Shown here: piece after piece, positions 1-64,000 of the stretch
How the letters are laid out: each line of letters opens with the position of its first letter
Position numbering within the stretch: the first letter of the stretch is position 1
Source: Methanomassiliicoccales archaeon
GTDB lineage: Archaea > Thermoplasmatota > Thermoplasmata > Methanomassiliicoccales > UBA472
NCBI GenBank assembly: GCA_026394375.1
Contig: JAPKYJ010000026.1
Coordinates: forward strand, 1-64,000
Length of the DNA: 64,000 nt
Direction: 5' to 3'
Position numbers and translations under genes: made by a program
The notes under the pieces: model-generated
Databases searched by the model: none
What the model was told of the DNA's origin: nothing
The model's input: only the letters and a program-made list of their open reading frames with translations

Positions 1-8
1 GTCAGCTA

Positions 9-28
9 CCCACGATTAATATCGTGGG
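9..28. repeat. Terminal hairpin of IS605-like remnant
   Basis: Perfect 7-bp stem CCCACGA/TCGTGGG around a 6-base AT-rich loop. It sits at the right end of the element as read on the minus strand, where tnpB genes and their guide RNA scaffolds usually end. Confidence 0.6.
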
Positions 29-263
29 CTTGCACTTCCAGTTTTCGTTTGGCGGTTGGTTCCGCGAAGGACGCCCATTTCTGGGAACGGAGCGCATTCG
101 GTCGGCTGACTCCTGCCTGCAAGGCAGGGTGGCATCTGCCACGGCGGCCTACTCCATCGGGAGCGTTCCAATGCCTTTCCAGCAGACCGTTGCCAGTCCC
201 GTGCCCGATGGAGCGATGTGTACGCCACGGTCATTCGGGCATTTGAACTTTATCGCCATTCAT

Positions 264-284
264 CCCACGACTGAAGTTCGTGGG
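264..284. repeat. Second hairpin with identical stem
   Basis: Stem CCCACGA/TCGTGGG with a 7-base loop, the same stem and orientation as the hairpin at 9-28, 255 bases away. It is probably the left end hairpin of the same small element. Confidence 0.55.
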
Positions 285-366
285 TTTTCTGGCGACATAC
301 TTATAAAATCGTTCCCTGACGTGGTCCAGGAAGTACGAAGTGGCCGTACCAATGGCAAGTAGATGC

Positions 367-687
367 TTAGGTCAGGTGCTTGCGCAGCGTCTCCACCAGT
401 TTCTCTAGCGTCGGCACGCCCCCGTAGAACTCGAGCTTATTGTTCACGAAGAGCGCGGGGGCGATGGCGGCGCCGTACTTCATGAACAGCGGTGTCACTT
501 CCTTCATCCAGGCATAGCGGTCCGGGGTCATCATGGCCTCCGTGGCGTGCACGACATCCAGCTGAGCTTCCACGCCCAGCTGCGCCAGCGCCTCCTTGAT
601 CCGTTCCAGATACTGCTTGTCGAAGGTGGCGAAGCGGGGATTGCAGCAAGCGAACGACAGCAAGGTCAACTTCAGCTTCTCAGGCAT
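367..687 (-). CDS. Thioredoxin-fold protein, ArsD-like partner of ArsA
   Basis: A 106-residue soluble protein with a vicinal Cys pair at residues 14-15 (FACCNP), placed as in the arsenic metallochaperone ArsD, whose N-terminal CC pair binds As(III) and hands it to ArsA. A later APALFV segment looks like the cis-proline loop of the thioredoxin fold, followed by a glycine turn and a C-terminal helix. The third conserved ArsD cysteine is not evident. It overlaps the 3' end of the ArsA-type gene by 8 bases, so the two are translated together. A metal or thiol chaperone for that ATPase is inferred. It could also be an ordinary redox thioredoxin-like protein. No arsenite pump is nearby. Confidence 0.55.
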   Translation of the reverse strand: MPEKLKLTLLSFACCNPRFATFDKQYLERIKEALAQLGVEAQLDVVHATEAMMTPDRYAWMKEVTPLFMKYGAAIAPALFVNNKLEFYGGVPTLEKLVETLRKHLT

Positions 688-1597
688 AGAGGTGCCCTCC
701 GATCTTCCTCAGGCTGTCCACACCGTAGACGTCGCTCTCGAAAAGCGGCACCTGGCGTTTGATCAAGCTGCCGAACCTCTCGTCGATCTCTACGAGGTAC
801 ATTTCCTGCGTCGCCCTCCGCCGCTCCAGGAACCAGTTGCCCTGGAGCACCTCCGGGGGAATGACCTCGTTGATGATGAGCGCTGGCACGTGGATTCCGA
901 ACTTGCCCAGGTCCTCGACCGCCCGGGCCGTTTCCTCGATAGGCATCTTCTCCGGCAGGAGCACCAGGTTGAAGGCGGAGATGCTCTGGTCCGCCAGCCC
1001 CTTGATGGCGTTGTCGTAGCGTTCCTTCTCCTTGTTCAGGTCCTGAATCATCCCCTCGTCGTATACGAAGCCCAAGGCCTCGGAGAGCTCTCGGCGGTGG
1101 GTTATCTGATTGGCCAGATATCCAGACCAATCGAAGGGCATGCTCAGCTCGCGAAGGGTGTGGCCGGTGGGAGCGGTGTCGAAGACCAGCTTGTCGTGCT
1201 CCGTGTCCTGCATGAAGCTGACGAATTGGTCGAAGGCGGCGATCTCCTCCGTGCACGGCGTGCTGAGAAGTTCGCTGCCGAAGAGGGTCGAGAATCCCTC
1301 CATCATGCCGGTCATCCTTGACTGGAACATGCCCATCGCCTTCTTGGGGTTGATGTTCAGTCCGGAAAGATTGCAGCCGCATTTGATCGGGGTTATCTCC
1401 GTTTCGCTTATCTGCTGCTGGAAGGTGACCGACAGTGATACGGTTGGATCGGTGGCCACGATGAGCGTCTTGTAACCCTGGTCCGCCAGCCAGATGGCGG
1501 TGGCGGCGGCCATGGTGGTCTTGCCCACCCCTCCCTTGCCCCCGAAGAACAGGAAGCGCTTCTCCGTGGCGATGTCTCGCATCAAGTTGTCCGTCAT
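680..1597 (-). CDS. ArsA/Get3-family ATPase
   Basis: A 305-residue single-domain SIMIBI ATPase. It has the deviant P-loop GGKGGVGKT at 19-27, a switch I segment ATDPTVSLS at 49-57 and the DTAPTGHTLR switch II motif at 140-149, all hallmarks of the ArsA/Get3 family. Family members either drive an arsenite pump (ArsA) or carry tail-anchored membrane proteins (Get3). Cysteines at 73, 75 and 115 could bind metal; the Get3 CxxC dimer motif is not obvious. It is the first gene of a two-gene minus-strand operon with the thioredoxin-fold gene. With an ArsD-like partner, a metalloid role is plausible, but no ArsB or Acr3 is seen here. Confidence 0.85.
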   Translation of the reverse strand: MTDNLMRDIATEKRFLFFGGKGGVGKTTMAAATAIWLADQGYKTLIVATDPTVSLSVTFQQQISETEITPIKCGCNLSGLNINPKKAMGMFQSRMTGMMEGFSTLFGSELLSTPCTEEIAAFDQFVSFMQDTEHDKLVFDTAPTGHTLRELSMPFDWSGYLANQITHRRELSEALGFVYDEGMIQDLNKEKERYDNAIKGLADQSISAFNLVLLPEKMPIEETARAVEDLGKFGIHVPALIINEVIPPEVLQGNWFLERRRATQEMYLVEIDERFGSLIKRQVPLFESDVYGVDSLRKIGGHLYA

Positions 1598-1719
1598 TCA
1601 CCTCGCTCCGGAGAGGCGTATCGAATCCCCCCGCTCATAATCGTTCCCATATGCGCTTCGCTTGCCCGATGGCGTAAGCCTTATCTCGCCCACAATGCGA
1701 TGGCCACGGGAGCGGTATC

Positions 1720-2673
1720 ATGCCAGAGGACGACATCGTTTCCCTTTCCCACGTCAGCAAATCCTATCGCAGCGTGGAGGCGCTGAAGGACGTATCCTTT
1801 TCAATCAAGCGGGGTGAGATATTCGGCTACATCGGCCCTAACGGAGCGGGGAAGACCACCACCATCCGCATCATGATCGGCCTCCTGGGGCGATATCAAG
1901 GAAGCGTTTCGATAAACGGGATACCGTTGGCCGGCAACAAGGACAAGGTCAATCTGATGCTCGGCTATCTGCCGCAGAGGGCCGCCTTCCAGGAATGGAG
2001 GACGGTGGACCAAGCGCTCAGCACTTTCGGAAGGCTATCCGGCATTCCGAAGACCGAGGTCAATTCCAGGATCGCTTCCACTTTGGATCGTCTAGGCATC
2101 GCAGAATACCGCTACCGGAAAGTTACCGCTTTGTCCGGAGGAACGCTACAGAAGGTGGGCATGGCGCAAGCCATCCTGCACGACCCGGAGCTTCTGGTCC
2201 TGGATGAGCCAGTGGCCGGCCTGGACCCGGAGAGCCGCTACGCCTTCAAACAGCTGTTCCGCGACCTGAGGAAGGAAGGGCGGACCATCATCTTCTCCTC
2301 GCATATCCTCAGCGACATAGAGGACCTGGCGGATCGGATCGGCGTACTGAGCGCCGGAAGGCTGGTGCATGTGGGCACGGTGGACGAACTCAAGCGCCAA
2401 GTGATTATGGGGAAACAGGTGTTCTTGGAACTGGCTGGTGGCCCGACCTGGGAGACGGTCGCAGAGTCGCTTCCAGGCGTCCGTTCATGGGAGCATCTGC
2501 AGGGCGATCGCTACCTTCTTCGATTAGAGGAGCAGGTGGACGTGGATGCGATCATTCACGAGCTCATGACCCAGCTGATAGCCAAAGGCTTCCGCATCCG
2601 AGGCATATATCCCGTGCAGCCGTCGCTGGAACAGCTCTATGTGAGCTACCTGCAGCAGGGGGTGAGCCTGTGA
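1720..2673 (+). CDS. ABC-2 type transporter, ATP-binding subunit
   Basis: A 317-residue ATPase of the CcmA/drug-exporter type. It shows Walker A GPNGAGKTT near residue 40, the signature LSGGTLQKVG, Walker B LLVLDEPVAGLDPE and a switch histidine in SSHILSD. The roughly 100 residues after the ATPase domain match the accessory tail common in exporters. Its stop overlaps the permease start by 4 bases (GTGA), so the two form one exporter, probably as a dimer of each subunit. The substrate cannot be told: family members move drugs, copper-handling factors, polysaccharides or peptides. Confidence 0.88.
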   Translation: MPEDDIVSLSHVSKSYRSVEALKDVSFSIKRGEIFGYIGPNGAGKTTTIRIMIGLLGRYQGSVSINGIPLAGNKDKVNLMLGYLPQRAAFQEWRTVDQALSTFGRLSGIPKTEVNSRIASTLDRLGIAEYRYRKVTALSGGTLQKVGMAQAILHDPELLVLDEPVAGLDPESRYAFKQLFRDLRKEGRTIIFSSHILSDIEDLADRIGVLSAGRLVHVGTVDELKRQVIMGKQVFLELAGGPTWETVAESLPGVRSWEHLQGDRYLLRLEEQVDVDAIIHELMTQLIAKGFRIRGIYPVQPSLEQLYVSYLQQGVSL

Positions 2674-3326
2674 GCCTGGGCATCCTTTTCCGGGATGAAC
2701 TGAACGGCTTCTACCGCTCTAAGGTCATGCTGTTCCTTTGGGTGGGGCTTCCTTTGTTGGGCCTGTTCTTATACTATGCCCAACCGTCGGCCGGACAGAC
2801 GCCCCTGTCATCGTTCATCGCACTGGTCGTCTCAGCCATCGGAGGAACCCTCTCCTCGGTGATGCTGGCTGTGACAATCATCAACGAGAAGGAGCGCAAG
2901 GTGTACGACCTCTTCGTCATCCGGCCAATCAAGCGCTGGGATATCATCATCTCCAAGTTCCTGGCCGTGTTCTTGTGCGTGGTGGTGGCGGCCACCATTG
3001 CCATCCTGCTCGGCCTGGCCGTGGACACGGTGAGAATGGGTGCTCTGCCCTCGAACTTCGTTGGCGACCTGCTCTCATCCTTCGCCATCACTCTGGGGAT
3101 GATTGGCATCTCCTCGAGCGCGAGCGCGCTCATCGGCATCGCCTCGCCCTCGGTGCTGGTGGGTGTGATAGCGGTGCTCTATGGATCGAACCAGCTTTCT
3201 GCGGCGGTCATCCTGCCCGTGCTTCTCATGAATGCCAGCACACTGCTGACCCTCGGAGCGAGCCTCCTGATAACCGGAGTGCTGCTGGTGCTCGCCTGCG
3301 TTTATTTCGAGAGGAAGCAGCTCTAG
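2670..3326 (+). CDS. ABC-2 type transporter, permease subunit
   Basis: A 218-residue integral membrane protein with about six hydrophobic segments. The loop sequence INEKERKVYDLFVIRPIKRW after the second segment resembles the coupling region of ABC-2 permeases, where ERK/E and RP motifs are common. A GTG start at 2670 is chosen because it overlaps the stop of the ATPase gene by 4 bases and begins with a short amphipathic stretch before the first membrane segment. An open frame runs further upstream but lies inside the ATPase gene. Role: the membrane channel of the exporter encoded with the preceding gene. Substrate unknown. Confidence 0.82.
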   Translation: MSLGILFRDELNGFYRSKVMLFLWVGLPLLGLFLYYAQPSAGQTPLSSFIALVVSAIGGTLSSVMLAVTIINEKERKVYDLFVIRPIKRWDIIISKFLAVFLCVVVAATIAILLGLAVDTVRMGALPSNFVGDLLSSFAITLGMIGISSSASALIGIASPSVLVGVIAVLYGSNQLSAAVILPVLLMNASTLLTLGASLLITGVLLVLACVYFERKQL

Positions 3327-3390
3327 ACCGGGGCGACCAGAGCATCTTCGAAGAACGAGAAGGTGGGCGGTAGATCGCCATTCGTCAAGC

Positions 3391-3942
3391 CTAGATGAAG
3401 GACTTGAACGCCTCTTTCGTTGCGCCGCAGAAGGGGCATTTGTCCGGGCCCTCGCCCTCTCCGGTGTAGCCGCATACCTCGCACACGTGCACCTTCACTT
3501 GCTTCCAGTCCTTGCCCGAGTCCACCAGCTGCTTCGCCTCTTTGAACAGCTTCTGGTGTATCTTCTCGGTGTTCCAGGCGTAGGTGAAGGAGAGCTGAGC
3601 CGTCTTTTCGCCCTGCATCTTGGCCACTTCCAGGTAGGCAGGATACATCTCTTCGATCTCGAACGTCTCTCCGTCCACACCGAACTGCAGGTTTTGAGAA
3701 GTGCTCCCAACGCCCATCGGGGCCTCTCCCACGGCGGCGGCGGGCCTAAGGGGCATGCGGGTCAGGTGATTGGTGGCGTGCACCTGCTCTGCGAAGGCGA
3801 TGGCCCGGAACAGCCTGCCCACCTGTTTAAAACCTTCCTTGTCTGCCACTCCAGCATAGACGTTGTAGCGCATGTGCGCCATCGATTCGCCCGAGAACGC
3901 GTTGTGCAGGTTCGCTTCCGTCATCGGATGCATGCTTCTCAC
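3391..3942 (-). CDS. Rubrerythrin
   Basis: A 183-residue rubrerythrin that reduces hydrogen peroxide in anaerobes. The N-terminal four-helix diiron domain shows the paired Glu and ExxH ligands (FSGES, AEQVH, EEMYPAYLEVA, EKIH). The C-terminal rubredoxin-like domain has the CEVCGYT and CPFCG iron-binding knuckles near residues 153-175. The length is normal. It stands alone on the minus strand between an exporter and membrane-protein genes. Its presence fits a strict anaerobe exposed to occasional oxygen. Confidence 0.92.
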   Translation of the reverse strand: MRSMHPMTEANLHNAFSGESMAHMRYNVYAGVADKEGFKQVGRLFRAIAFAEQVHATNHLTRMPLRPAAAVGEAPMGVGSTSQNLQFGVDGETFEIEEMYPAYLEVAKMQGEKTAQLSFTYAWNTEKIHQKLFKEAKQLVDSGKDWKQVKVHVCEVCGYTGEGEGPDKCPFCGATKEAFKSFI

Positions 3943-4019
3943 TCCTCATTTGGGCCTGAGAGAACATCCCCTCTAACTAGATATCGATAGGAGCCATCGA
4001 TGGTCCTGCCCTTCACCCG

Positions 4020-4388
4020 CTACTTGGGGCGGGTGGCGAAGGCCACCACGGCTATCGCTCCAAGGAAGATGAGGAAGACCGCGATCAGCACCGGCACGTT
4101 GTTCGGCAGCAGGTCGTTGGTGATGAGCAACATCCCCAGCACCGCCATGATGCCTCCCCAGGTGAGGGTATATATCATCCCCGAGCGAACATCGCGGCCA
4201 GGCGTGCGGGGCAGCGTGCCCAGGAAAATGACGTACGCACCCAAGGCGATCATGAAAATGGGCAGGGCGTACCAGAACTTGTTGATGGAATAGCCTATCA
4301 GGATCGAGACCGCCAATGCGATGAGCACGTAGCCGGCGGTTAGACCGGTCAGATTCCTCCTTCTCGTGGAAACGGCCAAATTCGCCAC
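4020..4388 (-). CDS. Small four-helix membrane protein, unknown
   Basis: A 122-residue protein starting at GTG 4388 with a short basic N-terminus (TRRRN) and four hydrophobic segments at about residues 14-33, 38-58, 68-88 and 95-118. No catalytic motif is visible. It lies downstream of another minus-strand membrane gene (4450-5037) with a 61-base gap, so the two may be co-transcribed. I do not recognise a named family, and function cannot be given from the sequence. Confidence 0.6.
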   Translation of the reverse strand: MANLAVSTRRRNLTGLTAGYVLIALAVSILIGYSINKFWYALPIFMIALGAYVIFLGTLPRTPGRDVRSGMIYTLTWGGIMAVLGMLLITNDLLPNNVPVLIAVFLIFLGAIAVVAFATRPK

Positions 4389-4449
4389 CTACGCAGGTAT
4401 TTCTCTTTCCCGCTCTTAATCCTAATCCCGTCTTGGACCCCTGCAGGGT

Positions 4450-5037
4450 TCAAGAGGGGCGGATGCGGATGGGCATGCGTAGGCCGTTCACGCTCACCGA
4501 CTCCACGAACATGTAGGCGAGGGTGAACGCGAAGTAAGGGATGAGGTAGACCCAGCCGAAGACTCCCAACAGCACCATGATCACCAATGCGATGTCGCTG
4601 AACGGCCGATAGGTGAGGAACGATTCCATCGTTCCGCGCAACTCCCATCTGTGCGCCAGTTCGTCCATCACCTCGTCCACGAATCCAGCCAGCAAGAAAC
4701 CCACGATAGGGAACAGCAGCAGGATCACATCATACTGGCTGAAGAACAGCAGGAACGAGCCTACCGCCACCAGCGCACCGATGACGAAGGCCAGGTTGTC
4801 CATCTTCTTGGCCATGAACAGGCTGATGAGCATGGCGATGAAGAAGGCGGTGGAGAACGGGCTGTCCGCGGCCATGAGGAAGCCCATGACCACTCCGGCC
4901 AGGATCGCGAGCAGATTGGCGCTGCGCCGGTCGAAGCTGTGCTCATCGTAGGCTTGGTCGATGAACTTGATCGAACCGCCTAGGAATGCATACGTCACCA
5001 GAAGGAATAGCAGCTCCACTGCCTCATCCTCCGCCAT
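4450..5037 (-). CDS. Polytopic membrane protein, unknown
   Basis: A 195-residue protein with six or so membrane segments, among them LLFLLVTYAFLGGSIKFID near the N-terminus, and short charged loops (DEHSFDRRSA, DEVMDELAHRWELRG). The acidic DQAYDEHS loop and the DEVMDEL loop are the only notable polar stretches. It is the upstream gene of a likely two-gene minus-strand unit. No known family is recognised from the sequence alone. Confidence 0.65.
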   Translation of the reverse strand: MAEDEAVELLFLLVTYAFLGGSIKFIDQAYDEHSFDRRSANLLAILAGVVMGFLMAADSPFSTAFFIAMLISLFMAKKMDNLAFVIGALVAVGSFLLFFSQYDVILLLFPIVGFLLAGFVDEVMDELAHRWELRGTMESFLTYRPFSDIALVIMVLLGVFGWVYLIPYFAFTLAYMFVESVSVNGLRMPIRIRPS

Positions 5038-5358
5038 GGAGGTCCTGTCCGGACTTCACCTGGATCGTGATCATGGTCTTGCCCTTGAGCCTTGACCGCA
5101 TTAGGCATTGGCAGCACGCCGCACAGCGATTGCCGTTGGTGCACTCCCTGCCCGATACACGGTGCCGGTTAAAAAGTCTCCTGCTAGTTCTGTTCGGTTG
5201 GAGGTCATTGATGCGCAAGACCGCTGGATGTTCCTGGCAAACGACGGTCACCAGGGGCAATTTCATGACCTACCCAATGATGGAGGGGGGATTGACGAAG
5301 AAGTCAACGGCGAGCGCACATAGGAATACACCCTGCTCCCATCGAGTCGGTCGATAAC
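5038..5358. other. Divergent intergenic region, no gene seen
   Basis: 321 bases between the minus-strand membrane gene and the plus-strand beta-propeller gene. An A/T stretch (GTTAAAAAG near 5167) could be a TATA element for either side. No open frame with a family match, no tRNA-like cloverleaf and no clear repeat was found. Confidence 0.4.
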
Positions 5359-7209
5359 ATGAGCCGGCGGTCCTTAGCCTGGTCATCAATGGTGGTCTGT
5401 GCCCTCCTCGTCATGGGTTCGGCGATGGTGCTGGTGAAGGCGCCCGCGTCATCCGACGGCGAAGAGACTCTTCCCACTTTCTCTAGTTACAGCCAGATGA
5501 GCGGCTACGTCTCCAATTCGAACTCGCGAGGAGGATACGACGCGGCGCTCACCATGGGGGGGAACGGTCAGGCCGTCGCCTCGGAGTCAATGAAGCACTC
5601 CAACACCAATGTCCAGGTGGAAGGCGTGGACGAGGCCGACCTGGTTAAGACCGACGGCCAGTACCTATTCATCGCCTCCCTCGATAGAGTGCACATCGTC
5701 CGTGCCTATCCTCCGGCGCAGATGTCCAACGTCTCGGAGATACTGGTGCGCGATCATCTGGGGACGGATGCGAACTACAGTGTCTGGATCCATGGGATAT
5801 ATCTCTTCGACGGGGAGCTGGCGATAATCGCATACGTGGCCGGTCCCTATCCGGTCTACGACCCGCAGGTCATGACCCCCTGGGTCTGGAGGATGCCCGA
5901 GGAACGGACCGTGGTGCTGGTGTTCGATCTATCCGACGTGGCGCAGCCTCAGATGCTAGGCCTGTTCGGCATCTCCGGCAATCCCAGCACCACCCGACTG
6001 GCCGGTGGCATCGTATATGCGGTGGCGCAGCATTTCATCTGGACGAATGACGATTCCGTGGTCCGCCCCAAGCTTTGGATCAACAGCTCAGTTACAGAGC
6101 TGGACCCGACCCGGGTGCACTACGATCCCGATTGTAAGGACTCCGCTGCCTTCCTCAACCTGCTGGCGGTGGACCTCAAGCAGCTGAAGAGCAACTATAC
6201 CTCGCTGCTCGTGGGCTACGCCTCCATCGTCTACATGTCGCAAGGCGCCCTCTACCTCACATATCAGAAATGGACAGGGGAGGCGGTATGGTCTGGAACT
6301 GGCGCCGGAGGAACGGCCGTCAGCGTCGTCAGCGCCACTGATTCCTTCTCCACCACCATCTACAAGATCGGGCTGGAAGGTCTGGTCATGCAGCCCAATG
6401 CCCGAGGGTCCGTCCCCGGCTGGCCGCTCAACCAGTTCGCTTTGGACGAGCATGGATCCCAGCTGCGAATCGCGACCACCACCTCCTGGACGAACCAGAG
6501 CAACGCCGTCTACATCCTGGACGCCGACCTTAAGCGAGTTGGCCAGCTGGAGAACATCGCCCCGGGGGAGCGCATCTATTCCGCTCGTTTCGTCGGCGAG
6601 ACGCTCTATCTGGTCACCTTCAGACAGGTGGACCCGCTGTTCGTCATCGATTTGAGCGTGGCCAGCAATCCCCGGATCGTCGGTTCCCTAGCGCTTCCAG
6701 GCTTTTCCTCCTACCTGCATCCAGTGAACTCCACCCACTTGGTGGGCATCGGCATGCTGAACGGCTCGATCAAGCTGTCCCTCTTCGATGTCTCCGATCC
6801 CCTCCAGCCACGAGAGGACGCCAACCTGACCGTGCCTGGAAGGTCGTATTCCCAGGCTCTATGGGACCACCACGCGGTGCTCTTCGATGTCGAGACTGGC
6901 GCCTTGATCATCCCCATCACCACCTATGATGCTTCCACTTACAACGTAACATCGGCCGTCTTTGTGTTCCATTTGGCCGGAGACACGCTGGCGCTGACCG
7001 GAAAGTTGGCGGTGGATTCGGGAGAGTACATCGTTCGCACGCACTACATCGGTGAGTATCTGTACACGATCACCGACGTGAAGGTGCTGGCGAACTCGTT
7101 GCTGGACCTGAGCCCCGCGGGAGAGCTGGTGTACGCCGAGAGGAGTCAGTATCTCATCCCCTATATGCTGGGCGAGGGAACGGTGTCGCCTGTGGCGGCC
7201 GTGAGGTGA
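5359..7209 (+). CDS. Secreted or membrane-anchored beta-propeller protein
   Basis: A 616-residue protein of the archaeal and bacterial beta-propeller domain family (Pfam Beta_propel type). Residues 8-28 form a hydrophobic signal anchor after a short basic N-terminus. The diagnostic segment VQVEGVDEADLVKTDGQYLF occurs near residues 86-105, followed by repeated blades with VFDLSD, YILDADL and LFDVSDP strands. The many N-x-S/T sites fit an exported, possibly glycosylated surface protein. Start at ATG 5359, since the signal anchor begins here. The next gene downstream is a membrane-bound HTH protein 67 bases away, which might regulate it. The biochemical role of the family is not established. Confidence 0.85.
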   Translation: MSRRSLAWSSMVVCALLVMGSAMVLVKAPASSDGEETLPTFSSYSQMSGYVSNSNSRGGYDAALTMGGNGQAVASESMKHSNTNVQVEGVDEADLVKTDGQYLFIASLDRVHIVRAYPPAQMSNVSEILVRDHLGTDANYSVWIHGIYLFDGELAIIAYVAGPYPVYDPQVMTPWVWRMPEERTVVLVFDLSDVAQPQMLGLFGISGNPSTTRLAGGIVYAVAQHFIWTNDDSVVRPKLWINSSVTELDPTRVHYDPDCKDSAAFLNLLAVDLKQLKSNYTSLLVGYASIVYMSQGALYLTYQKWTGEAVWSGTGAGGTAVSVVSATDSFSTTIYKIGLEGLVMQPNARGSVPGWPLNQFALDEHGSQLRIATTTSWTNQSNAVYILDADLKRVGQLENIAPGERIYSARFVGETLYLVTFRQVDPLFVIDLSVASNPRIVGSLALPGFSSYLHPVNSTHLVGIGMLNGSIKLSLFDVSDPLQPREDANLTVPGRSYSQALWDHHAVLFDVETGALIIPITTYDASTYNVTSAVFVFHLAGDTLALTGKLAVDSGEYIVRTHYIGEYLYTITDVKVLANSLLDLSPAGELVYAERSQYLIPYMLGEGTVSPVAAVR

Positions 7210-7276
7210 TCTCGCGGAGCCGCAAGAGAGGTTAAGCCTCCCGGCCCCCTTTTCCTTAGGCAAGGGGCAGCAGAAG

Positions 7277-7828
7277 ATGAAGGTGGAGCTGGACAAGAAG
7301 GCCTTGTTCGCATTAGCCTCCGACACTCGCATAGAGATCTTGAAGGCGCTCCAGCCTTCCCGCCGGACCATTACTCAGCTCGCGGAGGAGCTGAGCATCG
7401 ACAAGGCTGCCATCCACCGACATCTCAAGAAGCTGGAGGAGGGCGGCTTCGTCACTCGTCAAGAGGACCATGGTTTTGTCTACTACGAGCTGTCGTGGAA
7501 GGCCAGGGACATCATCTCCCCGGGTGAGAACACCAAGATCATCATCATCTTCTCATCCTCCTGGTTGCTGATACTGGCTTCGGTATCCCTTCTCGTATTG
7601 GCTTTGAACTCGGCCGCCAAACGCGCCTTCGAAGCGTACGGGGAGACGCAGATGGCGGGAGGCAACTGGCTCAGCGAAGCAACCGGTGGCCTGGGGCTGG
7701 AGGTATTGCTGCCAGCGGTCCTGCTGGTTGCGCTCGCAGTCGTGCTGACCTACATCGGATATAGCAAGCTGCGCCGACCCAGGCAACGACCGGCGGAGAA
7801 GGACCCACCCGATGAGGCGACCTTCTGA
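7277..7828 (+). CDS. Membrane-anchored ArsR-type winged-helix regulator
   Basis: A 183-residue protein with an N-terminal winged-helix domain (residues 5-75: ALASDTRIEILKAL, then the recognition helix DKAAIHRHLKKLEEGG and the wing). Two hydrophobic segments follow at about 90-112 and 140-163, with a basic proline-rich C-terminal tail. No metal-binding cysteines of classical ArsR are present. HTH proteins with two C-terminal membrane helices are common in euryarchaea and may sense envelope state. It follows the beta-propeller gene and may control it or itself; this is inference. Confidence 0.8.
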   Translation: MKVELDKKALFALASDTRIEILKALQPSRRTITQLAEELSIDKAAIHRHLKKLEEGGFVTRQEDHGFVYYELSWKARDIISPGENTKIIIIFSSSWLLILASVSLLVLALNSAAKRAFEAYGETQMAGGNWLSEATGGLGLEVLLPAVLLVALAVVLTYIGYSKLRRPRQRPAEKDPPDEATF

Positions 7829-7891
7829 ACGCCGCCTGGTCCGATCTCCTGGTCACCAGCCAGGTCGATAGCAGGCGTTCCGGCAACAATC

Positions 7892-7899
7892 AATAAATA
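7892..7899 (+). promoter_or_regulatory. TATA-like box upstream of the ATP-grasp operon
   Basis: AATAAATA about 54 bases before the small ORF at 7946 and 113 before the ATP-grasp gene. An initiation point near 7922 would give a leader that includes the small ORF. Confidence 0.4.
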
Positions 7900-7945
7900 C
7901 CCTGGGTGGGTTGAGCTAATCCTTCTGGGTCAAGTGACGCTGCGC

Positions 7946-8008
7946 ATGCAGGACGACGACAAGGACGAGAGAGGGGCTCATCGCTGCAATGGCCCCCGGA
8001 CGGGGTGA
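7946..8008 (+). CDS. 20-codon ORF coupled to the ATP-grasp gene
   Basis: A very short frame reading MQDDDKDERGAHRCNGPRTG whose TGA stop overlaps the GTG of the ATP-grasp gene by 4 bases (GTGA at 8005-8008). The peptide is acidic at the start, then basic, with one Cys. It lies between a TATA-like box and the ligase gene. It could be a leader ORF that couples translation or a substrate peptide. Equally it may be chance, since the ligase may start at ATG 8017 instead. Confidence 0.25.
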   Translation: MQDDDKDERGAHRCNGPRTG

Positions 8009-8883
8009 GGGCGGCGATGGGCACGCTGGGCATTTTCGTGGACAGACAGACATTGAGCCATTCGCGCAAGCTAGGGGCGGTGATGCGCTTCCGCGACGCT
8101 GCCGAGGCTCTGGGCCACCGTTCCTACTTCATCTTCCCGGTGGAGATGCGCAAGATCGCCAAGACCAGCGCGCTTCTCATTCGCGGCCGCACCGACCCGC
8201 TGAACGCCACCTATGTGGCCGCCCGTTGGGCCAGCCTGCACGGCATCCCGGTCATCGACGATGCCACCTCCATCCGGATATGCTCGGACAAGGTGAACAT
8301 GTATATGCACTTACAGAAGGCGGGAGTGCCGATACCTGAGACCTGGTATCTGGGTAGGAGGGACGTCGAGGCCGGTGAGGAAGGGATCATCGGCCAGCTG
8401 CATTTCCCCCTGGTCCTCAAGGAGCCCTCCACCAGCTTCAGCAATCGGGTGAAGGTGGCGCACGACCGGAGGGAGCTGACGCGCATCGCCACCTCCTACC
8501 TGAAGCTCAGTCACCTCATCGTGGTCCAGGAACACGTGGAAAGCGAGGAGGACTGGCGCATTGGGATACTGGACGGCGAGGTGCTGTTCGCCTCCCGCTA
8601 CGTGGAGATCGAGCCGGAAGAGGTTCGCCCAATCGAGGAAGAGGAGGTGCCCTACTATGGTGTGGAGACGCTGCCCTTGGACCGGGTTCCGGAGCGGGCG
8701 TTGCGCTTGGCGGTGAGGGCGGCGTGCGCCATCGGCGAAGGGCTGTACAGCGTGGACATCAAGGAGCGCGGAGGCAAGCTCTTCGTCATCGAGGTCAACG
8801 ACAACCCCTCCCTGGAGAATGGGGAGGAGGAACACTATCCAGACGTGTACGAGCGCATCGTGGCTCGCCTGATGAAGGCATGA
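8005..8883 (+). CDS. RimK-like ATP-grasp ligase
   Basis: About 290 residues of the ATP-grasp superfamily closest to RimK/LysX/MptN-type ligases, which join an amino group to a carboxylate through an acyl phosphate. Visible parts are the pre-grasp domain with RGRTDP, the DDATSIRICSDKVNMY segment typical of RimK, the ATP-binding FPLVLKEPSTSFSNRVKV strand pair, VVQEHVE, and the metal-binding end FVIEVNDNPSLENGEE. GTG 8005 overlaps a small ORF. ATG 8017, preceded by GGGTGAGG, is an equally good start. A GCS2-type ligase follows 90 bases downstream. Such pairs are known to make gamma-glutamyl or peptide-modified metabolites. The substrate is unknown. Confidence 0.85.
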   Translation: MRAAMGTLGIFVDRQTLSHSRKLGAVMRFRDAAEALGHRSYFIFPVEMRKIAKTSALLIRGRTDPLNATYVAARWASLHGIPVIDDATSIRICSDKVNMYMHLQKAGVPIPETWYLGRRDVEAGEEGIIGQLHFPLVLKEPSTSFSNRVKVAHDRRELTRIATSYLKLSHLIVVQEHVESEEDWRIGILDGEVLFASRYVEIEPEEVRPIEEEEVPYYGVETLPLDRVPERALRLAVRAACAIGEGLYSVDIKERGGKLFVIEVNDNPSLENGEEEHYPDVYERIVARLMKA

Positions 8884-8961
8884 AGAGATAGAAGCGGGGC
8901 GCTATCTAAGCGCGGGTGGTCGCTGGGAATGGAACAAATCGATCAGCATCTGACTGCAGAA

Positions 8962-8968
8962 GGAGGGG
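8962..8968 (+). promoter_or_regulatory. Shine-Dalgarno site deciding the GCS2-family start
   Basis: GGAGGGG lies 5 bases before ATG 8974. The in-frame upstream ATG at 8929 has no comparable site, so the shorter form is preferred. Confidence 0.7.
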
Positions 8969-8973
8969 TTCGA

Positions 8974-10116
8974 ATGACCATCGGAACGGAGCACGAATAT
9001 TCGATCAACGACGAGTCTTTCAACCCCCTGCCCATCTCGGACCAGATAATCAAGGAGCTGGCCGGTGAGCTCAGGAACGAGATCCCCTTCGGCCCAGTGC
9101 ACCTGTCCAAGGAACTGCAGAAGCATGTGCTGGAGATCACCCCCTCCGTGCCGGCGCACGACCTCGTTTCGTTGGAAGCCTCACTGTACTCAGGCCTGCA
9201 AGGGTTCTACGCCCGCACCGAAGGCAAGTACCGCCTGCTGGGCTTGGGGATGCATCCTGCGCTGCGGCTTGAGGAGGCGCAGGTGTGGGAGCACGAGGAC
9301 AGCGAGATCTACGAGATCTACGATCGCCTCTTCGACATCCGGCAGCATGGCTGGCTGAACATCCAGGCCCTGCAGGTCAACCTCCCCTTCCGGGATGGCG
9401 AGGATATGGTCAGGATGTACAACCGCCTGAGGGCGCTCATCCCCTACCTGGTGGCGGTGTCCGCTTCCTCCCCATTGGTGGAAGGGAAGGAGACCAGGGC
9501 GATGGACAACCGTCTGATCTTCTACCGCGAGAACCAGAGGCGGCTTCCCTCGATCACCCATGGCATCATCCCGGAGAAGCTGCGGAGCCCCGAGCATCAG
9601 CGCCAGATCCAGGAGGAGATGTATGCCACTCTTCGGGAGCACGGCGGAGAGCGGCTCTGTCACGAGTGGGTGGATTCCCGGGGCGTGATAGTGCGGTTCT
9701 CCCGCTGCTGCCTGGAGCTAAAAGCCATCGATGAGCAGGAGTGTCTGCGGGCCGACGTGGCCCTCGTGGCATTCATATTGGCGCTGCTGCGTTGCGACGA
9801 CCTTGGGCTAGAGGAGGACGAGGAGGCGCTGAAAGAGATGACGGAGAAGGCCATCCTGGGCGGGGTTTCGCAGTTCCGACCCGAACTCAGGAAGCTGCAC
9901 GCCGTTGCCAGCAGGAGGGCGAGCGCGGACGAGAGGCGCTATCTTCCTTTGATCAAGACCAAGGTCGAATATGGAAGCCTGGCCGAGGTGATGCTGCAGG
10001 AGCGGCACGAGGGGAAGGGCCTCTTGGTCATGCTGCAGGAGATGGAGGGGGCCCTGCGGACCAACGTCCCGCACCAATGCGGGGCATGCAAGCGCTCCGA
10101 TCCGTTCGGCATCTGA
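8974..10116 (+). CDS. GCS2-family carboxylate-amine ligase
   Basis: A 380-residue member of the GCS2 family (glutamate-cysteine ligase type 2 and relatives) in the glutamine-synthetase-like fold. The N-terminus TIGTEHEYSIND carries the metal-binding Glu-x-Glu pattern; later HPALRLEEAQVWEHED, a substrate loop around LNIQALQVNLPF, and SRCCLELKAIDEQ are typical. Family enzymes make gamma-glutamyl amides such as gamma-glutamylcysteine. The C-terminus ends with a CGACKRSDPFG knuckle that could bind metal. The neighbouring RimK-like ligase suggests a two-step amide-forming pathway, for example a thiol or modified peptide. A frame 15 codons longer is open, but the ribosome site favours 8974. Confidence 0.82.
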   Translation: MTIGTEHEYSINDESFNPLPISDQIIKELAGELRNEIPFGPVHLSKELQKHVLEITPSVPAHDLVSLEASLYSGLQGFYARTEGKYRLLGLGMHPALRLEEAQVWEHEDSEIYEIYDRLFDIRQHGWLNIQALQVNLPFRDGEDMVRMYNRLRALIPYLVAVSASSPLVEGKETRAMDNRLIFYRENQRRLPSITHGIIPEKLRSPEHQRQIQEEMYATLREHGGERLCHEWVDSRGVIVRFSRCCLELKAIDEQECLRADVALVAFILALLRCDDLGLEEDEEALKEMTEKAILGGVSQFRPELRKLHAVASRRASADERRYLPLIKTKVEYGSLAEVMLQERHEGKGLLVMLQEMEGALRTNVPHQCGACKRSDPFGI

Positions 10117-10181
10117 GAGCACTTTCAGCTCGCCCCCTCGGCGATTCAAATACTCTCATCCTTGTTTCGATCCGGGATGGG

Positions 10182-10931
10182 ATGAAGTGGCGCAACCACG
10201 TTGACGTCACCACGCAGGTGGCGGACGCTCTTGGTCTCTCGGATCACTTGACTCGCATCTTGGTAGAGGCTTCTCTGGACCCGGATCGGAACGCGACCAA
10301 GAGCGCGTCACGGGAGAAGGGGGGAACGAGGCTCCACCGGATCCCGCACCATTCGGCTGGTAGAAGGGAAATGATGAGGATGGTCTGGAAGGCCAGGAGC
10401 GCACACCTGGAAGGCAGGGAAGAGGACGCGGTGTGGTGCCTCGGGCGGGCGTTGCACTACATTCAGGATATGCACGTGCGCGTCGGCCTGGCCTATTGGA
10501 GGCACGACCGAGCGGAGAGGGAGATCGGTCATCTGCACATCGCCCCTCTGCCCGCCTGCAAAGGGGTCCAGATGTCCTTGTCCTCGCCACATTTCGTCTG
10601 GGACTGCCTGGGGGCCTGCAGACCTCGCCGCGATCCGGCGGACGCTCTCTACTTTGCCTGCCTGTATTCAGGGGCAGTAGCGGGAGCGGTGCTAGGGGAT
10701 CTGCGGCCGGAGAAGGCATCGATGAGGCGATGGCAGAGCTCGAAGAGAAGGCACTGGATGCTCATCGTCCCTGTCGGAGTGGGCGTGGCATCCGCATTCG
10801 TCCTCCTTGCGTTCGCGGGCGGCTCCCCTCACCTCAGCGTGCTCGGTCTGCCTTCGGCGGCGCTCATCATTGCCTTGGACCGCCGGTACTACTTCGATGC
10901 GGAGGAAGCGAAATGGTTCGGATTACGCTGA
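10182..10931 (+). CDS. Phospholipase C/P1 nuclease-like zinc protein with C-terminal membrane helices
   Basis: About 249 residues. The first 150 resemble the all-helical zinc-dependent phospholipase C/P1 nuclease superfamily: an N-terminal WRNH, DPDRN, a His-rich HRIPHH, and LGRALHYIQDMHV, the usual zinc-binding helix. The last 75 residues hold two hydrophobic segments (LIVPVGVGVASAFVLLAFAG and a second shorter one) followed by RRYYFD. ATG 10182 is preceded by GGGATGG. An in-frame extension upstream only overlaps the GCS2 gene. Possible roles are phospholipid or phosphoester hydrolysis at the membrane. Whether it belongs to the ligase operon is unclear (65-base gap). Confidence 0.5.
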   Translation: MKWRNHVDVTTQVADALGLSDHLTRILVEASLDPDRNATKSASREKGGTRLHRIPHHSAGRREMMRMVWKARSAHLEGREEDAVWCLGRALHYIQDMHVRVGLAYWRHDRAEREIGHLHIAPLPACKGVQMSLSSPHFVWDCLGACRPRRDPADALYFACLYSGAVAGAVLGDLRPEKASMRRWQSSKRRHWMLIVPVGVGVASAFVLLAFAGGSPHLSVLGLPSAALIIALDRRYYFDAEEAKWFGLR

Positions 10932-10995
10932 TCAGGACTCCCGAAGCTACCAAGCCTCATTACCCTCCCATGCAGACTCGAAGCCTCTTGATAGC

Positions 10996-12537
10996 TCAGA
11001 GATCGATCGTCGCTCCCTTGCGCGCGGGGACCAGCTCGATTTTCTCGAATCGTCGAAAAGGACCTATGTCTTCGGTGTGGACAGGCATGACCCTCTTCGG
11101 CGCGATGGCCTCGATGAGGCGTTCCAGGTCCTCCACCGAGGCATGCCCGGACGCATGGTAGTCATGATCGAATCTCGGCACCTCCTCTCCCTTCTTGCCC
11201 TCCATCCAGAATCCCTTGATCTTGAAGTGGAACATCTCCAGCCAGTGCCAGAGCCGACGGAAGTCCACGACCTGCTCTTCACTGTAAGCCTCGCTGCTCG
11301 AATAGATATACGTCCCCGCCTCGGGTTTGATGTCCAACAGCTGGCTCATGTCGAAGTACGAGAAGCAAAGGATGTGTTCGCGCGGAGCGGAATGCAGTTC
11401 ACCCGGGTCCACGAACAAGCCCTCGAACCGTTGGTGGACCTTGTCATCGATGCCGGATGTGGTGCCTTTGAGCGGGAGGTAAACCCTCATGCCCCGCATG
11501 CGATCGATGCCGTCCGCGGTCCGCAGCGCCTCCAGGAAGTAGGCGTCCTTCACCGTCACCACTAAAGTGCGATCCAGTCTCTGGGCGATGTCCTTGAACG
11601 TCTCCAGTCGCTCGAAGTTGCGCGGTCCGAAATCCGCGACGATAAGCTCCTCCTCATGCCTGGCCGCCTCCATGCAGGTCCGGGCCACTTTCTCCTCGGA
11701 GCGATCGCCCGCGTCCGCGTCCCGGGAGGTTCGCGTTCCCTCGATGATGAGCAGCTCGGGTTGTAGTTCGGCGGCCTTCTCCGCGAACTTCCAGGTTTTG
11801 TTCCCGTATCGACCATGGGCTCTGAGGTCGCCGGTGTACACCACCCATCCGCTCGAGGTTTCCACGCCATAGGCCGTAGCGCCGTAGATGGAATGATCGA
11901 CGTCAAAGGACTGGAACTCGAAGCCGAGGGACCCGCAGCTGAGCATCCCTCGAGCCTCCAGCTCCTTCTTCTTCGCCGGCGAGGTCGCCCAGAAGACCTC
12001 GAGGTCAGCGGAGCACGTGCTGGTAGGAACGAAGGCTCGGCCCTGGTAGGAATCGGAGCTCGACGCGACCTTCAGCACCCTTCCGTCAGCCGGAGTCCTG
12101 TCGCGGAGCGAACCATAGACGGTCTCGCCCTCGGGCGTGCTGCCGCAATCCCGAAGGGCCTTCATGATGGCCATGGTCGTGGGCGATGCCACGAACGGGA
12201 TGTCCAGGTCGAACAGGCCGGCGTGTCCGATGTGGTCCATATGCGCATGGGAGATGAGCACCGCGTCCACTTGCACGTCGAGCGCCCGATTCGCGTCCAT
12301 ATCGGCAGGCACCAGGTCTGAACGGTACTGTTTGAGGTGGGGGACCAAGCCCATTTTCACGAGATCATGAATGCCCCTCGTAGCAGAACGGGGCTGGAGG
12401 AAATCACTGTAATACTCGCCCAGCTGGTGGTAATTCTGCCCGAAGTCAAAGAACAGACCGTGGCCATCGAAGTCCAGATGGATTTTGTTGCCGCCAATGC
12501 AATCGGCGCCATCGAAGACCGTGACCTTGACGCTCAT
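10996..12537 (-). CDS. Metallo-beta-lactamase-fold hydrolase, RNase J/CPSF-like
   Basis: A 513-residue protein of the RNase J/beta-CASP-like metallo-beta-lactamase group. It begins with an IGGNKIHLDF strand, then the zinc motif SHAHMDHIGH near residue 95, a second histidine site in YTGDLRAHG, an IIEGTRT strand, and the C-terminal SGHASVEDLERLIEAI and VMPVHTED motifs typical of beta-CASP nucleases. It is convergent with the phospholipase-like gene and divergent from leuC. Predicted role: RNA processing or decay. Long insertions make it different from standard RNase J, so the exact substrate is open. Confidence 0.8.
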   Translation of the reverse strand: MSVKVTVFDGADCIGGNKIHLDFDGHGLFFDFGQNYHQLGEYYSDFLQPRSATRGIHDLVKMGLVPHLKQYRSDLVPADMDANRALDVQVDAVLISHAHMDHIGHAGLFDLDIPFVASPTTMAIMKALRDCGSTPEGETVYGSLRDRTPADGRVLKVASSSDSYQGRAFVPTSTCSADLEVFWATSPAKKKELEARGMLSCGSLGFEFQSFDVDHSIYGATAYGVETSSGWVVYTGDLRAHGRYGNKTWKFAEKAAELQPELLIIEGTRTSRDADAGDRSEEKVARTCMEAARHEEELIVADFGPRNFERLETFKDIAQRLDRTLVVTVKDAYFLEALRTADGIDRMRGMRVYLPLKGTTSGIDDKVHQRFEGLFVDPGELHSAPREHILCFSYFDMSQLLDIKPEAGTYIYSSSEAYSEEQVVDFRRLWHWLEMFHFKIKGFWMEGKKGEEVPRFDHDYHASGHASVEDLERLIEAIAPKRVMPVHTEDIGPFRRFEKIELVPARKGATIDL

Positions 12538-12680
12538 CTTTCATCCCTCGATTCTAATCTCTCGTCGCAGCCATAATCATTCCTGTCCTTCTACGTTCTC
12601 TGCGACCGTATCTCCTTGGTTCAGACCGTTCCTCCGTCGGCGACACGATTATTAGGTCGGGCCTGGTTAGTCGGTAGCGC

Positions 12681-13940
12681 ATGGGAGCGAGGACCTTCGC
12701 GGAAAAAGTGCTCTCCCGAGCGTCCGGCAAGGATGTCCAGGCGGGAGAAATCGTCACGGCCAAGATCGACCTGGCCATGTCTCACGAGAACTCCGCTCTG
12801 GTGCTCAAGGCCTTCAAAGAGATGGGCGCCAAGCGTATCAAGGAGCCAGATAAGCTGGTGATCCTCTTCGATCATCGCGTGCCCGCCTCCACGGTCAAGG
12901 CAGCCGAATCGCACAAGGTGGTCAGGGAGTTCGTGCGGCAGGAGGGCATCGGCACGTTCTACGATCTCAGGGAGGGGGTGTGCCATGAGGTGCTGCCCTC
13001 CAAGGGACATGTACTGCCGGGTATGCTGGTGGTAGGCACGGATTCGCATACGACGACCTATGGAGCGTTGGGCGCATTCGCCACGGGCATAGGGGCTACG
13101 GAAATGGCCGCCGTCTGGGCCCTGGGCGAGCTCTGGCTGCGGGTACCAGAGACGATGAGGCTGGTCATGGACGGTGGTCTTCCCCCTATGGTGAGCGCGA
13201 AGGACGCGATATTGCACGTCATCGGCAAAATGGGAGCCGACGGGGCAGACTACCAATGCGTCGAGTTCACGGGGGATGTGGTGGAGCGTCTATCCATCGC
13301 CGGGCGAATGGTCCTCTCGAACATGAGCGTGGAGATGGGGGCCAAGACGGGCGTCTGTTTTCCGGACGCCAAGACCGAGCAGTTCCTATCCAGTCGCACT
13401 CAAATCCCCTGGCACCCGGTGCACACGGACGATGACGCCAAGGTGAAGGCGATTAAGCATTTCGACCTGAGCGAGCTTGCCCCCCAGGTGGCCAAGCCTC
13501 ACGCCGTGGACAACGTGGTGTCTGTGGGCCAGGTCCTAGGAATGAGCATCGACCAGGCTTTCATCGGCTCGTGCACCAACGGCCGGTTGGAGGACCTCAC
13601 GGCCGCGGAGGGCGTCCTTCGGGGGAAGAAAGCCTCGGACAAGGTCAGGCTGATAGTCGCCCCCGCCTCGAGGGATATCTACCTTGAGGCCATAGAGCGA
13701 GGGATCATCGCCTCCCTGGTGCGCTCTGGGGCCATAGTTCTCAACCCCGGATGCGGACCTTGCCTGGGGGCGCACGAAGGTCTTCTTGCTCCCGGGGAAA
13801 GATGCATCGCCACCACCAACCGCAACTTCCGCGGGAGGATGGGTTCGCCTGAGGCGGAGATTTATCTGGCCAGTCCGGTCACGGTAGCAGCCAGCGCTAT
13901 TAAGGGAGAGATAGCGGACCCTAGGGAGGTCGTTCCGTGA
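12681..13940 (+). CDS. leuC: 3-isopropylmalate/homoaconitate dehydratase, large subunit
   Basis: A 419-residue archaeal-type large subunit of the aconitase superfamily. It has VGTDSHTTTYGALGAFATG near residue 115, the first [4Fe-4S] cysteine in FIGSCTNGRLED, and the CGPC pair in LNPGCGPCLGAHEG. It isomerises isopropylmalate in leucine synthesis or homocitrate-type acids in coenzyme B synthesis in methanogens; the large subunit cannot tell these apart. The small-subunit gene overlaps its stop by 4 bases. The symbol is family-level. Confidence 0.88.
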   Translation: MGARTFAEKVLSRASGKDVQAGEIVTAKIDLAMSHENSALVLKAFKEMGAKRIKEPDKLVILFDHRVPASTVKAAESHKVVREFVRQEGIGTFYDLREGVCHEVLPSKGHVLPGMLVVGTDSHTTTYGALGAFATGIGATEMAAVWALGELWLRVPETMRLVMDGGLPPMVSAKDAILHVIGKMGADGADYQCVEFTGDVVERLSIAGRMVLSNMSVEMGAKTGVCFPDAKTEQFLSSRTQIPWHPVHTDDDAKVKAIKHFDLSELAPQVAKPHAVDNVVSVGQVLGMSIDQAFIGSCTNGRLEDLTAAEGVLRGKKASDKVRLIVAPASRDIYLEAIERGIIASLVRSGAIVLNPGCGPCLGAHEGLLAPGERCIATTNRNFRGRMGSPEAEIYLASPVTVAASAIKGEIADPREVVP

Positions 13941-14431
13941 TACGAGGCAGGGCGTGGCTTTTCGGTGACCACATCAACACCGACCTCATCATTCCCGGCC
14001 GATACTTGGACGACTACAGTCCTGAGAATCTGGTGAAGCACGTGTTGGAGGATGCCGACCCATCCTTCGCCAAGCAAGTGGCCAAGGGCGATATCATCGT
14101 GGCGGGGCGCAACTTCGGTTGCGGCTCGAGCCGGGAGCAGGCGCCTTTGGCGTTGAAGTTAGCTGGTGTATCAGGGGTGATCGCCGTCAGCTTCGCCCGC
14201 ATCTTCTTCCGGAACGCGGTGAACGTAGGGCTGCCGGTCATCATCTGTCCTCAAGCGCAAGCGCTATTGAGGCAAGGAGACGAGGTGGAGGTCGACCTCG
14301 AGCGAGGCCTTGTCCGGTCGGTCGTGACAGGAAAGGAACTGCGCTTCGAGCGTTTGCCCAAGTTCTTGGTGGAGGTCCTTGACAACGGGGGGCTAGTGCC
14401 CTACGTTCGGGAACGGCTGCGCGAGGAATGA
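13937..14431 (+). CDS. leuD: 3-isopropylmalate/homoaconitate dehydratase, small subunit
   Basis: A 164-residue swivel-domain subunit that completes the dehydratase active site with the preceding gene product. Key parts are GDHINTDLIIPGRYL, the FGCGSSREQAP loop that contacts substrate, and FARIFFRNAVNVGLPV. The specificity loop after GRYL reads DDY, whereas characterised methanogen homoaconitases have RT there (YLRT), so an isopropylmalate role seems more likely; this is inference. ATG 13937 is not available; GTG 13937 overlaps the large-subunit stop. Confidence 0.88.
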   Translation: MIRGRAWLFGDHINTDLIIPGRYLDDYSPENLVKHVLEDADPSFAKQVAKGDIIVAGRNFGCGSSREQAPLALKLAGVSGVIAVSFARIFFRNAVNVGLPVIICPQAQALLRQGDEVEVDLERGLVRSVVTGKELRFERLPKFLVEVLDNGGLVPYVRERLREE

Positions 14432-14516
14432 GTCCAAGCCCAAGGAAAAGGTGCTCGTAGGTTTACCCAGATGAATAATTTGGAGTGCCCGAGAGGGGCC
14501 GCCGAATTGCATAAAG

Positions 14517-14524
14517 CTTATAAG
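14517..14524 (+). promoter_or_regulatory. TATA box of the rpoK-rps2 operon
   Basis: CTTATAAG about 27-34 bases before the TTG start of rpoK, giving a very short 5' leader. Confidence 0.6.
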
Positions 14525-14550
14525 GGCATCGTTAATATGGGGTTACTCCC

Positions 14551-14742
14551 TTGTCGGTGATTGAAATTAGGAAATACACCCGTTTCGAGAAGGCGCGCAT
14601 CATCGGTGCCAGGGCACTGCAGATTTCTCTCGGCGCGCCCACACTCCTGGACATCCCAGAGGGGGTTATCGATCCCATCGAGATTGCCAAGATGGAGTTC
14701 GAAAAAGAGATCATACCCATCGATGTGAAGAGGGATGAATGA
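14551..14742 (+). CDS. rpoK: DNA-directed RNA polymerase subunit K (Rpb6-like)
   Basis: A 63-residue archaeal Rpb6/omega homologue that stabilises the polymerase clamp and assembly. The family core [18 protein letters not shown] is at residues 9-26, followed by GAPTLLDIP. It begins at a TTG codon: an in-frame TAA at 14533 excludes a longer form, and no ATG is in frame before the core; GTG 14557 is the only other choice. It starts the rpoK-rps2 block that is conserved in archaea, here without enolase between the genes. Confidence 0.92.
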
Positions 14743-14752
14743 GGGGTTGCAG

Positions 14753-15364
14753 ATGAGCGAGGAAACCACTACAGACCTGCTTGTATCAGAGGACGTTTAC
14801 CTGACTTCTGGCGTTCATATCGGCACGCAGCAGAAGAGCGCCGACATGAAACAGTTCATATTCAAGGTCCGATCGGACGGATTGTACGTCATGGATGTGA
14901 AGCAGACCGATGCCCGCATCCGGGCGGCCGCGAAGTTCCTGTCACGTTTCCAGCCGGACCGCATCCTGGTCGTGTCCGCTCGCCAATACGGACAGAAGCC
15001 AGTGAAGATCTTCACCAAGGCCATCGGCGCCAAGACGTTCCCCGGCAGGTTCGTGCCCGGGTCGCTCACCAATCCCCGACTATCGGACTTCGTCGAACCA
15101 GAGATACTCATGGTCACGGACCCTGCGGCCGACCAGCAGGCCATGGCGGAAGCGATGAACGTGGGCATACCCATACTGGCATTGTGCGACGCCAACAACG
15201 AAACGCGCAACGTGGACCTGGTCGTCCCTACCAACAACAAGGGCCGCCGGGCGCTAGCCTGCGTCTACTGGCTGCTGACCCGCGAGACCCTGAAGGAAAG
15301 GGGGCAGCTGTCCAGGGACGAGGACTTCAAGCTCACCATCGACGACTTCGAGGCCAGCCTCTGA
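14753..15364 (+). CDS. rps2: Small ribosomal subunit protein S2
   Basis: A roughly 203-residue archaeal S2 (uS2) with the hallmark [21 protein letters not shown]-terminus, [20 protein letters not shown], the [11 protein letters not shown] loop and the [15 protein letters not shown] segment. It binds the head-platform junction of the small subunit. ATG 14753 is preferred because GAGGGG sits 8 bases upstream; an in-frame ATG at 14735 would overlap rpoK and lacks a site. It is followed by the MEMO gene, a common archaeal order. Confidence 0.95.
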
Positions 15365-15410
15365 GCCGTCATAAAATTCTTCTACTTCCACTTCCCTAAT
15401 CATTTGTTTG

Positions 15411-16229
15411 ATGAGCATGCGCTATCCAGCGGTGGCGGGCCGATTCTATGCGGGCAAAGACAAGGAGCTGCGCCAGGAGATCGAGGACTGCTTCAATCAC
15501 CGGCTCGGGCCGGGGCGGATCCCTCATCTGGGCCAGGGTGGTGGCAAGATCGTGGGAGCGGTGGTCCCGCACGCCGGTTATATGTACTCCGGTCCGGTGG
15601 CGGCGCATGTCTACGCCGCATTGGCCAAGCAAGGATTCCCTCAGACGTTCGTCATCATCGGTCCGAACCACCACGGTCTAGGGGCGGGAGTGGCCATGAG
15701 CACCGAGGACTTCTCCACCCCCCTAGGCGTGTGCAAGGTGGACCAGGAGCTTGCCTCCCAGCTCAGGGGTCTGGTGGAGGACGATCCCTATGCCCACTTG
15801 CAGGAGCATTCCCTGGAGGTTCAGCTGCCGTTCCTCCAGTACTTCAAGTCGGACGTGCAGATACTGCCCATCGTCATGATGTTCCAGGATTACGAGACCG
15901 CACGTGAGCTGGGCGCCCGACTGAAGAAGGCCAACGAGGGCAAGGACGTGGTGGTCATCGCTTCCAGCGACTTCTCGCACTATGTCTCGCCCCAGGAGGC
16001 GAAGAAGAAGGACTCCATGGTCATCGAGAAGATACTCAAGCTCGATGCTCGGGGGGTGGAGACGGCGGTCATGACCAATGATGTCTCAATGTGCGGCTAC
16101 GGCCCGGTCATGGCCATGCTGGAGGCCGTGGCAGGACGAGAGGCGGACCTGCTGAAGTATGCCACATCGGGGGACGTGTCGCCCATGAAAGAAGTGGTGG
16201 GCTACGCGGGCATCGTGGTCAAGAAGTGA
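15411..16229 (+). CDS. MEMO family protein (AmmeMemoRadiSam protein B)
   Basis: A 272-residue member of the Memo family, a dioxygenase-like alpha/beta fold related to LigB. It starts with the MRYPAVAGRFY motif, then GAVVPHAGYMYSGPVAAHVY, IIGPNHHGLG, EHSLEVQLPFLQY and IASSDFSHYV, which supply the conserved His residues of the active cleft. Family members often occur with an AMMECR1 protein and a radical SAM enzyme, neither of which is here; instead it follows rps2 as in many archaea. No ribosome site precedes ATG 15411, fitting a leaderless or coupled start. Its biochemical role is unresolved. Confidence 0.9.
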   Translation: MSMRYPAVAGRFYAGKDKELRQEIEDCFNHRLGPGRIPHLGQGGGKIVGAVVPHAGYMYSGPVAAHVYAALAKQGFPQTFVIIGPNHHGLGAGVAMSTEDFSTPLGVCKVDQELASQLRGLVEDDPYAHLQEHSLEVQLPFLQYFKSDVQILPIVMMFQDYETARELGARLKKANEGKDVVVIASSDFSHYVSPQEAKKKDSMVIEKILKLDARGVETAVMTNDVSMCGYGPVMAMLEAVAGREADLLKYATSGDVSPMKEVVGYAGIVVKK

Positions 16230-16294
16230 GCGGCACCGCCAAGCTTTCTATAGCGAGGGCCTGATACCAAGCTCACCTTTGAACGAGGTACCGC

Positions 16295-17086
16295 ATGAGC
16301 CAGTCTATGAAAGGGAACACTTCCGGCAAGGGAAAAGGGGATCCGGCGCTGCGTGCCGGGGCCAAGTCCCATGTCATGGAGAGCATCAAAGCCCGGGAGC
16401 GGACCGACGAGACCATCAAGGGCTGGATCACCTACCTGCCCCTGATCGGGGTGGGCGGGGGCGTGCTCGTGGGATTCATTTTCACCTACTGGCTCGGGAC
16501 GTTGGAAGGTCTGGTTGTCGGCCTATTCTTCATGTTCACCGTGGCCTTCGCCTTCACCGCGTTGCTGAACTACCGACTGCTGCTGAGGTTGCGAGAGCAC
16601 TTTCGTCGGGAATCGATGCTCCGGCGAGGCCTGCTCGAATACCTGCGGACCGTGGCCGAGGAGAAGGGGACGCTGGAACGGATCGGGACCGAGCTATCCA
16701 ACCTGGAAAGCATCGAGCGTGAGGCGGGCTCCAAAGAGAAGGCCCCCGATCCGATGTACGCGGCCTTGGGGGCATTGCCGATCGTCGGAATTTTCATCAC
16801 CCTGCTCAGCCTCCACGCGCTCACTTCGTTGCCGCCAGCGCATGAGAAGCGTTGGATGGCGTTCCTCCAGCAGGCCTCCGTCGCTGCCAAGCCCAACGGA
16901 CTGGAATTGAGGTTCGCGGCGAATGCGACGCTGAAGAAAAGGGAGTTCGCTCTGTACGCCGTCCTGGCTATCGTCTTCCTACCCTTCCTGGTCTACTGGT
17001 ATCGGTTGTTGGTAGGAGAGATGAACTCGCACTTCTGCTCCCAGTGGAGGGACGAGGACTACCTGCTCAGGGAGCTTGGACGATGA
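16295..17086 (+). CDS. Four-helix membrane protein, unknown
   Basis: A 263-residue protein with a basic, Lys/Gly-rich cytoplasmic N-terminus (residues 1-40), a membrane pair at about 45-66 and 71-93, a charged helical stretch at 95-150 likely to form a coiled coil (RRGLLEYLRTVAEEKGTLER), and a second membrane pair at about 155-177 and 224-245. No enzyme motif is seen. It lies between the MEMO gene and a zinc-ribbon membrane gene on the same strand. No family is recognised. Confidence 0.65.
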   Translation: MSQSMKGNTSGKGKGDPALRAGAKSHVMESIKARERTDETIKGWITYLPLIGVGGGVLVGFIFTYWLGTLEGLVVGLFFMFTVAFAFTALLNYRLLLRLREHFRRESMLRRGLLEYLRTVAEEKGTLERIGTELSNLESIEREAGSKEKAPDPMYAALGALPIVGIFITLLSLHALTSLPPAHEKRWMAFLQQASVAAKPNGLELRFAANATLKKREFALYAVLAIVFLPFLVYWYRLLVGEMNSHFCSQWRDEDYLLRELGR

Positions 17087-17131
17087 GTCAGAATCAATTT
17101 ATCAGACCTCGCACTTGACAGAGGGAGGAGA

Positions 17132-17638
17132 ATGAACACCGCTTCAGATTCCGAGCAGAAGGTCAGCTTCTGCATTCATTGCGGAGAATATCTTCCATCT
17201 GATGCGACTCAATGTCCGAAATGCGGGCGTGCGATCGGAGGGGGACCAGCGCGGGGTCCGGCCCCCAGACCCTCTGGTTTCTTGGCCTCCGCTTCGGTGG
17301 GAGGCTGGTTGTTCATCCTCTCTGGGCTGGACGGGATCCTGAGCACGATCTACCTCTACGCCTCGGTCGACCAACTAATAGCCAGCCTCATGACCTCTGG
17401 CCTCTATTCGTACGAGGAATGGAGGGCGGCAGCGCTGGCGGTGATCGCCCTTCTGGGGTTCTGCAGTCTCATGTCCCTGATGGCAGGCTACTTCGCTCTC
17501 AAGAGAAGGCATTTCCGCCTCGTGGCCTTAGGCGGGTTCTTCTCCCTCTTCACCCTCGGCCTATTCGTCTTCGAGGGGTCCTTCTTCGGGCTCCTCGGGC
17601 TGGTGGCGGTCTTCCGCTCTAGGCGCGAGTTCCACTGA
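17132..17638 (+). CDS. Zinc-ribbon membrane protein
   Basis: A 168-residue protein with an N-terminal zinc ribbon (CIHCGEYLPSDATQCPKCG, residues 14-32) joined by a Gly/Pro/Arg linker to three or four hydrophobic segments at roughly 55-80, 97-120 and 128-160. This zinc-ribbon plus membrane layout is common in Thermoplasmata and other archaea, usually without known function. It ends 2 bases before the convergent stop of the RPA-associated gene. Confidence 0.7.
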   Translation: MNTASDSEQKVSFCIHCGEYLPSDATQCPKCGRAIGGGPARGPAPRPSGFLASASVGGWLFILSGLDGILSTIYLYASVDQLIASLMTSGLYSYEEWRAAALAVIALLGFCSLMSLMAGYFALKRRHFRLVALGGFFSLFTLGLFVFEGSFFGLLGLVAVFRSRREFH

Positions 17639-17640
17639 CC

Positions 17641-18543
17641 TCAGATGCGCTTCATCTTGCCCAGGACCGGTTCGTAGATCATGCCTTTGTCCATGAGGGA
17701 GTTGGTGATCTCCTCCAGCTCGGTCTTGTCGATACCGGCCTTCTTCACTTCGTCCACCACCTCATCCCAGGACGCTCCTTTGCCGGAGCGGTCCAGGGCG
17801 GTTATGGTGGCGAGCACCTTCTCCTCCTTGTCCTCCTCGGCCTTCGCCTCTTTTTCATCATCCTCGATCTCTTCCGCGGATTCAGCCAGCCGCTCGGGCA
17901 TCTCTCCTTCTGCCTCACCCTGGTACTCCGGCAACAGGAACTTCAGCGAGTCGACCACCATGCCCCGGTACCGTCCTAGGTCCAGGTCGGTGTAATGCGA
18001 CAAGGACCGAACCACCCCGTCGGCCAAAGCCCGGGGATAACCGAGTCTGACCAGTTCCTCAAGGTTCGGAGCCTCCATCTCCGTGGCGGCGCCGATGGCA
18101 TCGATCCTCTTCAGAGTGGATTTGCAGGTCTCCAGCACCCAGTGGTCCCTCATCCTGGCATCCACCACCGTGACCTTCTCCGGCCTGACGGAGACGTACA
18201 TCGTGCCCTCCTCCGGCGAATAGGTGCGGGTCTTGCCCACCACCGCCACGAAGGCCGGCGGGTCGATCTTGGACAAGGCCGCGGTCGCTTCTGGCTGATA
18301 CTGTCCCGAGGAAACATAGAATGTGCCAGTGGGATCTGACACCCTCGCCCGCCAAAGTGGCTCCTCCTCGGTGCCGAGGTTCTCTCTATCCGTGAGGACT
18401 CCGACGATGAACACTCGATTGATCATCGCCCCTAGGGGGGAGACGACGTAGGACGGCGCCCTTTCCCCTTCCCCCTTGATCTCCAGTCGGGAGGCGTTGT
18501 ACTCTCCGGCGAAAACCCGCCAAGCCACCTCGCGGGCGATCAC
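17641..18543 (-). CDS. RPA-associated OB-fold protein
   Basis: A 300-residue protein of the euryarchaeal RPA-associated family (COG3390-type). An OB fold at about residues 25-130 (VSPLGAMINRVFIVGVLTD, VSDPTGTFYVSSG, FVAVVGKTRTYSPEEGTMYV) is followed by a helical region, a Lys/Glu-rich linker near 215-245 and a C-terminal winged-helix-like domain (SWDEVVDEVKKAGIDKTELEE). It starts at GTG 18543, overlapping the rpa gene stop by 4 bases, so the two are coupled. It likely forms a heteromer with the RPA subunit on single-stranded DNA. Confidence 0.85.
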   Translation of the reverse strand: MIAREVAWRVFAGEYNASRLEIKGEGERAPSYVVSPLGAMINRVFIVGVLTDRENLGTEEEPLWRARVSDPTGTFYVSSGQYQPEATAALSKIDPPAFVAVVGKTRTYSPEEGTMYVSVRPEKVTVVDARMRDHWVLETCKSTLKRIDAIGAATEMEAPNLEELVRLGYPRALADGVVRSLSHYTDLDLGRYRGMVVDSLKFLLPEYQGEAEGEMPERLAESAEEIEDDEKEAKAEEDKEEKVLATITALDRSGKGASWDEVVDEVKKAGIDKTELEEITNSLMDKGMIYEPVLGKMKRI

Positions 18544-19865
18544 TGGCTAGCCTCCAGTTCGGAGAGCAGGGCAGAGGCCTCGGCCCTGACCTCGGGCACG
18601 AGGATCCTGGCCTCGGTGACGATCATCATGAGCCCGTATTCGTCGCTAGTCACATTGCCTCTGACCTCGAGCGCCTTGGCGAAAAGCCTCTGCTCGATCT
18701 GCTCCCGCGCGATCTCCGGGTTCATGGCTTCCTTGGCCTCTTTGAGCGCTTCGTCCAATCGAACGCCTACGAGCGCCTCGGTGATGTCCCGGTTCATGAC
18801 CGCGGTCAAGGCGCCGAAACCATCGTCCACCACCGCCTTGATGCGCAGGTCAGGTTGACCCTCCACCTTTGCATGGAGGCGGCACAACCCCTTCTGCACC
18901 AGTCGATTGCATTGGGGACACCGGAAGATGAGCCCGCTGCCTTTCTTGATGTCCACCACTATCCCGGAGACAAGCACGTCCACCGCCCCTCCCACCCGCT
19001 CCATCTCATCGAGGGATCGGAGTTTGGGCTTGGCCAGGTCCGCCTCCGCCAAAGCGAGAGCCTTGGTGCGCGCCACCTCCGCCCTCTCGCCGAAGTTCAG
19101 TTGGGGGATGCCGCGCCAGCTTTTGACGTAGGCACCGTGGATGGAGATGACATCGTCCTTCTTCAGGCCGAAATCGTGCCAGGCCGAGTACTGCACCTTC
19201 CCCGTCTCATCCGCGGCCATGCCCGAGAAGACGGTCTTCGGCCCGTTGGGCGTCTCCAGCTTCCTCTGCTCCGCTGAGAGCACCTTGATCACTATGTGCA
19301 CGTTGTTCATGCCCTCCTGGAGCTCAGCCACCTTGCAGATGGATGGTCCGGAGGGAGCATCCATGCCCTCGGGCAACTTGACCGAGTCCGGCTCCTCCTG
19401 CTCGATGGTCGCCCTGGTCCCCAAGTTCAATTGCGAGGAACCGTTCCACTCCTTGGTATAGGCGTTGCGGATCAGCACCGCCTCCCCCCGGTTCATCTGG
19501 AACCGTTCCGCGTCCCAGGCCGTGTAGGGCATGGTGCCCGTTTCGTCCGCCACAATGCCATAGAGGATCTGTCTGGTCTCACCGCTGGTCTCGATCTCCT
19601 TTCGGTTCACGGACAGGACCTTTACCAGCACGTCCACGCTCTGTTCCGCCGGCGTCAGGTCGTTCAGCTGCTTCCGGACCCCCCTGGTCAAAGCGTTGGG
19701 ATCCCCGCCAAGCTTGCGCACCACGCTTCTCTTCGCCGTTTCCAGCGACACGCGGTACAGGTTCAGGTACGTCTCCATCTCCTTCCAAATGTCCTTCTCG
19801 TCGACCTTGTTCCCGAGCACCCGAGAGATCTCTGCGACGTGGGGTGCGAGTTCTTCCTTTTCCAT
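18540..19865 (-). CDS. Replication protein A, single-stranded DNA binding
   Basis: A 441-residue archaeal RPA of the Rpa41/Rpa1 type. Two clear tandem OB folds share the pattern ..VKVLSVN..., G.VADETGTMPYTAW (near 110) and G.AADETGKVQYSAWHDF (near 215), each ending in a LNLG/LNFG strand. A C-terminal part holds a zinc finger (CPQCNRLVQKGLCRLH, near 315-330) and a last OB-like domain. It coats ssDNA in replication and repair. It is the first gene of the rpa-RPA-associated operon. A perfect palindrome lies in its leader (19871-19882). Confidence 0.9.
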   Translation of the reverse strand: MEKEELAPHVAEISRVLGNKVDEKDIWKEMETYLNLYRVSLETAKRSVVRKLGGDPNALTRGVRKQLNDLTPAEQSVDVLVKVLSVNRKEIETSGETRQILYGIVADETGTMPYTAWDAERFQMNRGEAVLIRNAYTKEWNGSSQLNLGTRATIEQEEPDSVKLPEGMDAPSGPSICKVAELQEGMNNVHIVIKVLSAEQRKLETPNGPKTVFSGMAADETGKVQYSAWHDFGLKKDDVISIHGAYVKSWRGIPQLNFGERAEVARTKALALAEADLAKPKLRSLDEMERVGGAVDVLVSGIVVDIKKGSGLIFRCPQCNRLVQKGLCRLHAKVEGQPDLRIKAVVDDGFGALTAVMNRDITEALVGVRLDEALKEAKEAMNPEIAREQIEQRLFAKALEVRGNVTSDEYGLMMIVTEARILVPEVRAEASALLSELEASQ

Positions 19866-19870
19866 AGGTA

Positions 19871-19882
19871 CACCTCGAGGTG
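19871..19882. promoter_or_regulatory. 12-bp palindrome in the rpa leader
   Basis: CACCTCGAGGTG, a perfect inverted repeat 6-17 bases upstream of the rpa ATG. Its GAGGTG half is also the apparent Shine-Dalgarno site. Confidence 0.4.
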
Positions 19883-19910
19883 ATTCACTGTGGGAAAGCT
19901 ATCCGGCTTG

Positions 19911-19922
19911 GCTTTAAAGGTA
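19911..19922 (-). promoter_or_regulatory. TATA-like box of the rpa operon
   Basis: On the minus strand the CTTTAAAG core lies about 45-55 bases upstream of ATG 19865, allowing a leader of roughly 20-25 bases that contains the palindrome at 19871-19882. Confidence 0.4.
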
Positions 19923-20012
19923 TTCTTACGGGCTCAGCGAAAGTGCTCCCGCCTGTTTGAAGGAGCGAACGCCTGGCCTCGAACCTAGAAAAATGCTAAG
20001 GGCCGGGGATGC

Positions 20013-20630
20013 TCACTCGGTGAAGGTCTCTCCCCGCTCGCAGTTCTCTTTCAGGTGCTTGACGATGAGTTCTCGGTTCTTGCGCAGGTGCGATTCGTAC
20101 CAGGCCTTGACCACGTCGCCGAGCCTCTTGTGCAGGTCGTTCATGTCCAGCTTGGCAAGCGGCGCATCGAACACCACGAACTGAGCGAAGATGCGCTTCC
20201 ATCCCGCGTACTTGTAGTAGTGCTCACCCTCGCAGTATTCGAAGATCGCCCTCAGGTGCGGGGTGGAGTCGACCGAGTAGTACCAGATTTTGATGGAGTC
20301 TCCCATCCTCCCCTGGTCCTGGGTCCGGTCCACTAGCTGCAGCCCATTGACGGCGGCGAAGTTGAAGCCATCTTTGAAATGCCACGCCTCAGGATAGGAC
20401 TCGTAGTTGGCGAAGACCTCGGTGGTCGGTTCCATGGTCATGTGCACGTTGGCCTTCTCGAACCGATACCATATCTTCCAGAGGTCCTCGATGAGCGCCT
20501 TGTTGATCGTGCGCTTCTGATCATTGAGCTCGGACAGGTCTTTGTGAATCTGTTCGGTCTCCCTCTCCAGTTGCGCATCGAGCTGCGCGAACCAGTCCTC
20601 GTCCTTGACTCCTTCCTTCTTAGGCGCCAT
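20013..20630 (-). CDS. Conserved-looking soluble protein, unknown
   Basis: A 205-residue hydrophilic protein. Residues 1-60 are charged and likely coiled coil (WFAQLDAQLERETEQIHKDL); the rest is mixed with many Trp/Tyr residues (IWYRFEKANVHM, YPEAWHFKDGFNF, IKIWYYSVDSTPHLR, EGEHYYKYAGW), ending in a helical tail. ATG 20630 is chosen because AGGGAACAGC precedes it and a TATA box lies 34-43 bases upstream; a 23-codon extension would start before the promoter. No family was recognised. Confidence 0.7.
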   Translation of the reverse strand: MAPKKEGVKDEDWFAQLDAQLERETEQIHKDLSELNDQKRTINKALIEDLWKIWYRFEKANVHMTMEPTTEVFANYESYPEAWHFKDGFNFAAVNGLQLVDRTQDQGRMGDSIKIWYYSVDSTPHLRAIFEYCEGEHYYKYAGWKRIFAQFVVFDAPLAKLDMNDLHKRLGDVVKAWYESHLRKNRELIVKHLKENCERGETFTE

Positions 20631-20663
20631 GCTGTTCCCTGATTGGGGACTATTCCAATCCGG

Positions 20664-20673
20664 GCATAAAAAG
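20664..20673 (-). promoter_or_regulatory. TATA box of the 20013-20630 gene
   Basis: TTTTTATG on the minus strand, about 34-43 bases before ATG 20630. It rules out the longer upstream start at 20699. Confidence 0.55.
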
Positions 20674-20811
20674 ATTGCTTCATGAGGATATTCCAGCATT
20701 TCCCGAGATTGCTTGCGGGACGAGGCGCTCGGGCGGTCCGAGGGGCGAGTAGACCGGCGCAGCCATGATTATATTGGCCATTAGGCTATACCAGTCCGAG
20801 GTCGCGTTCTC

Positions 20812-21861
20812 ATGGAGACCAAGAAAGCCCTCATCACGGGCATCACTGGTCAGGACGGTTCATACCTGGCTGAACTCCTGCTCTCAAAAGGCTATGAGGT
20901 GCATGGCATCATTCGCCGAGCGAGCACTTTCAACACCTCCCGCATCGATCATATCTATGAGGGGCCGCAAGAGCCGCACCGTCATCTGGACCTGCACTAC
21001 GGAGACCTATCCGACTCCGAGCAGCTATCCAACATAATCTACAACATCAAGCCAGAGGAGATCTACAACCTCGGAGCGCAGAGCCATGTGCGGGTGAGCT
21101 TCGATATGCCTGAGTACACAGCGAACGTCGTCGCCACCGGCACGGTCCGCATCTTGGACGCGGTCAGACGCAGCGGCAACAAGGTCCGCTTCTATCAGGC
21201 GTCGAGCAGCGAGATGTTCGGCTCGTCCCCCCCTCCACAAGGCGAGAGCACGCCTTTCGCTCCTCGCAGTCCCTACGCCTGTGCCAAGGTGTATGCATAC
21301 TGGATGACGCGCAACTATCGCGAAGGCTACCACATGTTCGCGTCCAACGGCATACTCTTCAACCACGAGTCCCCCCGCAGGGGCGAGACCTTCGTCACCC
21401 GCAAGATCACCCGGGCGATAGCGGCCATACTGGCCAAGAAGCAGGACTCGCTCTATCTGGGCAACCTCAAGGCCCGCCGGGACTGGGGGTACGCCCCGGA
21501 GTACGTGGAATGCATGTGGCGCATCCTGCAGCATGATGAGCCAGGGGACTTCGCCATCGGCACCGGAGAGGCACATTCCGTTCAGGATTTCGTGGACGCG
21601 TCCTTCGCCTATGCCGGTCTGGACTCGAAGAAGGTCATCAAGGTCGATCCCCGCTACTTCCGGCCCACGGAGGTGGAGGTGCTTATCGCCGATCCATCCA
21701 AATCCAGGAAGGTTCTGGGCTGGAAGCCGAAGGTGAGCTTCGAGGACCTGGTGAAGATCATGGTGGACGCGGACATGCGCGCTGGCGGCCTGGAGGCCAT
21801 CGGCGAAGGGGACAAGGTCCTTCGACGCAAATTCGCTCGGAAATGGTGGGGGAAGGACTAG
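20812..21861 (+). CDS. gmd: GDP-mannose 4,6-dehydratase
   Basis: A 349-residue short-chain dehydrogenase. The [15 protein letters not shown] nucleotide-binding motif is at residues 10-24, followed by [36 protein letters not shown] and the catalytic [12 protein letters not shown] (Tyr-x3-Lys). The sequence [17 protein letters not shown] is diagnostic for GMD. It converts GDP-D-mannose to GDP-4-keto-6-deoxy-mannose, the precursor of GDP-fucose, rhamnose-type and perosamine sugars. It abuts the next gene with no gap, forming a two-gene GDP-fucose operon. Confidence 0.93.
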
Positions 21862-22806
21862 ATGTCCTACTTCGAAGGAAAGAGGATCGTGGTGACTGGA
21901 GGCGCGGGCTTCCTCGGCCGCCACGTAGTGACCCAGCTGAAGAGCAGAGGGGTCAAGGAGAAGGACATCCTGGTACCACGCAGCTCCCGTCTGGACCTGC
22001 GTCGGTGGGAAGATTGCACCAAGGTATGCCAGGAAGCGGACGTGGTCATCCACCTGGCCGCCCGGGTGGGGGGGATAGGTTTCAACCGCCGCAATCCGGC
22101 CACCCTCTTCTACGACAACGCCATCATGGGCATCCAGCTGATGGAAGCGGCCAGGCAGGCCAAGGTGCTCAAGTACATCGCCGTGGCCACGGTCTGCTCG
22201 TATCCCAAGTTCACCCCCATCCCTTTCAAAGAAGAGGATATCTGGAACGGCTATCCAGAGGAGACGAACGCCCCTTATGGCATCGCTAAGAAGAATCAGT
22301 TCGTGCAGGCCGACACCTACAGAAGGCAGTACGGTCTGAACGCCGTCGTTCTGGTCCCGGTCAATCTCTACGGCCCCTGGGACAATTTCGACCTGGAGGA
22401 TTCGCACGTCATCCCCGCCCTGGTACGGAAGATGGTCGAGGCCCGCCAGGCGAAGGCGCCGACGGTCGAGCTCTGGGGCACCGGCAGCGCCTCGCGGGAG
22501 TTCCTCTACGTGGAGGATGCTGCGGAAGGCATCGTGCTGGCTGCGGAGAGATACAACTCTTCCGAGCCGGTCAACCTGGGAACGGGGAAGGAGATCAAGA
22601 TCCGTGAGCTGGCGGAGCTCATCCAGCATCTCACAGGGTACGAGGGTAAGATCGTGTGGGACCCTACCAAGCCGGACGGACAACCGCGCCGCTGCCTGGA
22701 CGTGAGCAAGGCCCGGGAGCGCTTCGGCTTCGAGGCCAGGACGCCCTTCGAGGACGGTCTGAGGAGCACCATAGCTTGGTTCGAAGAGCATTATCCAGGC
22801 CGTTAG
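21862..22806 (+). CDS. fcl: GDP-L-fucose synthase-like epimerase/reductase
   Basis: A 314-residue extended SDR enzyme: VTGGAGFLGRHV at residues 11-22, HLAARVGGIGFNRRNPA, catalytic YGIAKK (Tyr-x3-Lys), and VPVNLYGPWDNFDLEDSHVI, which matches GDP-fucose synthases. It would epimerise C3/C5 and reduce C4 of the Gmd product to give GDP-L-fucose. It begins directly after the gmd stop. A GT10 fucosyltransferase lies 9 kb downstream, supporting this assignment over a general epimerase. Confidence 0.88.
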   Translation: MSYFEGKRIVVTGGAGFLGRHVVTQLKSRGVKEKDILVPRSSRLDLRRWEDCTKVCQEADVVIHLAARVGGIGFNRRNPATLFYDNAIMGIQLMEAARQAKVLKYIAVATVCSYPKFTPIPFKEEDIWNGYPEETNAPYGIAKKNQFVQADTYRRQYGLNAVVLVPVNLYGPWDNFDLEDSHVIPALVRKMVEARQAKAPTVELWGTGSASREFLYVEDAAEGIVLAAERYNSSEPVNLGTGKEIKIRELAELIQHLTGYEGKIVWDPTKPDGQPRRCLDVSKARERFGFEARTPFEDGLRSTIAWFEEHYPGR

Positions 22807-22872
22807 GTTCAGGGGGATTCAGCCGGCAAAGGGCAAATCATTTTAGGCCTCGCTCGGCATCGGGAGGGGCAT

Positions 22873-23385
22873 ATGGACCTCATCAGCGAGCTGATGAACT
22901 TTCTCACCCAGATATCAGCCAATCCGCTGGAGTACTCCATAGTCCTCTATGTCTACAGCATCCTGGCGGCCGTCATCCTGCCCATCCCGGTGGAGTTCGG
23001 GCTGTTCCTGAGCGCTTCGGTGAGCATCATCATCAAAGCGCTCATTCTAGGAGCGGGGAAAGCCACCGGCAGCATACTGGTCTTCTATCTGGGTGTCAAG
23101 GTCGAGGGTCCAGTCCGTTCCTGGTCCAGGCGATTCCGCTGGTTCAAGTGGCTGGTGGACAAGATGGAGTGGCTGGTGAACAAGCTGAGTTATGTGGGGC
23201 TCTACATCATCCTCAGCATACCGCTGATGGTGGACACGGTACCGGTGTACCTGTTCTCCATATTCAACAAGGAGGGCAAGACCCTGCAGCTGCGCTACTT
23301 CGCCCTGGCCAATTTCCTGGCCGGGTTCACCCGGGCCATGATAGTGTTCACCGTCTTCGAGATCATGGGCATCAAGCTGCTGTAA
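22873..23385 (+). CDS. Membrane protein resembling DedA/VTT or small export families
   Basis: A 170-residue protein with four or five hydrophobic segments. The stretch ILPIPVEFGLFLSASVSII and the following GAGKATGSILVFYLG resemble the re-entrant Pro-containing loops and the G..LG...Y..G pattern of VTT/DedA-like membrane proteins. A basic amphipathic loop (RSWSRRFRWFKWLVDKMEW) follows. Function unknown; a role in lipid or envelope handling would fit the family. It sits between the GDP-fucose genes and purP. Confidence 0.55.
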   Translation: MDLISELMNFLTQISANPLEYSIVLYVYSILAAVILPIPVEFGLFLSASVSIIIKALILGAGKATGSILVFYLGVKVEGPVRSWSRRFRWFKWLVDKMEWLVNKLSYVGLYIILSIPLMVDTVPVYLFSIFNKEGKTLQLRYFALANFLAGFTRAMIVFTVFEIMGIKLL

Positions 23386-23433
23386 GCCCTGGCTCAGCAT
23401 GGCACTGGGGCGGTATCCAGGCGTACCGTAGAA

Positions 23434-23443
23434 AAATATTTAT
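23434..23443 (+). promoter_or_regulatory. TATA box of purP
   Basis: AAATATTTAT 22-31 bases before ATG 23465, spacing that predicts a leaderless purP-nep1 transcript. Confidence 0.65.
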
Positions 23444-23464
23444 GCGACATGCGAATACAACGCT

Positions 23465-24535
23465 ATGGTTCAGAAGAAAACCATTCTCAAGATTCTCTCG
23501 GAGTACGACCCCGATGAGATAACTATCGCCACCCTCTGCTCCCACTCGTCCCTGCAGATCTTCAACGGGGCCAGGAAGGAGGGTTTCCACACTCTAGGAA
23601 TAGCCATCTCGCAGAACACCCGCTTCTACGAAGCCTTCCCCTTGGGCAAGCCGGACGAGATCATGGTGCTTGCCAACTTCCAGGAGATGCTGGACAAGGC
23701 CGACGAGCTCATTTCCAAGAACGTCATCGTCATCCCCCACGGCTCTTTCGTCGAGTATCTGGGAGCGAAGAACTTCGAGAAGATGGCCGTGCCCACTTTC
23801 GGGAACCGGTCCGTGCTTTCCTGGGAATCGGACCGGGAGAAGATGCGGGATTGGCTGATCTCCGCAGGCATTGACATGCCGGACAAGATCGACGATGCCA
23901 AGAAGATCGATCGGCCAGTGCTCGTGAAATACCACGGTGCCAAAGGCGGTCGAGGCTTCTTCATCGCCAAGGACTATCCCGAGTTCAAGATGGGGATCGA
24001 TGCGTCCCAACCATACACCATACAGGAATACATCCTGGGCACCAGGTACTACCTGCATTTCTTCTATTCGCCCATCAAGGATTCAGGCTACAAGGTGCTG
24101 GACGGTTCTCTCGAGCTGCTCTCCATGGACCGCCGGGACGAGAGCAACATCGATGAGCTGTATAAGTTGGGCTCCTCGGAGGAGCTCAAGCGCCTGGGCT
24201 ATTTCCCCACGTTCGTGGTCACAGGCAACGTGCCCGTGGTCCTGCGCGAATCCCTCCTCCCGAAGGTGTTCGAGATGGGTGAGCGGGTGGTGAAGCGTTC
24301 CGAGGAGCTCTTCGGCGGCATGATCGGGCCGTTCTGCCTGGAGTCCATCGTCACCGACAAGCTGCAGTTCAAGGTGTTCGAGATCTCCTCGCGCATCGTG
24401 GCCGGCTCAAACCCATTCGTTTCAGGATCGCCCTACTCCGACCTGATCGAGCCAGAGATGTCGACCGGACGGCGCATCTCGCGCGAGATCAAGCTCGGTC
24501 TGGAGCAGGACAAACTGGACCGGATCATTTCATGA
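23465..24535 (+). CDS. purP: AICAR formate ligase PurP
   Basis: A 356-residue ATP-grasp enzyme of archaeal purine synthesis: 5-formaminoimidazole-4-carboxamide ribonucleotide synthetase, which uses formate and ATP in place of folate. It shows IATLCSHSSLQIFNGARKEG, IPHGSFVEYLG, the ATP-grasp segment VLVKYHGAKGGRGFFIAKDY, the tag YTIQEYILGTRYYLHFFYSP, and the C-terminal FEISSRIVAGSNPF, all typical of PurP. A TATA box sits just upstream. Its stop overlaps the nep1 start by 4 bases. Confidence 0.93.
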   Translation: MVQKKTILKILSEYDPDEITIATLCSHSSLQIFNGARKEGFHTLGIAISQNTRFYEAFPLGKPDEIMVLANFQEMLDKADELISKNVIVIPHGSFVEYLGAKNFEKMAVPTFGNRSVLSWESDREKMRDWLISAGIDMPDKIDDAKKIDRPVLVKYHGAKGGRGFFIAKDYPEFKMGIDASQPYTIQEYILGTRYYLHFFYSPIKDSGYKVLDGSLELLSMDRRDESNIDELYKLGSSEELKRLGYFPTFVVTGNVPVVLRESLLPKVFEMGERVVKRSEELFGGMIGPFCLESIVTDKLQFKVFEISSRIVAGSNPFVSGSPYSDLIEPEMSTGRRISREIKLGLEQDKLDRIIS

Positions 24536-25155
24536 TCCATGTGATCCTGGCTGAGGCCGAGGTCGAGCTTCTTCCTTCAACCGTTAAGGGGAGGCTACCG
24601 GGCGTCCACATCTTGGACTCCTTTCTGGACAGAGATCTGGTCCGCTCTTTTCCCGATCCAGAAAGAAGAGGACGAGCCGACGTCGCGCACAGTGCCCTGG
24701 TGCTGCTCCTCAGTTCAGAGCAGTTCGAGCACGGCCACCTGCGGGTCTGGTTGCACACTCGTGGGGACGAGGTCATAGAGATCGGACCGAGGGCGCAGGT
24801 CCAGCCGAACTACCTCGATTTCCTGGTCTCATTGAGCGCTCTCTACGATAAGGGTGCGCTGGGGGAAGGAGAGGCCAAGTGGAGCATTGAAAGGCATACG
24901 ACCTTGGACCATTTGCTTTCTCGCTTGGCCGTGGACGCGGTCCTGCTCCTCTCCCCGCGCGGCGAGCGGATTCCATTGGAGGCGCTTCTGAACGAGTTGC
25001 ACCATATGGACCTAGCGATTGTCGTAGGTGCATTTCCAGAGGGAGATTTCCCAAAGGACACCTACTCATTGGCAGACCACGTTGTTTCGTTGTCGGAGAA
25101 GGAGATGACCGTGCCCAGTGTGATCTGCGAACTGCTGAGCAGCCTGCGCCACTGA
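24532..25155 (+). CDS. nep1: rRNA small subunit pseudouridine N1-methyltransferase Nep1
   Basis: A 207-residue SPOUT-class methyltransferase of the Nep1/Emg1 family. It begins with the ILAEAEVELLP strand, then LDSFLDRD, RGRADVAHSALVLLLSS, and LRVWLHTRGDEVIEIGP, the family core; the C-terminal half contains the SAM-binding knot (VVGAFPEGDFPKDTY). In archaea it methylates a pseudouridine near the 16S decoding site. ATG overlaps the purP stop. The sequence is somewhat divergent, so the call relies on the two central motifs and length. Confidence 0.75.
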   Translation: MIHVILAEAEVELLPSTVKGRLPGVHILDSFLDRDLVRSFPDPERRGRADVAHSALVLLLSSEQFEHGHLRVWLHTRGDEVIEIGPRAQVQPNYLDFLVSLSALYDKGALGEGEAKWSIERHTTLDHLLSRLAVDAVLLLSPRGERIPLEALLNELHHMDLAIVVGAFPEGDFPKDTYSLADHVVSLSEKEMTVPSVICELLSSLRH

Positions 25156-25158
25156 CCT

Positions 25159-26067
25159 CTACCAGCCGCGCTCTTGCAGACGCTGCTCCGGTTTGATGGT
25201 GGAGATATCGATGCCTCGCATCGCTTCCCCCAGGCCGCGAGACACCTCGGCCAGGACGCTCGGGTCGTCGAAGTTCGTGACCGCCTCTACTATGGCTCGA
25301 GCCCTTGGCCCCGGATCGTCGGACTTGAATATCGCCGAACCGACGAAGACGCCGTCGGACCCGAGCTGCATCATCATGGCCGCGTCGGCCGGGGTGGCTA
25401 TGCCACCAGCAGCGAAGTTGATGACCGGCAGGCGCTGCAATTCCGCCACCTCTCTGACCAGATGGACTGGGGCTTCGATCTTCCGGGCGATGGCGTTCAT
25501 CTCCTCTTGGTCCTTGCCCTTGAGCTCGCGCACCTGGGACATGATGGCACGCTGGTGCCTTACCGCCTCCACCACGTTGCCAGTGCCCGCCTCGCCTTTG
25601 GTGCGGATCATGGCCGCACCCTCCTCGATTCGCCGCAGCGCCTCGCCCAGATCGCGCGCCCCGCAAACGAAGGGCACCTTGAACTTGGTCTTGTCCACGT
25701 GATAGAAGGGGTCCGCAGGAGTGAGAACCTCGGACTCGTCGATCATATCCGCTCCGAGAGCTTGCAGTATCTGCGCCTCCACGAAGTGGCCGATGCGGCA
25801 CTTGGCCATGACCGGGATGGTGACCGCTTCCATGATCTCCTGGATCTTGACCGGGTCGGCCATTCGGGCCACGCCACCCTGTGCTCTGATATCCGCAGGC
25901 ACGCGTTCCAGAGCCATGACGGCCACCGCGCCAGCATCCTCCGCGATGCCTGCCTGTTCCGCGTTGGTGACGTCCATGACCACCCCTCCTTGTTGCATCT
26001 TGGCGAATCCACGCTTCACCAGTTCGGTCCCGAAACGAAGCTTGGTCATGTCCAACTCGAATGGCAC
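25159..26067 (-). CDS. pdxS: Pyridoxal 5'-phosphate synthase, lyase subunit PdxS
   Basis: A 302-residue TIM-barrel enzyme that makes pyridoxal phosphate from ribose 5-phosphate, glyceraldehyde 3-phosphate and ammonia. Conserved parts are [22 protein letters not shown] at the N-terminus, [20 protein letters not shown], the active-site Lys in [30 protein letters not shown] and [16 protein letters not shown]. It starts at GTG 26067, 36 bases after a TATA box. No pdxT glutaminase gene is adjacent, so ammonia supply must come from elsewhere or from free ammonia. Confidence 0.95.
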
Positions 26068-26098
26068 TTAACTCACCGACACGCTCTAATGGCCACCT

Positions 26099-26106
26099 CT
26101 TATATG
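26099..26106 (-). promoter_or_regulatory. TATA box of pdxS
   Basis: CATATAAG on the minus strand, about 32-39 bases before the GTG start of pdxS. Confidence 0.5.
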
Positions 26107-26123
26107 AATTTTGACATGAAATG

Positions 26124-26153
26124 ACCATAAAGCGACTACAATGCACCATAAAG
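26124..26153. repeat. Direct repeat between pdxS and the aminotransferase
   Basis: ACCATAAAG occurs at 26124-26132 and 26145-26153, exactly 21 bases apart, about two helical turns. Both copies lie just upstream of the pdxS TATA box. They may be a paired binding site for a regulator. Confidence 0.4.
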
Positions 26154-26230
26154 TACAGTAGGTGCGGTCCATGACATTATCTTGAACGAGCCCAAAACGG
26201 TAAAATAACCTTCGCCCTTATCGTGGCCTG

Positions 26231-27385
26231 ATGGTCGCCAAGCGCATGATGAACGTGCCCGAGTCCGGGACTATGAGGATCGCCAACATCGTCAGCAAGC
26301 TCAAGGGCGAGGGCGTGGACGTCATCTCCTTCTCGGTTGGAGAGCCAGACTTCCACACTCCGGAAAACATCACGCAAGCGGCGGTCAAGGCGCTCAACGA
26401 GCACTTCACCCATTACACTCCTTCCGCGGGCATCCCGGAGCTGCGTAAGGCGGTGGCGGAGAGATCGAAGAGGGAGAATGGCATTCCTTGCGAGGACAAG
26501 CACGTCATCATCACCCCTACCAAGCAGGCCATCTTCATGGCCTTCCTGGCCATGCTGGATGAAGGGGACGAGGTCATCCTGCCCGATCCTTCCTGGGGCA
26601 CGTTCGAGGCCTGTGTGCGGGTCCCCGGCGGCATCCCCAAGTTCGTGGTCGTGAGGCCGGCGGACGATTATCGATTAATGCCAGAGGCGGTGGCTGAGGC
26701 CATTACGTCCAAGACCAAGATGGTGCTTATCAACACCCCATCCAACCCGCTCGGCTCGGTAATGGAGAAGGAGGACGTGAAGGGCATCGCTGACCTGGCG
26801 AGGGACCATGACCTGACGGTGCTCTCGGACGAGACATATGATAAAATAATCTTCGATGGCAAGCATCACTCCATTTCTTCCCTGCCAGGCATGTTCGAGC
26901 GCACCATCACGGTCAATGGTTTCAGCAAGACCTATGCCATGACCGGCTGGAGGGTGGGTTGGTGCATCGCTCCCCCTTCCATAACCAGAGAGATCAACAA
27001 GATCCAAACGCAGTCCATCACCTGCTGCACCTCCTTTGCCCAGGTCGCTTGCATCGAGGCATTGAAAGGTCCGCAAGACTCGGTCAAGGGCATGGTGGCG
27101 GAGTTCAAGGCCAGGCGGGACCTGGTCTACGGGCTCATGTCCGAGATCCCGCAGTTGAGGTGCCCCCGGCCAAAAGGGGCCTTCTACATGTTCCCCTCCT
27201 ATGAAGCGAAGATGAACTCCGAGGACATGGCCGCCTATCTACTGGAAAAGGCGCACGTCGCCGTTACCCCTGGTTCAGCCTTCGGTCCGTCGGGCGAGGG
27301 GCATCTGCGGATATCATACGCCGCCAGCCGCAAGAACCTGAGCGAGGGCATGAAGCGCATCAAGGACGCCTTGGCAACGCTCTGA
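26231..27385 (+). CDS. Class I/II aminotransferase (aspartate-type)
   Basis: A 384-residue PLP enzyme of fold type I. Visible parts: FSVGEPDFHTPENI, HYTPSAGIPELRKAVA, PSWGTFEACV, NTPSNPLGSVMEK, SDETYDKIIF, the catalytic lysine in VNGFSKTYAMTGWRVG and the substrate-binding Arg in GHLRISYAAS. Family members transaminate aspartate, alanine or aromatic acids, and the substrate cannot be told here. Divergent from pdxS, which makes the PLP cofactor, with shared upstream DNA. Confidence 0.88.
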   Translation: MVAKRMMNVPESGTMRIANIVSKLKGEGVDVISFSVGEPDFHTPENITQAAVKALNEHFTHYTPSAGIPELRKAVAERSKRENGIPCEDKHVIITPTKQAIFMAFLAMLDEGDEVILPDPSWGTFEACVRVPGGIPKFVVVRPADDYRLMPEAVAEAITSKTKMVLINTPSNPLGSVMEKEDVKGIADLARDHDLTVLSDETYDKIIFDGKHHSISSLPGMFERTITVNGFSKTYAMTGWRVGWCIAPPSITREINKIQTQSITCCTSFAQVACIEALKGPQDSVKGMVAEFKARRDLVYGLMSEIPQLRCPRPKGAFYMFPSYEAKMNSEDMAAYLLEKAHVAVTPGSAFGPSGEGHLRISYAASRKNLSEGMKRIKDALATL

Positions 27386-27571
27386 TCAGACGCGGTCCTC
27401 GGGGATGAGCAGGTTCGGAATGCCATCCTCGATCGGATAATCTATGCGGCATTTTGCACAAGTGAGGACGCCTTCCAGTATCTCTCCTTTCTCCTCCTTG
27501 GTAACCTTGAGCTCGAGAGGGTGCGACTTGCACTTCGGGCAGGCGAGGATGTCAAGCAGCCGGCGCTTCAT
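27386..27571 (-). CDS. Trm112-like zinc-ribbon protein
   Basis: A 61-residue protein matching the Trm112/YcaR family: LLDILACPKCKSHPLEL at the N-terminus, LTCAKCRIDYPIEDGIPNLL at the end. The two CxxC pairs bind zinc. Archaeal Trm112 activates several RNA and protein methyltransferases by hetero-dimer formation. It is convergent with the aminotransferase gene, whose stop directly precedes it. Confidence 0.85.
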   Translation of the reverse strand: MKRRLLDILACPKCKSHPLELKVTKEEKGEILEGVLTCAKCRIDYPIEDGIPNLLIPEDRV

Positions 27572-27660
27572 ATTCCCAGCCGGGGTAGCACTTGGCCGGA
27601 TAAGTCATTTGCTCACCATCGCCTTAAAATGCGGCGAAGCCAATCACACGAACGCCGCAG

Positions 27661-28491
27661 GTGTATCGTTTGGTCAGGGTGAGCGTCGTCATTCCCACGC
27701 ACGGCCGCATCGCCGAGGTCCAGGTGGCGGTAGCGTCGGTGCTCTCCCAGGGCGTCGAAGGGCTCGAGATCATCGTGGTCAACGACCGGCCGCAGGACCG
27801 GGAGGAGCTGGACCGTCGGCTCGTATCCCTCGACAATAGGGTAAGGCTGATCCACAACGAGCGCAACATCGGTGCTCCCGCAGCCCGGAACAGAGGCATC
27901 GCGGCGGCGAAAGGGGAGTTCATCGCCCTCTTGGATGACGACGATCGTTGGCTCCCGGGGAAGCTTCCGAAGCAATTGGCGCTGATGGAGCAGAACAGAG
28001 AGCTCGGCTTCGTCAGCTGTGGCTACCACGATGAATGGCTGGGGAAGGACCGATTTCCTGAGATCAGAGGTAAGATAGACCGTCAGTTGCTGCATACCTT
28101 CTCCAACATCGAGACGTCGACCATCCTCATGCGGGCGGAGCTGGTCCGTCGGACCGGAGAGATCGACGTCAGCTTGCCCAGCGAGCAGAACCATGACTTC
28201 TTCTACCGCATGGCGAAGCTGGCTCGGTTCGACTATGTGCCGGAGGTGTTAATGTTCAAGAGCGCGCCCCCGGCGCAGATCTCCCGCAGCCCCCGTAAAA
28301 AGATCGTCGGGTACGTTCGTTTCCACCGCAAGCATCGCTTGGACATCCGATCTCTGGGGATCAAGGGATCAAGCTTCATCATGGTCAAGTTCCTCGTCAC
28401 CCTGGTCGCTTTCTTGATCTTCGCTGGCAACGAGAAGCACGTGGACACTCTGTATGAGGATGTTCTGCGCAAGCTCTCTGGCAAGTCGTGA
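27661..28491 (+). CDS. Family 2 glycosyltransferase
   Basis: A 276-residue GT-A enzyme. VSVVIPTHGRIAEVQVAVAS opens the fold, followed by IIVVNDRPQD, NERNIGAPAARNRGI, and the metal-binding ALLDDDDRW. A HDFFYRMAKLARFDYVPEV segment is the acceptor-side motif. Residues beyond 235 include a hydrophobic stretch (FIMVKFLVTLVAFLIFAGN) that may tether it to the membrane. It starts at GTG 27661; GTG 27679 is a shorter option. It transfers a nucleotide-activated sugar to an unknown acceptor. Confidence 0.85.
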   Translation: MYRLVRVSVVIPTHGRIAEVQVAVASVLSQGVEGLEIIVVNDRPQDREELDRRLVSLDNRVRLIHNERNIGAPAARNRGIAAAKGEFIALLDDDDRWLPGKLPKQLALMEQNRELGFVSCGYHDEWLGKDRFPEIRGKIDRQLLHTFSNIETSTILMRAELVRRTGEIDVSLPSEQNHDFFYRMAKLARFDYVPEVLMFKSAPPAQISRSPRKKIVGYVRFHRKHRLDIRSLGIKGSSFIMVKFLVTLVAFLIFAGNEKHVDTLYEDVLRKLSGKS

Positions 28492-28539
28492 TGCGCAGCT
28501 TTTTATCGAGACACGCGAGTCCCTGGCCTCGGTGAGAGA

Positions 28540-29583
28540 ATGAATGTCCTAGACCTCAGGAGCGACACGGTCACACTACCATCGAAGGAGATGCTGGACA
28601 GTATCACGAGCGCCGAGCTGGGCGATGACGTATTCGGGGAGGACCCCACGGTCAACCAACTGCAGCGCCTGGCGGCCGAGCGATTCGGGGCGGAAGCCTC
28701 CCTTCTCGTGCCCTCGGGCACCATGGCGAATCTGGTATCGGTCATGACCCATTGCCGCCGAGGCGATGAAGTGATCGTGGAGCAAGATGCGCATATCTAC
28801 TACTACGAGGTGGGAGGGTTGTCAGCGATCGCCGGCACCATTCCCCGCTGGATCAAGGGGGACATGGGCATCTACACCGCCCAGCAGCTCCGTGACACCG
28901 TCAGAGCGCCGGATTTGCATCTGCCCCCGACAACGCTGGTGAGCATCGAGAATACGCACAATCGAGCCGGAGGTACAGTGTGGACGCCGAAGCAGGTGGA
29001 AGAAGTGGCCGAGACCGCTCACGACCTTGGGGCGAAGGTGCACATCGACGGCGCGCGCATCTTCAACGCCTGCGTCGCTCTGGACGTCTCACCGAGAGAA
29101 TATATGCGCCACGTCGACTCTATATCGTTCTGCCTCTCCAAGGGTCTGAGTTGCCCCGTCGGCTCGCTCATCGTTTCCAATGCGGACTTCATATCCAAGG
29201 CAAGGAAGAACCGCAAGATCCTGGGTGGAGGGATGAGGCAGGCAGGGGTGATCGCGGCACCCGGCATCGTGGCGCTTAACACCATGGTCGACCGCCTGAA
29301 GGAGGACCACGAGAACGCCAAGCGCCTGGCCAAAGGGCTGTCCGGCATCGATGGAGTGCGGATCGACATGATGACGGTGCAGACGAACATCGTCTTGGCC
29401 GACGTTTCTGGCACAGGAATGACCTCCGAGGAGGTGAGCGATCGGCTCGAGAAAGAAGGGGTGCTGGTGGTGACCTTCGGACCGAAGACGATACGTTTCG
29501 TCACGCACCACGGCATCGTGGCCAATGACATCGAGAACGCGCTCGCCCGGGCTGAGAAGGCCCTCGAATCGAGGTCGCGCTAG
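28540..29583 (+). CDS. Low-specificity threonine aldolase
   Basis: A 347-residue fold-type I PLP enzyme. It begins LDLRSDTVTLPSKEML, a strong threonine aldolase signature, with GDDVFGEDPTVNQL, VPSGTMANLVS, HIDGARIFNA, and the PLP-binding lysine in FCLSKGLSCPVGS. It cleaves threonine or allo-threonine to glycine and acetaldehyde. It ends overlapping a convergent glycosyltransferase by 4 bases. Confidence 0.92.
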   Translation: MNVLDLRSDTVTLPSKEMLDSITSAELGDDVFGEDPTVNQLQRLAAERFGAEASLLVPSGTMANLVSVMTHCRRGDEVIVEQDAHIYYYEVGGLSAIAGTIPRWIKGDMGIYTAQQLRDTVRAPDLHLPPTTLVSIENTHNRAGGTVWTPKQVEEVAETAHDLGAKVHIDGARIFNACVALDVSPREYMRHVDSISFCLSKGLSCPVGSLIVSNADFISKARKNRKILGGGMRQAGVIAAPGIVALNTMVDRLKEDHENAKRLAKGLSGIDGVRIDMMTVQTNIVLADVSGTGMTSEEVSDRLEKEGVLVVTFGPKTIRFVTHHGIVANDIENALARAEKALESRSR

Positions 29584-30776
29584 GGATTCAGGGCCTCATT
29601 CCAGAACTGCGCGCTCACCTTGGCCGACGAGTGCTTCTCCTTGACCTTCTCCGCCGTGGCTAGTGCGATCTTGGAGTATCTTTCCCTGTCGTCAAGAATG
29701 GTAGAGAGCATTTCCGCCACTTCCTCCGGTTGCCGGTATCGGAGACAGTCCCTATCCGTATCGATCTGGATGTTCTCGAAGGTGAAATTCGAGCCGATGC
29801 AGAGAAGCCCGCATCCGAGGGCGGTGAGGACCTTTCCCTTGGTCCCGGTGCCGACGGCGATGGGGAAGATGTGCACCTGACCAGTGGCGAGTTCCTCCTC
29901 ATAGCTATCCACCCAATTTGCCATAGAGGTGGCGAATCCAGAATTCTCGAGCCTGCGGGCATACTCCTCGTAGCCCTTGCCCACGAAGCGGAACTCCACC
30001 CGGTCCGACAAGTCTTTCCTCATGGAGATCGAGTCGATAGCCCGCCTAAGATGGCTGCCGACGAAGACCGTGCCTCCCCCTCCGGAGAAGAACACTCTCA
30101 GCTTGCCCGGCCTATGCGCGATACTAGTCTTAATCGGGACGACGTCGTAGAGGGGGTGCGGGACGTAGAATGCCTTTGCGTTCCCGTTGTTCAGCTCGAG
30201 ATATCGCCTGACGTCCTCCTGGCCGACCATGTGCATGCGGGCGCTCGTCTTGCCCCAGGCCTTCTCCAGCCTGAGGTTGCAGCGGAGGAGCCTCTTCTCC
30301 CTTCTGATTCCTGCAGCGTCCAGGTCCCCGTAGCCAAGCGCCCTCTCGTTGTGCAGGACGGCGGAATCGGGACCGGAGACCATCACGTTGGAACACTTCA
30401 GCTTGGGCATCCAATCGATCAGCCAGTGAGGGTACATCCAAACCAGGTCCGGCTTTGACTCATTGATCCTTTCCGCGATTTCGGCCGCCGGCGGAAACAT
30501 GCCCACGCTGCCCGGGAATCCTCTTGCTCGCGCCAGGGACAGGTGCCAAAGCCGACGCGCCTTCTCGGGGCGGGGCAGTTCCCGCGCGCTCGCCAAGCGA
30601 AGGAGGTTGATGCATGCCTCGCTCGACGCCCTGTGCTCCGATGCTCCTGAGAAATAGTAGAGGTCGATCTCCAAATCCATGGGCGCATGCTTGAGCAACT
30701 GGAACGGGTTCGCGGTGGGCGCTTGCAGGTTGTACTTGTGCGGGGGGAAGGCTTGCATGACTGCGCAGCGCATCAT
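29580..30776 (-). CDS. GT-B fold glycosyltransferase, likely
   Basis: A 398-residue protein with a GT4-like layout: an N-terminal half ending in YFSGASEH, a middle segment in which PDLVWMYPHWLIDWMP is the inter-domain region, and a C-terminal domain with KLRVFFSGGGGTVFVGSHL, VEFRFVGKGYEEYARRLE, IFPIAVGTGTKGKVLTALGCG, and the terminal YRQPEEVAEMLSTILDDRE, as in group 1 transferases. Donor and acceptor are unknown. It faces the GT4 gene at 30866 divergently. Confidence 0.72.
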   Translation of the reverse strand: MMRCAVMQAFPPHKYNLQAPTANPFQLLKHAPMDLEIDLYYFSGASEHRASSEACINLLRLASARELPRPEKARRLWHLSLARARGFPGSVGMFPPAAEIAERINESKPDLVWMYPHWLIDWMPKLKCSNVMVSGPDSAVLHNERALGYGDLDAAGIRREKRLLRCNLRLEKAWGKTSARMHMVGQEDVRRYLELNNGNAKAFYVPHPLYDVVPIKTSIAHRPGKLRVFFSGGGGTVFVGSHLRRAIDSISMRKDLSDRVEFRFVGKGYEEYARRLENSGFATSMANWVDSYEEELATGQVHIFPIAVGTGTKGKVLTALGCGLLCIGSNFTFENIQIDTDRDCLRYRQPEEVAEMLSTILDDRERYSKIALATAEKVKEKHSSAKVSAQFWNEALNP

Positions 30777-30865
30777 CTCGACCTCGATCCTTGGATGTCA
30801 AGGGAGCGAACCGGATATCCTTCCTTCAATTGATGTAGGTTCCGTCCTTTTGATTAGAAACGGAT

Positions 30866-32032
30866 ATGTTGTCTTACCGACATGGGGAAAGGCGACGGGG
30901 TGGAGAGTTGAACGATCTGCGCGTTCTGACCTTGGTCAGGACCTCCGCCATGGGAGGTATCGAGACCTACGTGCTCGATTTCGGGAGCTACCTGAGACAG
31001 AGGAACGTCCGCCTGACGGTGGCTTCCGAGCATCGACCGTTGCTGGCCGCCGCTATGGATCGGGGGTTGGGCGCAGTGCCCCTTCCCCCATTCGCATTCG
31101 CTGACAAGGCGACGCAAGCAGGTCAGATCGGGGGATTCCTCAAGGCGATGAATGCGCTGGTGAAGCACGTCCGCAGCGAGAAGATCCAATTGATCCACGT
31201 GAACGCCTCATCGACCTCGGCGCTGCTCTTGGGGCTATGCCTCTCCCGCCGGGTCGGTTTGCCGTTCGTCCTAACCTTCCATGGATCGAGGACCCTTGAT
31301 TGGCCCCTGTTCCGTCTGGTGGCCGGCGTCGTCTCCCGTTTCTCCATGGCCACGGTGAGCGTTTCGCACGCCGTCGCGGCCTCTTTGAAGGAGGCATTGG
31401 GAGAGCACGTGCAACCGACGGTGATATACGGCGGGGTTCCGAGCGTCCCAGTTCCGATGGTGGATAGGGAATGGAAGAGGATTGGCTTCGTAGGTCGATT
31501 GAGCGAGGAGAAAGGCCCGCTGCAGCTTGTCAGGGCTATGCCATTGGCCCTCAAGGAGGATCCCGGGATACGTCTCTCGATTATCGGGGAAGGACCGGAG
31601 CGGGAGAAGATACTCGAGGCGGTGAGCGCCCTGGGGATCGGCCATGCCGTGACCGTCGAAGGATGGGTGGATCATGCCGCGCTCCCTGCGAGGCTCGCTC
31701 AGCTAGGGCTCCTGGTCATGCCATCCCATAGCGAAGGTATGGGGAGCGTGATGCTCGAGGCGATGCTCTGCCAGACCCCGGTCCTGGCGACCGCGGTCGG
31801 CGGCATACCGGAGGCGGTGACAGATGGAGAGACCGGCTATCTGATTCCAGATCCAGAGCCATCGACGATAGCCCAAGGCATACTGCGGGCACTCGGATCA
31901 TCGGCCGCCGATCGCGTCGGCGAGCGGGCGAGGGAGAGGGTCCTGAGCGAGTTCTCCTATGATAGGGCGCTCGCGAATTGGTGCGGCATCATCTCCAGGA
32001 TCGTACCCCGGAGGGGCGAGCCTGCGGAATAG
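30866..32032 (+). CDS. Family 4 glycosyltransferase
   Basis: A 388-residue GT-B enzyme. Near the N-terminus VLTLVRTSAMGGIETYVLDF is the acceptor-side glycine motif; later FVLTFHGSRTL, IGFVGRLSEEKGPLQLVRAM, SIIGEGPEREKILEAV, LGLLVMPSHSEGMGSVMLEAM and the ExxxxxE motif (GMGSVMLEAML) are all standard. ATG 30866 gives a basic 14-residue lead; TTG 30908 is a reasonable shorter start. It lies in the glycan cluster before the GT10 gene. Confidence 0.9.
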   Translation: MLSYRHGERRRGGELNDLRVLTLVRTSAMGGIETYVLDFGSYLRQRNVRLTVASEHRPLLAAAMDRGLGAVPLPPFAFADKATQAGQIGGFLKAMNALVKHVRSEKIQLIHVNASSTSALLLGLCLSRRVGLPFVLTFHGSRTLDWPLFRLVAGVVSRFSMATVSVSHAVAASLKEALGEHVQPTVIYGGVPSVPVPMVDREWKRIGFVGRLSEEKGPLQLVRAMPLALKEDPGIRLSIIGEGPEREKILEAVSALGIGHAVTVEGWVDHAALPARLAQLGLLVMPSHSEGMGSVMLEAMLCQTPVLATAVGGIPEAVTDGETGYLIPDPEPSTIAQGILRALGSSAADRVGERARERVLSEFSYDRALANWCGIISRIVPRRGEPAE

Positions 32033-32155
32033 GACCCCCATTCGCCTCTTCGTTCAAGGTCCATTGCGTTTCCCAACCAATCGCCCCGCAGCGCCATCAA
32101 AGAGCATTTCTATGATGCAGCTCATCCATTCAATCGAGAGTGGGAGACGCAAAGC

Positions 32156-33148
32156 ATGCCAGTCGTGAAGCTATCCTCTCAGTCCCGTGAATGGCCCTGG
32201 TTCAGACAGACGCCTGGATCGAAAGGGGCCTGGGGAGAATGCCAGTTCACCGTGGATCCATCCGTTCAGGAGTGCGACTTCTGGGTCGTCTATGAAGGGT
32301 TGGCCGAGAGGGAGTCGGCGAACTGCCCCAAGGAGAACACGGTCCTGATAGCGGGCGAACCGGCCTCGATACGGAGCTACGATCGCGATTTCCTTTCTCA
32401 ATTCGGCAGAGTGATCACCGTCCAGCGCAGGCTCAAGCACGACAACGCGGTGCGTTCGCAGGTGGCATTGCCCTGGTGGGTCGGTATGCGGCTGATTCCC
32501 ACCTCCAACCGGCTTCACAAATGGGAGAACGGCAGCAATCTGGACTATGACAGGCTCAAGACGATGGAGAGGCCCAGCAAGAGCAAGATGATCTCGGTCC
32601 TGACCTCGGATAAGACCCGGACGAAAGGCCATAGGAAGAGGCTGGAATTCGCAAGAAGGCTGGAGTCAGAGTTCGGAGCAGAGGTGGACGTCTTCATCTA
32701 TGGCAAGAACGGGCCCGCCGACAAGTGGGATGCAATCGCAGACTACCGATATCACATCGCCATCGAGAACTGTCGATGTCCGGACTATTTCACCGAGAAG
32801 CTATCGGACACGTTTCTCGGGTTCTCGCATCCCCTGTACTATGGCTGCACCAATATTGGCGAATACTTCCCGAGGGGGTCGTTCACCGAGATCGACATCA
32901 ATGATTGGGAATCGTCCATCCAGACCATCCGAAAGGCTATTGACGATGACAGGTTCGCCCACTTTAGGGAGGAGCTGATGATGGCTAGAGAGCTGATTCT
33001 GGACCAATACAACCTCTTTCCCACAGTCGCTGAGATGGTCAAGTCTTCCAATGCTAGTGCACGTTCAGGCCGCACCGTCTTGGATCCCGAGGTAAAGAAG
33101 CCAAGAAGACCGTGGGAATCGCTGCAGACGATCTTCTCCAAATGCTAG
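32156..33148 (+). CDS. GT10-type fucosyltransferase
   Basis: A 330-residue protein of the alpha-1,3/1,4-fucosyltransferase (GT10) type. The diagnostic GDP-fucose region is AIENCRCPDYFTEKLSDTFL (near 200-220), which corresponds to FENS..DYVTEKL in known enzymes, followed by GFSHPLYYGCTNIGEYFPRG and SFTEIDINDWE. The N-terminal half has a Rossmann-like acceptor domain. A local source of GDP-fucose (gmd-fcl) supports the call. Archaeal GT10 enzymes are little studied. No signal peptide or membrane segment is visible, so it is predicted to act in the cytoplasm. Confidence 0.8.
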   Translation: MPVVKLSSQSREWPWFRQTPGSKGAWGECQFTVDPSVQECDFWVVYEGLAERESANCPKENTVLIAGEPASIRSYDRDFLSQFGRVITVQRRLKHDNAVRSQVALPWWVGMRLIPTSNRLHKWENGSNLDYDRLKTMERPSKSKMISVLTSDKTRTKGHRKRLEFARRLESEFGAEVDVFIYGKNGPADKWDAIADYRYHIAIENCRCPDYFTEKLSDTFLGFSHPLYYGCTNIGEYFPRGSFTEIDINDWESSIQTIRKAIDDDRFAHFREELMMARELILDQYNLFPTVAEMVKSSNASARSGRTVLDPEVKKPRRPWESLQTIFSKC

Positions 33149-33194
33149 TTGAGCTCCACGGAAGTGTGATATCAACTGACACCGTGAAGGGTTG

Positions 33195-33210
33195 AGGCGC
33201 GTGAGCGCCT
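33195..33210. repeat. Perfect hairpin with GTGA loop
   Basis: AGGCGC-gtga-GCGCCT, a 6-bp stem with a GNRA-type tetraloop, between the GT10 gene and the IS481 remnant. A weaker CTTCT/AGAAG stem follows. Could be a terminator-like or RNA structure. Confidence 0.35.
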
Positions 33211-33255
33211 AGACTTCTTCGCGAATGTTAGAAGAGTGGATACTCCGTTGGTGTT

Positions 33256-33801
33256 TGTTAGAGAACATAACATGCCAGACAAGGTGTCCTGTTGGTATAC
33301 TGAGGAGCAGATAGATAAACGCAAGGTCTGGGAATGGTTCAAGGTGCGTAAGTACGCCGTGAACCGTGTCCGACAGGGCGAGAGCCAGGCGAATGCCGCT
33401 CGACTGGCCGGGGTGCGCAAGCCGACGACAATCGGCAAGGTGGAGCGATGGCACCGAACGCCGGAGGACGAGATCCTCCAGCAGCTGCAGGGCGACCCGC
33501 AGCTGTTCCGGCGTCTGCTGCCTGGCTTCATGGAATGGTACAACTGCGGGCGTCCTCACTTATCGCTTGACAAGAGGACGCCATTGGAGGTCTTCCTCGT
33601 AGATTTCATGAATCCGGAGGAGATTACTGGTCTCGCAAGCATCCACGAGGTCGCTTGATAGCACACCCATTGATGAGGATGGGGTGATCGGCGTGGTCCC
33701 GCAATTACTCAGCAAGCCCTGATGCTCCACGGCGCCTTCGGGCGGCCCCTCGGAGAAGAGAGCCTCGGCTGCTCACAGAAACGATAATAGTCAACCTAAC
33801 A
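33256..33801 (+). mobile_element. Internally deleted IS481-like element
   Basis: TGTTAG at 33256-33261 and its reverse complement CTAACA at 33796-33801 could be the tips of short terminal inverted repeats, starting with TGT as in IS481; the match extends two bases outward on both sides (TTTGTTAG). The remaining transposase frame is a fusion of the first and last thirds. About 140 bases at the 3' side hold no gene. The boundaries are tentative. Confidence 0.4.
33272..33658 (+). pseudogene. IS481-type transposase with the catalytic core deleted
   Basis: A 128-residue frame from ATG 33272. The N-terminal part (KYAVNRVRQGESQANAARLAGVRKP) is the helix-turn-helix of IS481/IS3 transposases. It joins without a break, near residue 57, to the end of the DDE integrase domain (GKVERWHRTPEDEI, FMEWYNCGRPHLSLDKRTPL), which holds the catalytic Glu. 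The two catalytic Asp residues and about 150-180 residues between are missing. The fusion is in frame, so a small DNA-binding product could still be made, but not a working transposase. Confidence 0.72.
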
Positions 33802-33826
33802 AATGAAGTGGGGCCTAAGGATATGA

Positions 33827-34837
33827 TTGGAAGTGGCTGGTAGTGCAGTGGTCGATTCTGTACGAAATAACGGCGGTGGCGGTCCCGAGACGGACGTCTT
33901 CATTCTCTCCTACTGCCGTCCTGAATACCTTAGGGAGGCGGTGTTGTCAGTACTCAGGCAATCGGACCGGCCACGACAGATCTGCGTTCTCGACAACGGC
34001 AGCCCTCCTGCTGTCTATGAGTCGGTCGAAGACCTCATCAATGGAGGCGTCAAGTGGGTGGGCGCGGAACGGACCCAATCTCCCTTCTGGAACATCCGTC
34101 GCGCCCTCCAACTGTCCGCGGGGAGGTATCTGGTCATTATGCACGATGATGACCGGCTTCATCCAGATTACGTTCGTAAGATGTCAAGGTACTTGGATTA
34201 TGACCCCGGAGCTGTTGCTTTAGGCTGCAACGCTCTGAAGATAGATCACAGCGGCTCTGCGCTGCAGACCTACTTCAAACCGGAGAATGGGTCTGTGAAG
34301 CGGATTGCGAATTCCGCGGAGTTTGCTCTCCAATGCGCCCTTGGACATTGCATCTTCCCTAGCATGATATATCGCACGGACATGGCGAGAAAGGTCGATT
34401 TCAGGGAGAGCGAGTTCGGCAAATATGCCGATGCCATATACCTCTGCGAGCTTGCTGGATTCGGTCCCATCGCCTATAGCCAGGATGCCCTGTACGAGTA
34501 CCGGGTCCATCCAGGTCAGGACGTGAAGGTCCGGGACAGCGAGTATCTAAGGAGGCACGACCGCGAGCTGTTGAGGATCGCCGAGGCGGAAGCCAGGATC
34601 GGGAGAAAAGTCCGCAGAGCGATAGCAGCTTCTCAGACCAAGCGAGCATATGGCCTCTGGGCGGACCGGTTCAAGAAGGAGCGCACATTAAGATCGATAT
34701 TCGCCCAGGCTGGGCAGGACCGGCCCGATATATTCTCGTATGCAGGTTTCCTCCAGGGGACATTCGAGTACGTGGCGATGTCGGTCATGAATCGGAGGAT
34801 TGGCCTGCCTCGCCTCCCAGACAAAGGAGGGGCCTAG
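33827..34837 (+). CDS. Family 2 glycosyltransferase
   Basis: A 336-residue GT-A enzyme. DVFILSYCRPEYLREAVLSV, CVLDNGSPPAVYES, PFWNIRRALQLSAGRYLVIM and the metal site HDDDRLHPDY give the catalytic domain (residues 20-130). A mid section with YEYRVHPGQDVKV is followed by a basic helical tail. It starts at TTG 33827 just beyond the IS481 remnant; GTG 33833 is another option. It belongs to the surface glycan cluster; donor and acceptor are unknown. Confidence 0.83.
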   Translation: MEVAGSAVVDSVRNNGGGGPETDVFILSYCRPEYLREAVLSVLRQSDRPRQICVLDNGSPPAVYESVEDLINGGVKWVGAERTQSPFWNIRRALQLSAGRYLVIMHDDDRLHPDYVRKMSRYLDYDPGAVALGCNALKIDHSGSALQTYFKPENGSVKRIANSAEFALQCALGHCIFPSMIYRTDMARKVDFRESEFGKYADAIYLCELAGFGPIAYSQDALYEYRVHPGQDVKVRDSEYLRRHDRELLRIAEAEARIGRKVRRAIAASQTKRAYGLWADRFKKERTLRSIFAQAGQDRPDIFSYAGFLQGTFEYVAMSVMNRRIGLPRLPDKGGA

Positions 34838-34855
34838 GCCCCTCTTCAAAAGAGA

Positions 34856-35764
34856 TCACAGTATCCTTGCGGCCATCGAGCCAACGAAGAACACGCCAAG
34901 AGCGAGAAAGGCTCTTTTCCAGATCGCCTTTCTGACGAACGGTATCAGCTCAACATGCTCTTGATCGAACCCCGCCATCACCGAAGAAGGTTCGACCCCA
35001 CTGTTCTCCAGACCTCTTCTTATCCGGCCATGACGCACGTACTTGCGAAGGAGCTTGATCGGATCGGTCGAATAATCGTGATAGATCAGTGGCGCAGGGT
35101 CGTAGATTGACAGTCCGCCATTGTTCTGCTTGATGATCCGCGACAAGAGCTCGGTGCCTTCGAAGCCCCCCTGGACGGGGATGTTCATGTTGAATCCCCC
35201 CACCATTATCAGAGCGCCCCGCTTGAACGATGAATTGCCCTCGAGGTTGATCGGGGACGGCTTGGCCACGGGTCCGAGGTCATAATGGAAGGCGAGGATG
35301 TTGAGCTGGTTCTCGGTCCTTCCAAGGCAACGCCCTCTCACGGCCACCACCCCTGGACGCTTGTGCGCGTCCAGGTGCCCCCTCACGAAGCCAGGCGCGG
35401 GGATCGCATCATCGTCCAGAAAGATGCAGATGGCGCCCCTAGCAAGCATTGCGCCAATATTCCTGCCGATCTGCAGCCCGAAGTTCTTCTGCAGCCGGAC
35501 ATACTCGCAGGTGAACATGCGGGCGGTGGAAGATGCATCCTTTGCATCGCTGTTGTCGATGATGAGCACCTCGAAGCTTCCATTCTGCTGGGCTTTGAGG
35601 GCTTCCAGGTTCTCCTGGAGCAGGGCCAGGTCGACGTTGTAGGTGACTATGATGACGCTTGCCTCAACAGGTGTTGGCAAGACCCCGAAGACCTGATGGT
35701 CCACAATGGTCGATTCAAGCCTCCTCGTCGTCTCGGGATCGAATCTCGGCGCCGGATCGCTCAC
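34856..35764 (-). CDS. Family 2 glycosyltransferase (rhamnosyl-type)
   Basis: A 302-residue GT-A enzyme. VEASVIIVTYNVDLALLQEN opens the domain; VLIIDNSDAKD, RLQKNFGLQIGRNIGAMLA and IFLDDDAIPAPGF follow. LINLEGNSS and GGFNMNIPVQGGFEGTELL mark the acceptor half, with a C-terminal hydrophobic segment (AFLALGVFFVGSMAARIL) likely at the membrane. The layout recalls WbbL-like or rhamnosyl transferases. It is convergent with the upstream transferase, an 18-base gap apart. Confidence 0.82.
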   Translation of the reverse strand: MSDPAPRFDPETTRRLESTIVDHQVFGVLPTPVEASVIIVTYNVDLALLQENLEALKAQQNGSFEVLIIDNSDAKDASSTARMFTCEYVRLQKNFGLQIGRNIGAMLARGAICIFLDDDAIPAPGFVRGHLDAHKRPGVVAVRGRCLGRTENQLNILAFHYDLGPVAKPSPINLEGNSSFKRGALIMVGGFNMNIPVQGGFEGTELLSRIIKQNNGGLSIYDPAPLIYHDYSTDPIKLLRKYVRHGRIRRGLENSGVEPSSVMAGFDQEHVELIPFVRKAIWKRAFLALGVFFVGSMAARIL

Positions 35765-35845
35765 GTCCCGTATTCAAGAGTGTCTCAACATAAGCTTTCT
35801 GTCCCTAGGCCCTTCCCGCCATCCGCAAGCTCCCCAAGCATAAGG

Positions 35846-35853
35846 TTTATCTA
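35846..35853 (+). promoter_or_regulatory. TATA box upstream of the Ser-Gly small ORF
   Basis: TTTATCTA about 26-33 bases before ATG 35879, the spacing expected for a leaderless start exactly at that ATG. Confidence 0.5.
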
Positions 35854-35878
35854 TGGCTCCCCTTGATACGGGTGGGTC

Positions 35879-36058
35879 ATGCCACGATATGACACGCCTG
35901 ACTGCGCATTCGATTCTGACGTTGCCGCAGCTGGCATGCCGGGCATAGACGATTCGATCCCGGAGTTGGATGACATCCAGAGCTGCAGTGGAAGTGGATC
36001 CGGAAGCGGAAGTGGAGGAGCATCGCAGATACTCCTCCGGCGCTCCGGGCGGTTCTGA
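35879..36058 (+). CDS. 59-residue small protein with Ser-Gly repeat
   Basis: A short frame of 59 codons. The product is acidic in the first half (DTPDCAFDSDV, DDSIPELDD), has cysteines at 9 and 36, then a (Ser-Gly) run of five pairs, and a basic end (LLRRSGRF). A TATA box at 35846-35853 predicts a transcript starting at its ATG. It ends 33 bases before the GTG of the aminotransferase gene, so it would lead the serine operon. It has no recognised relatives and could be a small peptide, a leader ORF, or merely a 5' leader with a chance frame. Confidence 0.4.
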   Translation: MPRYDTPDCAFDSDVAAAGMPGIDDSIPELDDIQSCSGSGSGSGSGGASQILLRRSGRF

Positions 36059-36091
36059 ATCTCCCGCTTGGGGTCCTTGGGGGGTGTATCT

Positions 36092-37156
36092 GTGAGCAAT
36101 AGACTATTCACTGTAGGCCCTGTCGAGGTCTTTCCGGACACGCTGCAAGCCATGGCCAAGCCGATGATCATCCATCGTGGGGAGGACTACAAGCGATTGC
36201 AGCGCGGAATAGTGGAGAGATTGCACAAGGTGCTGGACACGGATATGCACATCATGATGGCGCCCGCTTCGGCGACGGGTTTCTTGGAGAGCTGCGTGCG
36301 CTGCGGCGTCGACGAGAGGACGATGGGCTTGAGCAACGGCTCGTTCGGCGATCGCTGGGCCTCCATAGGTAGCGCCAACGGAAAGAAGGTGAAGAAGGTC
36401 GAGGTGCCCTGGGGCAAGGCCATCCGCTGCCTGGACGTGGCGGACAAGATGGAGCCAGGGATCGAGGCTGTAACCCTGGTCTCCAACGAGAGCAGCACCG
36501 GCGTGCTCAATCCGACCGCGGAGATAGTGAAGACGCTGAGGGCGGAGTACGATCCTCTGATATTCGTCGATGGCGTCACCTCGGTAGGCGCCGTCGACCT
36601 CAAGCTCCGAGAAATGGACATCGACGCCCTGGTGTTCGGCACGCAGAAGGCCTTCGCCCTGCCTCCTGGCTTGGCGATCATCTGCGTCTCCGACCGCCTG
36701 CTGAAGAAGGCAGAAAAGGTGAAGAACCGCGGCTATTACTTCGACCTCATCGAGATCAAGAAGATGGCGGACAAAGACCTGCCCTTGACCACCCCGCCCG
36801 TCAGCATCATGTACGGCCTCGACCACCAGTTGGACAAGATGCTCCGAGAGGGCATGGCGCGGCGATATGCCCGACACCACGAGATGGCGGAGGCGGTCAG
36901 GAAGTGGGCCACGAAGCGTTTCAAGCTCTATGCCGAGGAAGGCTATCGCTCGGAAACCATCACCGTGGTGGAATCCGGCAAGCTTCCGTTCGAGATGCTG
37001 GACAAGAAGCTCAAGGAGCGGGGGTTCGAGGTCTCGCCCGGGTATGGCAAGATCAAGGACGACACCTTCCGCATCGGGCATATGGGCGACCTCACCATGA
37101 AGGACATCAACGACCTTACAGGAACATTGGACGGGATACTGGAGGAGATGAAATGA
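36092..37156 (+). CDS. Class V aminotransferase, probable phosphoserine/alanine-glyoxylate type
   Basis: A 354-residue PLP enzyme of the serine-pyruvate/alanine-glyoxylate group. It shows LFTVGPVEVFPDTLQAM, MAPASATGFLESC, VSNESSTGVLNP, FVDGVTSVGAVDL, and the catalytic lysine in VFGTQKAFALPPG. GTG 36092 is chosen because a GGGGGG site lies about 6 bases upstream and the protein begins with SNRLFTVGP. The stop overlaps serA by 4 bases. This suggests it transaminates 3-phosphohydroxypyruvate in serine synthesis, a role filled by class V enzymes of this type in some archaea. Confidence 0.85.
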   Translation: MSNRLFTVGPVEVFPDTLQAMAKPMIIHRGEDYKRLQRGIVERLHKVLDTDMHIMMAPASATGFLESCVRCGVDERTMGLSNGSFGDRWASIGSANGKKVKKVEVPWGKAIRCLDVADKMEPGIEAVTLVSNESSTGVLNPTAEIVKTLRAEYDPLIFVDGVTSVGAVDLKLREMDIDALVFGTQKAFALPPGLAIICVSDRLLKKAEKVKNRGYYFDLIEIKKMADKDLPLTTPPVSIMYGLDHQLDKMLREGMARRYARHHEMAEAVRKWATKRFKLYAEEGYRSETITVVESGKLPFEMLDKKLKERGFEVSPGYGKIKDDTFRIGHMGDLTMKDINDLTGTLDGILEEMK

Positions 37157-38757
37157 AGCTGCTAGTGACGGACGAGCTCTCTAAGGATGGATTGGAGATA
37201 CTGACCAAAGGCTCGGGGGTGCAGGTGGACGTCAAACCAGGTATCCCGCAGGACGAGTTGATCCGCATCATCCCAGAGTACGAAGGGCTGATCATACGCA
37301 GCGGGACCAAGGTCACTAAGGAGGTGGTCGCCGCCGGCAAGAAGCTGAAGGTCATCGGCCGGGCGGGCGTGGGCGTCGATAACGTGGACGTCGAGGCAGC
37401 GACCCGGAGAGGCATTCTGGTCATGAACACGCCCATGGGCAACATCGTCTCCGCGGCCGAGCACACCATGGCCATGATGCTGACGCTGACGCGGAAGATC
37501 GTCTGGGCCGACGCTTCCCTCAAGTCTGGCAAGTGGGAGCGAGGTAAGTTCATCGGCACGGAGCTCAACGGCAAGACCCTGGGCATCGTCGGGGTAGGTA
37601 GGGTCGGGAGTGAGGTGGCCAAGCGCGCCAAGTCCTTCCAGATGAAGATGGTGGGTTTCGATCCCTTCCTCCCTCCCGAGGTCGCCGTCAAGCTCGGCGT
37701 CCGCCTATTGCCCCTGGAGAAGGTGATCGAGGAAGCCGACGTCATCACCATCCACGCTCCTCTGACGCCTTCGACGAAACACATCATTGGCAAAGCCCAG
37801 TTCGAAATGATGAAGCCGAACGTCATGCTTATCAATTGCGCCCGGGGTGGCATCGTGGACGAGGAAGCGCTTTACGATGTTCTGAAGAGCAAGAAGATCG
37901 CCGGTGCGGCGCTGGACGTCTTCGAGAACGAGCCGCCAAAGGGCTCGAAGTTGCTGGAACTGGACAACATCGTCGTCACTCCGCATCTGGGTGCCAGCAC
38001 CAAGGAGGCGCAGGACAAGGTCTCTCTAGAGATGGCGGAATGCGTGAAAGCGTTCCTCAGCGAAGGGCGCATCTCCAACGCCGTCAACGCTCCCGTGGGC
38101 AAGATCGATCCCAAGGTGCTGCCCTTCATGCCCGTGGCCGAGATGCTCGCCAGTTTCGCATTCCAGATGGTGGATGGGCCAGTGAAGAGGGTGGAGGTGA
38201 GCTGCTACGGTGAGATCGCCACCCTGGACACCAGGATGGTGACAACCTCCGCATTGATCGGCGTATTGTCGAACATCATCGGCGAGCAGGTGAACATCAT
38301 CAACGCCGGCTCCATCGCCAAAGAGAAGGGCATCCAGGTGGTGGAGAGCAAGGTCGAGGAGTCCACCCGATACCAGAACATGGTCTCGGTCAATGTGCAT
38401 TCGGACGGCATCAAGCACGAGGTCCGAGGGACAGCCTTCCCCTCCTCTCAGCCCAGGCTCCTGGGCGTGGACGAATACGATATCGACATGCCCATCGAGG
38501 GTGATTTCCTGCTCACCATGCACAACGACGTGCCGGGTATGATCGGGCGCGTAGGCACCATACTGGGCGAGAAGCACATCAACATCGCTCGCATGGGCGT
38601 AGGGCGTGAGTCCAAAGGCGGCAAGGCGGTCATGCTGGTGGCGGTCGACAACATCGTGCCCAAGGAGCTCCTGGATAAACTGAAAGGACTCAAGGACTTC
38701 AGCGAGGCACGCTTCATCCGCATGAGCCAGCGGCCAAAGGAGTACATGGTGGTCTGA
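37153..38757 (+). CDS. serA: D-3-phosphoglycerate dehydrogenase
   Basis: A 534-residue long-form enzyme for the first step of serine synthesis. N-terminal catalytic and NAD domains: GRAGVGVDNVDVEAAT, LGIVGVGRVGSEVAKRAK (NAD-binding), NCARGGIVDEEAL, LDVFENEPP, and the catalytic His in TPHLGASTKEAQ. An allosteric substrate-binding domain (about 320-450) and a C-terminal ACT domain (LTMHNDVPGMIGRVGTIL) complete it. The ATG overlaps the upstream aminotransferase stop. The ACT domain predicts feedback by serine or related ligands. Confidence 0.95.
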   Translation: MKLLVTDELSKDGLEILTKGSGVQVDVKPGIPQDELIRIIPEYEGLIIRSGTKVTKEVVAAGKKLKVIGRAGVGVDNVDVEAATRRGILVMNTPMGNIVSAAEHTMAMMLTLTRKIVWADASLKSGKWERGKFIGTELNGKTLGIVGVGRVGSEVAKRAKSFQMKMVGFDPFLPPEVAVKLGVRLLPLEKVIEEADVITIHAPLTPSTKHIIGKAQFEMMKPNVMLINCARGGIVDEEALYDVLKSKKIAGAALDVFENEPPKGSKLLELDNIVVTPHLGASTKEAQDKVSLEMAECVKAFLSEGRISNAVNAPVGKIDPKVLPFMPVAEMLASFAFQMVDGPVKRVEVSCYGEIATLDTRMVTTSALIGVLSNIIGEQVNIINAGSIAKEKGIQVVESKVEESTRYQNMVSVNVHSDGIKHEVRGTAFPSSQPRLLGVDEYDIDMPIEGDFLLTMHNDVPGMIGRVGTILGEKHINIARMGVGRESKGGKAVMLVAVDNIVPKELLDKLKGLKDFSEARFIRMSQRPKEYMVV

Positions 38758-38803
38758 GGAGGCGCATTCTCGCCAATCTCATCCGGCCGGCAAGGCAGCG
38801 CGC

Positions 38804-39118
38804 TCACTTCGAGCGCAGCTTACCCTCCACACTTCTCACCTTGAAGGTCATGGCGTCCTCAGAGCCACCTCGATCATCTATCTCGATGCTGGTCACCACT
38901 CGGTTGCTCATCTCTCGCATCTTCTTGTGGCAGCGCAAGATGACCTCCATAACCTCGTCCAGGTCTCCTTCCACTATGGTCGACATGGGAGTGAGCTGAT
39001 GCTTCAGGCCGCTCTCTTTCACCATCCGCACGCATTCCGCCACGTACTCGCTCAAGCTTTCTCCCTTGCCAACTGGCAACACTTTGAACTGTGCGATCAG
39101 ATCGCTCCCTCCTTGCAT
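38804..39118 (-). CDS. MTH1187-family thiamine-binding-like protein
   Basis: A 104-residue protein of the MTH1187/YkoF (DUF77) family. AQFKVLPVGKGESLSEYVAE at the N-terminus and GLKHQLTPMSTIVEGDLDEV in the middle are the family core; the ferredoxin-like fold binds thiamine or a related pyrimidine in known members. ATG 39118 is taken because the family begins right there; an in-frame ATG at 39205 would add an unrelated 29-residue lead. It is divergent from the DUF6015-like gene. Confidence 0.85.
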   Translation of the reverse strand: MQGGSDLIAQFKVLPVGKGESLSEYVAECVRMVKESGLKHQLTPMSTIVEGDLDEVMEVILRCHKKMREMSNRVVTSIEIDDRGGSEDAMTFKVRSVEGKLRSK

Positions 39119-39246
39119 TCCGCTAGACCGTGGTACGATGACCAAATCTTTCGAGGTCATGGTCCAGAGGTCGGCCGGAAAGTCAGCCAGCATTGAGCCA
39201 GCCATTCCAGGATGTAGCCGCCTCAGGTCTTGCTAGTCAAGGAATG

Positions 39247-39254
39247 TATATATA
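39247..39254. promoter_or_regulatory. Symmetric TATA box between divergent genes
   Basis: TATATATA lies about 80 bases before ATG 39333 and 129 before ATG 39118. Being symmetric it could serve both directions. Confidence 0.5.
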
Positions 39255-39332
39255 GTCGTTTCCAAATCATCAATTTCTAATATGTTCCAAAGGCGCTATC
39301 CGCGCCGGTTATGAGGGGGGCTACGCAGAGTG

Positions 39333-39848
39333 ATGGCAAAGAACGCGAGCGTGAAGGGCGTCTCTCCCGCAAAGGCTGCCAAAGGAAACGGGAAGGCGGC
39401 CAGATTGGAGTTCGCCCGGGAAGAAAAAGTGGATGAAGAGAGCATTGTTGTCACGGCCAACGGCAAGGTCATGACCCTGACGTTGGACGATCTGACGCAG
39501 GCCATCAAGACCACCATAGACCGCCAGGGCATGCCCGAGGACCAGGCGCGGGCCATGGCCCAGCACGTGATGAACTTCTTTGGTTACTCCGAGCGGATCA
39601 TCGACAACATTCTGGAGCCCGAGGACCGGGATGCCTTCTACATGTTGGAGGACACCGGGATATTGACCACGGAGCGAGAAGAGACCACCCTGTACGATGG
39701 GCGGGAGTGGCGAATCCATTATTGGCTTTTTAGGAAAGAAAGGATCTTTGAGATTATAAACGGCGGCGGCAACGGCGTCGGAGAACTGGCCGGAGCGGAC
39801 TCCGTCTACGACGAGGTCCCGGACGAGGTTTGGCAGCGCACCGAATGA
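39333..39848 (+). CDS. DUF6015-like small protein
   Basis: A 171-residue soluble protein. After a Lys/Ala-rich variable start, the conserved part runs LTLDDLTQAIKTTIDRQGMPEDQARAMAQHVMNFFG, then IIDNILEPEDRDAFYMLED, LLTTEREETTLYDGREWRIHYW and a final acidic region. From memory this matches a family (DUF6015) found mainly in Thermoplasmata. Its function is not known. ATG 39333 is preferred; GTG 39330 only adds one residue. Confidence 0.75.
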   Translation: MAKNASVKGVSPAKAAKGNGKAARLEFAREEKVDEESIVVTANGKVMTLTLDDLTQAIKTTIDRQGMPEDQARAMAQHVMNFFGYSERIIDNILEPEDRDAFYMLEDTGILTTEREETTLYDGREWRIHYWLFRKERIFEIINGGGNGVGELAGADSVYDEVPDEVWQRTE

Positions 39849-39934
39849 TCTTCTGACATCGACCTATCTCGGCAAGGCGCAGTTTCGGCAGACCCCCCGA
39901 AAGCCTATTCACCGCCAGGCGGCTTGTCCAGCGG

Positions 39935-41848
39935 ATGGACCTTTTCCCTTACGCACCGAGAGAGCACCAACAGGATTTCATCGAGGCCGTGTCCAACGTT
40001 CTGGAGAAGGAAAGGCACATCGTTCTGGAGAGCGGCACCGGGACCGGCAAGACCATCTGTGCGCTCACTGCAGCGTTGCAGGTGGCTCTCAAGCAGGGCA
40101 AGAAGGTGGTGTATCTGACCAGAACGAACTCGCAGCAACGCCAGGTGCTGCTCGAGCTGAGGAAGATCAACCAGCTCAGCCCCGTCTTCGGCATGGGCGT
40201 CCAGGGGAGGCAGAGCACCTGCCCCCTGTTGATGCGCGACCAGGAGCTCAAGCAAGGCAACGCAGAGGAACTCTCGAGGCTCTGTTCGGAGAAGAAGCGC
40301 CGCACGCTCGCGGACCGCAATGACGGCTGCGTCTTCTACCGCAACCTCCTGGAGACCGATTTCGAGGAGGTGGAAGCGTACTGCAAGCAGCGCCTGCCCA
40401 CCGTGGAGGAGTTCGTGGAGTACTGCGATGGACGTAGCATCTGTCCATACGAGCTGTCCAAGGAGCTGCTCTCCGACGCCACGGTGGTCATCGCCCCCTA
40501 TGCCTACTTCTTCATGCCCTTCGTTCGCAGCGCCTTCCTGGAGAGGATGAACGTGGTCATGGCGGAGCTGATCATCGTGGTGGACGAGGCGCACAACCTG
40601 CCGGACTACGCCCGGGAGACGAGGAGCGCGCAGCTTTCCAGGCGCTCCCTGGACCTGGTGCGAAAGGAGGTCGATGAATACGGAGATCCGGAACTGCTCA
40701 ACGGCATCAGCCTGCTGGATTTCGTCAACGTGCTGGAGAAGCTCATGGACGATGCGCTGGACGAGTATCTCATCGATGACGACGGTCTCATTCCCCCGGA
40801 TCTCATCGATAGCGGCCTGCTCTCGGCCTTCTCCACTACCTCCCGTTCGTTGTCCATAGCCGCCAAGGCCATGATGACCCACGGCGAGATAGTCCGGGAG
40901 AACAAGAAGGAGCAAGGCCGCCTTCCCCGATCGTACATCTACTCTTTCGGCGCATTCATCAGCTTCTGGCTCAACATGGACGAAGAGTACTACGTCAAGC
41001 TAATCGTGGGAGGAGAGAACCCTTGCTTCGAAGGCTCATGCCTCGATCCTTCCTTGGCCTGCTCGTTCTTCGAGGAGAGCGCCGGCTCTCTGCACATGTC
41101 CGGCACGCTGGCCCCGCTCTACGAATACCGCGATTCCATCGGATTGCCGAAGGACAGCGCCATGCGCACCTTCCCCTCGCACTTCCCGCCCGAGAACCGG
41201 GCGGTGCTCTTCGCTGAGGACGTGACCACCAAGTTCGAGGAGATTGCCCAGGACGAGGGCATCATCCCTCGATTGGAAGACCACGTGGTCACCCTGTGCA
41301 ACGCCGTGGACCGCAACACGGTGGTCTTCTTTCCTTCCTACGCGCTGATGGAGCGCTTCCTCCAGGACAGGGTGTTGCTGCGCATCCGAAAGAACGTTCA
41401 CCTGGAGGAGAGGGGCATGGCCCAGTCGGAGCTCATGGAAACCGTGGCGCAGTTCAAGCGCCCCAGTGAGAAAGGGGCGGTGCTCTTCGCCGTCATGGGT
41501 GGGCGGATCAGCGAGGGCATCGACTTCCCGGACCGGGAGTTGCAGATGGCGCTTTTGGCCGGTGTGCCCTATCCCAAACCAACGGCCAAGCAGAGGGCGC
41601 TCCTGCACTACTATGAAATGAAGTTCGGCAAGGGCTGGGAATACACCGTCAAAGTGCCCGCCTCGCGCAAGATGCAGCAGGCCATGGGGCGCTTGATCAG
41701 GAACGAGAACGACATCGGGGCGGCGGTCATTCTGGACAAGCGGGCAAAGCAGTTCGCCGACCGCTTCGAGTCGAGGGCGAGCGAGGATCTCCTGAAGGAC
41801 GTCCTGGCGTTCTTCGCTGAACGGGAGAGGGGTGCGAAAAGTTCTTAA
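39935..41848 (+). CDS. XPD/Rad3-family helicase
   Basis: A 637-residue superfamily 2 DNA helicase. Motif I is SGTGTGKT near residue 33; a [4Fe-4S] domain is implied by cysteines in STCPLL, LCSEKK or DGCVFY, and RSICPYEL; motif II is VVDEAHNLPD near 213. Helicase domain 2 contains VVFFPSYALMERF, GGRISEGIDFPDRELQMALL and the motif VI AMGRLIRNENDIG. It unwinds DNA 5' to 3' in repair. It starts a same-strand run with carS, pyrE and the uracil glycosylase. Confidence 0.9.
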   Translation: MDLFPYAPREHQQDFIEAVSNVLEKERHIVLESGTGTGKTICALTAALQVALKQGKKVVYLTRTNSQQRQVLLELRKINQLSPVFGMGVQGRQSTCPLLMRDQELKQGNAEELSRLCSEKKRRTLADRNDGCVFYRNLLETDFEEVEAYCKQRLPTVEEFVEYCDGRSICPYELSKELLSDATVVIAPYAYFFMPFVRSAFLERMNVVMAELIIVVDEAHNLPDYARETRSAQLSRRSLDLVRKEVDEYGDPELLNGISLLDFVNVLEKLMDDALDEYLIDDDGLIPPDLIDSGLLSAFSTTSRSLSIAAKAMMTHGEIVRENKKEQGRLPRSYIYSFGAFISFWLNMDEEYYVKLIVGGENPCFEGSCLDPSLACSFFEESAGSLHMSGTLAPLYEYRDSIGLPKDSAMRTFPSHFPPENRAVLFAEDVTTKFEEIAQDEGIIPRLEDHVVTLCNAVDRNTVVFFPSYALMERFLQDRVLLRIRKNVHLEERGMAQSELMETVAQFKRPSEKGAVLFAVMGGRISEGIDFPDRELQMALLAGVPYPKPTAKQRALLHYYEMKFGKGWEYTVKVPASRKMQQAMGRLIRNENDIGAAVILDKRAKQFADRFESRASEDLLKDVLAFFAERERGAKSS

Positions 41849-41871
41849 TCACTGGTCGGAATCAGCGAGCG

Positions 41872-42456
41872 ATGGACCTCCTCCTGGCGGCAGGTATTGG
41901 CATCTGGGTCATGCTGCCCGCCCTGATACCCAACTCTGCCGCGGTGCTTTTGGGAGGCGGCAGACCGGTGGACCTAGGCCGCTCCTGGAAAGGCAAGCGG
42001 ATACTGGGAGATGGGAAGACCTGGTGGGGACTTCTGGGGGGAGTGATATTCGGCACCCTCGCCGGTCTGCTGCAGATACTGGCTGCTCTGGCCTATCCGG
42101 CCGATGTCTGGATGCCAGAAGCACCGGTGAACTATGGCTTCGGACCGATGCCCTCGGCGGCCCTCATCGTATTCCTGCTCGCACTGGGAGCGATGCTGGG
42201 GGACATGGGCGGGGCCTTCGTCAAGAGAAGGAGGGGAATGGGAAGGGGGGAGAAGGCGCCACTGCTCGACCGACTGGATTTCGTGGTGGGAGCCTGGGTC
42301 TTGGCCTTGATCTTCTTTCCCAATTGGTTCCTCAAGACGTTCATTTATGACACGGGACTGGTATCCCTAGTGACGGTGCTCATCTTGGTCCCGGTGCTTC
42401 ACCGACTGATCAACATCGCCGGTCATAGACTCGGCATGAAGAATGAGCCGTGGTGA
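41872..42456 (+). CDS. carS: CDP-archaeol synthase
   Basis: A 194-residue integral membrane enzyme that joins CTP to digeranylgeranylglyceryl phosphate in archaeal phospholipid synthesis. It has five membrane segments, MLPALIPNSAAVLLGGGRPVD at the start, GKRILGDGKTWWGLLGGVI, LGDMGGAFVKRRRGMGRGEKAPLLDRLDFVVG, a motif shared with the CdsA superfamily, and a C-terminal HRLINIAGHRLGMK. It starts 23 bases after the helicase gene and overlaps pyrE if that gene begins at 42443. Confidence 0.92.
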   Translation: MDLLLAAGIGIWVMLPALIPNSAAVLLGGGRPVDLGRSWKGKRILGDGKTWWGLLGGVIFGTLAGLLQILAALAYPADVWMPEAPVNYGFGPMPSAALIVFLLALGAMLGDMGGAFVKRRRGMGRGEKAPLLDRLDFVVGAWVLALIFFPNWFLKTFIYDTGLVSLVTVLILVPVLHRLINIAGHRLGMKNEPW

Positions 42457-42460
42457 GGAT

Positions 42461-42991
42461 ATGGACGCGGAATTGAAGCGATTGCTCAAAGAGTGCGGCG
42501 CCCTGCTGTATGGCGATTTCACGCTGGCATCGGGGAAGAAGAGCAGGTATTACATCGACATCAAGAAAGCGAGCACTGATCCCAAGGTCCTGGCGCGGAT
42601 CGCGGATTCCATGGCCAGGGAGATGACAACATGGGATTCCAAGCCGGATAGGATCGCGGGCGTGGTGCTCGGTTCCATCCCTCTGGCGGTGGCGCTCTCT
42701 CTTCGTACTGGCATACCTTTCATCATGGTGCGCAAGGAGAAGAAGGAGCATGGCACGGGTAAGCAGATCGAGGGCGTCCTGTCTCATGGTGAGAACGTGC
42801 TGATAGTGGAGGATGTAATCACATCTGCAGGCTCGTCCGTGGAGGCGGTGAACATTATCAGGGCCGCCGGGGGCAAGGTGGTGGAGGTCATCACGGTCAT
42901 CGACCGCCAAGAAGGGGGCGAAGCGAAGTTAGGGGGGCTGGGGGTTCGTTTGCACGCGCTGCTCACGGCGGAGGACGTGCTGAGGGACTGA
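42461..42991 (+). CDS. pyrE: Orotate phosphoribosyltransferase
   Basis: A 176-residue type I phosphoribosyltransferase of pyrimidine synthesis. Conserved parts are ALLYGDFTLASGKKSRYYID, the PRPP-binding VLIVEDVITSAGSS, and VVLGSIPLAVALSLRTGIPF with MVRKEKKEHGTGKQIEG as the catalytic loop. GGTGAGG just before ATG 42461 favours this start; ATG 42443 inside carS is possible. It is followed 1 base later by the uracil glycosylase gene, suggesting an operon. Confidence 0.9.
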   Translation: MDAELKRLLKECGALLYGDFTLASGKKSRYYIDIKKASTDPKVLARIADSMAREMTTWDSKPDRIAGVVLGSIPLAVALSLRTGIPFIMVRKEKKEHGTGKQIEGVLSHGENVLIVEDVITSAGSSVEAVNIIRAAGGKVVEVITVIDRQEGGEAKLGGLGVRLHALLTAEDVLRD

Positions 42992-42992
42992 G

Positions 42993-43553
42993 ATGCGTCT
43001 GGACCTGCAGTGCACCCGCTGCCGTTTGTTCGAGAAGAGAACGCAGGTTGTGCCTCCCGACGGACCACTGGGCGCTCGAATCGTTTTCGTAGGCGAGGGT
43101 CCAGGCGAGAAGGAGGACATCCAAGGTCGGCCGTTCATCGGTCGGGCGGGCAAGATGCTGGACCGTTTACTGTCCGAGCAAGGAGTGCCCCGCTCGGAGA
43201 TCATGATCACCAATACGGTGAAATGCCGTCCGCCAGAGAATCGCCGCCCGAGAGAGGATGAGATGCGCGCTTGCCTTCCTTACCTGGAGCAGGAGCTGGA
43301 AGGAAGAACGCTGATCATAGCCCTGGGAAAGACCAGTTCCGAGAACCTTTTGGCCAGAAAGGTCAACCTCGCTAGGGAGGCGAATGTCGAGCTTCTGATC
43401 CAGATCATGGGGAAGGGGATCCGGGTCATCCCGGCCTACCATCCATCAGCGTGTCTGTATAACTTGAAAGCGCGGCAATCGCTCGGGCAGACCATGCATC
43501 TGGTGCGCGAGGAGCTCGACCGGCTCAGAAGCGCTTCTTCCACAGGAACTTGA
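42993..43553 (+). CDS. Family 4 uracil-DNA glycosylase
   Basis: A 186-residue DNA repair enzyme that removes uracil. Four cysteines (CTRC at 7-10, KCRPP near 78 and AC near 91) fit the [4Fe-4S] cluster of this family. Active-site motifs GEGPGEKEDIQGRPFIGRAG and the HPSA motif in AYHPSACLYN are clear; TNTVKCRPPENRRP is the family linker. It overlaps the convergent glycosyltransferase gene at its 3' end by 29 bases. Likely co-transcribed with pyrE. Confidence 0.92.
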   Translation: MRLDLQCTRCRLFEKRTQVVPPDGPLGARIVFVGEGPGEKEDIQGRPFIGRAGKMLDRLLSEQGVPRSEIMITNTVKCRPPENRRPREDEMRACLPYLEQELEGRTLIIALGKTSSENLLARKVNLAREANVELLIQIMGKGIRVIPAYHPSACLYNLKARQSLGQTMHLVREELDRLRSASSTGT

Positions 43554-44202
43554 GGTTCCTCCAACCGTCCTTCCAGGAGGAGAGCTTCACCTCTCCCACC
43601 CGCTTCCGGTAGGTTATCGGCACTTCCTTGGCCCGAAGCTTGCGGAAGGCCTCGATCTTGATCTCCTCGGAGAAGGGCATTCCGTCGTTCTGGACGTCGA
43701 GCTTGGCATAGGCATCCTTGCGGAACACCCACATCCCGCTCTGCGAGTCCTTGATCCTCACGTTGAAGAGCAAGCGGGTGGTGAAGTTCAGGATGCCATT
43801 GCCGAAGCGATGCTTGGCGGACATCGCCCCCTCCTCCAGGTCGGCGAAGCGGTTGGTGGTGATGAACTGCAGGTCCTCTCTGACCAGGAGATCGATGAGC
43901 TTGGGGATGTCCTCGGCCGGGTAGGTGCAGTCGGCGTCCAGAGTAGCAATTACCTCGCCACCGACCTTATCGAAGCCGGTCTTGTATGCTCGACCGTAGC
44001 CACGGCGTGGTTCCTCGATGACCAGAGCACCTTTCTCTCTGGCTATGTCCCTGGTCCGGTCCTTGGAGCTCGTGTCAACGATTGATATATCATAGGGCAG
44101 GCCAGTGGGCCTCATGACCGAACGTACGACGTCAATGACCCGGCCGACGGACTGCTCCTCGTTCATGGTGGGGATGACTATGCTGACCTTCAGCAGGAAC
44201 AC
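43525..44202 (-). CDS. Family 2 glycosyltransferase, dolichyl-phosphate sugar type
   Basis: About 225 residues of a GT-A enzyme similar to dolichyl-phosphate mannose/glucose synthases: VSIVIPTMNEEQSVGRVID, ISIVDTSSKDRTRDIA, RRGYGRAYKTGF, TLDADCTYPAEDI, then the family-specific TNRFADLEEGAMS, QSGMWVFRKDAY and EIKIEAFRKLRAKEVPI. No C-terminal membrane helix. GTG 44202 places the first strand at the very N-terminus and follows a TAATAT element; ATGs at 44268 and 44295 are also in frame. It would load a sugar on a lipid carrier for surface glycans. Confidence 0.85.
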   Translation of the reverse strand: MFLLKVSIVIPTMNEEQSVGRVIDVVRSVMRPTGLPYDISIVDTSSKDRTRDIAREKGALVIEEPRRGYGRAYKTGFDKVGGEVIATLDADCTYPAEDIPKLIDLLVREDLQFITTNRFADLEEGAMSAKHRFGNGILNFTTRLLFNVRIKDSQSGMWVFRKDAYAKLDVQNDGMPFSEEIKIEAFRKLRAKEVPITYRKRVGEVKLSSWKDGWRNLKFLWKKRF

Positions 44203-44288
44203 CGTGGGCGGAATGGACAGGGGCGATATTAGGTTGTCCCTTGTGCCTTTCCACGAGATCGGGGACATGACTCCTACTGAGCCACGTT

Positions 44289-44981
44289 CTAGCATTTGCG
44301 CTGGATGATCACCTGGAAGGCGTTAGCGAAGCACCATAGAGGGGGAGCATTGGCCACTAGTCGGTTGCCTATGCGATACAACCTACGTTGTGGATTGGGT
44401 TGTGTCTTCAAGACGTATCGTATCGGAAGGGAATCCAGGAGTGCGCGGAACTGGCCATAGCTCAGGAGGTGATAATTCTCGTATGAACCTTTGCCGAAGG
44501 CCTTGGTGTAGTGGTTTGCCACGCCCTTCGGCAGGTAAGAGAGGAAGGGCAATCGAAGGTGCGGCTCCAACGGGAACCATTTGTTGGGGGTGTTCAGGTA
44601 CATGACCCCGCCGGGCACCATCATCTCGACGCACCGCTCCAGGAGGAGCCTCTGGTCCTGCACGTGCTCCAGCACATCGCTGAGGATGACGACATCATAG
44701 CGCTCAATTGGCCGTAGGTCGTAAGCGGAGAGTCTTCTGAAACGGACGTTGGTGATGCCCAAATGTTCCGCTTCCCTTCGGGCGAGTTCCAGGTTCGCTT
44801 CATGGATGTCCACTCCTAGGACGCATTTCGAATAGGGAGCCAGGCTCAGGGACACCACACCCTCACCGCAGCCCACGTCCAGCACCGAGCAATCGCGGAA
44901 ATCCTTCTTCAGTTCGGGAGAGAACATGGAGATGTAGTCTAGCACTTGGCGGGTGCGGTACTGATCGCGGTCGTAGCTCAT
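44289..44981 (-). CDS. SAM-dependent class I methyltransferase
   Basis: A 230-residue protein. SVLDVGCGEGVVSLSLAPY is motif I (about 32-50), GVDIHEANLELARREAE motif II, YDVVILSDVLEHVQDQ motif IV, with GGVMYLNTPNKWFPLEPH downstream, as in UbiE/COQ5-type methyltransferases that often modify sugars in glycan clusters. A basic C-terminus with hydrophobic residues follows. The substrate is unknown; the neighbours suggest a sugar or lipid-linked glycan. Its 3' end overlaps the longest form of the glycosyltransferase gene that follows. Confidence 0.85.
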   Translation of the reverse strand: MSYDRDQYRTRQVLDYISMFSPELKKDFRDCSVLDVGCGEGVVSLSLAPYSKCVLGVDIHEANLELARREAEHLGITNVRFRRLSAYDLRPIERYDVVILSDVLEHVQDQRLLLERCVEMMVPGGVMYLNTPNKWFPLEPHLRLPFLSYLPKGVANHYTKAFGKGSYENYHLLSYGQFRALLDSLPIRYVLKTQPNPQRRLYRIGNRLVANAPPLWCFANAFQVIIQRKC

Positions 44982-45070
44982 CGGAAATCAGCGGTCCTGA
45001 CCTTTCCTAGGTCAAGCGAACGGCGAAACGGTAATAAAACATGCTCGATGACGACCATCCTGCGATCTTC

Positions 45071-45865
45071 TCAAGGTCCGGTCCTTGGCCTGCGCTCCCC
45101 GAACAGCTTGTATCCCACATAGCCGGTCATGGCCACCGCCAGCCTGGTTAGGGACCAGACGGTCACCTTCTGCCGGAACATCCTCAGGGGGTCATACTTC
45201 GTCCACAATGAACCGTGCTTCATGGTCAGCTGCTTCCTCCCCGCCCCGTTCCAGAAAGCCTGCTTGAAGAAGCCGTAGAGGGTGGACTTCAACCGATGGT
45301 AGACAATGGCCTTGGGATTGTAGGTGAGCTTGTAGCCCTCCTTCACCGCCCGGAAGTTGAGATCGATGTCCTCGGCGGTGATGAACCAGTCGTCGAACCC
45401 TCCGATCTGGTCCAGGATCTCCTTCCTGAAGGCGAGATTGCAGCTGGGGAATGACAGGTCGAAGCCTTTGTAGTTGAGCTCTACCCGGTCCAGCTCTTCC
45501 CATGCCCGCAGCCCCATGGAAATGGTCTTGCCTGCCACGATATCCGCCCCCGCCTGCATGGCCTCCCGCATCTCTTTGAGCCAGAAGGGATTGGCGATGC
45601 AGTCGCCGTCGATGAAGGCCACCACATCCCCCGCCGCCATGGCTATGCCGTGGTTACGGCTACGTCCTCTTTTCCCAGCTTTTATCAGCGGCTTGACCGT
45701 CTGGTATCTCTTGGCATATTCCTGAAGAATGGCCCAGGTGCGGTCCTTGGACCGGGCATCGACGGCGATGATCTCCAAGGGACCTTCTTGGGTCACCAGA
45801 CCGTCCAGTAGGTCGGCGATGTTGCGCTCTTCGTTGAATACGGTCAGGACCACACTAACTTTCAT
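45071..45865 (-). CDS. Family 2 glycosyltransferase
   Basis: A 264-residue GT-A enzyme: MKVSVVLTVFNEERNIADLL opens the domain, with IIAVDARSKDRTWAIL, GRSRNHGIAMAAGDVVAFID as a metal site, FPSCNLAFRKEILDQIGGFD and TAEDIDLNFRAVKEGY. It ends in a hydrophobic tail (LTRLAVAMTGYVGYKLFG) likely at the membrane. ATG 45865 is preferred over a 40-codon longer frame because the fold begins here and GGTGGGA precedes it. Poly-glycan extension is likely; the donor is unknown. Confidence 0.86.
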   Translation of the reverse strand: MKVSVVLTVFNEERNIADLLDGLVTQEGPLEIIAVDARSKDRTWAILQEYAKRYQTVKPLIKAGKRGRSRNHGIAMAAGDVVAFIDGDCIANPFWLKEMREAMQAGADIVAGKTISMGLRAWEELDRVELNYKGFDLSFPSCNLAFRKEILDQIGGFDDWFITAEDIDLNFRAVKEGYKLTYNPKAIVYHRLKSTLYGFFKQAFWNGAGRKQLTMKHGSLWTKYDPLRMFRQKVTVWSLTRLAVAMTGYVGYKLFGERRPRTGP

Positions 45866-45918
45866 TCCCACCTTTGAAGGATTGTTCGCATAAAGCGTTT
45901 TTGTTCCGGGAAACCCCC

Positions 45919-46245
45919 ATGCATCCACATCCGCATCAATGGAGCGCAGATTCGGAGAGGCAGGAGCCAGGCGGCGGGGCTTCATTATTCTTCGGATTGC
46001 GAAAGGATTGCTGGGAAGAGGTTAAGGGGTTCGATGAGGGTTACCGCATCATGCTCTCTCGGTGGTATATCTCCACCTGCATCTCCGCCGAAGTGGACCA
46101 CGATTGCCATACCACCCAACGACACCGCAACGAACTGAGGGAGTTCAGCGGCCTGGACCATTTCAAGGAGTTGTGGCCGAAGGAGCGGATCAAGCAGGTG
46201 CTGAAGGCAGGGAAGGCGGGGAAGTTCCGGATCTACGACGAGTAG
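45919..46245 (+). CDS. Short fragment resembling the end of a glycosyltransferase
   Basis: A 108-residue frame from ATG 45919. After a His-rich beginning, residues 35-50 (GGASLFFGLRKDCWEEVKGFDEGY) look like the acceptor-side motif of GT2 enzymes, followed by a long unrelated-looking stretch and a Lys-rich end. The N-terminal nucleotide-binding half is absent. Most likely a remnant, or a chance frame. It is divergent from the full GT2 gene next to it. Confidence 0.35.
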   Translation: MHPHPHQWSADSERQEPGGGASLFFGLRKDCWEEVKGFDEGYRIMLSRWYISTCISAEVDHDCHTTQRHRNELREFSGLDHFKELWPKERIKQVLKAGKAGKFRIYDE

Positions 46246-46449
46246 CTCTGCTACGCTGATTCGGCATGATTGGACATCAGATTGTCACCTATGGTCCTCC
46301 TGGCTTCTAAGGACGGGTCGAAGCGCAAGATGATATCGACCCAGCGCTCGTCACCAAGCTTGGTCGAATACCCCGGTCGCTGATGGAGTGGTGGCACGTC
46401 GGACAGCATATGGCTAGCGGTCTTTGGTCTAGCTTCTCTTAGCCAGCAA

Positions 46450-46461
46450 CATATATATATC
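46450..46461 (+). promoter_or_regulatory. TATA box of the smc operon
   Basis: CATATATATATC about 120 bases before the smc ATG. A start near 46485 leaves a leader of about 95 bases ending in GGGAGG. Confidence 0.5.
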
Positions 46462-46482
46462 TACACCCCAATACTCAGCACC

Positions 46483-46500
46483 GTCTGACAGCTGTCGGAC
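46483..46500. promoter_or_regulatory. Palindrome at the predicted smc start site
   Basis: GTCTGACAG-CTGTCGGAC, an 18-base inverted repeat with one mismatch and a perfect GACAGCTGTC core. It is 22-50 bases downstream of the TATA box, where a bound repressor would block initiation. Confidence 0.4.
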
Positions 46501-46579
46501 TTGAGGGATGGGATGCAGCTAGGGGTCTCTCTCCACCCAGGGAGCCCGATCCGTCGCCTCTCCCCAAGGGAGGTCGTTC

Positions 46580-49500
46580 ATGTATCTTAAGCAGCTGGAA
46601 CTAGAGAACTTCAAGTCTTTTGGCAAGAAGATGACGATACCGTTCCTGGAGGGCTTCACCGCCGTCACCGGACCGAACGGCTCGGGCAAGAGCAACATCT
46701 CGGACGCCATACTCTTCGTTCTAGGGCCGAAGAGCTCGAAGGCACTCCGAGCGGCCAAGCTTACTGACCTCATCTTCAATGGCGGGCCATCGAAGCAACC
46801 GGCTGATCACTGCAAGGTATCCCTGATATTCGAGAACAAGGACCGGGCCATCCCTTACGACGCCGATGTGGTCAAGCTCACCCGCCTGGTCAAGCTCTCG
46901 GAGAGCAACGAAGGCTACAATTCCTATTTCTACGTCAACGACCGCAAGTCCTCCTTGGGCGAGTTCGATTCATTGTTGGCCAACTCCCGCATCAGCGCCG
47001 AGGGCTACAACGTGGTGCAGCAGGGCGACGTTACCCGCATAGTCACCATGTCCAACGTGGACCGGAGGCGCATCCTGGACGATATCTCGGGTATCAGCAA
47101 GTACGACGAGGAGATCGTCAAAGCGGAAGCGGAGCGCAAGGCGGCCGAGGAGAACATCGACCGCATCGGCATCATCCTCACCGAGCTGGACAGGCAGATC
47201 AAGCAGCTGGAGGAGGAGCGTACCTCGGCCCTCAAATACCTGGAGGCGCGGGACCGTTTGACGCTTTCCAAGGCGCAGCTGGCGCACAAGAAGAAGGAGT
47301 CTGCCCTGACAGAGATCGAGCAGGTCAAGCGCCAGATGTCCGAATATGCCAGGCAGATCGAGAACCTCAAACTGAGGAAACAGGAGCTGTCAGACAAGGT
47401 CAAGGGCGTGGAAGAGAAGGTGGCGCAGCTGGAGCGGGATATCGACGCCAAGAGCGGCGGCGAGTTCAAGCTGCTGAAGGAGAAGACGGACTCGGCCAAG
47501 ATCGACATCGCCCGAGCGCAGGAGCAGGCCTCTCAGGCCAAGACCGGCATGGAGGAGCTGCAGGAAGCCCTGAAGGAGAAGCTCCAGGAGAAGGGCGGGC
47601 TGGAGAAGCAGCTCGGCTCGCTGGAGAAGAAATTGGAGGAAGCGGAGAAAAGCTATCTCCAGGACCTCAACCTACTGGACAAGAGGAAGGCCGAGCTGAA
47701 CGAAATCAATCAGGAAGTGGTGGAATCGGACAGCGAGATTGGGACCCTGGGCAAGCGGGTGGAGGAGCTGGACGCCGATCTGAAGAAGAAAGAGGAGGAG
47801 CGCCACGCCCTCGTCCTCGGGAAGGAGCGGGCGGAGGACCACCGAGATCGATTGAAGACTGATCTAGCCAACCTCGAGGAAGGGAAGAAGGGCCTAGATT
47901 TCGAGCTGAGCGATACAGAGTTCCAGATCAAGGAGCTGCGTTCACAGGATAAGGATTCATCCAAGGAGTTGAAGTCCCTACAGGAGGAGCTCTTCCAGAA
48001 GAAGAACCTGGAAACGAAATTGAGCCGCACAGCTGAAGAGCTGGAGCAAGCCATCAGGCGCCTGACGAGGGAATACAGCCAGCTGAAGGCGGATCAGGAG
48101 GCGGCGGAGAACGTGGCCAAGGGCTACAACCGTGCCGTTCGCGCTCTGCTGGAGGCGAGAGACCGTCGCGAGATCAAAGGCATCCATGGCACCATCGCCC
48201 AGCTGGCCGAGGTCGACCCCCAGCATGAGGTCGCCCTCAACGTGGCAGCGGGCAACAGGATGCAGTCGATCGTGGTGGATGACGATGAAGTGGCGGCCAC
48301 TGCGATACAATTCCTCAAGAAGAACAGCCTGGGCCGGGCAACGTTCCTGCCGCTCAACAAGATGCTGGACGGAAAGCCGAGAGGCAAGGCCCTCCTGGCG
48401 GAGAAAGAGGCGGTGGGGTTCGCCATCGATCTCATCCGCTTCAAGGAAGAGTACCGGGCGGCATTCTGGTACGTTTTCGGGGACACGGTGGTCGTGGACT
48501 CATTGGACAAGGCGCGAAGGCTCATGGGCGGCGTGAGATTGGTCACCCAGAGCGGCGAGCTCATCGAGTCCTCGGGCGCCATGGTAGGGGGCACTCTGGA
48601 AGGGGTGCAGGTCAAATTCGGATCATCGGCCAAGAGCAAGCTGGAAGAGGTCGCCGAGGAATTGCGCCGCTCCAACGAGCACTCGGAGAAGGTGCAGGCC
48701 GAACTGGTGACCGTGAGGGCCGCCCTCAAGGACATCGAGAACGTGCTGCGGGAAGCGAACTCCTCCGGAACCACGAACGGGGTTAAGGTCGGCGCCTTGG
48801 ACTCGAGACGGAAGGAGATGCGCGAGCGGCAGACCCAAGCGGAGGCGGAGATCAAGAAACTGGCCGGGGAACTGGCTGAGGTGGAGCGCTCCATCGCCGC
48901 CACGGTCATCAAGGTAGAGGCGCTGGCTAAGGAGACGGACGGCATCCGCACCGAGCGCGACGGCGGACGCAAGCGCATCAACGAGATCGCGCCTCAAGAG
49001 CTATCATCCAAATTGAAGAAGCTGCAGGGCGAGATCGCCGAGCTGACCGGGACGGTCGCCAAGGAGAAGTCGGAGAAGGAGACGACCGAGGCGCAGCTGC
49101 AGCTGCTGAAGCAGCGCTTCCAGGACGTTGAGGGTCTGGACCGGGACGCCAAGGGCAAGATCGCCAAGATGAAGAGGACCTTGGGCGAGGCAACGGAGAA
49201 GGAGAAGCGGCTCACCACCGAGCTCAACGCCCTGAAGAAGATCGAGGAGTCGATGGGCAATGAGGTCAGCGGTCTGCGCGGCAAGCGCGACGCCGCCTTC
49301 CGGGAGAAGACCAAGCTAGAAGCCGATCGCGATCAGGTGGCGATCAAGATCGAGACCTCGGGCGACTTCACCATCGGGCTGCAGACCAAGGTCGTGGCAG
49401 CAGAGGAAAGGCTCAAGGAGCTGGAGTCGGAGATCCTCTCCTACAATGTGCCAGTCACCTATCCCCTGCCCCCGTTGGAGGATATCAAGGAGACCATCAA

Positions 49501-50182
49501 CAGATGCGAGTCCATGCTCAACTCCATGGGCGCGGTCAACCTGCGTTCCATTGAGGACTACAATTCCAAGCTCACCAGGCACGATGAACTGAAGGAGGAG
49601 GCCGGGCGACTGGACAAGCAGCGCAAGGACCTCATCAAGCTCATGGACGAGCTCAACGACAAGAAGAAGGAGGCGTTGGGCAAGGTCTTCGTGGCCATCA
49701 ACGAGAACCTCAAAGGCACTTACGCTGAGCTCTCGGGAGGCGGGGAGGCGGAGCTGGTATTGGAGAACCCCGGATCACCGTTCGAAGGTGGACTGGTGAT
49801 GAAGGTCAGGCCCCGCAACGGCAAGGTGCTGCGCCTGGATGCCCTGAGCGGTGGAGAGAAATCGCTCGCCGCCCTGGCGTTCGTCTTCGCCATCCAGCAG
49901 TTCCAACCATCGCCATTCTATCTCCTCGACGAGATCGACATGTTCCTGGACGCGGTGAACGCGGACATGGTCGCTCATCGCGTGGCGAAATGCTCCAAGA
50001 CGGCTCAGTTCGTGCAGATATCCTTGCGCAAAGTGACCCTGGGCAAGGCCGATCATCTGATCGGGGTGACGAAGGGCGAGGGCGGCATCAGCCAGGTGAT
50101 TATGAAGGCCAACGTGGGCGACATCAAGGACCTGCAGGAGCAGCTGCATTTGCCCGAGGAGAAGGCGGAGGGAGCGGCATGA
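46580..50182 (+). CDS. smc: Chromosome segregation protein SMC
   Basis: A 1200-residue SMC ATPase that organises and segregates the chromosome. Walker A GPNGSGKSN is at residues 31-39, and the N-lobe signature FSSKALRAAKLTDLIFNGG-like region follows. Two long coiled coils (about 165-500 and 670-1010) flank a hinge (about 515-660; GIHGTIAQLAEVDPQHEVAL). The C-lobe has LSGGEKSLAALAFVFAIQQF and Walker B YLLDEIDMFLD. Length is typical. The ATG follows a GGGAGG site. Its stop overlaps scpA by 4 bases, forming a complete condensin operon. Confidence 0.95.
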   Translation: MYLKQLELENFKSFGKKMTIPFLEGFTAVTGPNGSGKSNISDAILFVLGPKSSKALRAAKLTDLIFNGGPSKQPADHCKVSLIFENKDRAIPYDADVVKLTRLVKLSESNEGYNSYFYVNDRKSSLGEFDSLLANSRISAEGYNVVQQGDVTRIVTMSNVDRRRILDDISGISKYDEEIVKAEAERKAAEENIDRIGIILTELDRQIKQLEEERTSALKYLEARDRLTLSKAQLAHKKKESALTEIEQVKRQMSEYARQIENLKLRKQELSDKVKGVEEKVAQLERDIDAKSGGEFKLLKEKTDSAKIDIARAQEQASQAKTGMEELQEALKEKLQEKGGLEKQLGSLEKKLEEAEKSYLQDLNLLDKRKAELNEINQEVVESDSEIGTLGKRVEELDADLKKKEEERHALVLGKERAEDHRDRLKTDLANLEEGKKGLDFELSDTEFQIKELRSQDKDSSKELKSLQEELFQKKNLETKLSRTAEELEQAIRRLTREYSQLKADQEAAENVAKGYNRAVRALLEARDRREIKGIHGTIAQLAEVDPQHEVALNVAAGNRMQSIVVDDDEVAATAIQFLKKNSLGRATFLPLNKMLDGKPRGKALLAEKEAVGFAIDLIRFKEEYRAAFWYVFGDTVVVDSLDKARRLMGGVRLVTQSGELIESSGAMVGGTLEGVQVKFGSSAKSKLEEVAEELRRSNEHSEKVQAELVTVRAALKDIENVLREANSSGTTNGVKVGALDSRRKEMRERQTQAEAEIKKLAGELAEVERSIAATVIKVEALAKETDGIRTERDGGRKRINEIAPQELSSKLKKLQGEIAELTGTVAKEKSEKETTEAQLQLLKQRFQDVEGLDRDAKGKIAKMKRTLGEATEKEKRLTTELNALKKIEESMGNEVSGLRGKRDAAFREKTKLEADRDQVAIKIETSGDFTIGLQTKVVAAEERLKELESEILSYNVPVTYPLPPLEDIKETINRCESMLNSMGAVNLRSIEDYNSKLTRHDELKEEAGRLDKQRKDLIKLMDELNDKKKEALGKVFVAINENLKGTYAELSGGGEAELVLENPGSPFEGGLVMKVRPRNGKVLRLDALSGGEKSLAALAFVFAIQQFQPSPFYLLDEIDMFLDAVNADMVAHRVAKCSKTAQFVQISLRKVTLGKADHLIGVTKGEGGISQVIMKANVGDIKDLQEQLHLPEEKAEGAA

Positions 50183-51087
50183 GCGAAGGACCGGGACTGG
50201 AAGGCGTGCTGGACCATATCATGTTCCACCAGGCCATCATTGGAGAGGACGATGGACATCTGAAGTTCGACCGCTACCTGGACATGGCCCGGGGAGCGAG
50301 CCTGGGCTCGGACTATGCGCCAAAGGACCCACTTGACCGCTCGCTGCAATTGGTCTTCGACCTGGTGCTCAACCAGAACTTCGACCCCTGGGACATAGAC
50401 CTGGTCTCCTTCACGGACATCTATTTGAAGCGAATGCAGGAGACCGCGGTGAACTTCATCGTCGCCGGCAAACTGGTCTTCATGGCCTGGAGCATACTCA
50501 AGCTGCAGAGCGAGGAGGTGCTCGCCGCCAACGACGAGCAGCGCGAGCTTTTCTGCTCCGACTGGGACTTCGATTCACTAGGGGAGTTCTATTCCGATGA
50601 GAAAGAATGCGACCTGAATTTCGACGTGCCGGAGAGCGTGGACCTGTGCGAGGCGGTTCGACATCAGGCCCAGCGGCCGGTTTCATTGATCGAGTTGCTG
50701 GACGCCTTCGAGGATGCCCGCGACGAAGCGCAGAGGCAAGAGGAAAGAGAGCGTCTTCGCGAGCGGTTGAAGCTCAACCCGGACAAGTTCGATGCCAAGT
50801 CCCACTCCGAGGACCTGGAGCGGGAAGTGGAGATGGTCTGGACGCGCATAATGAAATGCGGACCGGGGCCGGTGGCCATTGACGACCTGTTCTCTGGAGG
50901 AAAGGAGGATAGGGTGACGGTGTTCGTCTCTCTCCTCTTCCTGGCCCGGAACGGCAAGATATCGCTCTGGCAGGAGGACCTTCCTTTCGGACAGATCTTC
51001 ATGGAGATCAAGATCCCCTGGCACATCGCCACCATGGAGGAAGCCAGGCAGCCGGCCGAAGTGCCGCAGCGGGCCATGGTGATGTGA
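50179..51087 (+). CDS. scpA: Segregation and condensation protein A
   Basis: A 302-residue kleisin that bridges the SMC heads. The N-terminal part has LDRSLQLVFDLVLNQNFDPWDIDLVSFTDIYL, the family opening; the middle is acidic and variable (DDEQRELFCSDWD, SDEKECDLNFD); the C-terminal winged helix is VTVFVSLLFLARNGKISLWQ. ATG 50179 overlaps the smc stop, deciding the start although the frame is open further up. It is followed by scpB with a 1-base gap. Confidence 0.9.
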   Translation: MSEGPGLEGVLDHIMFHQAIIGEDDGHLKFDRYLDMARGASLGSDYAPKDPLDRSLQLVFDLVLNQNFDPWDIDLVSFTDIYLKRMQETAVNFIVAGKLVFMAWSILKLQSEEVLAANDEQRELFCSDWDFDSLGEFYSDEKECDLNFDVPESVDLCEAVRHQAQRPVSLIELLDAFEDARDEAQRQEERERLRERLKLNPDKFDAKSHSEDLEREVEMVWTRIMKCGPGPVAIDDLFSGGKEDRVTVFVSLLFLARNGKISLWQEDLPFGQIFMEIKIPWHIATMEEARQPAEVPQRAMVM

Positions 51088-51088
51088 T

Positions 51089-51598
51089 TTGGAGCCGGTG
51101 CGGGCCGTGGAAGCGGTGCTCTTCGCATCCTCTCGGCCATTGCGCATGGCGGAGATCGAGGCTGCTACCCAGTTGACCCCAGACGCCATCCGAAGGGCTC
51201 TGGGAAAGCTGAAGAAGGAATATGATGAGCGCGCCTCCTCCATCGAAGTGGTCAAGATCGGTATCCGCTACGCCATGCAGCTGAGGAAGGAGTACACCCC
51301 TTACGGCCTACCGTTCGCGGAGAAGGAACTGCCCCGGGAGGTGCTGAAGACCGCGGCGTACATAGCCTACAACCAACCTCTCCGCCAGAGCGACCTGGCA
51401 AAGTCATTGGGAGGGGAGGTATACGAGCACGTGCGGGCGCTGCGCGAGGCGGGACTGGTATCCGCTCACCGGCAAGGGCAGACGTTCCTTCTGACCACCT
51501 CCAAGCGCTTCGCCGAATACTTCGGCATCGCCTCCTCCCGGAAGGAGGACATCAAGCGCTGGATGGAGGCTCAGTTGGTGAAAGGCGGAGCGACCTGA
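51089..51598 (+). CDS. scpB: Segregation and condensation protein B
   Basis: A 169-residue KITE protein with two winged-helix domains: AVEAVLFASSRPLRMAEIEAA at the start, IRRALGKLKKEYDERASSIEVV, then the second domain with LKTAAYIAYNQPLRQSDLAKSLGGEVYEHVRALREAGLV. It binds the ScpA linker as a dimer. It starts at TTG 51089 right after the scpA stop. Length and order match archaeal and bacterial Smc-ScpAB operons. Confidence 0.9.
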   Translation: MEPVRAVEAVLFASSRPLRMAEIEAATQLTPDAIRRALGKLKKEYDERASSIEVVKIGIRYAMQLRKEYTPYGLPFAEKELPREVLKTAAYIAYNQPLRQSDLAKSLGGEVYEHVRALREAGLVSAHRQGQTFLLTTSKRFAEYFGIASSRKEDIKRWMEAQLVKGGAT

Positions 51599-51614
51599 TC
51601 GTGCTCTTGCGGAT

Positions 51615-52739
51615 ATGCCTCGTCCCGTTCTTTTCTGTTGCTCTGGTGTGGCTCTTAGGTCGATGACTAATACCCAAACGGTTATTGCCGGCATCGCATC
51701 TACCAAGTCACCAATATTGAGAGGAAGTCAAACGTCGAACCAGAGTGTCGTGCAGGATCAACCCTGCATTCTAACCATAGGGGTGCCCACATACAACGGG
51801 GCGGAGACCATTGGACAGACCATCGAAAGCGTGCTGTCGCAGGTGGGACCGGATAAGGCGGGTCTGGTGGAAGTGATCGTCTCTGACAACGCCTCCGATG
51901 ATAAGACGGAGTCGACGGTCCTCGGACTGATGTCGAGGTACCCAGGGAGGGTGGTGTATCACAAGAACGAGACCAACATCGGCTTCGATGCCAATGTTGA
52001 TACTATCGTGCACATGGCAAAGGGCCGTTTTGTCTGGCCTCTCGCCGATGATGACTATTTGAAGGATGGCGCGATAGATGAGGTCCTCGAAGCCATACAC
52101 GAACATCCCGACGTGGCATTGATATTCGCGAACTTCGAAGGAGGCTCGGCCAGCTTGACCTTGGAGGAGGGGGAGCTGTGTCCGGACGGCAACGCCTTCT
52201 TCAGCCGGATCAACTTCAAGAACGGATTGCTATCGAGCAACATCGTCAACCGGAGCATCTGGTTGGCCCTCAATCTCAAGCGATACCACGGCCGCTATTG
52301 GATACACTTCGCTTACGCGATGGAAGCCCTTTCCCCCAACTCCCATCGGCAGGCCTTCATTTTGAAGGGAACCCCCTTGGGCCTCTGCATTGCCAAGGGA
52401 CGGTGGGGAGGTGGAGGCTCCTTCATACACATCGGTCTCTGTTTGGTGGACATCTTCCAGGAGATGCCGAACCTTGGCTATTCCAGGGGTGTGAAGAAGA
52501 GAGCGGACTTCGTGATCAAGGGCGGCTATCCGAAGTATATTCCCATGGCGAAGGCTCAGGGCCTTTGTCTGGATGGTAATCTTCTCAATAGCTTCTGCTC
52601 CCATTATTGGCAGTACCCGACCTTTTGGGTGGTGGACCTGCCTTTACTGCTCATTCCAGGAAGTGTCTATCGACTTTGGTTCGATCTTCGCGGCCGCGGG
52701 AGGAACAGACGGCGGACGAATGGATCCCGTCCAAGATGA
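51615..52739 (+). CDS. Family 2 glycosyltransferase
   Basis: A 374-residue GT-A enzyme. LTIGVPTYNGAETIGQTIES opens the domain near residue 53, followed by VIVSDNASDDKTES, KNETNIGFDANVDTIV and the metal site WPLADDDYLKDGAID. The C-terminal half has YHGRYWIHFAYAM and an end rich in Arg. ATG 51663 is a likely alternative start because the first 16 residues match nothing. It lies after the condensin operon and ahead of an IS element. Confidence 0.82.
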   Translation: MPRPVLFCCSGVALRSMTNTQTVIAGIASTKSPILRGSQTSNQSVVQDQPCILTIGVPTYNGAETIGQTIESVLSQVGPDKAGLVEVIVSDNASDDKTESTVLGLMSRYPGRVVYHKNETNIGFDANVDTIVHMAKGRFVWPLADDDYLKDGAIDEVLEAIHEHPDVALIFANFEGGSASLTLEEGELCPDGNAFFSRINFKNGLLSSNIVNRSIWLALNLKRYHGRYWIHFAYAMEALSPNSHRQAFILKGTPLGLCIAKGRWGGGGSFIHIGLCLVDIFQEMPNLGYSRGVKKRADFVIKGGYPKYIPMAKAQGLCLDGNLLNSFCSHYWQYPTFWVVDLPLLLIPGSVYRLWFDLRGRGRNRRRTNGSRPR

Positions 52740-53063
52740 TTGAAGGTCGAATCATCATCCAAGAACCCTCGGCAGGGATTAATGAGAACGCAAGTGCGAT
52801 GATCCGCGCGCAGTGCTCTCTCGCGTCGGAGCTTAATCCGTACAGGTCTGAAGATTCGCTCGACCCGAACCAGAAGGATACCCTATGTGCCATCCTTACC
52901 TCTGAGCACGGAAACGATGCCGAGCCACGCTGGTCCCTTTCGAACATGGGGAAGCGTGTTGCATTAATGCCAGTGAAAGGAGGGTGTGGCATTCGCCTTA
53001 TCGCCTGGGATGGCGATAAGGCACTTGGGATAACAAATGCCACAGAGGATGGGATGCACCTTA
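52740..53063. other. Gap before the IS5 element, with a long hairpin
   Basis: About 320 bases. An open frame from ATG 52736 to 53071 could encode 111 residues but resembles no family. A perfect 11-bp inverted repeat (GCCTTATCGCC/GGCGATAAGGC, loop 6) lies at 52995-53022. Confidence 0.35.
52995..53022. repeat. Perfect 11-bp stem hairpin
   Basis: GCCTTATCGCC-tgggat-GGCGATAAGGC. It is the strongest hairpin in the low-coding stretch and lies 42 bases upstream of the transposase start. It may belong to the element end or be a terminator-like structure. Confidence 0.45.
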
Positions 53064-53935
53064 GTGGATAAAAGGAATTGGCCGGTGTACAACGAACAAC
53101 TGGTCAGGCGGAGCGAGGCTCTCCTGGGCATGAACGTCCTGGAGGGCTGGGAGGACGAACTGGAACAGATGAACCGGAGGAAGCGGGGAAGGCCTTACTC
53201 CTTTCCAGCCTCGCTCTTCCGCTTCCTGGCGTTCCTGCGTCAGGCGCAGCGGTTGCCGCTGCGGCAGATGGAGGGGCGCTGCTGCGCTCCCGATCACTCG
53301 ACGATCTGGCGCAGGTTCCTGGCGCAGCCGTTGCGGCTGCGCAAGCCCCGCCCGCGCCGGGGCGGGGTACGCGGTGGCGATCGATTCGCCCGGGCTGAAG
53401 GTGTCGAACCGGGGCGAGTGGCTCCGGGACAAGTGGCACGTGCACCGGGGTTGGATCAAGGCGCACGTGGCGGTCGAGGTGGGCAGTGGCAGCGTGGTCG
53501 GGGTGGTGGTGACGGACGAACGAGCGCCAGACCACCGCTTCCTGCCGCAGCTGGTGCGGCAGGCGGAGCGCCGCCTGCCTGGACCGGTCAAGCGGGTCCT
53601 GGCGGACGCGGCCTACGACATCCGGGACAACTTCGCCTTCCTGCGCCAGCGCGGGATCGACGCGGCGATCCCGGTGCGGGCCGGCGCCTCGCGCAGGTCG
53701 CTGGGCAAGGGGCTGGCCCGCTCCCTGGCCGTGGGCGAGAGGCGCAGGGTCGGGGAGACTGGGTGGCGCCTGCGCCACCAGTATCGCATGCGGTGGAAGG
53801 TGGAGACGACCTTCTCCGCGGTGAAGCGGGTGATTGGAGAGAGCGTGATGTCCAGGCGGCGGGACATCATGCTCCGCGAGGCGGAGCAGATGTTCGCCGC
53901 TTACAACCAGCTCATGGGGGTATAAAAGAGTAATT
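53040..53935 (+). mobile_element. IS5-family insertion element
   Basis: A roughly 900-base element of distinctly higher GC than its surroundings, with one transposase split over two frames. Its DNA and codon use differ from neighbours, indicating recent transfer. The exact ends and target duplication could not be identified by eye. Confidence 0.6.
53064..53925 (+). CDS. IS5-family transposase, two frames (possible programmed frameshift)
   Basis: The N-terminal part, from GTG 53064 in the first frame, has DKRNWPVYNEQLVRR, RRKRGRPYSFPASLFRFLAFL and DHSTIWRRF, a typical IS5 N-terminus. The catalytic part is in the +1 frame (clear from about 53374 to 53925): AIDSPGLKVSNRGEW holds the first Asp, LADAAYDIRDN the second, and YRMRWKVETTFSAVKR the catalytic Glu. 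The frame switch lies near a GC-rich hairpin at 53346-53367. All DDE residues survive, so activity depends on frameshifting; a simple inactivating indel is the other reading. Confidence 0.75.
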
Positions 53936-53959
53936 CAACACAGTTACATGGGGCAAAGG

Positions 53960-53967
53960 TTTAAAAC
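53960..53967 (+). promoter_or_regulatory. TATA box of lsm
   Basis: TTTAAAAC 34-41 bases before ATG 54001, consistent with a short leader. Confidence 0.55.
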
Positions 53968-54000
53968 ACCCGGCCAATATTCCGAGACCAGTGATTTGAA

Positions 54001-54216
54001 ATGGTAATGCCACTGGCGCTCCTGGAGAAGTCGACGAACAAGAAGATATCCCTGTTGCTCAAGGACAACCGGGTGCTGGAGGGCAAGCTCACCGGCTACG
54101 ACGAGTACATGAATATGGTGCTCGAGGAGACGGAGGAGCGCACCGCCGAGCAGACCCGCCGTCTGGGCGTGGTCATCCTGCGCGGCAACAACGTGGTCAG
54201 CATAACTCCTCTGTGA
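54001..54216 (+). CDS. Lsm/Sm-like archaeal protein
   Basis: A 71-residue Sm-fold protein. KKISLLLKDNRVLEGKLTGYDEYMNMVLE carries Sm motif 1 (residues 14-42), and LGVVILRGNNVVSITPL carries Sm motif 2 with the RG-N RNA-binding residues. Archaeal Lsm proteins form hexa- or heptameric rings binding U-rich RNA and tRNA precursors. It has its own TATA box. The common archaeal partner gene for L37e is not adjacent. Confidence 0.93.
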   Translation: MVMPLALLEKSTNKKISLLLKDNRVLEGKLTGYDEYMNMVLEETEERTAEQTRRLGVVILRGNNVVSITPL

Positions 54217-54256
54217 TATCCACCCTTTATTGATATGAACCATAACTGACGATGCC

Positions 54257-55222
54257 ATGAAAGCGGTCATACTCGCTGGTGGATTGGGCACGCGTCTGCG
54301 CCCCCTCACTTACTCCGTTCCAAAGTCGCTCGTACCGGTGGCCGGAAAGCCCTTGGTGGTGCGCATCATGGACTCGCTGCCTCCGGTCGTGGACACTATC
54401 ATCCTGGCCGTCAGCTACATGCGCGATGCCTTGGAGGAGTATTTCGCCACCAACCCCTGCGGCCGGAAGTTGGTGCTGGTGAACGAGACCAGTCCGCTGG
54501 GGACGGGGGGCGCGTTGAAGAACGTCAGCGATCATTTGGACGAGTGCTTCATCGCTATGAACGGCGATTGCATCGCCTCTCTCAACCTGAAGCACATGCT
54601 CAAGCAGCATCGCGAGCAAGGGGGCATAGGCACCATCGCTTTGTGGCCGGTGGAAGACCCGAGCGCCTTCGGGGTGGTGGAGCTGGACCGTTCCAGTAGA
54701 GTGCTGGACTTCCAGGAGAAGCCGAAGCGCGAGGAAGCGCGGTCGAACCTCATCAATGCAGGCATTTACATCTTCGAGCCGGAGATCCTCGATTACATTG
54801 GTAAAGGCGTGGTGTCTTTGGAAAGGGAGGTGTTCCCGGCCATTTTGGACTATGGCCTCTTCGGCCACAAGTTCACCGGGCATTGGATGGACTGCGGCAC
54901 CAGGGAGAATCTCCTGGCCGCCCAGAGAAAATTATTGGAGATCGAGCCGCAGCCGGCGCCCACTATGAAACCGGACTCTGGCTGCACCTTCTTGTCTCCC
55001 AGCTTAATGAGGAGCGTGGCCACGAAAGGGGCCAGGATAGGGCCGTACGCCTGCATCGAGCCCTGCGTCAGCATTGGAGAGGGAGCGGAGGTGGTGAACT
55101 CCTTGATAATGAAGGGCGTTGTCCTAGGGCCAGGTTCGAAGGTCGTCAACTCGATCATAGGGCCCGGATTCAAGGTGGGAGAGGGCGAGAGAGTCGCGGA
55201 TGCCATAATGGCCACCAAGTAG
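54257..55222 (+). CDS. Sugar-phosphate nucleotidyltransferase (mannose-1-P guanylyltransferase type)
   Basis: A 321-residue enzyme. MKAVILAGGLGTRLRPLTYSVPKSLVPVAGKPL is the nucleotidyl-transfer core with signature G-G-x-G-T-R and the Lys in VPKSLVPV; NETSPLGTGGALKN, MNGDCI and DFQEKPKREE follow; the last 80 residues form a left-handed beta-helix (hexapeptide repeats such as ARIGPYACIEPCVSIGEGAEV). The order resembles GDP-mannose pyrophosphorylases, which would feed the gmd gene in this window, but glucose-1-phosphate thymidylyltransferase activity cannot be excluded. Confidence 0.85.
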   Translation: MKAVILAGGLGTRLRPLTYSVPKSLVPVAGKPLVVRIMDSLPPVVDTIILAVSYMRDALEEYFATNPCGRKLVLVNETSPLGTGGALKNVSDHLDECFIAMNGDCIASLNLKHMLKQHREQGGIGTIALWPVEDPSAFGVVELDRSSRVLDFQEKPKREEARSNLINAGIYIFEPEILDYIGKGVVSLEREVFPAILDYGLFGHKFTGHWMDCGTRENLLAAQRKLLEIEPQPAPTMKPDSGCTFLSPSLMRSVATKGARIGPYACIEPCVSIGEGAEVVNSLIMKGVVLGPGSKVVNSIIGPGFKVGEGERVADAIMATK

Positions 55223-55294
55223 GTGCCCGCGGGAAACTGAAATTGTTATCTATTGCGCCACTCTTTCCCCTAGACATAAGCATCCGGTGTGCCG

Positions 55295-56947
55295 ATGAGT
55301 TGGCTTGAAAAAGCGACGGAGCTGATCAGTAGGAGGCGATTCCGCAAGGGCTGGCTCGCCTTCATCATCTTTTTCTTCCTCGTTTTCGTCATCATTCCCA
55401 CAGTTTTCGTGCTCTCCTATGCCTTCACCAACTGGGGCGACATCCAAAGTACGGTCCTCAACGACCCGGCGGAGATGCAAAAGATCTGGACGGCGATCGC
55501 CAATTCCTTCGAGATCGCTGGCATCGTGACATTGGTGGACTTCCTGGTCGGATTGCCGATGGCTTGGATGCTGGTCAGGAAGAAGTTCCGGGGCAAGGAG
55601 TTCCTGGACACGCTCATCGACATGCCCCTGGCGGTGCCAACGGCCGCCCTGGGCTTCTCCGCGGCCATCTTCTGGGGCATCACCCCGGCAGACCTGACGA
55701 ACCCCCTGGGGTTGAACATCATCGGGTCGCCATTCCTCCTCATCATATTGTTGCATATTGTCTTCTCCTATCCGTACATGGTACGCTCCCTAGCGGCGAT
55801 CTTGGAGCAGATCGACCAAACCTACGAGACCGCTGGCCGGACGTTAGGGGCCAGTAAGCTGACAGCGGCTCGGACGATCACCCTCCCGCTGTTCCGGGCG
55901 GGCTTGGTTACCGGCATAATCCTCTGCTTCGCTAGGAGCCTGAGCGAGACCGGAGGAACGGTGGTGGCGCTGACCACGGTCGGGGCTCAGAAGCTGTTCT
56001 ACACCGCGCCGACGCTCATCGACGAGGTGAAGAAGAACTCGATCACCAACCCTGCGCTGATTCCCGAGCTGTCGTTCATCAGCATCATACTCATAGTATT
56101 GGCGCTCGCCCTGCTGGCGGTCATGGCGATCATAGTGAAGAGGGCGCACCTGCCGATACGCAAGATATGGCCACGACCGGAGAAGATACTGTCAAGGGGC
56201 TTGGCGCCGAAGGCCAAGGACTTCTCCTCCATACTGTTCCTGAGTTTCATCGTCCTCATCCCCTCCTTCTTCATCTTCACCTATGTGCTGACGGCCACGC
56301 CCAGCCAGCCGATGAACTGGGGCATGTTCGGGGAGGCGCTGCTCTACTCGTTCATCGTGGCTGGTGTGGTCACGGTCATCGACCTGGCGTTGGGGGTGCC
56401 GCTGGCTTTGTACATCGCCCGGGGGCGGTCGAAACGCCTCCCTGAGACCCTGGACATATTGGTCAATGTGCCGCTCATCGTGCCCACCGTCGCCCTCGGT
56501 TACTCCTTGGGCTTGTTCTGGGCAGGCGGGCAGCCAGTCAATGGCGCGGTCGGTATTGTACTGGTCATTCTGGCGCACATCGCCTTCACCTATCCGCTGA
56601 TGGTGAGGAGCGTCACCGGGGCGGTGGAGGAGGTCGACCCGGTCTATGAGGAGACGGCCCGGACGCTTGGCGCGAAGCCGGTCCAGGCTTTCAGGCGTGT
56701 GCTCTACCCTGTGATCTCTAGCTCCATTCTAGCTGGGGCCATCATGGCCTTCACCAGGAGCTTGGGGGAGACCGGCGCGACCAGAGCGGTGGTGGAAGGC
56801 GCTAACACCGCCCCCAACTTCATCGTCAACCTGGTCCAGGCGCATGATTATTACTCGGCGGCATTGGCCTGCATCGTGCTGATCGTCATCTCCTATGCGT
56901 TCATGCTAGCGCTCCGTTACATGGTCAGGAAGAGGAGGAGGGACTAG
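55295..56947 (+). CDS. ABC importer permease, two fused permease domains
   Basis: A 550-residue membrane protein made of two binding-protein-dependent permease domains of about 6 segments each. Each has the coupling helix motif: EQIDQTYETAGRTLGASKLTAARTITLPL near residue 170 and EEVDPVYEETARTLGAKPVQAFRRVLYP near 450 (EAA-type). GTG 55289 is also in frame. Fused permeases are common for sulfate, molybdate, iron or thiamine importers. Two ATPase genes follow without gap. No substrate-binding protein gene is nearby. Confidence 0.88.
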   Translation: MSWLEKATELISRRRFRKGWLAFIIFFFLVFVIIPTVFVLSYAFTNWGDIQSTVLNDPAEMQKIWTAIANSFEIAGIVTLVDFLVGLPMAWMLVRKKFRGKEFLDTLIDMPLAVPTAALGFSAAIFWGITPADLTNPLGLNIIGSPFLLIILLHIVFSYPYMVRSLAAILEQIDQTYETAGRTLGASKLTAARTITLPLFRAGLVTGIILCFARSLSETGGTVVALTTVGAQKLFYTAPTLIDEVKKNSITNPALIPELSFISIILIVLALALLAVMAIIVKRAHLPIRKIWPRPEKILSRGLAPKAKDFSSILFLSFIVLIPSFFIFTYVLTATPSQPMNWGMFGEALLYSFIVAGVVTVIDLALGVPLALYIARGRSKRLPETLDILVNVPLIVPTVALGYSLGLFWAGGQPVNGAVGIVLVILAHIAFTYPLMVRSVTGAVEEVDPVYEETARTLGAKPVQAFRRVLYPVISSSILAGAIMAFTRSLGETGATRAVVEGANTAPNFIVNLVQAHDYYSAALACIVLIVISYAFMLALRYMVRKRRRD

Positions 56948-58039
56948 ATGCCCACCATAAAGTTGGAGGGCGTCGGGAAGCGCTACGGCGATATCAAGGC
57001 GGCCGACGACCTGGACCTGGAGGTGCGCAACGGCGAGTATCTCTGTCTCCTCGGGCCCACTGGTGCAGGCAAGACCACGGTGTTGCGCATCATCTCCGGG
57101 CTTACTAAGCCAGACAAGGGCAAGATAACATTCGACGACAAGGTCATGAACGAGGAGGAGCCGGAGAACCGCCGGGCGGTCATGCTCTCTCAAACCTACG
57201 CATTGTTCCCCCAACTCACGGTGGCGAAGAATATCCTCTTCGGGCCGGACATCCAGGATGTGCCAGATGAGGTGAAGAAGAGGACATTGACGGAGATGCT
57301 GGACCTGGTCAGGCTCACCCATCGCCCGGACGCCTACCCGAAGGAGCTGAGCGGGGGCATGCAGCAGAGGACGGCGCTGGCTCGCGCCCTGGCCTCCGGT
57401 GCGGACGTGCTCCTCCTGGACGAGCCCCTGAGGGCCATTGACGCCCGGCTGAGGATCAGCCTGAGGCAGGAGCTGAGGTCGCTGGCGAAATCGCTGGGCA
57501 TCACCACCGTCCATGTCACGCACGACCACGACGAAGCCCTGGTCATGGCCGACCGCATCGCCGTAATCCGCGGAGGAAAGATCATCCAGGTCGGGAGCCC
57601 GGCCGAGGTCTTCGACAATCCCGTCTCCCCCTTCGTGGCCAATTTCGTCGGGCAGTCCAACTTCTTCGTGGGCAAGGTGGGCGCCAAGCGCGAGGCCACT
57701 GAGGTCCGGGGGGAGAATGGAAGGTCGGTCATGGCCCAGCCCTGCTCTTGCCGCGAGGGGGAGAATGTGGTGGTGGCCGTCAAAGTAGGCAACACCGAGA
57801 TCTCCAAAGAGGGGGAAGGCTTCTTCGAAGGACGCGTAGAGCGCATTCTCTTCGAGGGTCGCAATCTGCACATCGATCTGGACGTGGGGGAGTTGGGGCG
57901 CTTCGCTGCCAAGGTGCCTTCCTGGCGATTGGGCAAGCTGAGCAAGGGAGACAAGGTGCAGATCAAGTGGAGCGCGGAAAAAGCGAGCGTATTCCCCGTG
58001 CCTCCGGGCGGACTGGAGGAGGAGCTGAGGGTGGAATAA
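56948..58039 (+). CDS. ABC importer ATPase, first of two
   Basis: A 363-residue ATPase of the PotA/MalK/CysA type. Walker A GPTGAGKTT, Q-loop LSQTYALFPQ, signature LSGGMQQRTALARA, Walker B VLLLDEPLRAIDARL, switch His in VTHDHDEAL. The last 120 residues form the OB-type regulatory (TOBE) domain as in inorganic-ion importers. It immediately follows the permease gene (no gap) and overlaps the second ATPase by 1 base (TAATG). It likely pairs with the second ATPase to form a heterodimer. Confidence 0.9.
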   Translation: MPTIKLEGVGKRYGDIKAADDLDLEVRNGEYLCLLGPTGAGKTTVLRIISGLTKPDKGKITFDDKVMNEEEPENRRAVMLSQTYALFPQLTVAKNILFGPDIQDVPDEVKKRTLTEMLDLVRLTHRPDAYPKELSGGMQQRTALARALASGADVLLLDEPLRAIDARLRISLRQELRSLAKSLGITTVHVTHDHDEALVMADRIAVIRGGKIIQVGSPAEVFDNPVSPFVANFVGQSNFFVGKVGAKREATEVRGENGRSVMAQPCSCREGENVVVAVKVGNTEISKEGEGFFEGRVERILFEGRNLHIDLDVGELGRFAAKVPSWRLGKLSKGDKVQIKWSAEKASVFPVPPGGLEEELRVE

Positions 58040-59124
58040 TGCCGCAGGTGGAGCTTAAGAGGGTGACGATGCGCTACGGCAAGCTGCGGGCGGTGGATGA
58101 GGTCGACCTCACCATAGCCGATGGAGAGTACGTCACCATCCTCGGTCCGTCGGGATGCGGCAAGACCACGCTCATTCGCATCATCGCCGGCATCCTGGAG
58201 CCGACCGAAGGAGAGGTCTGGATTGGAGGGAGGGAGATGCGAGGCGTCCCCATCGAGGATCGGGACGTGGGCTACGTCTTCCAGAACATCGCCCTCTTCC
58301 CTCATCTGAATGTGGAGGACAACGTCTCCTACGGCCCGCGCGTGAAGGATCTGCCCAGGGAGGAGCAGGGACAGGTTGCCAAGCGATACCTGGAGCTGGT
58401 CAAGCTGCTCGACAAGATGGAGATGTTCCCGTCCGAGCTCTGCGGAGGAGAGCAGCAGAAGGCGTCACTGGCCCGGGCCTTGGCCACGGGCGCCAAGCTC
58501 CTGCTTCTGGACGAGCCGCTTTCCGCGTTGGACGCCAGGGTGCGCGTGGACCTGCGCTACGAGCTGAGGCGTATCGTGAAGGCCTTGGGACTGACCACTG
58601 TGCACGTGACCCACGACCAAGAGGAGGCCATGTCCGTCTCAGACCGCATCATGGTCATGCGTGCCGGTGGGGTCGTTGAGACCGGAACGCCGGAGCAGCT
58701 GTACACCCAGCCCAAGGACATATTCACCGCCAACTTCGTGGGCGAGACGAACCTCCTGGAGGGTTGGGTCAAGGGTCGGGCCGAAGGTAAGTCGTTGATC
58801 GAGCTGCGCGACGGTTCGACCGTCGAGGTGACGGAGTGTGGTCACAAAGAGGGCGACGCAGTGGTCATCTCCGTTCGCCCGGAGTTCGTTTTCCCATTCA
58901 CCGATGGACTGCTATCGAGGGTGCAGAACGTCACATACATGGGCACATACTGGAGGGTCGTGGCTCAATCGAGAAGCGAGGACCGAGTGGAGTTCGATGT
59001 GCCGGCGGCGGAAGGAAAGCTATATCATCAAGGGCAAGAGGTGTATCTGACGGTGAATCGAAAGGCAGCGGTGGTCTATCCCAGGCCACTAGAAGGCATA
59101 GCGGAGGCGGTCAAACTTGAGTGA
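58039..59124 (+). CDS. ABC importer ATPase, second of two
   Basis: A 361-residue ATPase similar in layout to the preceding one. Walker A GPSGCGKTT, Q-loop VFQNIALFPHLNV, signature LCGGEQQKASLARA (first residue altered from Ser to Cys), Walker B LLLLDEPLSALDARV, switch His VTHDQEEAM, then a TOBE domain. ATG 58039 overlaps the previous stop (TAATG). Two distinct ATPases with one fused permease suggest a heterodimeric importer for an oxyanion or similar small ion. Confidence 0.9.
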   Translation: MPQVELKRVTMRYGKLRAVDEVDLTIADGEYVTILGPSGCGKTTLIRIIAGILEPTEGEVWIGGREMRGVPIEDRDVGYVFQNIALFPHLNVEDNVSYGPRVKDLPREEQGQVAKRYLELVKLLDKMEMFPSELCGGEQQKASLARALATGAKLLLLDEPLSALDARVRVDLRYELRRIVKALGLTTVHVTHDQEEAMSVSDRIMVMRAGGVVETGTPEQLYTQPKDIFTANFVGETNLLEGWVKGRAEGKSLIELRDGSTVEVTECGHKEGDAVVISVRPEFVFPFTDGLLSRVQNVTYMGTYWRVVAQSRSEDRVEFDVPAAEGKLYHQGQEVYLTVNRKAAVVYPRPLEGIAEAVKLE

Positions 59125-59803
59125 AGCTGGTTCGTTGCTGGAATGGTTCGGAAAGCGCCGGGAATCGGTAGTGATGAAGGGAATCCGAGATCATGCACAG
59201 AAGGTCGCGGACACCACCACGGAGCTCAACCGAGTGCTCATGGCGCTCTGCAAAGAGGACGAGGAGAGAGCTCTGGACGCGATAAAGCGGGAGATGCTCT
59301 CCGAGAAGGAGGCGGACAACCTGGAGGACATCATCACGGCGGAGCTGTCCAAGGGCGACCTGGAGGCGAAGGAGCGGGAGGACCTCATGCACCTCATCCG
59401 CCGCATGGACTATGTCGCCGACTGGGCCAAGGAGGCGGGTATGAACCTGCAGTTGGTCATCGAGGCCAAGGTGAACGTGCCGGTGACCCTCTGGAATAAG
59501 TATTGCGCCATGACCGCGGAGCTGGAGAAGGCCGCCAAGCAGCTGAAGATGAGCATCGACAACTTGGGAGTGGACGAGGACCTGGTCATCAAGTACGAGA
59601 GGGGGGTGGAGATACAGGAGCACATCCTGGACGAGATGTACTTCTCCACCAAGAAGGAGATATTCTTCGCCGACATCGATCCCAAGGCCATCTACCTCAT
59701 GCGCGATATCCTGCACGGCATCGAGAACTCGGCTGACAAGTGCAAGGACGCTGCGGACATCATCCACATCCTGGTCATAGCCCAGAGGCACAAGGCAAGG
59801 TAG
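59117..59803 (+). CDS. DUF47/PhoU-like protein
   Basis: A 228-residue all-helical protein of the DUF47 (TIGR00153) family, PhoU-like accessory factors usually found beside phosphate or other oxyanion transporters. LLEWFGKRRESVVMKGIRDH at the start, LMHLIRRMDYVADWAKEAG and IYLMRDILHGIENSADKCKD in the core follow the E/D-rich metal-binding helices typical of PhoU folds. It starts at TTG 59117, overlapping the ABC gene by 8 bases, so it probably regulates the ABC importer. Confidence 0.85.
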   Translation: MSEAGSLLEWFGKRRESVVMKGIRDHAQKVADTTTELNRVLMALCKEDEERALDAIKREMLSEKEADNLEDIITAELSKGDLEAKEREDLMHLIRRMDYVADWAKEAGMNLQLVIEAKVNVPVTLWNKYCAMTAELEKAAKQLKMSIDNLGVDEDLVIKYERGVEIQEHILDEMYFSTKKEIFFADIDPKAIYLMRDILHGIENSADKCKDAADIIHILVIAQRHKAR

Positions 59804-59807
59804 GGAC

Positions 59808-61160
59808 ATGGCAGAGCGACTCTTCGGAACGAACGGGGTGCGGGGCGTCATCAACGAGGACATGACGCCCGAGCTGGCGATGGACGTGGGCAAGGCCATC
59901 GGCACCTACATGAAGGGACGGGTGGCGGTCGGGACCGATACCCGCACCTCAGCCCACATGGTGAAGAGCGCCGTGCTGGCGGGCCTGATGTCCGCCGGAG
60001 CGGAGGTGCTCGACCTGGGACTGCTACCCACTCCGGCCCTGCAGTACTTCGTGAAGACGAACCGCATCGCTGGCGGGGTCATGATCACCGCCTCCCACAA
60101 TCCCCCGGAGTTCAACGGCATCAAGGCCGTGGACGCGGACGGCACGGAGATGCCCCGGACCAAAGAGGAGACGATCGAGGGCATCTACTTTAGCCAAGCC
60201 TTCGCCATCCAGGACTGGAGAGGGGTTGGCAACATCAGAATGGCGGGAGGGGCGATCGCATCCTATCAGAATGCCGTCCTGCAGCAGGTGGATGTTGAGG
60301 CGATCGCCAAGGCGGGCATAAAGGTGGTATTGGATTGCGCCAACGGCGCGGGTTCGGTCTCCACCCCGGTTCTGTTGGAGCGTCTGGGCGTTCGGGCCGT
60401 GACCCTGAACTGCAATCCTCTGGGAACGTTCCCCGGACACCCTTCCGAGCCGACCGAGGACCATCTGGAGGACCTCAAGTCCTTGGTGGAAGAAACAGGC
60501 GCTGACCTGGGAATAGCGCATGACGGGGACGCGGACCGCACCATCTTCATCGACGACAAAGGGCGTTATGTCTACGGGGACAAGAGCCTGGCCGTGGTGG
60601 CGGCCGCCATGGTGGCGGAGAACGACGGCGGCATAGTGGTCACGCCCGTCTCCACATCGTCCTGTGTGGAGGACGCGGTGCGCGAGGCGGGTGGAGAAGT
60701 GGTCTATACCCGGGTGGGCGCTCCCATCGTGGCTCGAAAGATGATGGAGTTGGGGGCGGTCTTCGGAGGAGAGGAGAACGGCGGACTGATATTCCCCAAG
60801 CACCAGTATTGCCGGGACGCGGCCATGACCGCGGCCAAGATGATCGAGGTGCTGGCCATCGAAGGGGAGCTGTCAGAGCTGCTCAAGAAGGTTCCCACAT
60901 ACCAATTGGACAAGCGCAAGGTGCGCTGCCCCGATTCCAGGAAGGAGGGATTGCTGCAGCAGGTGTGCCAGGCATTCGCCGATCAGCGGGTGGACCAGAC
61001 CGACGGCGTCAAAGTGTATTTCGACGAAGGGTGGACGCTCATCCGTCCTTCAGGCACGGAGCCCATCTTCCGCATCTATTCCGAGGGCAGAACAGAAGAG
61101 GACGCGAAGCGCATTGCGGAGCGTTGCGAGAAGCTGGTCAAGGAGCTTTTGGACGAGTGA
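59808..61160 (+). CDS. glmM: Phosphohexomutase (phosphoglucosamine/phosphomannomutase type)
   Basis: A 450-residue alpha-D-phosphohexomutase. LFGTNGVRGVINEDMTPELA at the start, the phosphoserine loop ITASHNPPEFNGIK near residue 95, the metal-binding GIAHDGDADRTIFID near 240, EENGGLIFPKHQY and the C-terminal phosphate loop RPSGTEPIFRIYSEGRTEE. It could act as phosphoglucosamine mutase or supply mannose-1-phosphate for the nucleotidyltransferase, and the sequence alone does not decide. It starts 4 bases after the DUF47 gene. Confidence 0.88.
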   Translation: MAERLFGTNGVRGVINEDMTPELAMDVGKAIGTYMKGRVAVGTDTRTSAHMVKSAVLAGLMSAGAEVLDLGLLPTPALQYFVKTNRIAGGVMITASHNPPEFNGIKAVDADGTEMPRTKEETIEGIYFSQAFAIQDWRGVGNIRMAGGAIASYQNAVLQQVDVEAIAKAGIKVVLDCANGAGSVSTPVLLERLGVRAVTLNCNPLGTFPGHPSEPTEDHLEDLKSLVEETGADLGIAHDGDADRTIFIDDKGRYVYGDKSLAVVAAAMVAENDGGIVVTPVSTSSCVEDAVREAGGEVVYTRVGAPIVARKMMELGAVFGGEENGGLIFPKHQYCRDAAMTAAKMIEVLAIEGELSELLKKVPTYQLDKRKVRCPDSRKEGLLQQVCQAFADQRVDQTDGVKVYFDEGWTLIRPSGTEPIFRIYSEGRTEEDAKRIAERCEKLVKELLDE

Positions 61161-61169
61161 GCCAGGCGA

Positions 61170-61739
61170 TCAGAGAAGAGCCAGGATCAGGAACACCGAT
61201 CCGAAGATTACGAATATTGCGCCGCTAGCGAGCTTGACGTACCTCTTCGGTACGCGTTTGCCGATCTCCGAACCTACCAGGACGCCAATGAGGGTGACGA
61301 GGGCGAAGCCCGCTGCCGCGCCTAGCAATACCAGCAGCCAATCGCCATACTGAGCGGAGAGGGCGATTAGGGACAGCTGCGTCTTGTCCCCCAGCTCCAT
61401 GACCGCCACCAAGGTGAAGGAGGCCACCAATCCCTCCCCATCTGGCTTTGTGGTCGGCGTTCACCTCCTCCTTCTTGTCTGGAAGGAGGAGGGTGAGAAG
61501 CCCGAAGACGATGAACAAAATCCCCGCCCCCATTTCGACCATCGGTCGAGGGACGTACTGGAACAGCACCTGGCCCACCACTCCCACTGCGGATAGTGCC
61601 ACTAGCTCGCGAAGGCGCCCAGGAACACAGTCGAGCGAGAGTGCTTGGAGGAGAGGGTGATGACGGCGATCATGGTCTTGTCCCCGATCTCCGTCAGAGC
61701 GATGAGAACGAAAGCAGAGAACACCGGCGCCAGGTCCAT
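61170..61739 (-). pseudogene. GDT1/TMEM165 (UPF0016) cation transporter with two compensating frameshifts
   Basis: The family has two three-helix repeats, each with an E-x-G-D-K/R-T/S motif. Both are present: LIALTEIGDKTMIAV after ATG 61739 and LVAVMELGDKTQLSL before the stop at 61170. Between them the reading frame is shifted: the first frame stops at TAG 61602-61604, the linker (VALSAVGVVGQVLFQY .. LLLPDKKEEVNADHK) reads in another frame from about 61607 to 61450, and the original frame resumes at KPDGEGLVASF. One base is missing and one is extra, near the AAA run at about 61449. This suggests sequencing/assembly errors, or a very young pseudogene. Family members exchange Mn/Ca for protons. 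Confidence 0.75.
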
Positions 61740-61745
61740 GATCGC

Positions 61746-62603
61746 TCACTGCTTTTTGCGGTGACCGTGCACCACCGAGATGACCTCGATGATCATTCTG
61801 GCCGCCAGAGCGGCGGTGTTCCCTTTGTCGTAGGGTGGAGAGACCTCGTTCACGTCGAACCCTACCAGGCGAGGCCCGAGCATGTTGATGCACTTCTTGA
61901 CGTCCATTGAGGTGAGCCCGAACGGTTCTGGCGTTCCCGTACCAGGTGCGTAGGCAGGGTCGATGCCGTCGACGTCCAGAGAGAAGTAGATGTTCTCCCG
62001 GCGGATCATGTTGAGCGCCCGCTTGAACGCCTTCTCCACGCCCTCCTCATGGATGGTGTAGGCGTCGATGTACTCCGGCATCTTGGCCATCTTCTCTTCC
62101 ATGGAGATGGAGCGCACCCCGAAGGCGAGAACGTTCTCTATGCCCACGTGGTCCGCGTTCCGGCGCAGCACGCAGGCGTGACTGAGCTTGTTGTTCATGT
62201 ACTCGTCCCGGAAATCCAGGTGAGCATCGATGGTTATGACCCCTACATCCTGGAAGGCCTGGACCGCTGGGATGGTGACGGCATGCTCCCCACCCATCAC
62301 GATGGGGAACTTGCCCGCCTTGACGATGGAGGCTACGACCTGCTTGGTCTCCCGGACCATGTCCTCCGATGAGCCACAGTCTTCGATGTTGCCAGCGTCA
62401 TGCACGTTGACGTCTGTCAGAAGCAGGTCGTGCTCGAAGACATAGGGTTCGAAGTTGCTAGATGCTTCCCGGATGGCGTTGGGAGCGGCCCGCGCACCTG
62501 GCCGGAAAGAGGTGGTGCGATCGAATGGCACGCCCACGATGACGAACTCCGCCTTCTCGAAGCTGGCGGTGGCGAAGGCAAAATTGATCCCGCGAAGCAC
62601 CAT
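61746..62603 (-). CDS. speB: Agmatinase/ureohydrolase
   Basis: A 285-residue binuclear-manganese enzyme of the arginase/agmatinase family. Metal-binding motifs MGGEHAVT (near 105), IDAHLDFRD (near 125) and SLDVDGIDPAYAPGTGTPEP (near 210-229) are complete. In archaea such enzymes convert agmatine or aminopropyl-agmatine toward putrescine or spermidine, and agmatine-derived chemistry is used to hypusinate eIF5A. It lies 9 bases downstream of the eIF5A gene, an arrangement common in archaea. Confidence 0.9.
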   Translation of the reverse strand: MVLRGINFAFATASFEKAEFVIVGVPFDRTTSFRPGARAAPNAIREASSNFEPYVFEHDLLLTDVNVHDAGNIEDCGSSEDMVRETKQVVASIVKAGKFPIVMGGEHAVTIPAVQAFQDVGVITIDAHLDFRDEYMNNKLSHACVLRRNADHVGIENVLAFGVRSISMEEKMAKMPEYIDAYTIHEEGVEKAFKRALNMIRRENIYFSLDVDGIDPAYAPGTGTPEPFGLTSMDVKKCINMLGPRLVGFDVNEVSPPYDKGNTAALAARMIIEVISVVHGHRKKQ

Positions 62604-62612
62604 GTGGACTAC

Positions 62613-62999
62613 CTACACCTTGGTTATCTTCTTTCTTCCCATGGCGATCATGTACATGATCTCCTCGCCGGGGTGAAGCTGGCCCTGGAACTCATCCGGG
62701 ATGCTCAGGGAGAAGTTCTCGTAGTTATCCAGGTCCATCAGCTGGACCTCTTTGCCACCGATGGCTAGGACCTGCGCCTTGCGCTTGTCGATCATGGGGA
62801 TCTGCACCTTGTGGGTCACGGGGTGCACGATGCTGCGTTTCTTCTCGTCGAACAGCCCGACGGCATCGATGCGGGCCTTGGCCTCGCCGTGTTTACCGGG
62901 CTTGGAGGTCTGAATGGAAATGATCTTGCAGGGCTCTTCGTCGATGTTGACGTATCGGCCTTCCTTGAGCTCCCTGACCTCGGCTTGGTTCCAGGACAT
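62613..62999 (-). CDS. Translation initiation factor 5A
   Basis: A 128-residue aIF5A. The hypusine loop SKPGKHGEAK spans residues 32-41, with the modified lysine at 36. The N-terminal SH3-like and C-terminal OB domains (PMIDKRKAQVLAIGGKEVQLMD) are complete. It relieves ribosome stalling at proline-rich stretches. A TATA box lies about 29-36 bases upstream (63028-63035) and no Shine-Dalgarno, so it is probably leaderless. It is co-transcribed with the agmatinase. Confidence 0.95.
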   Translation of the reverse strand: MSWNQAEVRELKEGRYVNIDEEPCKIISIQTSKPGKHGEAKARIDAVGLFDEKKRSIVHPVTHKVQIPMIDKRKAQVLAIGGKEVQLMDLDNYENFSLSIPDEFQGQLHPGEEIMYMIAMGRKKITKV

Positions 63000-63027
63000 A
63001 GGTATCGGTGAGGGAAAAGTGCGGGCG

Positions 63028-63035
63028 TTTAAATA
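63028..63035 (-). promoter_or_regulatory. TATA box of the eIF5A operon
   Basis: TATTTAAA on the minus strand 29-36 bases before ATG 62999, immediately beyond the stop of nop5. Confidence 0.65.
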
Positions 63036-63040
63036 CTTTT

Positions 63041-64000
63041 TCAGGTGCGCTTCTTGTAGTGGGCCTGACGGCGCTCACCGCTGGCTTGCTCCCTGCCCCT
63101 TCCCTTCTTGGGCGGCTCGGGGTACTTCTGCTTGATCTCCTCCACCCGCTTCTCCATCTCCGCCTTCAGGCGCTCCCCGATGAACTCGCCCTTGTAGAAG
63201 TCCACCCTGGCCGCGATGGTCGCCTTTGCGCCTAGAGTGCGAGACACCTTCCCCCGCTGCCAATACGGCGCCCTGTGAACCGCTGGATGCTGGAAGATGA
63301 TGCCATGCTTTGGTGGCGCTTTTCCTGAGCGCAGATGCAAGAACATGGCCTTCTCCGCCCCTAGGAGCTGCACGGTGGACGAGGGCAGGGTGGCCAATCG
63401 GCCCAGCCCTCCCGCCAGGGAGATGAGCCTCGCGCCTAGATTGGCGGTGAGCAGGGCGGTCAGGTTGGGAGCGGTCTCCTCCATGCGCTTCTGCACGTAC
63501 ACCTCCAGCTTGGCCTTGGTCTCGTAGAGCTCCGCCAGCGACAATGCAAGGTCCTGCACCACCGAGACGTCTTCGTCCAAGAGCTCCGCCCCCACCGACT
63601 CTAGCTGCACGCCAATGGCCTTGAGGATTTCTTCCCTCTCCCCGTGGCGAGCGATCAGCTGGGCGTACTCCGCATCCTTCACGTAGTCGGCCATTTCCGG
63701 GAAGTGCAATCCATACCATTCGTGCAGCCGCTCGCTCATGATGTTGATGTTCTCGTTGAGGTCATCGATAGCCCGGATCGCTTGCACGACGTGTCTGTCC
63801 GGCCTGACTGGCTCCCGAGTGCGGACCTTGCCCAGCTCCACCATTACCTGCTGCATCAGCTCCATGGAAAAACCGTAGTCTTCGGGCTTGATGTACGAGG
63901 AATCGTACACCACTGGCTTCCCCAGCTTGGAAAGCCGAGGATCGGCCACCTGCACCCTCTTGCCCGCCAATTGCGCCTCTTCAGGCAGTATCTCACCCCG
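63041..64000 (-). CDS. Nop5/NOP56-family C/D-box RNP protein (5' end outside window)
   Basis: A frame open to the window edge; at least 319 residues, with the N-terminal part missing. The Nop domain is clear: ELYETKAKLEVYVQKRMEE, APNLTALLTANLGARLISLAGGLGRLATLPSSTVQLLGAEKA and KHGIIFQHPAVHRAPYWQRGKVSRTLGAKA, ending in a Lys/Arg-rich tail. It bridges fibrillarin and L7Ae on box C/D guide RNAs. A fibrillarin gene, its usual neighbour, would lie beyond 64000 or elsewhere. Confidence 0.92.
   Translation of the reverse strand, partial: RGEILPEEAQLAGKRVQVADPRLSKLGKPVVYDSSYIKPEDYGFSMELMQQVMVELGKVRTREPVRPDRHVVQAIRAIDDLNENINIMSERLHEWYGLHFPEMADYVKDAEYAQLIARHGEREEILKAIGVQLESVGAELLDEDVSVVQDLALSLAELYETKAKLEVYVQKRMEETAPNLTALLTANLGARLISLAGGLGRLATLPSSTVQLLGAEKAMFLHLRSGKAPPKHGIIFQHPAVHRAPYWQRGKVSRTLGAKATIAARVDFYKGEFIGERLKAEMEKRVEEIKQKYPEPPKKGRGREQASGERRQAHYKKRT

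Follow-up and report, generated by a model that had tools for sequence, protein, structure and literature searches.

Genes and signals at the locus

The window analyzed here is a 64-kb stretch of DNA on contig C26 of a 1.73 Mb genome which, judged by its gene content, is that of a methanogen because it encodes methyl-coenzyme M reductase. In this window, a gene for a RimK-type ATP-grasp ligase lies adjacent to a gene for a GCS2-family ligase, as a first-pass annotation had proposed; both genes are real, with matches to Pfam families (PF08443, 41.3 bits against a cutoff of 21, and PF04107, E=1e-36, 127.3 bits against a cutoff of 21, respectively) and with homologs at 50-62% identity in other genera. 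The locus comprises the following features:

5359..7209, + strand: beta-propeller protein PF09826 (profile match; upstream neighbor conserved in order, by synteny)
7277..7828, + strand: ArsR/HTH_20-type regulator with C-terminal hydrophobic segments (profile match; upstream neighbor conserved in order, by synteny)
7892..7899, + strand: TATA-like element AATAAATA, probable promoter of the RimK and GCS2 pair (upstream of RimK in five genomes)
7946..8008, + strand: 20-codon ORF (peptide not conserved; an ORF of 18-23 codons recurs at the same position)
8004..8008, + strand: predicted Shine-Dalgarno-like GGTGA of RimK (8-base spacer to ATG 8017)
8017..8883, + strand: RimK-type ATP-grasp ligase, GCS2-linked paralog, 288 aa (PF08443; start from alignment with relatives; conserved residues; model)
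8960..8966, + strand: predicted Shine-Dalgarno-like AAGGAGG of GCS2 (7-base spacer to ATG 8974)
8974..10116, + strand: GCS2-family carboxylate-amine ligase, 380 aa (PF04107; superfamily motifs; model)

Given that the TATA-like element is kept in five genomes, the pair is probably transcribed from a promoter of its own, with a leader of about 95 bases from the presumed transcript start. The window yielded no Rfam match to a structured RNA and no PADLOC match to a known defense system. An ORF with no Pfam match lies 3' of GCS2 (10182-10931; the start is an estimate), followed by a gene for a metallo-beta-lactamase-fold protein with an RMMBL segment that is convergent to GCS2 (10996-12537); a similar-looking ORF in a related genome, G003 (locus L061, 4842-6413), is convergent as well, suggesting old synteny.

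The start of the RimK gene is better read as ATG 8017 than as GTG 8005. In the alignment, the N-terminus of the RimKs of the relatives is M-x-x-[IL]-G-I-F, matching translation from ATG 8017. The alternative, a GTG-8005 start with a GTGA stop/start overlap, was rejected: in three related genomes (G005, G009 and G013), an in-frame stop lies directly 5' of the homologous ATG, so that the extension is impossible there. The short ORF to which the first-pass annotation assigned GTGA coupling to RimK exists, but the GTGA itself is better read as part of the Shine-Dalgarno sequence GGTGA. The GCS2 gene most likely starts at ATG 8974, because this codon is preceded by AAGGAGG and aligns with the starts in the relatives.

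Two apparently active ligases

The RimK-like protein combines a domain above the Pfam cutoff with intact metal- and ATP-site residues, namely, D247, K249, E259 and N261, which are invariant across 20 aligned homologs. Its structural model has a pLDDT of 89.4, and the nearest structures are LysX/ArgX with carrier protein, along with RimK with RpsF. The curated NCBIfam profiles are distant: the protein scores 64 bits against the LysX equivalog (cutoff 275.6), 38 against MptN (cutoff 350) and 29 against CofF (cutoff 300), and no glutathione synthetase family is among its profile matches.

The GCS2-type superfamily is recognized by an ExE motif in strand 1, acidic positions in strands 2-3, [HQD]x[NH] in strand 4, a pair of arginines in the active site and Ex[RK]xxD in strand 6 (Iyer et al. 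2008, PMC2588565). The GCS2 protein of the window contains all of these, that is, GTEHE at 4-8 on strand 1, E36/E47/E54, Q134-x-N136, R180, R241 and E248-L-K-A-I-D253, and belongs to the superfamily by motifs, Pfam domain and fold alike. Its model (pLDDT 86.8) is nearest, in a Foldseek search, to Salmonella NP459575 (1tt4), the plant glutamate-cysteine ligase (GCL; 2gwc) and YbdK (1r8g). Both proteins are, by family and by residues, ligases, and, judging from sequences and models together, both look active.

The proximity to the plant GCL and YbdK structures, along with the resemblance of the QxN strand and its flanks to the plant GCL in sequence, would fit a glutathione-like low-molecular-weight thiol, with GCS2 making gamma-glutamylcysteine and RimK extending it. 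We nevertheless regard this reading as very unlikely: the GCS2 protein is below every NCBIfam glutamate-cysteine ligase cutoff; lysine replaces the arginine of Ex[RK]xxD almost throughout this subfamily (K250 in the window), so that the substrate preference may differ; and the partner scores as a RimK. The identities tried and rejected for the two proteins (LysX, MptN, CofF, YbdK and glutamate-cysteine ligase) all fall far below the curated NCBIfam cutoffs and, because neither ligase reaches such a cutoff, annotation transfer cannot assign a substrate to either.

A short ORF that recurs in position but not in sequence

The 20-codon ORF upstream of RimK is not unusual in length: after mononucleotide shuffling of the upstream region, 31% of the sequences contain one that long, and after dinucleotide shuffling, 14% contain one of 15 codons or more with its end near the start of RimK. 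The peptide resembles nothing in the sister genera. Conservation at the amino-acid level, on which the first-pass annotation had staked the case for this ORF, was not found, and the idea that the ORF encodes a conserved precursor or leader peptide was rejected given the lack of cross-genus sequence conservation. What recurs at the position is a differently sequenced ORF: in all five genomes of family f1 with a GCS2-linked RimK (the window genome, G003, G005, G009 and G013), an ATG-initiated ORF, 18-23 codons long, has its end at -8 to +6 relative to the start of RimK. A search for more members of the family yielded no others. The five genomes represent three genera, the peptides being unrelated in sequence between genera; the three genus-level chances multiply to about 0.008, with a search window that was chosen post hoc. 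Suggestive but post hoc, the recurrence is a lead toward translational coupling by position and provides no evidence of a peptide product.

Within about 1.5 kb of the ligase genes, we detected no small ORF with cross-genus conservation. This argues against a linked precursor peptide: the small, conserved precursor ORF that a RiPP or Pup-like system would have next to its ligases is missing over that distance. This result also bears on one of the two main rival interpretations, modification of a protein or carrier, whereby RimK would extend a protein terminus or an amino-group carrier with amino acids and GCS2 would conjugate a side chain in a PafA-like manner. RimK modifies S6, and LysX/ArgX act on LysW, so the structures nearest to the window RimK are of this kind. 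Furthermore, GCS2 shares a superfamily with the Pup ligase PafA (PMC2588565), to which it shows a weak structural match (4bjr). However, this match is far weaker than those to GCL and YbdK, the LysX equivalog cutoff is missed by a wide margin, and no conserved small partner protein or ORF adjoins the genes across genera. On balance, protein or carrier modification appears unlikely.

Co-occurrence with RLAN and a four-gene cluster in other methanogens

A recognizable GCS2 is present in 14 of the 61 sampled genomes of the window's order (G014, with a degraded GCS2, was left out of the carriers), and all 14 encode an RLAN-type RimK. RLAN was found by search in 13 of these, the remaining one, G032, having an RLAN remnant. 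The Fisher p values for co-occurrence, 5e-9 and 5e-8, overstate the case and are not true probabilities because the genomes are related. Six genomes of the order encode RLAN-RimK without GCS2, so RLAN-RimK can work without it; at all four readable loci among these six, the next gene encodes a GNAT acetyltransferase in the same direction. All 16 sampled genomes of family f2 lack both GCS2 and RLAN-RimK.

A search with the window GCS2 identified 36 loci, mostly, from Methanothrix, plus Methanoregulaceae and one Methanoperedens. Among loci of sufficient length, those of Methanothrix, Methanoregulaceae and a Methanomicrobiales genome share a tight cluster in the order RLAN-RimK-YkgJ-GCS2, the YkgJ-type protein being cysteine-rich, with a CxxCxxCC motif. 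In Methanoperedens, RLAN-RimK is convergent to GCS2. Each of the 13 cluster-type genomes searched, Methanoperedens included, encodes a single RimK of this type. The candidate amide-forming pathway proposed in the first-pass annotation thus gains substance: the pair recurs in relatives, GCS2 co-occurs without exception with RLAN-type RimK in the order sampled, and the genes form an operon in Methanothrix and Methanoregulaceae. Missed in that annotation were RLAN as the third core component, the YkgJ-type protein, the split of the set over two contigs and the existence of two RimK paralogs.

This distribution also bears on the other main rival, tailoring of a known methanogen cofactor, for example, by an extra glutamyl on F420, a pterin or methanofuran. 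In its favor, two RimK-type ligases known from methanogens, MptN and CofF, match the window RimK distantly, and most of the carriers of the gene set found are methanogens. Nevertheless, tailoring strikes us as distinctly improbable, given the low MptN and CofF scores, the lack of GCS2 in 47 of the 61 genomes of the order, including every sampled member of f2, and the presence of relatives of the set on a Legionella plasmid.

Rearrangement and RimK duplication in the window's order

The genes encoded together in Methanothrix and others are split in the window genome, where GCS2 and a diverged second RimK are on C26 and the RLAN-RimK pair is on contig C22. Family f1 is arranged likewise, its RLAN-RimK and its second RimK plus GCS2 occupying two separate loci, and in one of its members, G003, YkgJ still lies between the second RimK and GCS2. 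In family f6, YkgJ-GCS2 is found at one place, preceded in several genomes by the beta-propeller and HTH genes, and RLAN-RimK is found elsewhere. YkgJ was not found in the window genome, G005, G009 or G013; because of its absence from the window genome, either the pathway is incomplete there compared to Methanothrix or YkgJ is dispensable. In G014, the GCS2-like ORF that adjoins the same beta-propeller and HTH genes is degraded and lacks ExE (locus L071, 5521-6444), and neither RLAN nor a RimK of this type was found in this genome.

In the phylogenetic tree, the two RimK groups of f1 form separate clades, each with 100/100 support, with longer branches in the GCS2-linked clade, and the alignment contains a KIQ..VNGH segment that is conserved in the RLAN-linked RimKs and missing from the GCS2-linked group. 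We read this pattern as a duplication of RimK in f1 with changed specificity, the tree leaving the branching point imprecise.

Several other genes were noticed around RLAN-RimK. In f1, GNAT acetyltransferase genes are convergent beside it (L056 5666-6214, on C22 of the window genome; L127 5400-6466; L130 7382-8451), and in f3/f5, GNAT is directly 3' of RimK. About 7 kb from RLAN-RimK on C22 lies an ORF whose appearance, by eye, suggests a pyruvoyl-dependent arginine decarboxylase (L056 ~15012-15491; C22 99011-99490).

A candidate amide-ligation pathway and its relation to known systems

The operon structure and co-occurrence place both ligases in one pathway, and we put at roughly even the chance that the two genes are part of a conserved methanogen amide-ligation set making a small peptide-like metabolite. 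The core would consist of an RLAN-assisted RimK-type ATP-grasp ligase and a GCS2-type carboxylate-amine ligase. Cluster-bearing relatives add the YkgJ-type protein, and in the window's order RLAN-RimK often has a GNAT acetyltransferase nearby. Both ligases would use ATP to phosphorylate a carboxylate, which they would then couple to an amine, and successive ligations would yield a short peptide-like metabolite. That these steps act on one product, as well as their order, substrates and product, is what we infer from the gene set. In the window lineage, RimK duplication would have left one copy with RLAN (C22) and a diverged copy with GCS2, pointing to an extra or altered ligation step.

More specifically, although with somewhat less than even confidence, we propose a dedicated RLAN-RimK/YkgJ/GCS2 pathway to an undescribed peptide-like metabolite in Methanothrix, Methanoregulaceae, a Methanoperedens and some members of the window's order; in the window's family, the second, diverged RimK would have extended or altered this pathway. 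Methanothrix and its relatives are major methane producers. If the proposal is correct, a conserved biosynthetic set in these organisms points to a missing metabolite, such as a redox buffer, an osmolyte, a signal or a part of a cofactor, and the gene set is defined sharply enough for in vitro testing with three or four proteins.

Glutathione is built stepwise by GCS and GshB, and the proposed route would run parallel to it, also pairing a GS-fold gamma-glutamyl-type ligase with an ATP-grasp ligase. This is an analogy of function only: the window GCS2 is under the GCL cutoffs, the ATP-grasp partner matches RimK rather than glutathione synthetase, and the set includes RLAN and YkgJ. With LysX/ArgX and RimK, the window RimK shares the ATP-grasp fold (TM 0.73-0.78) and catalytic residues, but it is only 20-24% identical to them, scores far under the LysX cutoff and is paired with GCS2. 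Likewise, the window GCS2 has the same fold as the YbdK carboxylate-amine ligase (TM 0.67-0.72) and shares its motifs, but is 15-16% identical and, with 48.6 bits, falls short of the 176.4 required for the YbdK subfamily.

The closest parallels are operons outside these methanogens. GCS2 of this type, at E<=1e-20, is present in only 5 of 341 genomes drawn from the phylum. In one of these five, G097, GCS2 has a fused RLAN-RimK and a C39-like peptidase for neighbors (locus L154). Among plasmids, the only match to the window GCS2 was the Legionella adelaidensis record NZ_LR134436.1, with consecutive genes of the RimK family, the glutamate-cysteine ligase family and N-formylglutamate amidohydrolase. 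As in the methanogen cluster, RLAN, RimK and GCS2 are adjacent in both operons; however, G097 has RLAN fused to RimK and a C39-like peptidase instead of YkgJ, the Legionella plasmid has the N-formylglutamate amidohydrolase instead, and GCS2 differs as well, at only 30-33% identity. Amidoligase clusters of this RLAN-RimK/GCS2 kind were reportedly predicted by Iyer and colleagues in 2009, and the methanogen set is a variant of this wider, computationally predicted kind.
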